From positions 1 to 33,778 of IMG/VR virus record IMGVR_UViG_3300021960_005220: DNA of 33,778 nucleotides, one strand, 5' to 3'. The stretch comes from a virus. Numbering within the stretch: position 1 is the first letter of the stretch; every line of letters starts with the position of its first letter. The translations under genes and the position numbers were made by a program. Shown here piece by piece: positions 1 to 33,778 of this stretch. Below the pieces are notes generated by a model that searched no databases, had not been told where the DNA came from, and saw only the letters and a list, made by a program, of their open reading frames with translations.

Positions 1-171
1 CAACTACCAACGCCAAGGGGTGTGACCCCTGTGGGTGCTCCGGAGAAGCAAGGTGGCAAGTGGGTGCTGGATAAAGAGGGGCTGTTTGATTTCTTAGTGT
101 ACCACGGCGACCTGCACGGGGTGGTCGATTATGTAGCAGAGGTTGCAATGCAACTAGAAAAGGAGAAGTGA
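1..171 (+). CDS. 3' end of an unknown gene (partial)
   Basis: An open frame runs from the first base to a TGA at 169-171, giving the last 56 residues of a protein whose start lies outside the window. The tail reads as ordinary coding sequence, with the soluble, charged ending LEKEK. I do not recognise a family. The next gene starts one base after the stop, so this belongs to the same plus-strand operon. Its last codons contain both a ribosome-binding sequence (AAGGAGAA) for that gene and a perfect GTTGCA-A-TGCAAC palindrome at 142-154. Confidence 0.6.
   Translation, partial: QLPTPRGVTPVGAPEKQGGKWVLDKEGLFDFLVYHGDLHGVVDYVAEVAMQLEKEK
142..154. promoter_or_regulatory. GTTGCA-A-TGCAAC palindrome, copy 1
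   Basis: A perfect 6-1-6 palindrome 18 nt upstream of the ATG at 173. It lies inside the preceding coding sequence, where it encodes V-A-M-Q. The same 13-mer recurs at 3263-3275 in another reading frame and at 4456-4468 as its reverse complement. It could be a protein-binding operator or an RNA hairpin (GUUGC/GCAAC with a 3-nt loop). Function is inferred from recurrence and placement only. Confidence 0.55.
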
Positions 172-172
172 A

Positions 173-292
173 ATGCGTTCTGTCAGTATGTTTGTAGTCA
201 TGGCCCTACTCGGAGCTATCTATGCGTTGGTAGTCATAGAGTGGGTCATGGGCTGTGGTGACGGTGGTATCTGTATTTTTATAGGAGGATGA
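173..292 (+). CDS. small single-pass membrane protein (39 aa)
   Basis: This is a 39-residue frame with ATG at 173, preceded by AAGGAGAA with good spacing and one base after the upstream stop. Residues 5-26 are almost entirely hydrophobic (starting SMFVVMALLGAIYALVVIEW), enough for one transmembrane helix, followed by a short Gly/Cys-rich tail. There are no charged residues in the helix until the Glu near its end. The next gene starts one base after its TGA, and its own final codons (ATAGGAGGATGA) supply that gene's ribosome-binding site, so the two are probably translationally coupled. No family is recognised. A small membrane effector or a holin-like role is possible but unsupported. Confidence 0.55.
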   Translation: MRSVSMFVVMALLGAIYALVVIEWVMGCGDGGICIFIGG

Positions 293-293
293 A

Positions 294-710
294 ATGCCAA
301 AAGTAGATAGAGAAACAAGACGTAGGTACGACGCATCTTTTCGCTCCCGTAGGGCGGCAGAGGAGACAGCTATGGAGGCTATGGTTGCGGCAGCGTACCG
401 GCGTAGCCAAGAGCTTGATTTTGAAAAAGCATTGCTGCGCGACCGAGGGGAGAGCGTGGACCTGCTCATATCCAACTATAAGCGAGGGATGTCTCGCTCG
501 CGGTGCGTGGAGATATGGGGTGAGGGCTTCACACGAGCGGCGCTCAACGTGAACGCTATGCGAGAGGCGAAGCTGCGGGAGCAGCGGGAGCTGGAGGAGA
601 AGCAGCGAAAGGAGGCAGAGCTGGAGGAGATGCAGGGTCGCATCTCTGCGGAGGCTATACGTGCGATGTTTATAGGTGCAGACCCGTCTAAACCTATTGA
701 CATTGTTTAA
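294..710 (+). CDS. hypothetical charged coiled-coil protein (138 aa)
   Basis: The ATG at 294 follows AGGAGG with a short spacer and lies one base after the upstream stop. The protein is highly charged. Residues 1-60 are Arg/Glu/Ala-rich and helical. Residues 90-120 form a heptad-like run rich in Glu, Lys and Arg (around REQRELEEKQRKEAELEE), which predicts a coiled coil. A short non-helical tail with DPSKP follows. I do not recognise a family. The last codons contain the -35 box of the promoter that drives the AAA+ gene downstream, so this gene closes the preceding transcription unit while the next one starts inside its end. Confidence 0.6.
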   Translation: MPKVDRETRRRYDASFRSRRAAEETAMEAMVAAAYRRSQELDFEKALLRDRGESVDLLISNYKRGMSRSRCVEIWGEGFTRAALNVNAMREAKLREQRELEEKQRKEAELEEMQGRISAEAIRAMFIGADPSKPIDIV

Positions 711-725
711 GTTATATGCTATTAT
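697..725 (+). promoter_or_regulatory. sigma-70-type promoter for the AAA+/VWA module
   Basis: A consensus -35 box TTGACA (697-702) lies exactly 17 bp from TATTAT (720-725), which matches five of six bases of the consensus -10. TGC directly before the -10 box forms an extended -10. The predicted start of transcription is near 732, leaving a leader of about 84 nt that holds a hairpin (744-763) and a palindrome (784-800) before the ATG at 816. The -35 overlaps the end of the preceding coding sequence. Confidence 0.65.
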
Positions 726-743
726 GTATCCATAATAAGAAGA

Positions 744-763
744 GCGTCTGATCGAACGGACGC
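744..763 (+). promoter_or_regulatory. leader hairpin upstream of the AAA+ gene
   Basis: GCGTCTG (744-750) pairs with CGGACGC (757-763), including one G-T pair, around the loop ATCGAA. It lies about 12 nt after the predicted transcription start and has no T-run after it, so it does not look like a terminator. It may stabilise the 5' end of the transcript or be a regulatory structure; neither is shown by the sequence. Confidence 0.35.
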
Positions 764-783
764 CAACCCAAAAACCAAATCAG

Positions 784-800
784 TTGTGACACTGTCACAA
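784..800. promoter_or_regulatory. TTGTGACA-C-TGTCACAA palindrome, copy 1
   Basis: A perfect 17-bp palindrome (8-1-8) that ends 15 nt before the ATG at 816 and 2-3 nt before its ribosome-binding site. It lies in the leader of the promoter at 697-725. Related sites precede the genes at 1966 and 5523 at almost the same distance. As RNA it would form a 7-bp stem with a 3-nt loop beside the Shine-Dalgarno sequence; as DNA it looks like a dimeric operator. Confidence 0.65.
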
Positions 801-815
801 AGAAGGAGAAGTTCC

Positions 816-1922
816 ATGACTAATATTATCAATGAGGGTAGCCATACGGTTTCCTTGGACGAAGCCGCTAACTGGGTAGTCGCGACTCCCGGACTCGTAT
901 ACTCCCTCGTTGGCGAGAGCGGCATCGGCAAGAGTACTCTGCTTGGTATCATAACGCGCCTAGCGAACGAGCGTGCCGGGGACGAAATATACTGGCCGAT
1001 CTACTGGGACATGGCGTCGAAGGATGTGTCTGACATCGGTGTCCCGGCGCTTAACCACGAGAACCAGACCATTCGGATGTATATCAACGAGCTGTTTTCG
1101 CCGCCGCGCCCCGGCATGAAGCCGGTCATCTGCATGGATGAGTTCAGCAAGGCAGGACGGGCGGTGCGGAATATGACGCACCCGCTTCTAGAACGCACTA
1201 AGCCGCGCCTAGGCTCGTGGTACGCACCGGAGGGGTTCATTCGTTTCTTGACGGGTAACCTCACGGCGATGGGTGTGGGTGACGATTTTCAAGCGCATAG
1301 CATCAACCGCTTCACAAGACTTGTTATCCGTAAGCCAGACGCAGACCCTCAGATCAAATGGCTGCTGGATAACCGCTCTTACCTGTACGAGGGCACGCCT
1401 CCGGTTTGCGCCTGGTTAAAGCAGACACCTGAGGCGTTCGCCTCGTGGCTGGAACCGGGGCAAGAGAACAACGAGATGATCTTTAATCCGAAGCACCCTA
1501 CCCGTCCCTTCGTATCCGGAAGGTCGATTGAGGCCGCGTGCGAAATTGTACATTCACGGGCTGGTCAGTCTCCTGCGTCTTTGTTACCCGTTCTGGCCGG
1601 GACTATCGGTGCGGCAGCGGCGCGTGACCTCGTGACGTGGATCAATCTGCAGGACCAATTGCCTAAGCTGGAGACAATCCAAAACTCCCCCTCCACCGCA
1701 CGTATCCCTGACGATGGTGCGGCCTGTGTGGTGATGGCGTTCAAGCTGGTGGCGGTACTCAACCCGGATAACCTCGCTCCTATCTGCACCTACATGAGCC
1801 GGATGCCAGACGAGCAGCTCGCGTTGTTCTATATCAACGCTGTCCGGTGCGGCAAGCAGACCATACTGACCAAGAACAGCGCGTTCCGTACTTGGCTCGT
1901 CGAGAACCAAGACCTGATCTAA
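816..1922 (+). CDS. MoxR/CobS-like AAA+ ATPase
   Basis: This is a 368-residue ATPase. Walker A is GESGIGKST at residues 33-41, Walker B is VICMDEF at 104-110, TGN at 146-148 fits sensor 1, and NRFTR at 164-168 carries candidate arginine fingers. The layout (single AAA+ module, helical C-terminal part) fits MoxR/CobS-like ATPases, which remodel a partner carrying a VWA domain. The next gene encodes exactly such a partner. An in-frame GTG exists at 786, but it lies inside the palindrome; the ATG at 816 has GAAGGAGAA at the right distance and is preferred. Role in the phage: ATP-driven remodelling or activation of an unknown target. Cobalt chelation itself is unlikely, since no cobalamin genes are present. 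Confidence 0.85.
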   Translation: MTNIINEGSHTVSLDEAANWVVATPGLVYSLVGESGIGKSTLLGIITRLANERAGDEIYWPIYWDMASKDVSDIGVPALNHENQTIRMYINELFSPPRPGMKPVICMDEFSKAGRAVRNMTHPLLERTKPRLGSWYAPEGFIRFLTGNLTAMGVGDDFQAHSINRFTRLVIRKPDADPQIKWLLDNRSYLYEGTPPVCAWLKQTPEAFASWLEPGQENNEMIFNPKHPTRPFVSGRSIEAACEIVHSRAGQSPASLLPVLAGTIGAAAARDLVTWINLQDQLPKLETIQNSPSTARIPDDGAACVVMAFKLVAVLNPDNLAPICTYMSRMPDEQLALFYINAVRCGKQTILTKNSAFRTWLVENQDLI

Positions 1923-1933
1923 CGATAACAGTC

Positions 1934-1949
1934 TGTGACACCTGTCACA
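1934..1949. promoter_or_regulatory. TGTGACA-CC-TGTCACA palindrome, copy 2
   Basis: A perfect inverted repeat with 7-bp arms and a 2-bp centre, in the 43-bp gap between the AAA+ gene and the VWA gene. It ends 16 nt before the ATG at 1966 and 3-4 nt before GAAGGAGAA. It differs from copies 1 and 3 by one extra central base, which would turn the half-sites slightly relative to each other. No promoter elements are visible in this gap, which favours an RNA-level role here. Confidence 0.6.
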
Positions 1950-1965
1950 ACGAAGGAGAACTACT

Positions 1966-3312
1966 ATGCAACCCATGCCTAAGAGGTCTACCTCCGCCTT
2001 TACTGACGCGGAGAAAGCCGAACTTAGCCGCAAGTTCTTGTCGGTACGTTTGAAACTACAGGGCGACGAGAGAGCTAGTTTCTTTTGGCCGTCCCTGCAT
2101 ATCGGTACCTGTGAGCTGGTGGATGACCATCCGACAGCGTGTACCAATGGACGAGATGAGCGGTATGGTTACCACTTGATTGCTGCCCACAATAGAAAGG
2201 AGATCGCGTTCGTCATACTACACGAGAATTTGCACAAGCTGTGTCAACATCTCCAAGTGTATAAGAACTTGATGAAGCGTAACGCTCACCTAGCGAATTC
2301 TGCGATGGACTATTGGATTAACCTCACGCTCTACGACATGGACCCCCGTCAGGCTTTCATAGCGATGCCTCGGTATCCAGACGGAACCATTATGGGCCTA
2401 TTCGACACGAAGTATCGCGGCCTTACCGTCAAGCAAATCTTCGACATCTTACTCAAAGAGCAGGAGGAAGGTGAAGAAGGTGAGGAAGGTGAGGAAGGTG
2501 AGGAAGGTGAGGAAGGTGAAGAAGGCGGCGGAGGTAGTGGAGGTGGTAAAGGACCGCGCACACCTAGCACCAAACAACCCAATGGGTTCGACGACCACGA
2601 CTGGGATGGTGCCTCCGAAATGTCGGAGGAGGAGAAGGAAAAGCTTAAGGAGGATGTTGAAGATGCACTCAACAAGGGCGCTCAAAACCACAAGCGGTTC
2701 TGCGGTAAGGGTGCTGGTGGACTAAATGGGCTCATTGATGATCTCGTCACCCCACGGGTGGCATGGCGCGATGCTCTGCTCCAGTTCATGTCCAGTAATT
2801 GCTCTGGCCGGGACGAGTCCACTTACGCTAGACCTAATCGTCGCCTGATGGGGCTATCGGACGACTGTGTTTTTGCTGGCTCCGAAGCCATAAGCCTTGG
2901 GCCTGTGGTGTTCGCGTCAGACTTGTCCGGTTCCATCTGGGGTAACCCTGAGGATATGAAACTCATACTGGGTGGTGTGTCCGGTGCCATGCAAGCGGTA
3001 CGTCCGGAGCGGGTCGATCTCATCTACTGGGACTACGATGTGCAGCGGCACGAAACCTACGAGCAGGATGAACTGGATACGTTCGCGACCAAAAGCAGAC
3101 CTAGGGGTGGCGGCGGTACACGTCCGTCGTGTGTCACCAAGTATCTGGAGGAGAAGCGGATTAAGCCAGCGTGTGCTGTTGTGTTTACCGATGGTGAAGT
3201 CGGCGATGACTGGGGTGGCATGTGGCCGTGCCCCGTCCTGTGGGTCATCATCAACAACAAGGGTTGCAATGCAACCACGGGTCAGACCATTCACGTCAAT
3301 ACGGAGGAGTAA
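1966..3312 (+). CDS. CobT-like metallopeptidase-VWA protein (DUF2201-like)
   Basis: This 448-residue protein has two domains. The N-terminal half has HENLH at residues 86-90, an HEXXH zinc-protease motif, and NSAMDYWIN at 111-119, which matches the N-A-x-D-x-x-I-N pattern of the predicted metallopeptidase region in DUF2201 proteins. Residues 166-195 form an acidic Glu-Gly linker ending in polyglycine. The C-terminal VWA-like domain has DLSGS at 319-323 (MIDAS DxSxS), T385 within a Gly-rich loop, and FTDGE at 407-411, so the metal site looks complete. Proteins of this type work with MoxR/CobS AAA+ ATPases, and the ATPase gene is directly upstream. The Glu-Gly linker is encoded by a 9-bp tandem repeat. 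Substrate unknown; proteolytic activity is inferred from the motif. Confidence 0.82.
   Translation: MQPMPKRSTSAFTDAEKAELSRKFLSVRLKLQGDERASFFWPSLHIGTCELVDDHPTACTNGRDERYGYHLIAAHNRKEIAFVILHENLHKLCQHLQVYKNLMKRNAHLANSAMDYWINLTLYDMDPRQAFIAMPRYPDGTIMGLFDTKYRGLTVKQIFDILLKEQEEGEEGEEGEEGEEGEEGEEGGGGSGGGKGPRTPSTKQPNGFDDHDWDGASEMSEEEKEKLKEDVEDALNKGAQNHKRFCGKGAGGLNGLIDDLVTPRVAWRDALLQFMSSNCSGRDESTYARPNRRLMGLSDDCVFAGSEAISLGPVVFASDLSGSIWGNPEDMKLILGGVSGAMQAVRPERVDLIYWDYDVQRHETYEQDELDTFATKSRPRGGGGTRPSCVTKYLEEKRIKPACAVVFTDGEVGDDWGGMWPCPVLWVIINNKGCNATTGQTIHVNTEE
2467..2520 (+). repeat. 9-bp tandem repeat coding for Glu-Gly-Glu
   Basis: Six copies of GAAGGTGAR in tandem, four of them GAAGGTGAG, encode the acidic linker between the metallopeptidase-like and VWA domains of the CobT-like protein. 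Near-identical codons in the core suggest expansion by slippage. Copy number is likely to vary among relatives. Confidence 0.9.
3263..3275. promoter_or_regulatory. GTTGCA-A-TGCAAC palindrome, copy 2
   Basis: The same 13-mer as at 142-154, inside the 3' end of the VWA gene, where it is read as G-C-N-A-T. That is a different frame from copy 1, so the match is at DNA or RNA level. It ends 40 nt before the ATG at 3316, farther than the other copies. Confidence 0.5.
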
Positions 3313-3315
3313 GCA

Positions 3316-3567
3316 ATGAGTATTAAAGAAGGGACAGGCCGTCGAGCGGTGGTGCATATCGGCTACAAGGACTACATCATGCCGATAGAGGACGCGGCGC
3401 TGCTCACGAGTATCCTAGACAGGGCCGAGCGGTTCGAGCGTAAGTATCGTTCGGGCAGAGACTCCACCTATCATGTCTGGCAGGACAGCGCCGATACTAT
3501 GACGGTCGAGTTAGTGCCGCATGAGCTTTACCTAACGGCCAAGTTGGCCGGTGAACCAACCGAGTAA
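3316..3567 (+). CDS. hypothetical protein (83 aa)
   Basis: The ATG at 3316 comes 3 nt after the stop of the VWA gene, and the ribosome-binding site (GGAGGAG) lies in the end of that gene, so the two are likely translationally coupled. The protein is small and soluble. It begins with a probable beta strand (RRAVVHIGYKDYIMPIED), has a central charged helix (residues 28-46) and ends with a second beta region containing MTVELVPHELYL. I do not recognise a family. Its position between the CobT-like gene and the DUF3150-like gene suggests a role within the same module. It is too short to carry an enzymatic domain that I could identify. Confidence 0.6.
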   Translation: MSIKEGTGRRAVVHIGYKDYIMPIEDAALLTSILDRAERFERKYRSGRDSTYHVWQDSADTMTVELVPHELYLTAKLAGEPTE

Positions 3568-3593
3568 CTGATTAGAAACGAAGGAGAAGAACT

Positions 3594-4448
3594 ATGTCTA
3601 TCAATAACGCTGCAATTTTGACCGAACTCAATATCTCTTGCTGGACGGCTACGAAGTTAGATCGTGGTCAGACAGACAAGGTGAATACTGACAACCAAGC
3701 TACCCGTAACGCTGCGCGTGTGCAGAAGGATTTAATGGCGGGCACTAAGATGCTCGACGATATCCGCAAGTTCTCAGCATCGTTGCGGCAATTCCACCTC
3801 TGGCGGACGCTACCCTGGTTAGACCGTGGGCCGCGCTTGCTCCCGGTGTCTGCCGTGTTCGATTACAAGGCGGCGATGAACGACCGCATAGATGGGTTCA
3901 ATGCGTTGGTCGATAAGTTCGTGAACCGCTACCCCGACTTGGTGCAGCAGGTCCAAGCTAAGTCCACGGGCTTAGGCTACATGTTCAACCCGTCCGACTA
4001 CCCCGACGCTAGTGAGATACGGGGACGGTTCGGTGTACGGCTTGTGTTCAGCCCTCTGCCGGACAGCGGCGACTTCCGGTTGGATATCCCGCAGGAGGAC
4101 TTGGACGACATGCGACGTGGGTACGAGGACAACTTCAACGAGCGGCTGAAGGAAGCGACTCAGGATGCGTGGGACCGTCTGCATAAGATGCTAACCACAA
4201 TGTCTGACAAGCTGACGGATGTTGAGGGGCAGGAGAAACGCTACTACGACACGTTCCTAGAGAACCCGCGCGAGCTGTGCGATCTGTTGGGTCACCTCAA
4301 CATAACGAAAGACCCGCAGCTTGAGCGTGCGCGGGCCGACCTTGAGGCGGCGTTGTCTGGCCTAGATATCGACGACATCAAGGACAGCGCGACACAACGT
4401 GCGGACGTTAAGGTCCGCGTGGACGATATCCTGAAGGGTTATTGGTAA
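3594..4448 (+). CDS. DUF3150-like protein, partner of the AAA+/VWA pair
   Basis: This 284-residue protein is mostly helical. Landmarks are WTATKLDRGQTDKV at residues 17-30, the segment TLPWLDRGPRLLP near 73-85, a helix ending in FVNRYPDL, then a conserved-looking block with GYMFNPSDYPDASEIRGRF and SGDFRLDIP, and a long C-terminal coiled-coil region. From memory this pattern (LPW-D-R-G, YP, DYP, DFR) matches an uncharacterised phage family annotated as DUF3150 that often sits beside CobS- and CobT-like genes; I could not check it. GAAGGAGAA precedes the ATG at 3594. It could be a structural adaptor or a substrate of the module. The function is unknown. Confidence 0.65.
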   Translation: MSINNAAILTELNISCWTATKLDRGQTDKVNTDNQATRNAARVQKDLMAGTKMLDDIRKFSASLRQFHLWRTLPWLDRGPRLLPVSAVFDYKAAMNDRIDGFNALVDKFVNRYPDLVQQVQAKSTGLGYMFNPSDYPDASEIRGRFGVRLVFSPLPDSGDFRLDIPQEDLDDMRRGYEDNFNERLKEATQDAWDRLHKMLTTMSDKLTDVEGQEKRYYDTFLENPRELCDLLGHLNITKDPQLERARADLEAALSGLDIDDIKDSATQRADVKVRVDDILKGYW

Positions 4449-4455
4449 GGGTAGA

Positions 4456-4468
4456 GTTGCATTGCAAC
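4456..4468. promoter_or_regulatory. GTTGCA-T-TGCAAC palindrome, copy 3
   Basis: A perfect 13-bp palindrome in the 36-bp gap between the DUF3150-like gene and the gene at 4485, ending 16 nt before that ATG and 2 nt before AAAGGAG. It is the reverse complement of copies 1 and 2. This is the only intergenic copy. Confidence 0.6.
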
Positions 4469-4484
4469 GGAAAGGAGAGCTGAA

Positions 4485-5381
4485 ATGAATACGGACAATA
4501 AAACTAACGTCGCATACCCATGGCCCGACCGGCCTAAGTTTAGCGTCGAGTGGAAGGGTGACGCGGCTACCGTACCCTCTATATTTCCTCGCGCTTGGGA
4601 CTTGGCTGTCGCGGTAAGTAGGCGACGCAAGGGCTGGAGCATCGTGTTTACCCCCTATGGCTTTAGCGATAGGGCGCGCTGTCAGATCGACTTCCTTGGG
4701 AGCAATGGGTCAAAGATGGGTTCTTGCGATGTGAGTGACCGCGAGGGGTGGGGCCGCAACAACAAGCACTACAAGGTTGAGTCTACGCTGGCGAGCGAGC
4801 ATAACAAATGTACTGCAGCCATTCGCACTTCCCACCACAAGATTGCTGTGGCTAAGATTTGCAAGTTCGTTAAGCAGTTCAATATGCAGGAACGGATAAA
4901 TAGAGCGTCGATTGAAAGGCTCGACGTATACAGCTTCAACAAACTTTCTGATTTCGACCGTAGCTTTAGGCAAAGTTTGGAAAAGCATCTTGCATCTCTG
5001 ACCCTTAAGCAACGCTTGCAAATGTTAGGGCAGATTCCCTCCCCTCCACCAGCGGAGGTACTGGAGGTCTTACAGTCGAAGGCTTCTGACTACGAAGCGT
5101 GGAGTAGTATGCTTACCGCAGCTAAATCTTTTGCCACGGTAGTTATAGAGGAAGACACTTATTATGTTTGTACACATAAAGAAGTTCCAAAAACTTTACC
5201 CGACGCAAAGGAGTTTAGTCCTTTAACAGAGTCCGAGCTTCCGGCTTGGGTGAAGTACGGACTGGGTATGCTCAAGCTGCAAAAGTCGCCCAGCGCGCAT
5301 GTTCTTGATGTCGGCAATAAGTGGAGGTCCGAGAACGGAGTTACTTTTTACACTATTGCAAACATGGATCAGGAGTTATAA
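4485..5381 (+). CDS. hypothetical protein (298 aa)
   Basis: The ATG at 4485 follows AAAGGAGAG. The N-terminal third is beta-rich and basic (AVSRRRKGWSIVFTPYGFSD), with several Cys residues that do not form a clear zinc motif. The middle is helical (residues 120-215, with a proline stretch PSPPPAEVLEVLQ). The C-terminal part again looks alpha/beta. The overall design resembles a small nucleic-acid-associated protein, but no family is recognised. It is the last gene before the strong terminator at 5437, so it closes the module that starts at the promoter at 697. Codon and base use become more AT-rich after about 5100, with no sign of a frameshift. Confidence 0.6.
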   Translation: MNTDNKTNVAYPWPDRPKFSVEWKGDAATVPSIFPRAWDLAVAVSRRRKGWSIVFTPYGFSDRARCQIDFLGSNGSKMGSCDVSDREGWGRNNKHYKVESTLASEHNKCTAAIRTSHHKIAVAKICKFVKQFNMQERINRASIERLDVYSFNKLSDFDRSFRQSLEKHLASLTLKQRLQMLGQIPSPPPAEVLEVLQSKASDYEAWSSMLTAAKSFATVVIEEDTYYVCTHKEVPKTLPDAKEFSPLTESELPAWVKYGLGMLKLQKSPSAHVLDVGNKWRSENGVTFYTIANMDQEL

Positions 5382-5399
5382 CTTACGACTGTGCATAAC

Positions 5400-5428
5400 G
5401 GCTGGGTTTTTTCTCCTTCTTCCCAGCC
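5400..5428 (+). other. stem-loop before the main terminator
   Basis: GGCTGGG (5400-5406) pairs with CCCAGCC (5422-5428) around a pyrimidine-rich 15-nt loop. It sits just upstream of the stronger terminator hairpin and may help stop transcription or protect the 3' end. No T-run follows it directly. Confidence 0.4.
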
Positions 5429-5436
5429 TAACTAGG

Positions 5437-5469
5437 CCCCCCGGTGTCCCACTCACCGGGGGGTTTTTT
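5437..5469 (+). terminator. strong intrinsic terminator
   Basis: CCCCCCGGTG (5437-5446) pairs perfectly with CACCGGGGGG (5454-5463) around the loop TCCCACT, followed by six T residues (5464-5469). This is a textbook Rho-independent terminator. It ends the transcription unit that includes the AAA+/VWA module and separates it from the replication genes. Confidence 0.93.
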
Positions 5470-5489
5470 ATTGACACCGCAAATCCTAT

Positions 5490-5506
5490 TTGTGACAGTG
5501 TCACAA
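5490..5506. promoter_or_regulatory. TTGTGACA-G-TGTCACAA palindrome, copy 3
   Basis: A perfect 8-1-8 palindrome that matches copy 1 except for the central base (G for C, which is the same site read on the other strand). It ends 16 nt before the ATG at 5523. A consensus-like TTGACA (5471-5476) lies 13 nt upstream, just after the terminator, but there is no good -10 box at 16-18 bp. If a promoter exists here, the palindrome would overlap its -10 region, as expected for a repressor operator. Confidence 0.62.
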
Positions 5507-5522
5507 GCAGAGGGAGATAATC

Positions 5523-5819
5523 ATGGCAAGAACACCGGAAGGTAAAGTTAAAGACGCAGTAACTAAGTTGCTGCGCGAACTTGAGGTGTATTATTTTTTT
5601 CCGCAGACACACGGTTTTGGTCGCTCAGGCGTCCCCGATGTTATAGCCTGTGCCCGGGGGAGGTTTATCGGCATTGAGTGTAAAGCCGGAACAAACAAAC
5701 CGACCGCTCTGCAACAGCAAGAATTAACGCAAATAAAAAACGCCGGGGGCCTCGCGTGGTTGCAATGCGGCTCAGATGTGACTTCTTTACGGGCGGTCCT
5801 CCTAGAGGTGTTAGAGTGA
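5523..5819 (+). CDS. VRR-NUC domain nuclease
   Basis: This 98-residue protein is essentially one VRR-NUC domain of the PD-(D/E)xK superfamily. GVPDVIAC at residues 37-44 gives the catalytic Asp (D39), and IGIECKAG at 49-56 gives the E52-x-K54 pair. TALQQQEL and AGGLAW match the conserved second half of the fold. Stand-alone VRR-NUC proteins are common in phages and are thought to act as structure-specific or Holliday-junction nucleases during replication and recombination. It is the first gene after the terminator at 5437, and its stop overlaps the start of the next gene (TGATG). A degenerate GTTGCA palindrome lies in its 3' part at 5759-5771. Confidence 0.9.
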   Translation: MARTPEGKVKDAVTKLLRELEVYYFFPQTHGFGRSGVPDVIACARGRFIGIECKAGTNKPTALQQQELTQIKNAGGLAWLQCGSDVTSLRAVLLEVLE

Positions 5820-6121
5820 TGGAGAAGAACCTAGGCGTCGAAGTTATAATGAAGCGTATGGAAACGCACCCAGAAGAGTTCCAGTGGGGTGTCGGTGGGG
5901 GGCTATCTTGTAAGTGGCACTGGTTTGTAGATGCGTTGCTTCGTACAGTCTTTTACCCCTCGCAGTCAGTGCCTATTGACAGTCAGCTCTTCTTCATACC
6001 AAAAGAAGACATTGATTTGCTGTACGCCAAACTCTGCACCATCCAAGGTGAAGCGTTCTCGCGGCGTGTAGTTTCTCAGATTTTTTCTATTGATGGGGAT
6101 GCCAGAGATAGAACCGGATAG
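5819..6121 (+). CDS. hypothetical protein (100 aa)
   Basis: The ATG at 5819 overlaps the stop of the nuclease gene by one base, and GAGG upstream can serve as ribosome-binding site. An in-frame GTG at 5756 would overlap the nuclease gene by more than 60 nt, so the later start is preferred. The protein has a Trp-containing region (FQWGVGGGLSCKWHWFVDAL, residues 22-41), then IDSQLFFIPKEDIDLLYAKL and a short charged tail. No family is recognised. Coupling to the nuclease and position just before the DNA polymerase suggest a replication-associated role, but nothing in the sequence proves it. Confidence 0.6.
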   Translation: MEKNLGVEVIMKRMETHPEEFQWGVGGGLSCKWHWFVDALLRTVFYPSQSVPIDSQLFFIPKEDIDLLYAKLCTIQGEAFSRRVVSQIFSIDGDARDRTG

Positions 6122-6141
6122 TTCCCACGAAGGAGAAAGAG

Positions 6142-7983
6142 TTGGAACTGCTAACAATTGATTTCGAGACGCACTACTCGCGTGACTTCAATCTCAAAAA
6201 ACAAACTACTGAAGCCTACATACGTGACAGGCGGTTTGAGGTTGTTGGGGTTGGGGTCAAGCGTGACGACGAGCCTACTGTGTGGTTTTCAGGAACGCAC
6301 AAGCGTACTCGGGAGTTCCTAGCGCAGTTCAACTGGGGGGAGAGCGCAGCACTCGCTCACAACGCAGCGTTCGATATGGCTATTCTTAACTGGCGTTTCG
6401 GTATCCGCCCTAAGCGCATACTAGATACCATGTCTATGTCACGCGCGGTTCACGGTACGGAGATAAGCGCTGCACTAGCATCGCTGGCTACACACTACGA
6501 GCTGGGTGAGAAAGGCACGGAGGTGCATGACGCTATCGGGAAAAAGCGGCTTAGCTTTTCGAAGGAAGAGCTAGCCAAGTACGGTGCGTATTGTAAGCAG
6601 GATGTTGAGCTAACTTACCTGCTGCTAAAAAAGCTTACCCCGCTGGTGCCTTTGACCGAGCTTCGTTTAATTGATCTCACCATACGTATGTTTTCAGAGC
6701 CAGAACTAGAGATTGACTCCGCGCTACTTGAAAAGCATCTCCAATCTATCGTGGAGAGCAAAGCCAAGACTTTGGAAGAGGTCGGGATAGCAAAAGAAGA
6801 GTTAATGAGTAATCCTAAGTTTGCGGATGCGTTGCGCAAGCTAAACATCACGCCACCTGTGAAGACGAGTAAGACCACAGGTAAGGAAACTTTCGCTTTC
6901 TCCAAGACCGATGAGGGTTTCAAAGAGCTGCTTGAGCACGATGATCTGAAAGTGCAAACGCTTGTGAGCGCAAGGCTGAAGATAAAGAGCACGATTGAGG
7001 AAACACGAACCGCTAGGTTCATAGAAATAGGGAAGCGTGGCCCCATACCAATCCCGCTCCGCTACTACGCCGCGCACACAGGCCGCTGGGGTGGCGACGA
7101 TAAGGTGAACTTGCAAAACTTACCGCGAGGCTCTGTGCTTAAGGACGCGCTAGTAGCTCCTCCGGGCCATGTAGTTATTGATAGCGATAGCAGTCAGATC
7201 GAAGCGCGTACTCTAGCGTGGCTTGCCGATCAGAAAGACCTCGTTAAGGCGTTTTCAGATGGCGATGATGTCTACAAAATAATGGCCTCAAAAATTTACA
7301 ACAAACCAGAGGAAGACATAAACAAAGATGAAAGGTTTGTCGGTAAGACGACGATCCTAGGTTGCGGATATGGGATGGGCGCTGTTCGGTTTCGCGACCA
7401 GCTAGCTTCTTTTGGTGTGGATGTGTCAGAAGGAGAAGCTGCCTCCATCGTAGAGGCTTATCGGAGTTCATATGCCAGTATTCCCAAGTTGTGGAATATC
7501 GCCAATAAAGCACTGGATTTTTTAATTCGTCGTAAACCCCCAGCTACTAACGCAGATAACTTAGTCTTCACGATGGGGACGGGGGGCCTCATTGTGGCTG
7601 ATCCGGATAGAGAAGCGCTAGGGCTTCCGAATGGCCTTAGCATACGTTACCCCAACTTAAGAACCGAGGGTGATGAGCTAGTGTACGACACTAAGCGCGG
7701 AGCTTCTGTTACAGCTACGAAGATATATGGAGGTAAGGTCATTGAAAATTTATGTCAGGCCCTAGCTCGTATCATCATTGGCGAACAGATGTTGAAGATC
7801 GCTTCCCGCTACAAGGTCGTTATGACGGTACACGATGCCGTTTGTTGTGTGGTGCCCGAGGCGGAAGCGGAAGAGGCCAAGGAGTTTGTTATGCAGTGTA
7901 TGCGCGAAGCTCCGGCGTGGGCGAAAGGACTGCCGTTGAACTGTGAGGCTGGTATTGGAGCAAGCTACGGGGGTTGTAAATAA
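6142..7983 (+). CDS. family A DNA polymerase with 3'-5' exonuclease
   Basis: This 613-residue replicative polymerase has a proofreading domain with ExoI DFET (D7, E9), ExoII N74/D78 and ExoIII Y150-x3-D154. The polymerase domain has the sequence RYYAAHTGRWGG near 307, motif A DSSQIEAR at 349-356, motif B from R398 and K402 to Y410-G411, and motif C VHDA with H564-D565. Motif C ends in Ala rather than the usual Glu. The residue equivalent to E. coli Pol I Phe762 is Leu406. No 5'-3' nuclease or helicase domain is fused. The start is a TTG at 6142, 6 nt after AAGGAGAA; the ExoI Asp at residue 7 rules out a later start. A 6-bp inverted repeat (AGTTCC 6120-6125, GGAACT 6144-6149) flanks the ribosome-binding site. 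Confidence 0.95.
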   Translation: MELLTIDFETHYSRDFNLKKQTTEAYIRDRRFEVVGVGVKRDDEPTVWFSGTHKRTREFLAQFNWGESAALAHNAAFDMAILNWRFGIRPKRILDTMSMSRAVHGTEISAALASLATHYELGEKGTEVHDAIGKKRLSFSKEELAKYGAYCKQDVELTYLLLKKLTPLVPLTELRLIDLTIRMFSEPELEIDSALLEKHLQSIVESKAKTLEEVGIAKEELMSNPKFADALRKLNITPPVKTSKTTGKETFAFSKTDEGFKELLEHDDLKVQTLVSARLKIKSTIEETRTARFIEIGKRGPIPIPLRYYAAHTGRWGGDDKVNLQNLPRGSVLKDALVAPPGHVVIDSDSSQIEARTLAWLADQKDLVKAFSDGDDVYKIMASKIYNKPEEDINKDERFVGKTTILGCGYGMGAVRFRDQLASFGVDVSEGEAASIVEAYRSSYASIPKLWNIANKALDFLIRRKPPATNADNLVFTMGTGGLIVADPDREALGLPNGLSIRYPNLRTEGDELVYDTKRGASVTATKIYGGKVIENLCQALARIIIGEQMLKIASRYKVVMTVHDAVCCVVPEAEAEEAKEFVMQCMREAPAWAKGLPLNCEAGIGASYGGCK

Positions 7984-7984
7984 T

Positions 7985-8089
7985 ATGAAACTTACGTTTG
8001 TACGGATGGTTGATAGCTCAAAGGGGTGTAAAGCAAGGGGCGACACCAGAACAGGAGGGTGTGAAAATGCACCGAATTCACAAGATTGA
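7985..8089 (+). CDS. possible 34-aa peptide
   Basis: A short frame begins one base after the polymerase stop (ATG at 7985) and overlaps the next gene's start by 23 nt. The peptide begins MKLTFVRMVD and has two Cys residues and several basic residues. There is no clear Shine-Dalgarno sequence, only a G-run at the end of the polymerase gene. It may be a real leader-like peptide coupled to the polymerase, or chance. Confidence 0.22.
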   Translation: MKLTFVRMVDSSKGCKARGDTRTGGCENAPNSQD

Positions 8090-8222
8090 CCCATGGACTC
8101 GTCGATGCAGAAGGTGTGGTCTATTTATGTGGCTTATATGCGAGATGGGCATTCAGTCATGTCCGAGGATGCCGCAGGATAACCCCGGACCCGCGCCGAA
8201 CGACACGGAGAAAGCTGAATAG
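8067..8222 (+). CDS. small Cys-rich protein, possible zinc-binding (51 aa)
   Basis: The ATG at 8067 has AGGAGGG 7 nt upstream. An in-frame TTG at 7998 has no such site, so the shorter form is preferred. The protein begins MHRIHKIDPWTRRCRRCGLF and has a CxxC at residues 14-17, then two more Cys (C25 and C32), enough for one small zinc knuckle, and a disordered Pro-rich tail ending in TEKAE. Similar short CxxC proteins are common in phage replication regions. Function is unknown. It is followed 11 nt later by the DnaA-domain gene, whose AGGAGGG site lies at its stop codon. Confidence 0.5.
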   Translation: MHRIHKIDPWTRRCRRCGLFMWLICEMGIQSCPRMPQDNPGPAPNDTEKAE

Positions 8223-8233
8223 GAGGGCAGTAA

Positions 8234-8548
8234 GTGGGTTTGCGAATAAGAGATATACAACGAGCTACAAGTATATATTACGGGTTAACGGTCGAAGAAC
8301 TTATCGGAAACGATAAGAAAAGAAGAGTATCTCGCCCACGTATGGTGGCTATGTTTCTTGCAAGAAAGCTAACCGATAAAAGCCTCCCTCAAATTGGGGC
8401 TGCGTTTAACAGAGACCACACTACAGTTATCCATGCTGCTCGCAACATACCGACATACGTGCAGCGGTACGAAGGTCTACAGAAAGATATAGATACTATT
8501 GAACACGCTTTGTTACAGTTGGGAGAGCAAAATGCAGCCTGCATATGA
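8234..8548 (+). CDS. stand-alone DnaA domain IV (DNA-binding) protein
   Basis: This 104-residue protein matches the C-terminal DNA-binding domain of the replication initiator DnaA. It has the helical start IRDIQRATSIYYGLTVEEL, then RPRMVAMFLARKLTDKSLPQIG and the signature NRDHTTVIHAAR at residues 59-70; DHTTV is the helix-turn-helix segment that contacts DnaA boxes. The AAA+ domain III and all upstream DnaA domains are missing, so it cannot hydrolyse ATP or unwind an origin alone. The start is a GTG at 8234 with AGGAGGG 6-7 nt upstream. It could recruit host replication proteins, occupy DnaA boxes to block host initiation, or act as a transcription factor. It lies right after the polymerase region, which favours a replication role. 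Confidence 0.88.
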   Translation: MGLRIRDIQRATSIYYGLTVEELIGNDKKRRVSRPRMVAMFLARKLTDKSLPQIGAAFNRDHTTVIHAARNIPTYVQRYEGLQKDIDTIEHALLQLGEQNAACI

Positions 8549-9125
8549 GTTTACAAAAGATTGGTTCAGTTGGGCACCAGATGTATGGAAGCAACTTATA
8601 CCGCTCCTACCCGCTCGGAACCGCTTTCTGGAGATTGGAAGTTACGAAGGTCGAAGTGCGGCTTGGATCGTCGAAAACATGATGGACGAGAAGGGCGGTC
8701 ACGTAGACTGCGTGGACACTTGGGGCGGTGGCGAAGAGCATACTACCGACGATATGCGCGGCACAGAAGAACGCTTCTCCCAAAATATGCAGTTGGCGAT
8801 AAGGAACACGCGGCACACCTATTTCAAAATAAAGAAGACCTCCACGGACGCGCTGGCGCAACTTATATACGACAGAGTTCCACCATACGATTTCATTTAT
8901 ATCGACGGAGCGCATACAGCGGACCAGGTGCTACAAGATGCGTGCATGGCGTGGCCGTTACTTAAAGTGGGTGGGATTATGGTGTTCGATGACTACCTAT
9001 GGGGCAATCCCCGCGACGTGTTACATCGCCCTAAGCTCGCTATAGATAGCTTTACAAATATAATGGCAGAGCGAGCATCGTTGGTGCATGTGGGCTATCA
9101 AGCTGCACTTCAGAAGAGGAGTTAA
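8532..9125 (+). CDS. class I SAM-dependent methyltransferase
   Basis: This 197-residue protein has a Rossmann-type methyltransferase fold. Motif I is FLEIGSYEGRSA starting at residue 32, the acidic motif II region is HVDCVDTW at 57-64, YIDGAH at 123-128 corresponds to motif IV, and MVFDDY at 150-155 follows. This pattern resembles small-molecule or sugar O-methyltransferases (Methyltransf_24 type) rather than DNA methyltransferases, since no NPPY or DPPY motif is present. The ATG at 8532 has GGGAGAG 4 nt upstream and overlaps the DnaA-domain gene by 17 nt; an in-frame ATG at 8499 would overlap more. The glycosyltransferase gene starts 2 nt after its stop, so the two probably act on the same glycan. 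Confidence 0.85.
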   Translation: MQPAYEFTKDWFSWAPDVWKQLIPLLPARNRFLEIGSYEGRSAAWIVENMMDEKGGHVDCVDTWGGGEEHTTDDMRGTEERFSQNMQLAIRNTRHTYFKIKKTSTDALAQLIYDRVPPYDFIYIDGAHTADQVLQDACMAWPLLKVGGIMVFDDYLWGNPRDVLHRPKLAIDSFTNIMAERASLVHVGYQAALQKRS

Positions 9126-9127
9126 CC

Positions 9128-9910
9128 GTGGATGATAATATTAAAGTGTCGGTTTCCGAGCCTAAACCCAAGAGCCTCTTAATTGCCACGCCGATGTACG
9201 GCGGTATGTGTACAGGTGCGTATGTATTAGGACTGCTGCAATCTATGGCTACGTTACGCGCCGACGGGGTAAATGTTTTTTGGGCGCAGATAACTAATGA
9301 GAGCTTGATTACTCGTGCGCGGAACGAGCTAGTGAGGTTATTTCTCGAAGCGGGTCACGACTACCTTATGTTTGTCGATGCAGACATAGCGTTCGGGCAT
9401 GATGCTATAAAAGCTTTGGTGTCTGCGGATAAGGATATCGTTTGCGGTATATACCCAAAGAAAGAATTGGATTGGGAGCAAGTTGAACGTGCTGCGAAAG
9501 AGGGACGGACAAATCTCCGAGATTTTGGCGGTTCGTTCGTTCTTAATCTTATTGGCGTTGACGATGCAGAGACCAACGAAGAGGGGTTGGTAACAGTCCG
9601 ACACGGGGGCACCGGGTTTATGCTAATCAAGCGCAAGGTATTTGAGAAGCTGATACCGCATGTGCCAACGTATAGAGTGTCGGGGGCAAAAGTTCCAAAT
9701 ACGGACGAGTACGTGAAACCCTTAACTCACGAGTTCTTCGCTACCAGCATTGACGCGGACGGTTGTCTGCTGTCGGAGGACTACCATTTTTGTGAGCTGT
9801 GGGCGAAACACGGCGGCAAAATATTTGCTAACCCGTTTATTCATTTGAAGCATGTGGGCACTTACGTTTACGAAGGAAACATTTTGCGTTCGGGAGGGAA
9901 TGTGAAATGA
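9128..9910 (+). CDS. GT-A-type glycosyltransferase
   Basis: This 260-residue protein reads as a nucleotide-sugar glycosyltransferase of the GT-A fold. LLIATPMYGG opens the Rossmann-like part, ESLITRARNELVRLFL matches the nucleotide-binding helix, and MFVDADI at residues 81-87 supplies the metal-binding DxD (D84-A-D86). LSEDYHFCELW near 212-222 offers the late acidic motif (ED) expected before the acceptor site. The start is GTG at 9128, with GAGGAG in the end of the methyltransferase gene. There is no signal peptide or membrane segment, so it acts in the cytoplasm. Targets could be a host surface glycan precursor, a virion protein or phage DNA; the pairing with an O-methyltransferase favours a glycan. 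Confidence 0.8.
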   Translation: MDDNIKVSVSEPKPKSLLIATPMYGGMCTGAYVLGLLQSMATLRADGVNVFWAQITNESLITRARNELVRLFLEAGHDYLMFVDADIAFGHDAIKALVSADKDIVCGIYPKKELDWEQVERAAKEGRTNLRDFGGSFVLNLIGVDDAETNEEGLVTVRHGGTGFMLIKRKVFEKLIPHVPTYRVSGAKVPNTDEYVKPLTHEFFATSIDADGCLLSEDYHFCELWAKHGGKIFANPFIHLKHVGTYVYEGNILRSGGNVK

Positions 9911-10365
9911 GTTTTTGGACACAGGACAAAATCATACGTTTGACGCAACTATGGAGCGATGGGGGGCTGTCTGCGGCTGAAATAGGGCGCGAGTTAGGTT
10001 GTGGTAAGAACGCCGTCGTAGGTAAAGCTCATCGGCTCGGACTGCAGAAAGGTGTCGTAACTGGGTTTGAAAACGTGGTTGTATACCCGCAAATAAAGAG
10101 CGCACAAAGGCCGCAACCACAAGTCAAACCTAAACCCAAAGTAAAAACAGAACCGCAGTTAGATGCGGAAACATTTGTAGAGGTTGACGAAGCAACATTA
10201 CTGGCCATTGCCGAGGCGTTCAGCGTTCTGAGCAACAATGGGTGCAGATACATATACGGGTTTCCAAGTGACAACACCATGCGTTTCTGCGGTAGGTCAA
10301 TTAAAGAAGGCAGCTCTTATTGCGTAGAGCACCACAACAAAACACACGTGCCGGTGGAAAAATGA
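9907..10365 (+). CDS. gcrA: GcrA-family transcription regulator
   Basis: This 152-residue protein has the GcrA layout. The N-terminal domain starts MSFWTQDKI and continues LTQLWSDGGLSAAEIGREL and GKNAVVGKAHRLGL (to residue 46), the conserved helix-turn-helix. A variable Pro/Lys-rich linker follows, then a C-terminal Cys/His block with C113, FCGRS (C128), YC (C139) and H142. In Caulobacter, GcrA binds sigma-70 RNA polymerase and activates promoters carrying CcrM-methylated GANTC. The family is essentially alphaproteobacterial, so this gene is the best host clue in the window. A phage copy could redirect host RNA polymerase to phage promoters or tie phage expression to the host cell cycle. The start overlaps the glycosyltransferase stop (ATGA). 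Confidence 0.9.
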   Translation: MSFWTQDKIIRLTQLWSDGGLSAAEIGRELGCGKNAVVGKAHRLGLQKGVVTGFENVVVYPQIKSAQRPQPQVKPKPKVKTEPQLDAETFVEVDEATLLAIAEAFSVLSNNGCRYIYGFPSDNTMRFCGRSIKEGSSYCVEHHNKTHVPVEK

Positions 10366-10727
10366 CAGCCCCAGACAGCAACCCAAAAAGTTCATTCGGG
10401 ACAAAGAAACCATCTCTCGCTCTCTTCCCGCAAGCTGCGTTAGTTGAAGAGGCAGTTGCGTTTGAGTTGGGGGCTGAGAAATACGGGGCCTATAACTGGC
10501 GGGACACCAGCGTCTCTATGATGGTGTACCTCAACGCAGCGCTGAGACATATAGCTGCGTTCGTAGATGGTGAAGATGTTGACCCCGAAAGTGGGATATC
10601 TCATGCGGCGCACGCAAGAGCCTGTCTCGGTATAATTATAGATGGAGTGACTCGTGACTACATCATCGACGACCGACCTGAACCGGGAGCCGCCGGGGCA
10701 CGGATCAAGGCGCTCACCCGGAGCTAA
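10362..10727 (+). CDS. MazZ/DUF5664-like dATP/dGTP diphosphohydrolase
   Basis: This 121-residue protein has the landmarks of the DUF5664 family: KKPSLALFP near residue 15, ELGAEKYGAYNWRD at 35-48, YLNAALRHIAAFVDGEDVDPESG at 56-78 and HAAHARACLG at 81-90. These Glu, His and Asp residues fit a metal-dependent all-alpha MazG-like nucleotide pyrophosphohydrolase. In phages with 2-aminoadenine DNA, the related MazZ supplies dGMP for PurZ; no purZ gene is present in the window, and the family also occurs without it. The ATG at 10362 overlaps the gcrA stop (ATGA). The most likely role is adjusting the nucleotide pool for phage DNA synthesis; direct activity is inferred. Confidence 0.75.
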   Translation: MTAPDSNPKSSFGTKKPSLALFPQAALVEEAVAFELGAEKYGAYNWRDTSVSMMVYLNAALRHIAAFVDGEDVDPESGISHAAHARACLGIIIDGVTRDYIIDDRPEPGAAGARIKALTRS

Positions 10728-10731
10728 AATT

Positions 10732-10848
10732 GTGGTTTTTCTATGCAGGGCTGTGGGGCTGTACTGCGTTGCCATGGCCGTATGGGGGGTGGAATCGAAC
10801 CCCGGTTTTGCTTTTTTATTATGTGTAGCGGCGGCGGCGCTTTTATAA
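10732..10848 (+). CDS. possible small membrane protein (38 aa)
   Basis: A GTG at 10732, 4 nt after the upstream stop and 8 nt after CGGAG, opens a 38-residue frame. It starts MVFLCRAVGLYCVAMAVWG and has two hydrophobic stretches joined by VESNPGF, fitting a small two-helix membrane protein. A longer form from a GTG at 10654 would overlap the MazZ-like gene by 74 nt. The frame crosses a sequence that resembles a tRNA T-arm on the opposite strand (10791-10803), which makes the coding call less certain. Confidence 0.35.
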   Translation: MVFLCRAVGLYCVAMAVWGVESNPGFAFLLCVAAAALL

Positions 10849-10879
10849 ACGGAAGAAACATAACACGGAGTGACACGGG

Positions 10880-11113
10880 GTGAGACCAGTTGAGACCGCA
10901 TTAGACTTTATGGTTACATTGAGAGACATAGCGAAAACCCAGGAGAACTTTGTGGATATCGTATGGAAGTTGAGGTACCCTACGCCGCAAAACGGGCCGA
11001 AATGGCGTTGGCCACTGGAGAAAGCAAATGGCGGCTTGGAGTTACAGCAGTATAAAGACTTTCGATCAGTGCCCAAAAAAGTATTATCACTTGAAGGTGG
11101 CACGAGACGTTAA
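10880..11113 (+). CDS. possible hypothetical protein (77 aa)
   Basis: A frame from GTG at 10880, with CGGAG 10 nt upstream, encodes a small protein with the helical start RPVETALDFMVTLRDIAKTQ and a Trp-containing middle. It overlaps the well-supported nuclease gene by 86 nt, which is unusual for this compact genome, so it may be shorter than drawn or spurious. Without it, 10849-11027 holds nothing else that I can identify. No family is recognised. Confidence 0.3.
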   Translation: MRPVETALDFMVTLRDIAKTQENFVDIVWKLRYPTPQNGPKWRWPLEKANGGLELQQYKDFRSVPKKVLSLEGGTRR

Positions 11114-11690
11114 AGACGCGCAGACGGCAGCTATCTTATACGGCAACGAGGTCCATAAGGCGGCTGAGCTTAACGTCAAAAACGACACCCCCGTACCGGA
11201 AAAGTTTGGGTTCATAACAAGGTTCATTGACGCGCTCAAAAAACTAGACGGCGAGAAACACTGCGAACTGAAACTGGGGGTGCGGCGCGTCGGAGAGAAT
11301 TTAGAGCCCTGCGGGTTCTTCGACAGAGACGTTTGGTATCGTGGTATCGTCGATCTACTTATAGAAAACGGAGAGACTGGGTACATCATAGACTATAAAA
11401 CGGGCCGAAACACACGCTACGCCGACACGAAACAGTTAGACTTGATGGCAGCGGCTACGTTTGTCCACTACCCAAAACTTAAAGAGCTTAAATCAGCTTT
11501 AGCGTTTGTGGTTACAAACGATCTGATAAAGAAAATTCACAAGAGGGAAGACATGCTGAGTTATATGGGGGTGTTTAGCGACGAACTGGAGAGGCTAGCT
11601 GTGGCGCACGAAAGCGGAGTGTGGAACCCCGTGAGTGGCCCGTTGTGCAAGTTCTGCCCAGTTACCAGTTGTGAGTTCAACAAGAGCTAG
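11028..11690 (+). CDS. RecB/AddB/Cas4-type nuclease with predicted Fe-S cluster
   Basis: This 220-residue protein belongs to the PD-(D/E)xK RecB-like nucleases. It opens with WSYSSIKTFDQCPKKYY (residues 4-20). H43 in GNEVHKAAE, D109 in GIVDLL, D122-x-K124 in IIDYKTGR and Q136 in QLDL form the usual catalytic set. Four Cys are placed as in the iron-sulphur staple of AddB and Cas4: C15 near the N-terminus and C207, C210 and C215 at the end (CKFCPVTSC). Such enzymes are 5'-3' exonucleases or end-processing nucleases. The ATG at 11028 has GGAG 7 nt upstream. It sits just before an HNH protein and a SNF2 helicase, so it probably prepares DNA ends for phage recombination or degrades host DNA. There are no cas genes, so it is not part of a CRISPR system. 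Confidence 0.9.
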   Translation: MAAWSYSSIKTFDQCPKKYYHLKVARDVKDAQTAAILYGNEVHKAAELNVKNDTPVPEKFGFITRFIDALKKLDGEKHCELKLGVRRVGENLEPCGFFDRDVWYRGIVDLLIENGETGYIIDYKTGRNTRYADTKQLDLMAAATFVHYPKLKELKSALAFVVTNDLIKKIHKREDMLSYMGVFSDELERLAVAHESGVWNPVSGPLCKFCPVTSCEFNKS

Positions 11691-11700
11691 GAGACACTTT

Positions 11701-11970
11701 ATGCCCTATGTCAATAAAGAGCGCCCATACGGGAAAGAATACGAGCAATACCACGGCACCCCAGAGCAGAGAAAAAACAGAGCTGCTAGGAACCGTGCTA
11801 GGTACAAATTAGAGAAGGAGGGTCGGGTCGCAAAAGGTGACGGTAATGACGTTGACCATAAAAAGCCTTTATCCAAAGGCGGCGGGAACGGAAGCAAAAA
11901 CTTGCGTGTTAAAAAGAAAAGTAAAAACCGCTCTTTTAACCGCAACAGCGACCACTCTGTAAAAGGATGA
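11701..11970 (+). CDS. small HNH endonuclease-like protein (89 aa)
   Basis: The ATG at 11701 has AGGAG 7 nt upstream, overlapping the stop of the nuclease gene. The first 45 residues are very basic and helical (RKNRAARNRARYKLEKEGR). Then comes NDVDHKKPLSKGGGNGSKN, which matches the core of compact HNH domains: D52-H53, P56, the G-G-x-N turn and N67, with KNR (N76) as the last Asn. There are no zinc-binding Cys pairs. Small HNH proteins of this kind nick or cut DNA, often in phage packaging or recombination. The stop overlaps the helicase start (ATGA), so they are coupled. The active-site assignment is by motif only. Confidence 0.75.
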   Translation: MPYVNKERPYGKEYEQYHGTPEQRKNRAARNRARYKLEKEGRVAKGDGNDVDHKKPLSKGGGNGSKNLRVKKKSKNRSFNRNSDHSVKG

Positions 11971-13349
11971 GTATACTAAAGAATTACGAGTGGCCTGGAA
12001 AATACAAACCGTTTGCACACCAAGAGGCTACTGCTGACTTCCTGTCCAGAAGGAAGAAGGCGTTCTGCTTTAACGAGCAGGGTACGGGCAAAACCGCGTC
12101 CGTCATATGGGCGGCGGACCACTTAATGAAACAAGGTAAGATCAAACGAGTCCTTGTGATATGCCCGCTATCTATTATGAAGTCCGCTTGGCAGCGCGAT
12201 TTGTTCACTTTCGCCATGCACCGGAGTTGTATGGTGGCATATGGCGACGCAAAGACCAGAGCTAAGACCATTAGCGGTAATGCAGAGTTCGTTATTATCA
12301 ACTACGATGGCGTAGCTATCGTTAAAAAAGAGATAATGGACGGTGGCTTCGATCTTGTGGTGGTCGATGAGGCCAATGCTTACAAGAACACGCAGACCAA
12401 TCGCTGGAAAGCGCTTCGGGATATAGTGAGTAAGGGCTGCGGGTTATGGATGCTGACAGGCACTCCCGCTGCGCAGTCTCCTATTGATGCTTTCGGTCTG
12501 GCACGGCTGGTAAATCCTGATAACAGCCCCAAGTATGTAGGCGCTTTCCGCGACATGGTTATGTACAGGCTGTCTCAGTACACCTGGATACCTAAGCCAA
12601 GCGCGAAAGATACCGTGCATAACATATTGCAACCGGCGATTCGGTTTGAAAAGAAAGATTGTTTGGACCTACCCGCCGTTACGTTTGTGAACAGAGATGT
12701 AGAACTTACTGCGCAACAAAAGAAGTACTACACGCTTATGCAGAAGCAGTTCATTCGCGACGCGGATGGCGACAGTATTACGGCTATAAACGCAGCCGCA
12801 AAGCTAAACAAGCTTTTGCAGATATCGGGCGGTGCGGTTTACTCGGACAACGGAGCTGTGGTCGAATTTGATGCGTCCAGCAGGATACAAGCTGTTATAG
12901 AAGCCATCAATGAAACTAACAACAAGGCACTCGTGTTTGTTCCGTTTAGCCACACTATCGACATCCTAGAAGAGTCTCTGAACAAAAGTAAAATACCGTG
13001 CAGCGTCATCGACGGTCGCGTCAGCCTACATAAAAGGTCTGAAGCGGTCAGACGGTTCCAAGAAGAAAAAGACCCGAAGGTACTGCTAATACAACCGCAA
13101 GCAGCGTCTCATGGGCTCACACTCACTGCTGCAGACACCGTTATTTGGTACGCTCCAGTTACGAGCGTAGAGACCTACCTACAAGCTAATGCACGTATAG
13201 ACCGCCCTGGACAGAAGAACGCGATGACAGTCATACATATAGTAGGTAGCGAGGTAGAGCGTAAGCTATATCGTGTCTTGAGAAAAAAGATGGCGGACCA
13301 TAAATTAGTCGTTGACTTATACCGCGACGCGCTTCAGAGTGCCGCCTAG
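11967..13349 (+). CDS. SNF2-family DEAD/H helicase
   Basis: This 460-residue superfamily 2 ATPase shows HQEATADFL near residue 18 (Q-motif region), Walker A NEQGTGKT at 36-43, motif Ia VICPLSIMKSAW, motif II DEAN at 134-137, motif III LTGTP at 163-167, and C-terminal motifs V and VI with ASHGLTLTAADTVIWY and QANARIDRPGQKN at 406-418. The QAxxRxxRPGQ ending is typical of the SNF2 branch, which translocates on double-stranded DNA rather than unwinding it. DEAN in place of DEAH is unusual but seen in phage members. No nuclease domain is fused. It is translationally coupled to the HNH gene (ATGA), and likely works in recombination-dependent replication or branch migration. Confidence 0.92.
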   Translation: MSILKNYEWPGKYKPFAHQEATADFLSRRKKAFCFNEQGTGKTASVIWAADHLMKQGKIKRVLVICPLSIMKSAWQRDLFTFAMHRSCMVAYGDAKTRAKTISGNAEFVIINYDGVAIVKKEIMDGGFDLVVVDEANAYKNTQTNRWKALRDIVSKGCGLWMLTGTPAAQSPIDAFGLARLVNPDNSPKYVGAFRDMVMYRLSQYTWIPKPSAKDTVHNILQPAIRFEKKDCLDLPAVTFVNRDVELTAQQKKYYTLMQKQFIRDADGDSITAINAAAKLNKLLQISGGAVYSDNGAVVEFDASSRIQAVIEAINETNNKALVFVPFSHTIDILEESLNKSKIPCSVIDGRVSLHKRSEAVRRFQEEKDPKVLLIQPQAASHGLTLTAADTVIWYAPVTSVETYLQANARIDRPGQKNAMTVIHIVGSEVERKLYRVLRKKMADHKLVVDLYRDALQSAA

Positions 13350-13385
13350 TTAACTAAGTCTAAAACGTAATTGAGGGAGTAACCA

Positions 13386-13802
13386 GTGGAAACTGAAGAC
13401 AACAGAACTGTCTCTACACCTGATCTGGTAGAGGCATATATCAAACAACGTAACATAATCTACGAGAAGGAAGACGCGCACAAGGCCGAGATGGAGGTAC
13501 TGCGCCGTGAGCTTGATGTTATTGGCGATCAGTTGCTGAATGTTTGTAACGATCAAAATGCTGACAGCATTAAGACAGCTTCAGGTACTGTGTCCCGCCG
13601 TATCCAGTCTCGTTTTTGGGCGAGCGATTGGCAAAGCATCTACGATTTCGTCATGCAACACGATGCGCCTTATCTGTTAGAGAAGCGTATCCACAACGGT
13701 AACATGAAAACTTTTCTGGAAGATAATCCAGACTTACATCCTGCTGGACTACAAGTTGAAAGCAAGTATGTAGTTCAAGTCCGTAAACCAACAGCACGAT
13801 AG
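13386..13802 (+). CDS. hypothetical protein, coiled-coil N-terminus (138 aa)
   Basis: The start is a GTG at 13386, 8 nt after GAGGGAG. Residues 15-55 form a charged helix (YIKQRNIIYEKEDAHKAEMEVL) likely to be a coiled coil. The rest is a compact domain with ASGTVSRRIQSRFWASDWQS, LLEKRIHNGNMKTFLED and the final strand KYVVQVRKP. This domain recurs in phage genomes near replication and recombination genes as far as I recall, but I cannot name a family. It lies directly before the Cys4 protein, with which it shares a 15-nt match encoding RRIQS, probably by chance. A role as helicase or ssDNA-binding partner is possible but unproven. Confidence 0.65.
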   Translation: METEDNRTVSTPDLVEAYIKQRNIIYEKEDAHKAEMEVLRRELDVIGDQLLNVCNDQNADSIKTASGTVSRRIQSRFWASDWQSIYDFVMQHDAPYLLEKRIHNGNMKTFLEDNPDLHPAGLQVESKYVVQVRKPTAR

Positions 13803-13813
13803 GAGCACTAGAC

Positions 13814-14695
13814 ATGGGCGAAGTAACCATTTTTACAAACAACAGTGTGACTGTATCTGGGCCGCGCGAGAGTAAGCTTAAGGGGGTATTCTCGTCTGGC
13901 TCTTTTACGAGCCGCCGTATCCAGTCGAATATCAACGGCACGTTCAAGCGGATCATCAACGGAGAGCAGGTCGGCAACGCAGTGCGAGGGGATATCAAGG
14001 TCATTATCCTCAACGCCCTCACTAACCCATCCCGTATCTATTACAAAGATAAGTACGACCCGACGAAAGAAGCAACGCTTCCTAACTGTTGGTCTAACGA
14101 CGGAAAGACCCCCGAAGACGCTTCTTCTGATCCGCAATCTTCGAACTGTGCAATGTGTCAGCAGAACATCAAAGGTTCGGGAGCTAACGGGGGGAGAGCG
14201 TGCCGGTACCAACGGCGTATTGCCGTATTATTGGCTGGTGATGAAAGCGGCGACATCTACCAGTTCAATATCCCTGCTAAGTCCTTGTTTGGGAAAGGTA
14301 CCGGCACCGCTCACCCGTTCGAAAGCTACGTTAAGTACGTAACAGCGAACAACGAGGCTCTGGATAACATCGTGACCACTATTGCCTTTGACAGCGAAGC
14401 TAGCACGATGGAGCTTACTTTCTCAGCAGAGCGTATTATCACCGACGAAGAGTACGAGCTTGTGAAGGCTGCACGGGAGAAACCTGAGTTCGACATGTAC
14501 ACGAAACTCACGGCGGCTCAGACCGATAAGGTCACTAGAAAGCCTGTAGCTGCTTTCGATAGTACCCCTGACGAGGAGGAAGAGGACAGCGATGAGGCTG
14601 TTGCGGCTCCTAAGAAGCGGGCTAAGAAGGGGGCTGAACCCTCCAAAGGTGATGTTAGCTCGGATATCGTATCAGCACTTAATGAGTGGGAGTAG
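13814..14695 (+). CDS. Cys4 protein with acidic tail, candidate ssDNA-binding protein
   Basis: This 293-residue protein has a beta-rich N-terminal half and four Cys positioned for zinc: C92 (PNCWSNDG), C112 and C115 (NCAMC) and C130 (RACRYQRR). A second beta/alpha region follows (residues 145-235), then a disordered tail with a DEEEEDSDE cluster, a Lys/Arg patch, and the ending DIVSALNEWE. Core, flexible acidic linker and a short hydrophobic-acidic C-terminus are what phage ssDNA-binding proteins such as T7 gp2.5 and T4 gp32 show, though the sequence is not obviously homologous. The ATG at 13814 has AGGAG 8 nt upstream. No other ssDNA-binding protein is visible in this replication module, which supports the idea without proving it. 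Confidence 0.6.
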   Translation: MGEVTIFTNNSVTVSGPRESKLKGVFSSGSFTSRRIQSNINGTFKRIINGEQVGNAVRGDIKVIILNALTNPSRIYYKDKYDPTKEATLPNCWSNDGKTPEDASSDPQSSNCAMCQQNIKGSGANGGRACRYQRRIAVLLAGDESGDIYQFNIPAKSLFGKGTGTAHPFESYVKYVTANNEALDNIVTTIAFDSEASTMELTFSAERIITDEEYELVKAAREKPEFDMYTKLTAAQTDKVTRKPVAAFDSTPDEEEEDSDEAVAAPKKRAKKGAEPSKGDVSSDIVSALNEWE

Positions 14696-14697
14696 TC

Positions 14698-14928
14698 ATG
14701 CTTGGATATACTCTTGCGATAGCCGAAGAGAATAGGGTTGCGGACGGGAAGCGGTTAGGCGTCAAGCTTGGCCGCGTCTGCATCAAGAACTCCGTGCCTG
14801 TAATAGACGTAGCCAAAAAGTTTGGGGTGTCCCGCCAGACTATCTATAACTGGTTTTCCGGTAGAGGTAGCCCACGGTCTACTCTTCAGGCGGCTATAGA
14901 GAAGTACATAGCGTCTTTCTCTAGTTAA
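14698..14928 (+). CDS. small helix-turn-helix DNA-binding protein (76 aa)
   Basis: The ATG at 14698 follows GGGAG and lies 2 nt after the stop of the Cys4 gene; an in-frame GTG at 14686 would overlap that gene and lacks a better site. Residues 35-54 (VIDVAKKFGVSRQTIYNWFS) form a clear helix-turn-helix of the XRE/Cro or resolvase-like type, preceded and followed by helices. There is no sensor or oligomerisation domain. It may be a phage transcription regulator, and is one candidate for binding the palindromes in the left module, though nothing here links them directly. A hairpin (14949-14966) separates it from the primase gene. Confidence 0.75.
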   Translation: MLGYTLAIAEENRVADGKRLGVKLGRVCIKNSVPVIDVAKKFGVSRQTIYNWFSGRGSPRSTLQAAIEKYIASFSS

Positions 14929-14948
14929 GTTTTTTATCTTGTCTCAAA

Positions 14949-14966
14949 TGGGGGCTTACGCCCCCA
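14949..14966 (+). promoter_or_regulatory. hairpin touching the primase ribosome-binding site
   Basis: TGGGGGC (14949-14955) pairs perfectly with GCCCCCA (14960-14966) around TTAC. The likely Shine-Dalgarno AGGGG starts at 14966, the last base of the stem, 5 nt before the ATG at 14976. No T-run follows, so it does not look like a normal terminator. It may control translation of the primase-helicase or process the transcript. Confidence 0.5.
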
Positions 14967-14975
14967 GGGGTACAC

Positions 14976-17933
14976 ATGTCCTCATTTGATCTACTACAGG
15001 CAGTACAGCCCGAAGAAGGCTGGTTTGCCATTGTGGGTATTAGTGGTGATGGGACGCAGAGCACTAGTCAGAAGTTAGTACAGACCCGCGAGGAAGCCGC
15101 CGAGGTTATAGCTAGATTTGTAGCGCAAAAGCGTAACGTGTTCTTTGGCGTTGCTAAGTACAAGTCTGGTGAAAATAGACGTAAAGATAACGTAGCAGCG
15201 TTAAAATCCTTCTGGGTAGACGTAGACTGCGGCCCTGACAAAGGCACGCCCGACCCAAAGACTGGTGTACCTCAAGGCTACTTAACCCAAGATGCCGCCC
15301 TAGAAGCTCTGGAAGAGTTCTGTGAATTAGTTGGGCTCCCCGTACCAGTCATAGTTAACTCTGGGCGCGGCATACACGCCTACTGGATATTAGAAGAAGC
15401 AATAGGGCCAACTTTATGGGAAACTATTGCCGACAAACTGGCAGAAATCTGCAGGGTGCAGCAGTTCTACGTCGATAGAGCGGTTTTTGAAACCGCGCGA
15501 ATACTTCGTGTTCCGAACAGTCTAAACTATAAAGGGGAGACCCCGCTTCCGGTTACCGTACTAAAGGAAGAAGTAAATCCTATTACGGCGCAGGAACTTG
15601 CAGACTTATTAGGCATAGATTTAGACGTTGCTGTAGAGGTTAAGCAGAAAAAAATAAAGAAGCAGGAAGCTAAGGAGGATAAGCACGCTCGTAGGAGGGT
15701 TGAAAGCCCCCTGTTTAAGAAGCAGCAAGAGTCCATAGCCCATAGCTTCAAAGGGCTCATGCAGCGCAGCTTGAAGGACGCAGGCTGTAGGCAAATAAAG
15801 GAGGCGTTCCTAAATAGGGAGTCACTAACTTATAACCAGTGGTGGCACGCCCTATCCATAGCAACCCAGTGTGAAGACAGAGACACTGCGATCCACACGC
15901 TGTCAAAGGGTTATAAAGACTATAATCCAGTAGAGACCGAAAAAATTGCTGCGTCCACTAAGGAGCCGCATCGCTGCGCTACGTTCGAGGCAGACAATCC
16001 GGGGGGATGCAAAGGGTGCCCCTATAAAAATAAAGTTGGCTCCCCTATTGCTCTCGCTAAACGGGTAATAGCTGCGGACCCAGACCAGCACAAAATACTT
16101 CGTTGCGACGAACCGGACGACGAGCCGGAAGAAGTTAAGAAAGACTCTGTAGACATACCAGTAGATTGGGTGGCTAAGAACTTCATCCCTAAGATGCCGA
16201 CAGGGTACGTTAGAGGTGCGGGTGGCGGCATATACATGGAGACCGAAGACGGCGATGTAGTCGAGGTCTACGCACACGACCTATACATAGTGAAACGGAT
16301 GTTTGACCCCGTGGATAAAGAAGTAGTTGTTATGCGACTGCATTTACCAAAAGACGGTGTTCGAACTTTCATACTGCCCAACTCTAGTTTAGCGAACATA
16401 GATAAACTCCGGACTTCACTAGCTGAACAGGGAGTAGTTTGCGGGATGAAGAAAGAGTTTGAGCGATTATTTAGATACTTATCTGCGTCATTGAGCGCAC
16501 TACAATGGCAACAGGAGGCCGAAAAAATGAGACTGCAATTTGGATGGATGGATAGTGACACTAAGTTTGTACTGGGTGATAAGGAATATACAAAAGACGG
16601 GGTGTTCCATAGCCCACCGTCTTCCTCCACAGAAGCCAGGGCGGCTTTTATCCACGAGAAGGGCTCTTTGGACAAGTGGAAAGAAGTAGCAAAGCTTTAT
16701 GGCCGCTCCGGTATGGAAGCGGCGGCGTTTGGGATGCTTACAGCTTTTGGCTCCCCACTATTTAAGTTTACGGGGCACAGCGGGGCGCTCATCAACTTAA
16801 TCCATCCCCGGTCAGGTACGGGCAAGACCACCATTCTGCACATGGCTAATAGCGTGTATGGCGCACCGAAAGACTTGTGTAGTTCTAAAGACGACACACT
16901 CAACGCTACTATTTTTAAGTTTGGTGTAAACAACCACCTGCATAATGCACTGGATGAAATTACGAATATGTCGGCGGAAGAATTTTCTTCGCTTGCCTAC
17001 GCAGCCTCCCAGGGGGTTGGTAAAGACCGGATGACTAACGGGGCTAACAAGCTGCGTGATAACAACACGAGGTGGCAATCCATAACCCTGTGCAGTTCAA
17101 ACGCCTCCTTCTATGAAAAGCTGTCTACGGCAAAAAGCGATCCGGACGGCGAGAAGATGCGGATAATCGAAGCTAAGATCGAGATGAACACCGCCATAGA
17201 CCGCGACCTCGGTAAGGAAATGTTTGACCATCAGCTCATGGAGAATTACGGTCTGGCTGGGCCGGTGTACATCCAGTACTTAGTAGACAACGTGGAGAGC
17301 ATAAAAGAAGAACTAAAACGGACTCAGGCGTACATAGACAAGCACCTTGAGTTAACGCCCCGTGAACGGTTTTGGTCCGATGTCTTCGCTTGTAACCTCG
17401 TCGGTGGGCTTATTGCTAAAAAGTTGGAGCTTATTGACTGGGATTTCGCTCCTATTATGAAGTGGCTGAAGTCTCAGGTATCAGAACTGAGAGATGAAGT
17501 TACTCCCCCCATCATGTCTTGCGCTGGAACAGTCGGAGACTACATAAACCGACACATTCAGAACCTCCTGATCGTGGACGGTACGGTTAACGCGAGGCAC
17601 AATATGTCCAACCCGCCGCTTCGCGAACCTAAAGGCCCGTTGTTCCTACGGTATGAGCCTGACACATTTAAGTTGTTTGTGGCTACGGGAGAGTTCAAAA
17701 GGTTCTGCTCCTCTAGACAGATCAATTACAAAGATACTCTTGCAGAGCTTAAGCGGCAGGGAGTGTTGTTAGCGAGGGACTTCAGTAAGCATATGGGCAA
17801 GGGGATGGACGGCCCCTCTGTGCTGTCTAAATGTTTAGTGTTGGATATGAAGTCTTCGTATTTTGATGGTGTCCGCCCAGACCCAGAAACGCTAGCGGAT
17901 GAGAAAGTAGCAGATGCTGGTGGAGGGAATTAA
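14976..17933 (+). CDS. primase-helicase (AEP-like primase plus DUF927-like helicase)
   Basis: This 985-residue replication protein has several parts. Residues 1-210 resemble an archaeo-eukaryotic-type primase: FWVDVDCG (VDVD at 81-84) gives the metal-binding Asp pair, NSGRGIHAYW (128-137) the S-x-H motif, and RILRVPNSLNYK (175-186) the third conserved segment. The middle has a PriCT-like helical region and a Cys cluster (C334, C345, C348). The C-terminal ATPase has Walker A HPRSGTGKTT near 610-619, Walker B NALDE ending at D660-E661, and resembles DUF927-type helicases. One protein could therefore prime and unwind DNA for the phage polymerase. The start is fixed by AGGGG and the ATG at 14976. 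It is the main gene before the converging operon. Confidence 0.85.
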   Translation: MSSFDLLQAVQPEEGWFAIVGISGDGTQSTSQKLVQTREEAAEVIARFVAQKRNVFFGVAKYKSGENRRKDNVAALKSFWVDVDCGPDKGTPDPKTGVPQGYLTQDAALEALEEFCELVGLPVPVIVNSGRGIHAYWILEEAIGPTLWETIADKLAEICRVQQFYVDRAVFETARILRVPNSLNYKGETPLPVTVLKEEVNPITAQELADLLGIDLDVAVEVKQKKIKKQEAKEDKHARRRVESPLFKKQQESIAHSFKGLMQRSLKDAGCRQIKEAFLNRESLTYNQWWHALSIATQCEDRDTAIHTLSKGYKDYNPVETEKIAASTKEPHRCATFEADNPGGCKGCPYKNKVGSPIALAKRVIAADPDQHKILRCDEPDDEPEEVKKDSVDIPVDWVAKNFIPKMPTGYVRGAGGGIYMETEDGDVVEVYAHDLYIVKRMFDPVDKEVVVMRLHLPKDGVRTFILPNSSLANIDKLRTSLAEQGVVCGMKKEFERLFRYLSASLSALQWQQEAEKMRLQFGWMDSDTKFVLGDKEYTKDGVFHSPPSSSTEARAAFIHEKGSLDKWKEVAKLYGRSGMEAAAFGMLTAFGSPLFKFTGHSGALINLIHPRSGTGKTTILHMANSVYGAPKDLCSSKDDTLNATIFKFGVNNHLHNALDEITNMSAEEFSSLAYAASQGVGKDRMTNGANKLRDNNTRWQSITLCSSNASFYEKLSTAKSDPDGEKMRIIEAKIEMNTAIDRDLGKEMFDHQLMENYGLAGPVYIQYLVDNVESIKEELKRTQAYIDKHLELTPRERFWSDVFACNLVGGLIAKKLELIDWDFAPIMKWLKSQVSELRDEVTPPIMSCAGTVGDYINRHIQNLLIVDGTVNARHNMSNPPLREPKGPLFLRYEPDTFKLFVATGEFKRFCSSRQINYKDTLAELKRQGVLLARDFSKHMGKGMDGPSVLSKCLVLDMKSSYFDGVRPDPETLADEKVADAGGGN

Positions 17934-18108
17934 GTACCGCCTGAAGTGGCGTGCTCTAAAGCTAGGAGAATCTTTTTTCATACCTTGCTTAGATCAAGAC
18001 TCCGCTACACAACGGGTGTCCAAGGAAGCAAGTGAAAGAGGACTCACTATGTTTGTAAAGGCAGTCATAGAGCACGGCGTTAAAGGTATACGAGCTTGGC
18101 GTATATAA
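17914..18108 (+). CDS. hypothetical protein (64 aa)
   Basis: The ATG at 17914 overlaps the end of the primase-helicase gene by 20 nt; GTG at 17920 is an alternative start. The protein is compact and basic, with LKLGESFFIPCLDQD, then a helix with RVSKEASERG and the ending HGVKGIRAWRI. This shape (GESFFVPC, then a final GVRVWR-like strand) recurs in small phage proteins as far as I recall, but I cannot name a function. It could be a small nucleic-acid-binding protein. It is the last plus-strand gene, followed within 6 nt by the convergent hairpin. Confidence 0.6.
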   Translation: MLVEGIKYRLKWRALKLGESFFIPCLDQDSATQRVSKEASERGLTMFVKAVIEHGVKGIRAWRI

Positions 18109-18113
18109 CTGTG

Positions 18114-18136
18114 GCCCCCCACCCCGGTGGGGGGGC
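18114..18136. terminator. hairpin between convergent operons
   Basis: A GC-rich inverted repeat (CCCCCCAC, loop CCCCGG, GTGGGGGG, with one extra G) lies between the last plus-strand gene and the stop codon of the last minus-strand gene. On the plus strand it is followed by a T-rich run (CTTATTTTCTTTCTTT), as in an intrinsic terminator. On the minus strand no T-run follows, so termination there would be weaker. Confidence 0.7.
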
Positions 18137-21100
18137 TTATTTTCTTTCTTTGTAGCGGTCTGTCTCAGCCATTGTACGGGGCAACCATCGCGGGGTTTGG
18201 TACCTGCCGCCGCCCATCTCTGCCAGAACACGGTTTCTTATCCGCCCGTTAACAGAAGTCTGTATACTCTCGTAGGTTATAGGGTCGTTAGGGTTGGCCT
18301 GTGAATACGCACGGGCTTCCTGTATAGCTCTGTCGAACTCTGGGCTGTCCTGCCCGTAATCTTCGAGCGCTTTGTTTATTGCGTCCAGAGCGTCATATTT
18401 ACGGCTATTTGCTTCTTCTATAATGGTGTATACCAACTCATCGACATCGTACTTCTCTTTTACTTCTGTCGGAGTAAAGCCTAGGACTTGGGTTGCTAGC
18501 CGCCCAACAGTGTAGAACTCACGGCTCCGCACCGTATCCCCCCGACGGGTCAGGTTGCCCTCGGTTCCGTATCTATAGGCGCGTAGCGGTTGTTTAAGGG
18601 CGGAAGGCAGTATGTTTTCAAATCCTCTCAGGTATTCCCCGTCGCTAAAGTCCGAAGCAGCGGTAGTCCAATTAGCCAGCATACCCCCGAAAGGCCCAAG
18701 TGCATTTGCGTATACTAAGTTTTCCAGACCTTCTTTATCCATTGAACCTGCGTCAAACCGACCAAAGAAGATGTTATCCAGCGACACGGACGAAGAAATA
18801 TCGAGCCCTGTTATGGCCGACACAGGCCCATATAAAACCGCTCGTTCCAACAACCGACTCTGATCTTCGCCGAGACCAAAGGTTCTAGCTATGCCGCTAC
18901 CTGTACCGAAGGTTTGGGGGAGCCACTCGTTACGGAACCAAAGCTCCCAACTACGATGGTTGAGCGGGTCTCTTGGGTCGTCATCATCCTCAGTAGCAGC
19001 GCTTAGCATATCCAGCACGCCTAGGGCTACACTGAAGAGCGGCAAAGCAGTTACACCACCGAACAGCCCAGTCGTCAGCAAAACACCGGCCAGCGTACTA
19101 CGGGCGGCTCTACGTTCTTCTTTAGATAACCCAGACCGTTTTAGTTGGTTATAAAAGTTACGTGCAAGCAACGAATACATCTGTAACGGGTACGTCAAGA
19201 ATTGCGTACCCAGCTTGGCCCCTGTAGCAGTCATAAGTCTGGGCTTATTCCACTGCCTATAATCAAACAAGGACTCAAGCATTACAGATTCCGCAGTGTC
19301 TTGAGCTTGTACCTGAGCGGTATCGGCGTCCACCCCCCTGTCTATTAGACGCTTATACGCAAGTTCAAAGGCAGTCATATACGCGAGTTTTCTCGAGCTG
19401 CTTTCGGTGTACTGAAACCCGCTTCGAAGAACTTTAAGCGCAAACTGAGCGCCCCTACCTAACCGCTCGTATGAGCTAGACTCAGATGTCGTAGAGGGGG
19501 TTCGCTTCATATATGTAAGATCGGATATGTACCCCGTATCGAACGCCCCCGTATCGTCTCCTTCTTTATAAGCAGCCTCTATAGCCTTTCTAAGTTCTTT
19601 AGGCACTCTACGCAGGTGCGTCTCTAGATCGTATAGCTTCCCAGACACTCGTTTAGCCAGCAGAGCGTTAGCCTGCGCTGTAGAAATCTTAAACTCTCTA
19701 GCCAGCAAAGGGGCCGTCACAATGGGGACCTGCGTTAACTGTATCAACGCAGTCCTTGCAGAAGTTAGGAAGTAATAGAATGATGCCTGGTTCCCCCAGC
19801 GAGCGAACTTATCAAAAAACTGCTCAACACCATCTAGCTCGGCAGGACTGAAAGCTCTTTCTACCCTAGCCGCCATTTCTCCTGCGACTATGAGAAGTTT
19901 CTCCATATCCGGTGTCCCGGCATACTCCTCCCTTATCTGGTCGTACATACCCTGTATGTGACCCCTGACTTTGGACTTGTATTCAAGAGCAGCTAGATTA
20001 TTTGAGACGCTCACCTGATGAGACACAAAAGTCCTAAGCGCGTCAGTGCTATAACCCCGCACATTTTTTCTTGGCTTAAGGTGCTTTCTAAGATCACCGT
20101 CTGGTAATGTTTGTAAGTATAGCTGGAATACATCCGCCTTAAGCTCATCTATATTCGGGTTTCTACCCGAGGCGTTTAGTACCTTCATAACTTTAGCTAT
20201 AGCCGAGTTCTGATCGACTACATTGGTACCAAACAAGTCTCTCAACTGGCTGGGGTCGTCCCCTCGCCCAGTTTCTTCTAAGACTTCGTTGTTAGCTTTA
20301 GCCTCCGCTGTACGCCACTTCATAAACCTTTCGCGCTCAGCCCACGACTCAAACATACGGAACTCTAAGTCTTTCCCCTTATTGTAGCTAACCCAGTAGC
20401 GGCCAAAACGCATCAGCGGGAAATAGAACTTTAGTCTAGTTCGTTCTTTTTTAATTATTTCTAGAAACTCAGTAGCCGCCTTTATTTGCGCTTGGTCAAA
20501 CCCACCTGCTCTAAGAGTGTCTTGCATATGCTTTATACGCTTGTCGATAGCGCTATTCATTTGCTCCTTAACACTTTTGAATATAGCTAGCGCTTTTGCA
20601 TTTTTAGCTAGGTTGTCGTACTGCGCATACACACGCCGTTCGGTAGCCGTAGGGTTTACCACACGAACTTCAGGGTCGATATTATTTATGGTGGCGTCGT
20701 ATAGAAGGTCTGTTAAAGCGTCTGCATCCTTCTTAGCTGTTCTAATCAACGAAGCCCAGTCCGGACTCACGGCTGCGATTTCTTTAAGTAGCCTATTACG
20801 AGTGCTGTCCATACGCTTCATAAACGTATCAACTACCGTTATGTCTCGTAGTTTGCCTCTAAACCACCGCACTATGTCGCTTGTTGTAAGGGAGTATAGA
20901 ACTGCCCTTAGCGTAGGGGACTTCATCCCCCCTAAAATACTTTGGAAGAACGGAAGCGCCGATGCAGAGTTGCGGTATTTTCTTGTGCCTCTTCCCAGCC
21001 CCGCACCACCGGCATTTACTACCGCTTTATAATCCGTTTCTTGAGACTTTTGCGCCGCTTCATTTTTACTATCTATTTTTCTTCTAGCGTTTTTTATAGC

Positions 21101-23485
21101 GTTATTGAGTTGCTCCCTATCCATACTGTTGGCGTTTTTAATGCCTAGGTTGCTTGCTATGTTACGCGCAGCAGCTAGCTCGTTTGCAGCAGCGTCGAGT
21201 GTGGGTGGAGCTTCAGGTGTGGGTGTAGCTGCAGGTGCGGGTGTGGGTGTAGCTGCAGGTGCGGGTGTAGCTGCAGGTGTGGGTGTAGCTGCAGGGGCCG
21301 CAGGTGTAGGAGCCTCTGCAGTGGGCTTTCTTTCCGCTACTGTTTCTTCCGCCCGCCCCCGTGCTTCTAACATTTCAGCTACGGCGCTTTCCGCGTCGTA
21401 GCCACGCTCTACATATTTAGTGCGAAGTGTGGCTCTCTCTGCCGGGGTAACAGCCCGCTCTGTTTCTGGCAGCGTAGCCAGAACTTCGTCCAAGTCCCTA
21501 TCAACTTCTCCCTCTGGTATGAGCCCACGCCCCCTATCCCCCTCGGCAACCTTGAAGCTTTCGGGGTGGTACACTCCTTCTTCGACATTGAGGGACCTAT
21601 CTATAAGGTCATACATGTCATCGAGGTCGGCGTCTTCCGATAACCACCTATCATCCTTCAGTCGGCGGAGAGCATCCTCGGGAGACATACCCTTATCTGA
21701 CTTCGGTCGTAGCACACCCTGTTTCTTGGTCTTATCTTTAAGAGCCTGCAGTTCTTGGCCTTCTGGAGTAAGGCGACCTGAAGGGTCCCTAGTTATACGT
21801 ATGCCGCCCAGCGCTTTAATATACGTAGAAAACTCTTGCTCTATAGTTTGCCCGCGCACACGCGCTCTTGGTCTTGCTTGTGACGGCTGCAAGTCTAACG
21901 TAGATGGTCTGGCGGCTGCGGCTGCTGCGGCTTCCTTACGAGCTTCTAACTCTGTAACGGTTTCTCTAGCACTACGCTGGGCTTCTTCTTGAGCCATAAA
22001 GCGGTTTTGGTACGCTTCCTCAGACTCAGCTCTACCTTGGGCCTCTATGTTTGTATCTCTTAGAGTTCTGGCCTCTCTAAGAGCGGTTTCATCTTCTTCC
22101 GTCCAAGCAGCAGGTGCTTTCTTAGGTGGCGGACGCGGGCGGCCTACTGGCGGTGCATTCCCCGTAAGACCTTCGTAAAGAGCCTCCTCCGGGGAAGGGC
22201 TCGGTGCTGTTACGTCTGGTGCTCCTACGTCTGATGCTCTCGCCCCGCTCTTCCTACGTGTCAGGACAAACGCAGCAACGCCATCGGCAGTACCGTCCGC
22301 TGCAAGCAGATCAGGAGGTATGTTTCTAAATTCTGCGGGGGTAATAGGCGGTTCATTTACAGCAGCAAGGTATTCATCAACCCCTGCTACGCGCTCTCTA
22401 GCTCTCGCGCTGTCCTCTGACTCCGAAGCATATATCGTATTTGGGTCTAAGTCCCCGCTATATGTTAGCCGCCGTATTTCCTCTTGTGTCGGTTCCGGCT
22501 CTGGCTCCGGCATCGGCTCCGGTGGGGGTTCCTCTACGCGCCCCGGCCTTATAGCCCCTACACCTGCACCAATACCCGCCCCGGCAAGCCCTTCAAATGC
22601 AGCCTGCCCTGCAACACCGCGCCATGTTGGTACGTCAAAACCCTCTCTTTGAAGGGCAATATTCTGAGCGAGTTGTTCCTGCCCCGCTTGTGCTGCTTCA
22701 GGCAGCGCTTCTTCTGCAGCCCCCCGCGCAAAACGCCCCAGTAGTTTACGCGCTACGTTTTGCTCTACGGTACGAGCTAGTGCAGGCTCTATACCAAACC
22801 GACCGGCGATACCGCCAAGAAAAGCCCCACCGGCTATTAAATCTAAATTACCACCTGTATATGATTGGGCTTCTCTAGCTGCTCCCTCCGCCGCTTCTGC
22901 ATCAACGCCAGCATCTAAAAGCTCTTGTCTAACGGTGCCGTATATATCACTTTTTATGATACCAGCACCCATCCCAGCACCGATACCCGTTTGTATAGCC
23001 CGCACACCGGCAGCACCTAATTTAGCGGCTCCGCCAACGTATCCACCTGCTATTGTCGGTAGCGCTGTACCTAAAACCTGGGCTACCGTAGTGACAGGAG
23101 CTACTGTAAGTGCTTCCCATGCAGCTCGTAGCTGCGCACCAATACCTTGATCTTCTGCGGCTTGCATTATACGAGCAATTTCGGCTTCGTCTTGACGCAC
23201 CCCAGCCGACTGCAAACTAGCTAGCCATTCATCAATGTTGCCCAGACCTTGGGATACCACATTCTCAGCACCGAACACGTCTGTAAGAAACTTAGCGCCT
23301 GAAGTCGCACCTCTAGCTGCCGCTAGTGGAACATCAAACATACTCCGTTCCGGGTCTTGTTCAGCCAGTTGCTGAGTTTGTTGCCTCGCTAAAGTTTGTT
23401 CTTTAGCGACTCTGTTTATTACAGCGTCGGGGGTATCATCAGGGAACTCAAGAATGGTTCCGTCAAAGAGCTGCGCTCTTCTCAT
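18137..23485 (-). CDS. very large internal virion/ejection protein (T7 gp16-like, 1782 aa)
   Basis: This is the longest gene in the window. The N-terminus (LFDGTILEFPDDTPDAVINRVA, residues 6-27) has a short domain common to phage ejection proteins. Residues 130-180 are Gly/Ala-rich and hydrophobic and could insert into membranes. Pro/Glu-rich linkers follow, including a Pro-Ala-Thr repeat near residue 735, then a SAP-like helical segment with SNLGIKNANSMDREQL. The C-terminal half is helical, with a segment around 1355-1445 (SSSRKLAYMTAFELAYKRL) like large polyvalent protein domain LPD38, and a hydrophobic stretch near 1460-1495. It follows the lysozyme gene with an ATGA overlap, at the T7 gp16 position. 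I see no protease or RNA polymerase motifs. It probably forms the inner core that is injected with DNA. Confidence 0.75.
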   Translation of the reverse strand: MRRAQLFDGTILEFPDDTPDAVINRVAKEQTLARQQTQQLAEQDPERSMFDVPLAAARGATSGAKFLTDVFGAENVVSQGLGNIDEWLASLQSAGVRQDEAEIARIMQAAEDQGIGAQLRAAWEALTVAPVTTVAQVLGTALPTIAGGYVGGAAKLGAAGVRAIQTGIGAGMGAGIIKSDIYGTVRQELLDAGVDAEAAEGAAREAQSYTGGNLDLIAGGAFLGGIAGRFGIEPALARTVEQNVARKLLGRFARGAAEEALPEAAQAGQEQLAQNIALQREGFDVPTWRGVAGQAAFEGLAGAGIGAGVGAIRPGRVEEPPPEPMPEPEPEPTQEEIRRLTYSGDLDPNTIYASESEDSARARERVAGVDEYLAAVNEPPITPAEFRNIPPDLLAADGTADGVAAFVLTRRKSGARASDVGAPDVTAPSPSPEEALYEGLTGNAPPVGRPRPPPKKAPAAWTEEDETALREARTLRDTNIEAQGRAESEEAYQNRFMAQEEAQRSARETVTELEARKEAAAAAAARPSTLDLQPSQARPRARVRGQTIEQEFSTYIKALGGIRITRDPSGRLTPEGQELQALKDKTKKQGVLRPKSDKGMSPEDALRRLKDDRWLSEDADLDDMYDLIDRSLNVEEGVYHPESFKVAEGDRGRGLIPEGEVDRDLDEVLATLPETERAVTPAERATLRTKYVERGYDAESAVAEMLEARGRAEETVAERKPTAEAPTPAAPAATPTPAATPAPAATPTPAPAATPTPEAPPTLDAAANELAAARNIASNLGIKNANSMDREQLNNAIKNARRKIDSKNEAAQKSQETDYKAVVNAGGAGLGRGTRKYRNSASALPFFQSILGGMKSPTLRAVLYSLTTSDIVRWFRGKLRDITVVDTFMKRMDSTRNRLLKEIAAVSPDWASLIRTAKKDADALTDLLYDATINNIDPEVRVVNPTATERRVYAQYDNLAKNAKALAIFKSVKEQMNSAIDKRIKHMQDTLRAGGFDQAQIKAATEFLEIIKKERTRLKFYFPLMRFGRYWVSYNKGKDLEFRMFESWAERERFMKWRTAEAKANNEVLEETGRGDDPSQLRDLFGTNVVDQNSAIAKVMKVLNASGRNPNIDELKADVFQLYLQTLPDGDLRKHLKPRKNVRGYSTDALRTFVSHQVSVSNNLAALEYKSKVRGHIQGMYDQIREEYAGTPDMEKLLIVAGEMAARVERAFSPAELDGVEQFFDKFARWGNQASFYYFLTSARTALIQLTQVPIVTAPLLAREFKISTAQANALLAKRVSGKLYDLETHLRRVPKELRKAIEAAYKEGDDTGAFDTGYISDLTYMKRTPSTTSESSSYERLGRGAQFALKVLRSGFQYTESSSRKLAYMTAFELAYKRLIDRGVDADTAQVQAQDTAESVMLESLFDYRQWNKPRLMTATGAKLGTQFLTYPLQMYSLLARNFYNQLKRSGLSKEERRAARSTLAGVLLTTGLFGGVTALPLFSVALGVLDMLSAATEDDDDPRDPLNHRSWELWFRNEWLPQTFGTGSGIARTFGLGEDQSRLLERAVLYGPVSAITGLDISSSVSLDNIFFGRFDAGSMDKEGLENLVYANALGPFGGMLANWTTAASDFSDGEYLRGFENILPSALKQPLRAYRYGTEGNLTRRGDTVRSREFYTVGRLATQVLGFTPTEVKEKYDVDELVYTIIEEANSRKYDALDAINKALEDYGQDSPEFDRAIQEARAYSQANPNDPITYESIQTSVNGRIRNRVLAEMGGGRYQTPRWLPRTMAETDRYKERK
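21213..21290 (-). repeat. 18-bp tandem repeat coding for a Pro-Ala-Thr linker
   Basis: Four near-identical units, three of 18 bp and one of 24 bp (plus-strand core GCAGGTGYGGGTGTAGCT), encode alternating Ala-Ala-Thr-Pro residues in the middle of the 1782-residue ejection protein. The protein segment should be an extended, flexible hinge. Identity between units suggests recent slippage or recombination. Confidence 0.85.
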
Positions 23486-25620
23486 TGTATCCGATTTCCA
23501 GACCTGTCGAAGGGTATGGCACCTCCACCTGTTTCAAAGCCCGAACCATACACACTACCAACTGTTCGCCGCGCCATATCGAGAAGCTGGGAGTTCGTCA
23601 GGCCCTGTAATTCTGGGTCCTTGTTCAGAAAGTCTGCTTGCCTTGTTAGTAGGTTATTATACTCGCGGAGAATAGCGTTTTCCCGTGTTCCGGGGTTAGC
23701 AATACCCGCCGCCACCGCCACCAAATCGCCCTCACTTAAACCCTCGTACCCTGCTGTACCTTTAAGCCTGTCGGCTATACGGAGAACTGTAGGTGTCTGG
23801 GCCTCTAAGGCTTCCTCTCTATAGGCTTGAGTTGCTTCTGCTTCTCGCGAAGAGGCTATAGCTTCAGCCGCTGATGCAGCCCCAGCAGATAGTCCCGTAA
23901 ACCCTTCTTCGCCTATTTTTCTACCGACTTCCCCAAGTAGCAAAGCTTGTTCGAAATTAGATAAGCCCTTTTTAGACGCGGGCGGAGGCACTTCTGTAGC
24001 CCTTGATTCCTCTTTTGGGAGACTCATTGGAAAACCAGGAAGCCCCTCTGAATTAGTCGGCCCCATGTTGTAAGGAGCTGCTGGGGCTGTGGAAGGTAAA
24101 GAATATGTTTCTTCTATAGCCCTTACTTGCTCCTCACGCTCCTGTTTAGCAGCTAAGTCAGAAGGGCGGCGGAAATAATCAGGCATAAATATATCACTGA
24201 AAGACTGTCTAGGGAGATTTCTAAGCGCTTCTGCTTGTGCGGCTTCTGTAAACCTGCGTTCTTGCTGTCTAGCGAAACTTAGTTCCTCGCCAGTTAAATC
24301 GTATAGTGGGTCTCCAGAAGCATAAGGCTTCCACTGTGCGGCTACGTCCATAAGCGCTTCAGGAGTTCTTTCCCCTTCGTAAGCATCAAAATATGTTGGG
24401 GCGTTAACAAGCCCCTGAGCCCGCGCTCTAAAATCATGCCCTGCGTCTATAGGAGACGCTTCTCCTTGGCCGAAAGGTATGAGTTGCTCTAACGTCAGAC
24501 TAGGAGCCAACTGATCTCTAAGTCTGCTAATACTTATAGGAGGACCTCCCGTTACACCGGGGATAGGAGACATGTCCGTACCGGGCCGTTCAGGAAGTGT
24601 GGAGCCCTGATCACCAGAAATAACCATAGGAGGGCCTCCCGTTACACCGGGGGTAGGAGACATGTCCGCACCGCGCCGTTCAGGAAGTGTGGAGCCCTGA
24701 TCACCAGAAATAACCGGAGGTTGGTAGGCCCTTGCTAGGTTCGAGCGAAGGGTTGCTTCAACTTCCTTGTTGTCAGGGCGCTCATATCCGAGCGCAAATA
24801 TACCGGCAGCTTCTGCTGGCGTTTCAGTCTCTAAAAGCATATCCCAAGTTTTCTTGTATCCGCGCTCATATGGATCGTTCTGTATCTCATCCATCATAAA
24901 ATCAAGTTGTTCTGTGCGAGTAGAGTCTTGTATAGGCTTCCCAAACATTGGCTCAAACTTCGCTTGCCTGTCAGGATGGTATTGGAACAGCCCATACGCC
25001 TGTCCGCTATCTCCTACTTCTCTGGGGTTTCCTGAACTCTCCCTATGGACATTTGCTATAATCCCGATAGCAATATGCTCTGGTACATTATGTTTCTGCA
25101 TAAGGTACCTAATGTCGTCATACGCGCCATCATACAGACCGCGTGATACGGTAGCGGTGGAAGACGTTGGGCCTCCTCCTCCTGAAAACGCAACGATACC
25201 ACCCCCACGGTAAGCGTTTTCATCGAACATGTAGTCAGGTACGGAAAGTTCAGCTAACCCACCGGCTGCGGCTCTCATTACAGGTTGCGCGGTAGGTGCA
25301 GCAGGGGCCGACATCGGAGCCGCCACTGCTTGAGGGGGAGCAGCCGAAGCTACCGGCGACACTCCCTGCTGCGGAATCGCCCCAGGCATAGGGGGCATAG
25401 CTGGTGCAACAGGAGCCATAATATCCTGCGCCACGGTGGTTTGCGGAGCTTGTTCTTCCGCTGCCGCACTGCGGGCTTTATCTATTAGCATACCAGCCAT
25501 AAGCCCAACGGTTGGGTCTATAACGCCAGCCTGCACAGCCGCAGCAATGCGCTGCTTGTTGTACCCATACGACTCGGCCACCTGTGCCGGAGTGTTGAAT
25601 CCTATCAGTCCGTAACCCAT
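23482..25620 (-). CDS. virion-associated lysozyme protein (712 aa)
   Basis: Residues 160-300 match phage tail lysozymes (Phage_lysozyme2 type): EHIAIGIIANVHRESSGNP with the likely catalytic E194, AYGLFQYHPDRQ at 208-219, and WDMLLETETPAEAAGIFALGYERP. The N-terminal part is a short helical domain followed by a Pro/Ala-rich linker and the recurring phage motif LAELSVPDYMFDE with GGGIVAF. A 30-residue tandem repeat lies near residues 302-361. The C-terminal half is helical. The enzyme would cut peptidoglycan locally during DNA entry. In T7 the muralytic domain belongs to gp16; here it is in the gp15 position. AGAGG precedes the ATG, and the stop overlaps the next start (ATGA). Confidence 0.85.
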   Translation of the reverse strand: MGYGLIGFNTPAQVAESYGYNKQRIAAAVQAGVIDPTVGLMAGMLIDKARSAAAEEQAPQTTVAQDIMAPVAPAMPPMPGAIPQQGVSPVASAAPPQAVAAPMSAPAAPTAQPVMRAAAGGLAELSVPDYMFDENAYRGGGIVAFSGGGGPTSSTATVSRGLYDGAYDDIRYLMQKHNVPEHIAIGIIANVHRESSGNPREVGDSGQAYGLFQYHPDRQAKFEPMFGKPIQDSTRTEQLDFMMDEIQNDPYERGYKKTWDMLLETETPAEAAGIFALGYERPDNKEVEATLRSNLARAYQPPVISGDQGSTLPERRGADMSPTPGVTGGPPMVISGDQGSTLPERPGTDMSPIPGVTGGPPISISRLRDQLAPSLTLEQLIPFGQGEASPIDAGHDFRARAQGLVNAPTYFDAYEGERTPEALMDVAAQWKPYASGDPLYDLTGEELSFARQQERRFTEAAQAEALRNLPRQSFSDIFMPDYFRRPSDLAAKQEREEQVRAIEETYSLPSTAPAAPYNMGPTNSEGLPGFPMSLPKEESRATEVPPPASKKGLSNFEQALLLGEVGRKIGEEGFTGLSAGAASAAEAIASSREAEATQAYREEALEAQTPTVLRIADRLKGTAGYEGLSEGDLVAVAAGIANPGTRENAILREYNNLLTRQADFLNKDPELQGLTNSQLLDMARRTVGSVYGSGFETGGGAIPFDRSGNRIQ
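24536..24715 (-). repeat. 90-bp tandem duplication in the lysozyme gene
   Basis: Two adjacent 90-bp units (24536-24625 and 24626-24715) differ at only a few positions and encode a 30-residue segment containing ISGDQGSTLPER twice. The differences (for example R for P, A for T) show the copy is not brand new. It probably lengthens a linker between the lysozyme domain and the rest. Confidence 0.92.
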
Positions 25621-25629
25621 GGCAAACCT

Positions 25630-26709
25630 CTACCCAGTCGCTAGTTTGTATACGCTTGCAGCCCCAAGTCCCTGGCTAGCTAATCTCTCAAGAGGGCTTA
25701 TAGAGGGGGCATATGTTGTCGCAGTGGACGAAGGCTTCACATCGAGCCCGCGAAGTATGTTGCTGTAATAGCTAAGCATCTCCAGCGGATAATCGCGTTC
25801 ACGTAAGAAATCGGCGTAAGCTATGTCAAGACCTTGTTGCTGCAACGCCTGCTCTTGCGCAGCCGTCTTCTGCTGGGCGTCCAAAAGCCCCAGTTCTGAT
25901 GCCTGTTGTTCAGCACCCAATCTCCCAAGAAGCTCCGCGCCAGCCAGACCCTGAGACGACCCAAATTGTCTGGATTGTTCAGCAAGCTTTTGAGCTTCCA
26001 TCTGGGCTTCTTGATTAGCCAACGCAGCTTGCAAGCTCTGACCCGAACCCAACTCCTGTATACCAAGAGCTGCACGAAGATTCTCCTGAGATATTCCTAA
26101 CTGCGCAGCACGATCCCGCTCAAACTGTTGCTGAGCATTTTCATAAGCCGCCTGCAAACCTTGAGCCTGAATATCCCCTAATTGTCTAGCCAGTGCAGAT
26201 TCTCTTTGCGTGCCAGCAAGAAGCTGTCTTGCCCCACCATACGTACCTGTTCTCGCGGCCCCTAAATTCTGCAGAAGTTGAGCCTGTTTTGCATCTTGAA
26301 GTGCTGAGCGTTTTTGAATGTCCACCACTTCCTGCATGTATGGGGACATGTACTGTTGAGCCTGCGCGGCACCGAAAGTTTCCGGGGCGTTTAACTGAAA
26401 GTACTGCAGTTGGTCGGGTGTGACTGCTTGCGTAGTAAAGTCCGCAGGGGTGTATTGCCCGGCCTGTTGAGCCATTTCTGTGGCCTGCCCGAATTGGGAC
26501 GGGGCCTGCATACCGTAAAGCTGCTCCTGCAATGCCCGCTGTTCAGGGGTGAAGTCAGCAACTCTTTGGTCTTCGTAAGGAACATAATCCTGTCCCGCCA
26601 GACCTTTGGCGCGGTTAAGGACATCCGTGAAATACGGTTTAGCGTATGCCGGGATATTAGATGTAGTTACGGTTTGGCTTGTTTTTGAAGGTGTGCTGCT
26701 GCCGCCCAT
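25630..26709 (-). CDS. internal virion protein B-like (T7 gp14-like)
   Basis: This 359-residue protein is rich in Gln and Ala and almost wholly helical. It opens with GGSSTPSKTSQTVTTSNIPAY and continues with long amphipathic segments such as YENAQQQFERDRAAQLG and LGLLDAQQKTAAQEQALQQ. This composition, the TGTYGGARQLLAGTQRES turn near 150-170, and the position between the GNAT-like gene and the lysozyme gene fit T7 gp14-like ejection proteins, which form a pore in the outer membrane. Sequence identity to T7 cannot be judged here. The ATG has AGGAG 6 nt upstream. The stop lies 9 nt before the lysozyme ATG, overlapping its ribosome-binding site. Confidence 0.72.
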   Translation of the reverse strand: MGGSSTPSKTSQTVTTSNIPAYAKPYFTDVLNRAKGLAGQDYVPYEDQRVADFTPEQRALQEQLYGMQAPSQFGQATEMAQQAGQYTPADFTTQAVTPDQLQYFQLNAPETFGAAQAQQYMSPYMQEVVDIQKRSALQDAKQAQLLQNLGAARTGTYGGARQLLAGTQRESALARQLGDIQAQGLQAAYENAQQQFERDRAAQLGISQENLRAALGIQELGSGQSLQAALANQEAQMEAQKLAEQSRQFGSSQGLAGAELLGRLGAEQQASELGLLDAQQKTAAQEQALQQQGLDIAYADFLRERDYPLEMLSYYSNILRGLDVKPSSTATTYAPSISPLERLASQGLGAASVYKLATG

Positions 26710-26710
26710 A

Positions 26711-27154
26711 TTATTCTCCTAGTCCGCAGTCCGCTACGGGCAGCTCGTAGGTCTGCCATAGAGGTTTATATCCGTCTTTTTTGAAGGCTTTTCCCCACCC
26801 TAAGCGCCCTGAAGATTCTATCCCATCGCAATCGTTGTCGAAGGCCCAATGTTGAAGAAGGGTAAGTATAGGTTCTTTCCACGCTAGCGACCCAGTTTCA
26901 CCACCTACAAAAACCAAGTCTAAAAAACGCTTTCGCGGATAGTCCTTGAACGCTGTGACCACCATTGCATGTATCTTGGTCTCGTCAAAAACAATCCACA
27001 GATGATGATTATACTGTATTAAACAGTCCAATATATCTTCGACTAGATACCTCCCGTAGGAGTATTCAGCAGCTTTCTCAACGTAGGGGATAATATCCTC
27101 CCACACGTTATTTACAAATTCAGTCGGTACCAAACTTGCCTGCACGTTGCTCAT
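26711..27154 (-). CDS. GNAT-like internal virion protein (T7 gp13-like)
   Basis: This 147-residue protein has a GNAT-acetyltransferase-like fold. A helical N-terminus (NNVWEDIIPYVEKAAEYS) leads into the strands HLWIVFDETKIHAMVVTAF and RKRFLDLVFVGGE, then ILTLLQHWAFDNDCDGIESSGRLGWGKAF and a short C-terminus ending in KPLWQTYEL. In T7-like phages, gp13 occupies this place upstream of gp14 and is related to GNAT proteins. No clear acetyl-CoA pyrophosphate loop (Q/RxxGxG/A) is visible, so it is probably not an active enzyme. Start and preceding stop overlap (ATGA at 27151-27154). It probably helps assemble or hold the other ejection proteins. Confidence 0.72.
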   Translation of the reverse strand: MSNVQASLVPTEFVNNVWEDIIPYVEKAAEYSYGRYLVEDILDCLIQYNHHLWIVFDETKIHAMVVTAFKDYPRKRFLDLVFVGGETGSLAWKEPILTLLQHWAFDNDCDGIESSGRLGWGKAFKKDGYKPLWQTYELPVADCGLGE

Positions 27155-28509
27155 TTAATCAGTGCCCCCAAACCTTTATTAGGCTCGCCGCGCTTAACGG
27201 CCCTTCTTTCCCGGTGAGCCTTGTCCATAAGGTCGTACAAACGATCCGCACCGCGCCTGCGGTCACCCCCACCGATACGTGCGACTGCTTGGGGGCCAAA
27301 GATAACCTCATCGCGGGCTACCCGCGCTGCCTGTTCACCGTCAATAGTAGCAGGGATAGAGTCACTCACCCCGTCGCCACCGCCCATAACAGGCGCACCA
27401 CCAAGCCCAGCTAACCGCTCTTGACCGGCGCTGCTACTGCCGTTGCCAACCTCTGAAACGGTGCGGGCATCCAAAACAAACGACCCGTCCCGCAAGTTAA
27501 GAGGGGCCTCGGTACGCGAAACAGCTCCGCCAGCAGCAGCATAAGCAGTGGAAGAGGCGGGATAGGGCCAGTTAGTTGGAACAATCGACAGCCGCTCGAA
27601 ACCTAGACGACGCCTCCTAGCCGCCTCGGGATCAGAAGAATCGAAAGCTACAAACTTCCTTTGTGGGAGCGGGCGGTACTCAGCTATAGGGTTATAGTCG
27701 TCTTCTTCTAGGGCCTCAACAGTCTGATCTTGCTGGAGAAAAGGAAGTGCTAGCCCACCAAGACCGGCGTATCCACGCAAGCCAAGACCGCTCAGTCCAG
27801 CCTCACGCCCCAACGCCGATGTAGTCGCTTCTGCAACCGTAGGTTGCGCCCCAAACATAGACCTACTTGTGGCTTCACCAAAGCTCTGAAGGAACGAAGG
27901 AGATTCCGGTAAAATACTGGAATTAACCGCCCCTGTCCCACTTGCTGCTAGTTCTCCGGGGAGCGCAATATCCGAAGCAATTTGAGCTGAGCCCACCGCA
28001 TAGGGGCTAGCAGCCGTTCCCGCCGTTCCCGCCACAGATGTCGATGCTCCTGGTACCGCAGCCGTTCCCGCCGTTCCCGCCACAGATGTCGATGCTCCTG
28101 GTACCGCAGCCGGAGTACCGCCCCCAAACATACTCCCTAAGAAGCCCTGTCCAGTCCCAGCTCCCAGAGCCGTACCCAGCGAAGCACCGCCGAAAGCTCC
28201 AAGTCCAGCCATAAGGCCCTTTTCCAGACTGCCCGTGGCAATCCCGGTTCCGCCACCAACTAGGGCTGCACTCATAAGGGGGGTTAACGCACCTCCAGAA
28301 ATAAAACTAAGCCCCACACCCAGAAGGGTGGGCAAAATCTTGCTCAGAAACCCAGCTTCAGGAAGGCCAGTCACTGGGTTAATGGTCAAAGAACCACCAT
28401 GGGCCAGAGCCAGAGCTTGCAGGCCCCCCACCTCTTTCGGGGTCATATGGACAAGGATGGAGTCCTCTCCCCGCCCTTGGGCCTGTATTTGTCTAGCTAA
28501 CTCTTGCAT
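27151..28509 (-). CDS. structural/internal virion protein with hydrophobic segments (452 aa)
   Basis: The N-terminus (RGEDSILVHMTPKEVGGLQ and NPVTGLPEAGFLSKILPTLLG) resembles a protein frequent in marine podoviruses, by memory. Residues 54-125 are Gly/Ala-rich and hydrophobic, in two stretches that could cross or sit in a membrane. A 16-residue perfect tandem repeat lies near 135-166, followed by a low-complexity region, then a structured C-terminal part with LNLRDGSFVLDARTVSEVGNG and RRRGADRLYDLMDKAH. This resembles an ejected virion protein that disrupts or enters the host envelope. AGAGG precedes the ATG. It is the first gene of the gp13-16-like block. Confidence 0.65.
   Translation of the reverse strand: MQELARQIQAQGRGEDSILVHMTPKEVGGLQALALAHGGSLTINPVTGLPEAGFLSKILPTLLGVGLSFISGGALTPLMSAALVGGGTGIATGSLEKGLMAGLGAFGGASLGTALGAGTGQGFLGSMFGGGTPAAVPGASTSVAGTAGTAAVPGASTSVAGTAGTAASPYAVGSAQIASDIALPGELAASGTGAVNSSILPESPSFLQSFGEATSRSMFGAQPTVAEATTSALGREAGLSGLGLRGYAGLGGLALPFLQQDQTVEALEEDDYNPIAEYRPLPQRKFVAFDSSDPEAARRRRLGFERLSIVPTNWPYPASSTAYAAAGGAVSRTEAPLNLRDGSFVLDARTVSEVGNGSSSAGQERLAGLGGAPVMGGGDGVSDSIPATIDGEQAARVARDEVIFGPQAVARIGGGDRRRGADRLYDLMDKAHRERRAVKRGEPNKGLGALIK
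28013..28108 (-). repeat. perfect 48-bp tandem duplication
   Basis: Units 28013-28060 and 28061-28108 are identical over all 48 bases and encode AVPGASTSVAGTAGTA twice in the 452-residue virion protein. Zero divergence, including at third codon positions, points to a very recent duplication. Confidence 0.95.
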
Positions 28510-28521
28510 AGCAAAACCTCT

Positions 28522-29469
28522 TTATGGGGTAGAAATGGTAACAGTGCCCACACTACCAATCCCTATAACGGGCAATGGTGCAACGTAAGTAACAGGGGGG
28601 TGCGCTGCGGATACGAATGATACAGTAAGAATAATAGAAGGGGTAGAGGGGATGTCAGGGGTAACGCCCGCAGAATATGTAGCTGCTGGAATGGTTTGGA
28701 TGGTAACCCCGGTATCTGAGGGCCGCCACATAATCTCCACATAGTCGCCTGCGGCTAGGTCTATTAGAAAAGGGGTGACGGCTATGAGAGAGCTGGGGTC
28801 CCCAGAGCTTTTCCGTGCAGGTAGGCCAAACTGGCTATTGGAGGCGCTGACATCAGTGCCATTCTTACGAAACCATATATCCACAGACTGGGTATCGTTT
28901 GTGGAGTTCTGAAACTGAATACTGAATTCAAACCTATAGATACCGCCCGCAGATACATAAATCCTAGACGCAGGGCTCCCTATGTATATTCCATTGGGAA
29001 AATTGTCAGTGTCATAGGTAACGGCGGTAGCTACGTCTATGGCTGAAGCAGTCTGGTCGTTAAAATCGGTAATAAGATTGTACGGGGTCACTATGTATGT
29101 CCCGCTGCCATAAAACTCGTCTGCGTATACGTCGGAGGCCATAAGTGTTTGGGTTAACATGTTATGGTTGTGGAACGACTCCGCGTCTAAATATCTAGAA
29201 TATTGACGGGCTATAAAGGCTTCCGAAGCACTAATATTGGTTGCGTTTACAGCCACTGCCGTAACTGTACCGCTTGCCGTTACATTGGAACCAGTAAACG
29301 CCCCGCCATAGAAATTGTCTGCCCTATAAGACTGCGCTTGATTAGGGGTTAAAGAGTCAAGTTGAGAAAAATACAGTTCTACGGCACGGACAAGCTGGCT
29401 AAAGAACTCCGGACGGTAAACATCTGGAGCTTGTGGTAGGGGCGGGGCCTTAAATTTCTCTAACGCCAT
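28522..29469 (-). CDS. virion structural protein with jelly-roll-like C-terminus (315 aa)
   Basis: Residues 1-45 are a short helical segment (EKFKAPPLPQAPDVYRPEFF, then LYFSQLDSL) that resembles the attachment end of tail proteins. Residues 50-130 are Ala/Ser/Thr-rich repeats (GSNVTASGTVTAVAVNAT), followed by a beta domain with NLITDFNDQTASAID, GIYRFEFSIQFQNS and VDIWFRKNGTDVSASNSQFG. That pattern is common in C1q/TNF-like jelly-roll domains of phage structural proteins. The last part is a Pro-rich beta tail. The ATG overlaps the stop of the hub gene by one base (TAATG). It could be a tail appendage or head-decoration protein. The function is inferred from fold-like features only. Confidence 0.6.
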   Translation of the reverse strand: MALEKFKAPPLPQAPDVYRPEFFSQLVRAVELYFSQLDSLTPNQAQSYRADNFYGGAFTGSNVTASGTVTAVAVNATNISASEAFIARQYSRYLDAESFHNHNMLTQTLMASDVYADEFYGSGTYIVTPYNLITDFNDQTASAIDVATAVTYDTDNFPNGIYIGSPASRIYVSAGGIYRFEFSIQFQNSTNDTQSVDIWFRKNGTDVSASNSQFGLPARKSSGDPSSLIAVTPFLIDLAAGDYVEIMWRPSDTGVTIQTIPAATYSAGVTPDIPSTPSIILTVSFVSAAHPPVTYVAPLPVIGIGSVGTVTISTP

Positions 29470-31409
29470 TAACGCTTACCGTCTTCCCTGACATCCAGGC
29501 GTGGAGAACCTAACTGCCACTGCACACCAAGAGTGTCAGAAGTCACCTTAAGAGCCATCTGCCTAGCTCTAGCTCGCATAAACACTTGGCCTGTATACAC
29601 GCCAACAGAAGTCTCAACTACGTTCTGCGAATCAGCAGGGTCTGACTGATACGTGGTGCCCGGAAAAGACCTAGGGCGAATCTGCAAAGTAACTTGCGGG
29701 TCAGGGGTACCTTCGCCGTACTCCGAACCGTTGAAGTTAACGTCGGGAATCATACGGCGGCACAGCATGAACTTGTCCCCGTCCCCGATATCAAAATCGT
29801 TCGATTGGACGTAAGCAACCATCGCTTCACCGTCAGCATCCACACCGTACTCATGGTTATATAGATTACCTGTAGCGTTAGCCGTTTGAGTCTCAGTGTC
29901 GAACCCAGTGGTCGCCGCTTGAGGGTTGTCGCGTAAAGGGGTGTCGAGCCACGCTGTACGCTCTAGCTGCCCGTAGTACCAAGACTGCTCTACATAGTTG
30001 AACACAACGTACCTATCGTTCCAGTTAGACGCTGCGCTTGGATAGAACCACCAGATTTCATCCCACTCTTCGCTGGTGCCGCATATGATTTGAGCTGCTT
30101 GATCTAGGTTTATGTCGTTAAAAACATAGTTGCGCAGCGTACATGGCAACGTATCTACACGGCCTGTGTACACATAGAACTTGTCTTTACCCATCCAGTA
30201 CGTGATGTTGCCAGACGAGATGCACGCCCTAGGAGATGCTATGGAGATATTGTCGGCGTATTCTTGAACGCCAAATACATCGGTGGTCCCCAGGAACTGT
30301 AGTGCATATAAATTAGTGTCGGACCAAACTAGTATCTCTTGGCGTGTGGGCAACGCCCTTACAATACGCGACCCGCGAGACACCCTCAAGAAACCAGCAG
30401 AGTTAGTTGTGGTGGGAGCCCACTCAAACGGGCTGTCCTGGCTTGCCCAACGTATAAGAAGAGGGTCAAAGTCCGTTGCAGCAGTGCTTCCGTATGGGAC
30501 CGCCCCAAACGCCAGTAGATGCTTATCTTGCTGCGATAAAAGAATCTGCATAACTTTTACAGGCACAGCATTGGCATCATAGCCGTTGCTCGTAGCAAAA
30601 GAAGATAACAGCGTAGCCCGTGTAGCTAGTGCAGCAGAAGGGTCAGAACTACTCCCCCTCTCCCAGTAATATACCTCCCCGTTACGGATGTTAGCTACAA
30701 AGTCATTATCAAAGTTATCTAGGAACCAATCGCGCTGCTCCAGATAGACAGGGCTGGAAGAACCACTCCCCCAAGCACTGCGCCCCCAAGTGCTAGTTCC
30801 CCAGCCATACCCCGCTGTTCTAGTCGCATACCCCGGTTCGATTTCAAAACTTACGGTGATACTCGTACCGCCACCAGCAGCCACAGTAGACGTTGCGGCA
30901 GTAGTTACTTCAAAAGAAAACGAGTTAGCATCTATAACTGTAATTTGGTGGTTAGCGTTTATTTCAGAATCGGGCACTCCACCAACAGTGCCAGTAACGC
31001 CTGCTATAGTTACAAAAGAACCAGTAATAGCATCGTGGCTGGTTATGTTGGCGATAACCGTAGTGCTAGTATCTGTAGTTTCAATACAGTTATCTGTCGT
31101 CGGAGAGCTTAATGTTGGGTTTAGAGCCCTCAGTGGAGTTATGTCGTAGAACGTGGTGCCTGACTGAATATAGAGTTTATTGTTAGTGCCGAGCGCAAGG
31201 AAGTCGTCAAAAAACGTGGTGATCCATGCCCACATCTGGCGGCACGTGCCGTAAAAAGTTTCTACAGTTACTTTAGCCCAACCGCCTATCTTCTCCGGAA
31301 ACCCAGAGTTGAAACGGACTTTATCCCCGTCCCACCAACCACCTTCTCCGGAGTAGTTAGTCTGATCGCGATTAATACCGGACTTAAACTGCAGCTTTAT
31401 AAACGCCAT
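29469..31409 (-). CDS. P22 gp10-like tail hub / packaged-DNA stabilisation protein
   Basis: This 646-residue beta-rich protein begins with FKSGINRDQTNYSGEGGWWDGDKVRF and FPEKIGGW (residues 38-45), the start typical of packaged-DNA stabilisation proteins. Repeated blade-like strands follow (MWAWITTFFDDFLALGT, FLRVSRGSRIVRALPTRQEI, DEIWWFYPSAAS), consistent with a beta-propeller. An Ig-like insertion lies around residues 105-190 (SHDAITGSFVTIAGVTG). The C-terminal part has RQMALKVTSD and LGSPRLDVR. In P22 this protein plugs the portal and attaches the tailspike or needle parts. It is the main argument for a short-tailed phage, together with the T7-like ejection genes. The start is 3 nt from the preceding stop. 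Confidence 0.75.
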   Translation of the reverse strand: MAFIKLQFKSGINRDQTNYSGEGGWWDGDKVRFNSGFPEKIGGWAKVTVETFYGTCRQMWAWITTFFDDFLALGTNNKLYIQSGTTFYDITPLRALNPTLSSPTTDNCIETTDTSTTVIANITSHDAITGSFVTIAGVTGTVGGVPDSEINANHQITVIDANSFSFEVTTAATSTVAAGGGTSITVSFEIEPGYATRTAGYGWGTSTWGRSAWGSGSSSPVYLEQRDWFLDNFDNDFVANIRNGEVYYWERGSSSDPSAALATRATLLSSFATSNGYDANAVPVKVMQILLSQQDKHLLAFGAVPYGSTAATDFDPLLIRWASQDSPFEWAPTTTNSAGFLRVSRGSRIVRALPTRQEILVWSDTNLYALQFLGTTDVFGVQEYADNISIASPRACISSGNITYWMGKDKFYVYTGRVDTLPCTLRNYVFNDINLDQAAQIICGTSEEWDEIWWFYPSAASNWNDRYVVFNYVEQSWYYGQLERTAWLDTPLRDNPQAATTGFDTETQTANATGNLYNHEYGVDADGEAMVAYVQSNDFDIGDGDKFMLCRRMIPDVNFNGSEYGEGTPDPQVTLQIRPRSFPGTTYQSDPADSQNVVETSVGVYTGQVFMRARARQMALKVTSDTLGVQWQLGSPRLDVREDGKR

Positions 31410-31412
31410 AAC

Positions 31413-31988
31413 TTATGTCCATTCAAATCTAACAGTTCCGTCACCACCGTTACCGCCTGTAGATGTAGTGCCGCTTCCGCCGTTCCCGCCGTAAGTCCCA
31501 GCCCCACTTGGAGCGCTACCCGTCAAGTTAGAGACGTTACCCCCGGTAGCACCCCCACCAGAACCGTTAGTTCCAGGGGAGCCAGATTCACCCCCGCCTC
31601 CCCCAGTGCCGCCGTTACCTGTCATTGTGGATACAGACGTAACCAGTGTACCTTGGGTTACCGAACTATCCGTACCGTCACCACCATCACTAATTGGAGC
31701 GCCACCAGCCCCACCACTACCTACAGTATAAGTAAGAGCTTTGCTCCAATCTCCGGGGGCTATGGAGTAAGTGCTTTTAGCCTCCCCACCCCCTCCTCCA
31801 AAGCCTCCGCTCCCCCCCGTCTCACCACCACCCCCGCCACCACCTGCGCCACCAACGTAAATAGTGACTGAAGAAGCACCTATGGGGACAGTCTCATTAC
31901 CAGAGCCAGAAGTGTAGGTATTGGTAACGGGGGTAAAATCTATACCACCGCCGAGAGCCATGTAGTAAGCGTCGAGCGCACCAGCCAT
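31413..31988 (-). CDS. glycine-rich tail-tip or adhesin-like protein (191 aa)
   Basis: After a short N-terminal anchor (AGALDAYYMALGGGIDFTPV) and a beta strand region (NETVPIGASSVTIYV), most of the protein is Gly-rich, with blocks such as GGAGGGGGGGETGGSGG and GGNGGTGGGGG-like runs, then a final strand TVRFEWT. Such polyglycine regions form polyglycine-II sandwiches in adhesins at the tips of some long tail fibres (phage S16 gp38 type), where exposed loops bind the receptor. Here it directly follows the fibre gene, with start and stop overlapping (TAATG). Receptor binding is an inference from composition and position. Glycine-rich proteins of other roles also exist. Confidence 0.6.
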   Translation of the reverse strand: MAGALDAYYMALGGGIDFTPVTNTYTSGSGNETVPIGASSVTIYVGGAGGGGGGGETGGSGGFGGGGGEAKSTYSIAPGDWSKALTYTVGSGGAGGAPISDGGDGTDSSVTQGTLVTSVSTMTGNGGTGGGGGESGSPGTNGSGGGATGGNVSNLTGSAPSGAGTYGGNGGSGTTSTGGNGGDGTVRFEWT

Positions 31989-33214
31989 TAGCTAATGTCC
32001 GTTCCAACTAGCCGCCAAACGGTAGAGGAAAGTTTTTTAATGGCTACACTTCCATTGGTCCCGATAGTGCGACTACCTGTTAAGGTGGTCCATTTCAAGG
32101 TATCTGTAGTAATCGAAAGGGTTATGTTTCCACTCCCACCATTATCTATACAGATAATAGTCCCAACTGGGAAAGCTACGCTGGAGTTGGCAGGTATTGT
32201 AAAAGTCGATGTCGTCCCAGTGAAATAAATAGTCTTCCCCGCGTCCGTCATTACAAGGCCATAAGACGCCCCGCTCTGAGAATTAACCGGAGTTCCGAGA
32301 TAACCAACTGACGTTGTGGCAGGCGTAGCTGCCGGGGTCAAATTCGCACCGGCAGAAACAGTAGCCAGAGCAGAAAATGTTTGTGGGCCAGACCAAGTAT
32401 TAACTCCGTCTAGAAACCCAAGAACAGTCCCGCTTGTTCCTGTTGGGACGCCGAGGTTTGTACGTGCGTCAGAAGCACTCGTAGCCCCCGTGCCGCCGTT
32501 AGCTACAACTAAAGTGCCTGCTATCGTTACGGTACCTGAAGTTGTGACAGGACCCCCGCTGGTTGTAAGGCCGGTAGTCCCTCCATTAACATCAACGCTA
32601 GTAACAGTACCCCCGCTGCCCGTAGCGCTAACCGTAATAGCTCCGCCGCCATTAGTGATTGTGATCCCCGAACCAGCCGTAAGCGTGGCTTTGTCGAGCG
32701 TATTACCCGAAGAGTTACCAATGAGGAGTTGACCGTCGGTGTAAGATGTCTGCCCCGTACCACCTGAAGCAACCGGAAGGGCAGCGCCAAGGGTTAACGA
32801 AGACAGATGCGTTACAGCATCAACAATAGCATTGCTACCAGTGCTAAAGACCCAATTAGTTTTGCCCGCTGGTATAGAGACGTTACTGCCCGCGCCCGTT
32901 CCGCTTTTAACCGTAATAGTCCCGTCGGTGCCGTTATTTATAATGTAGGCTTTTTCGATATTCGGGACTGTTAAATCGTAACCTGCTGTGGCCGTACCCG
33001 TAAGGTTAAGCCGCATATTCCTAGCGGTCTGACTAGCGTTTGTGTCTGTCAACGTAAGCGTAACATTGGCGCTGGAAAACGCTACATCCGCCGAACCAGC
33101 TATAGCTTCTTCGACGGCGGTTCCTAAGTTGGTGTTAGTTATGGTCCCCCATGTGCCGCTGTTTTCCCCCGTAGCCATAAGCTGGATTTTTAGGTTGCTG
33201 TAGGTGCTAGCCAT
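31988..33214 (-). CDS. tail fibre protein (408 aa)
   Basis: This protein is a phage tail-fibre type sequence. The N-terminus (YSNLKIQLMATGENSGTWG, residues 5-23) matches the virion-binding start of many short-tailed phage fibres. Repeats VASGGTGQTS (148-157) and VVANGGTGATS (236-246), followed by RTNLGV, are the classical collar motifs of triple-helical fibres. The rest is Gly/Ser/Thr/Val-rich beta structure, with a C-terminal domain holding SYGLVMTDAGKTIYFTG and WRLVGTDI. No enzyme motif (lyase or hydrolase) is seen, so it likely recognises the host directly or carries the glycine-rich protein encoded next. GAGGAC precedes the ATG. Confidence 0.85.
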   Translation of the reverse strand: MASTYSNLKIQLMATGENSGTWGTITNTNLGTAVEEAIAGSADVAFSSANVTLTLTDTNASQTARNMRLNLTGTATAGYDLTVPNIEKAYIINNGTDGTITVKSGTGAGSNVSIPAGKTNWVFSTGSNAIVDAVTHLSSLTLGAALPVASGGTGQTSYTDGQLLIGNSSGNTLDKATLTAGSGITITNGGGAITVSATGSGGTVTSVDVNGGTTGLTTSGGPVTTSGTVTIAGTLVVANGGTGATSASDARTNLGVPTGTSGTVLGFLDGVNTWSGPQTFSALATVSAGANLTPAATPATTSVGYLGTPVNSQSGASYGLVMTDAGKTIYFTGTTSTFTIPANSSVAFPVGTIICIDNGGSGNITLSITTDTLKWTTLTGSRTIGTNGSVAIKKLSSTVWRLVGTDIS

Positions 33215-33223
33215 GTTGTCCTC

Positions 33224-33778
33224 TTAATTCGGTATGTCTGTCCAAGTGACTGAGTTTGTTGTGTTTACTGCGGTCCAGGTAACCGAATTGCTGTCATTGA
33301 CCCCTGTCCAGTTAGGTGTCTGCCCTGTAGGTATAATACTCCAAATTAGTACTCCAGATACATAGCCTATTGCTGACACCCCTGTAACCGTAACGACTGT
33401 CTGTGTGTCTACACTTACAGAGCCAGTTTGACCCGTTCCGGCTACCCCCGAAACAACTACAGATTTGGGCAAACTAACCGTTACTGAGCCGACTTCCCCT
33501 GTGCCAGCTTCTCCAGTTACGCTTACATTTGCGGTAGTCTGGACTGTTACTGAGCCGACTTCCCCTGAGCCAGCAACTCCAGTTACGTTTACGCTTACAC
33601 TTGTAGGGACCTGGACCGTTACTGAGCCGACTTCCCCTGTGCCAGCAACTCCAGTTACGCTTACATTTGCGGTAGTCTGGACTGTTACTGAGCCGACTTC
33701 CCCTGAGCCAGCAACTCCAGTTACGCTTACATTTGCGGTAGTCTGGACTGTTACTGAGCCGACTTCCCCTGAGCCAGC
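33224..33778 (-). CDS. 3' part of a repeat-containing virion protein (partial)
   Basis: An open frame runs on the minus strand from the window edge to the stop at 33224-33226, giving 184 residues without the N-terminus. An internal ATG at 33472 is not the true start, because the frame and repeats continue upstream of it. Six repeats of 22 residues (one of 24) follow the pattern AGSGEVGSVTVQTTANVSVT and should form stacked beta strands. The C-terminal part (GVLIWSIIPTG) ends in three short W-T motifs (PNWTGV, VTWTAV, VTWTDI), a pattern often found at the ends of phage structural proteins. It could be a tail or capsid surface protein; the missing 5' part would decide. The tail-fibre gene follows 9 nt after its stop. 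Confidence 0.7.
   Translation of the reverse strand, partial: AGSGEVGSVTVQTTANVSVTGVAGSGEVGSVTVQTTANVSVTGVAGTGEVGSVTVQVPTSVSVNVTGVAGSGEVGSVTVQTTANVSVTGEAGTGEVGSVTVSLPKSVVVSGVAGTGQTGSVSVDTQTVVTVTGVSAIGYVSGVLIWSIIPTGQTPNWTGVNDSNSVTWTAVNTTNSVTWTDIPN
33377..33778 (-). repeat. 66-bp tandem repeats at the right edge
   Basis: Units run from the window edge to 33377: 33713-33778 and 33647-33712 (identical, 66 bp), 33575-33646 (72 bp with a 6-bp insertion), 33509-33574 (two bases different from the first two), and two more diverged units at 33443-33508 and 33377-33442. Divergence grows toward the 3' end of the gene. The array may continue beyond the window. Confidence 0.95.

Follow-up and report, generated by a model that had tools for sequence, protein, structure and literature searches.

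The window, by which we mean the whole of IMG/VR virus record IMGVR_UViG_3300021960_005220 (33,778 bases, classed as linear), ends inside an open reading frame (ORF) that carries a tandem repeat array:

33377..33778, minus strand: tandem array of six consecutive in-frame units, of which five measure 66 bp and one 72 bp
33713-33778 (66 bp), 33647-33712 (66 bp), 33575-33646 (72 bp), 33509-33574 (66 bp), 33443-33508 (66 bp), 33377-33442 (66 bp): the array units in gene order
33224..33778, minus strand: array ORF, 184 amino acids, its 5' end open at the window edge and its start codon beyond the window
33227..33382, minus strand: C-terminal region of the array ORF, a half unit (SAIGYVSGVLIW) followed by three 11-residue repeats

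The 66-bp array is beyond chance (TRF score 467), and TRF and the reading frame both confirm the repeats that an initial annotation had described in this gene. Each unit encodes 22 or 24 amino acids (for example, AGSGEVGSVTVQTTANVSVTGV); in the 72-bp unit, an extra 6 bp gives VSVNVTG instead of VSVTG. The tandem 22-residue units share a GxGxVGxVxV core, a trait of the family of proteins resembling WJZ48131.1 of Phage DSL-LC04, and the half unit is followed by C-terminal 11-residue repeats that each bear Trp (QTPNWTGVND..., three here) and align with those of relatives. The array ORF matched 0 Pfam and 0 PHROG families, and a PDB sequence search returned no match. The array is a real feature of an ordinary kind, a tandem repeat of variable length in what is probably the fibre gene of a phage; the protein family that carries it is unnamed, and the window edge had been over-read.

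A second record, IMGVR_UViG_3300021961_000002 (60,295 bp), contains the window at 522-34299, in two pieces and at an identity that rounds to 100%, and on this match we take it to be the same phage, of which the window is a fragment. It allowed the gene to be extended to its start, as the initial annotation had proposed: the ATG lies at L010:4108 in the 60-kb record, at least 697 amino acids before the record's end, and these residues form a glycine-rich stretch ahead of the array, with one stray unit (AGTGEVGSATV) between two glycine-rich parts. This upstream region matched no Pfam or PHROG family. The array gene is preceded by late genes, among them an endolysin gene, and followed by a tail-fibre-like gene:

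L010:3316-3771: endolysin gene upstream of the array gene (phrog_7)
31988..33214, minus strand: next gene downstream, 408 amino acids, PHROG tail fiber protein phrog_31660 (E 2.1e-14)

Position beside a tail-fibre-like gene is what makes the initial reading of a virion or surface protein plausible; the family searches lend it nothing further. The terminases that come nearest to that of this phage, among the matches listed, belong to Phage DSL-LC04 (56.1%) and to the Pelagibacter phages HTVC027P (55.7%) and HTVC023P (52.8%). Phages of the HTVC023P type are described as podoviruses in a passage of PMC9599517, and the phage studied here is an uncultured phage of aquatic origin that is probably short-tailed.

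The window holds other features of note. A 90-bp direct tandem duplication, its copies 95% alike, lies at 24536-24715 in an ORF that matches a tail tape measure PHROG, and a 1,782-residue ORF at 18137-23485 (minus strand) matches the PHROG 'DarB-like antirestriction' (E 9.4e-57). At 28010-28112, a 48-bp tandem repeat with 100% identical copies lies in a 452-residue ORF; the 60-kb record has a different base from the window there, at 28108, and the alignment of a close relative (L285) is lost at 28136, so that this is possibly another length-variable repeat.

A protein search with the window ORF found 27 loci, two of which are the 60-kb record, and a marine member of the family used as query found 226 relatives in IMG/VR, of which 80 were kept for analysis. 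The set comprised 103 ORFs, 102 from contig loci and one from DSL-LC04; 100 were complete, and 75 remained after removal of near-duplicates. An upstream flank identity of at least 92% defined 27 close pairs in 14 groups; ORF length was equal in 16 of these pairs and unequal in 11. By alignment, the number of units in the array was constant in 12 of the 14 groups and differed in two, so the comparison of relatives that the initial annotation had called for yields change in a minority of groups and constancy in the rest. The arrays of L003, L004 and L005 have 8, 8 and 6 units, respectively (terminal half unit counted), a two-unit difference between L005 and the other two despite upstream flanks that are 99.2-99.5% identical, and L168 has three units more than L158 (one plus two). 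These relatives thus differ by whole units, as variable-number tandem repeats do.

The remaining groups show other changes or none. The C-terminal 11-residue repeat (Trp or Tyr) likewise changes by whole units between close relatives, and one or two such repeats account for the length change in L125/L128, L131/L148 and L135/L144. Two differences were not of unit size, namely 2 amino acids at the C-terminus in L007/L009 and a stop within the ORF in L153/L164, where L164 (4001-4687) has an apparent premature stop in the array ORF although each flank equals that of L153. The other seven groups showed no difference. ORF length had served as a proxy for array change at an earlier stage, when 5 of 14 groups looked changed; alignment moved three of these to the C-terminal 11-residue repeats, and a Fisher test (3/3 versus 1/11, p 0.011) and a Mann-Whitney test based on the mistaken length classes are superseded. 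Changes in unit number fall among the three most homogenised groups (2/3 versus 0/11, p 0.033), a value to be read with the cut-off having been chosen after the fact and with unit identity and recent duplication not being independent. Among named isolates, the array was found at the DNA level in none of the phage records searched and at the protein level in one of 50,697; the unit DNA pattern occurred among viral contigs only in the 60-kb record and in none of the genome contigs. A 5,033-bp contig of the close relative L285 (99.0% over 3,434 bp) ends before the array.

How much of this can be read from the window itself depends on how the window ends. The initial annotation had called the array actively changing, pointing to two identical units at the window edge and to increasing divergence away from them. 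The two edge units are indeed identical in the window, with a 72-bp exact run at lag 66. Only two assemblies of this phage were found, however, and each breaks in the array, giving three contig ends in the array gene from two records: the 60-kb record both starts and ends inside it, with ends that overlap exactly by 82 bp, and its array comprises 15 full units and a half unit if that overlap is a true closure. The 60-kb record contains a 117-bp exact run at lag 72 and therefore 189 bp of exact tandem sequence, which would be hard for short reads. Over the 6,500 nt adjoining the array, the window and the 60-kb record show two mismatches (33772 and 28108), each within a tandem repeat, and the first affects the edge pair:

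33772..33772, no strand: disagreement between the window and the 60-kb record in the outermost unit, a single base located 7 nt inside the contig end

Owing to this base, the outermost unit has S in the window and T in the 60-kb record, and the perfect identity of the edge pair thus depends on one base at a contig end. Because the outermost unit lies at an assembly break and contains a disagreeing base, the edge units are untrustworthy and the window cannot show active change; the assembly break that the initial annotation had itself named as a possible flaw is real for that unit. The one-ended gradient did not survive either. The 14 complete units of the 60-kb record differ from their consensus by 2, 1, 2, 4, 4, 9, 8, 1, 3, 0, 1, 9, 3 and 21, with no trend along the array (Spearman rho 0.25, p 0.39; rho falls to 0.06 once the last unit is dropped), a mosaic in which near-identical units recur apart and diverged PTS-type units are interspersed. 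Divergence is clear only in the last units at the gene 3' end, which as terminal units would usually lie beyond overwriting by exchange.

These observations lead us to give about even weight to the explanation that the edge identity and the apparent gradient arose from a contig ending in a repeat too long for the reads, in which case the true array may be stable. Against a purely artefactual origin, the 60-kb record agrees with the window on five of its six units and on unit order, and complete arrays inside other contigs differ by whole units. The 60-kb array also has the highest unit homogeneity of the 104 examined (identity 0.97 over 198 bp at the best lag), and on that ground we predict that it is unstable; the window fragment alone reaches a unit identity of 0.763 because its 72-bp unit breaks the register.

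Insight into the mode of change comes from the relatives. L003 and L004 are equal in length, have upstream flanks 99.1% identical and show 52 mismatches in total, which are concentrated in the interior units (25/330) relative to the terminal units (0/198) and the rest (27/3009; Fisher p 3e-13). At the interior mismatches, all 25 L004 bases are present at the corresponding position of another unit of L003, compared with a mean of 16.0 in a codon-phase-shifted control. A first version of this sister-base test had applied a one-sided null to a two-sided count and gave very small p-values; the codon-phase-shifted control removed most of them, and the one-way counts for L003/L004 and L131/L134 stand. 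Because only L131/L134 is clear of the control among the other 12 pairs (61 versus 40.7 of 92), we propose exchange within an array for homogenised arrays only. In many of the pairs, divergence is higher in the array than in the upstream flank, and such differences could instead stem from recombination with the arrays of other phages, a form of module swapping. That explanation suits L131/L134 (array 92/528, upstream flank 24/1000) and L179/L184 (105/924 and 3/1000), both equal in unit number, and it suits flanks of unequal identity on the two sides, as in L003 versus L120 (72% upstream, 97% downstream). It fits poorly with L003/L004, where every derived base occurs in a sister unit and the terminal units are identical, and with the changes among L003, L004 and L005, which are consistent with the gain or loss of existing units; overall, we hold it to be possible but rather unlikely. 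Far less probable still is on/off phase variation or rewriting by a diversity-generating retroelement, whose one point in favour is the analogy that the initial annotation drew from repeats lying in a surface-type protein. Every unit of the window or the 60-kb record measures 66 or 72 bp; each length is divisible by three and keeps the frame, so the units do not work as an on/off switch. A search of the 60-kb phage record for the PF00078 reverse transcriptase gave no match, and a control search was positive in 3 of 14 genomes. Of the unequal exchange first suggested, whole-unit change in relatives and interior turnover with fixed terminal units remain, and the one-ended gradient is gone. Whole-unit exchange does occur in this protein family, apparently within homogenised arrays such as that of the window, and without hypervariability.

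Structure prediction offers a view of what such units might build. The AlphaFold model of the window ORF has two strands per unit, at a mean pLDDT of 59.9 (76-80 in the first 40 residues), and that of the marine member L003 has a mean pLDDT of 50.0. A Foldseek search of the PDB with the array protein model gave no match at E <= 0.001 (E >= 0.58, the matches being solenoid-like and non-significant), and a VIA-align comparison of the low-confidence model placed beta-helices first, led by a family 3 pectate lyase (Z 11.1, 141 residues, rmsd 3.1). Structure predictors may favour solenoids for near-perfect repeats. A beta-solenoid-like rod is, on these models, a likely but unproven fold for the array protein.

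The explanation that we favour, and consider probable as a whole, is a fibre shaft of beta-solenoid-like coils that undergoes whole-unit exchange and stepwise drift in length. A fibre-like virion protein would have the array as its repetitive shaft, in which each 22-residue unit contributes two beta strands and one coil of the rod; glycine-rich domains would flank the rod on its N-terminal side and a short end rich in Trp on its C-terminal side. Homologous exchange, be it slippage, conversion or unequal recombination, may keep the units alike, acting on interior units and leaving terminal units to diverge. Occasional gain or loss of whole units would change the length of the rod stepwise with the frame intact, with whatever effect on adsorption this could have. 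What look like the newest units, at the edge of the window, would mark the point where short-read assembly stopped.

Half units also occur at the ends of two other proteins:

L010:884-1237: zinc-ribbon-like protein upstream, 117 amino acids, with CxxC pairs, ending in LVATGQVGTVTVTTS
28522..29469, minus strand: 315-residue protein ending in a half unit, GIGSVGTVTISTP-COOH

The 117-residue protein, encoded at most seven ORFs upstream of the array gene, is a putative zinc ribbon by our reading of its CxxC pairs, with no family match. Among its relatives (loci L071 and L205-L283), the locus includes a stop in 78 of 80, and of these 78 complete relatives 69 carry a half unit within 30 residues of the C-terminus (51 of the 59 distinct tails), compared with 1/78 elsewhere in the protein and 3/1,560 in shuffled tails; at 19 of the 78 loci there is also an ORF of at least three units, and many loci are too short to tell. 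A profile search showed no relation between the 315-residue protein and the array protein. In the 18 of 80 loci inspected, four full-length relatives end alike by eye (three distinct tails), 12 partial relatives have no such end, and one further locus is the 60-kb record itself. In the remaining locus, the L285 copy of this protein (2101) has an apparent premature stop at codon 4, after three codons. Across 9,374 ORFs, a half-motif scan gave 237 matches versus 165 in a reversed-sequence control, and an internal stretch of the neighbouring tail-fibre-like protein scored 23.8, above the 22.4 of the 315-residue protein's tail; score alone is weakly specific, and the claim of half-unit tails rests on C-terminal position and conservation rather than on motif score. 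A speculative and rather improbable idea is that the half unit is a docking code, whereby tails would add a strand to the end or side of the rod and tie several virion proteins to a shaft whose unit number can drift; copy number would then set both fibre length and the number of docking edges.

If the favoured explanation of a length-drifting shaft is true, aquatic phages share a widespread, unnamed repeat protein whose length shifts in steps of whole coils; short-read virus catalogues would then systematically truncate or collapse its more homogenised arrays and under-record the diversity of fibre lengths. It would also call for caution with records labelled 'complete', as closure by a short overlap within a repeat may be an array artefact.

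We found no description of the 22-residue repeat family in the open-licence PMC literature. In metagenome-assembled Phage DSL-LC04 (OR003939), whose terminase is closest among the matches listed, along with those of HTVC pelagiphages, one of the nearest known proteins, WJZ48131.1 ('hypothetical protein'), is 47% identical to the window ORF over 180 residues and has the same repeats and a Trp-rich C-terminus, followed by fibre-like genes; unlike those of the window phage, its units are diverged (best lag identity 0.59) and its N-terminal part is WG-rich rather than glycine-rich. The word 'repeat' is absent from the available portion of the main text of the DSL-LC04 paper (PMC10611076). In the viral structure library, the only matches at E <= 0.001 were the predicted models BFVD A0A6J5P871 and A0A6J5QA73 from uncultured Caudovirales phages (identity 30% and 42%, rmsd 15.5 and 10.3), one of which is named a glycine-rich domain-containing protein. 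Pelagibacter phage HTVC027P gp68 (QGZ17849.1, hypothetical), which directly precedes the 'putative tail protein' gp69, has a WG-rich N-terminus and similar repeats and aligns with the family profile at 95.6% hhalign probability over 92 columns; its units, unlike those of the window array, are strongly diverged, and as a single, compositionally simple sequence it is likely but not certain to be homologous. A parallel in behaviour comes from E. coli O157 prophages, in which, according to a passage of PMC3368898, the length of a collagen-like side tail fibre varies by whole repeat units among related phages; those fibres are built of Gly-X-Y collagen triplets, in contrast to the 22-residue beta units of the window, and we claim no sequence relation between the two.
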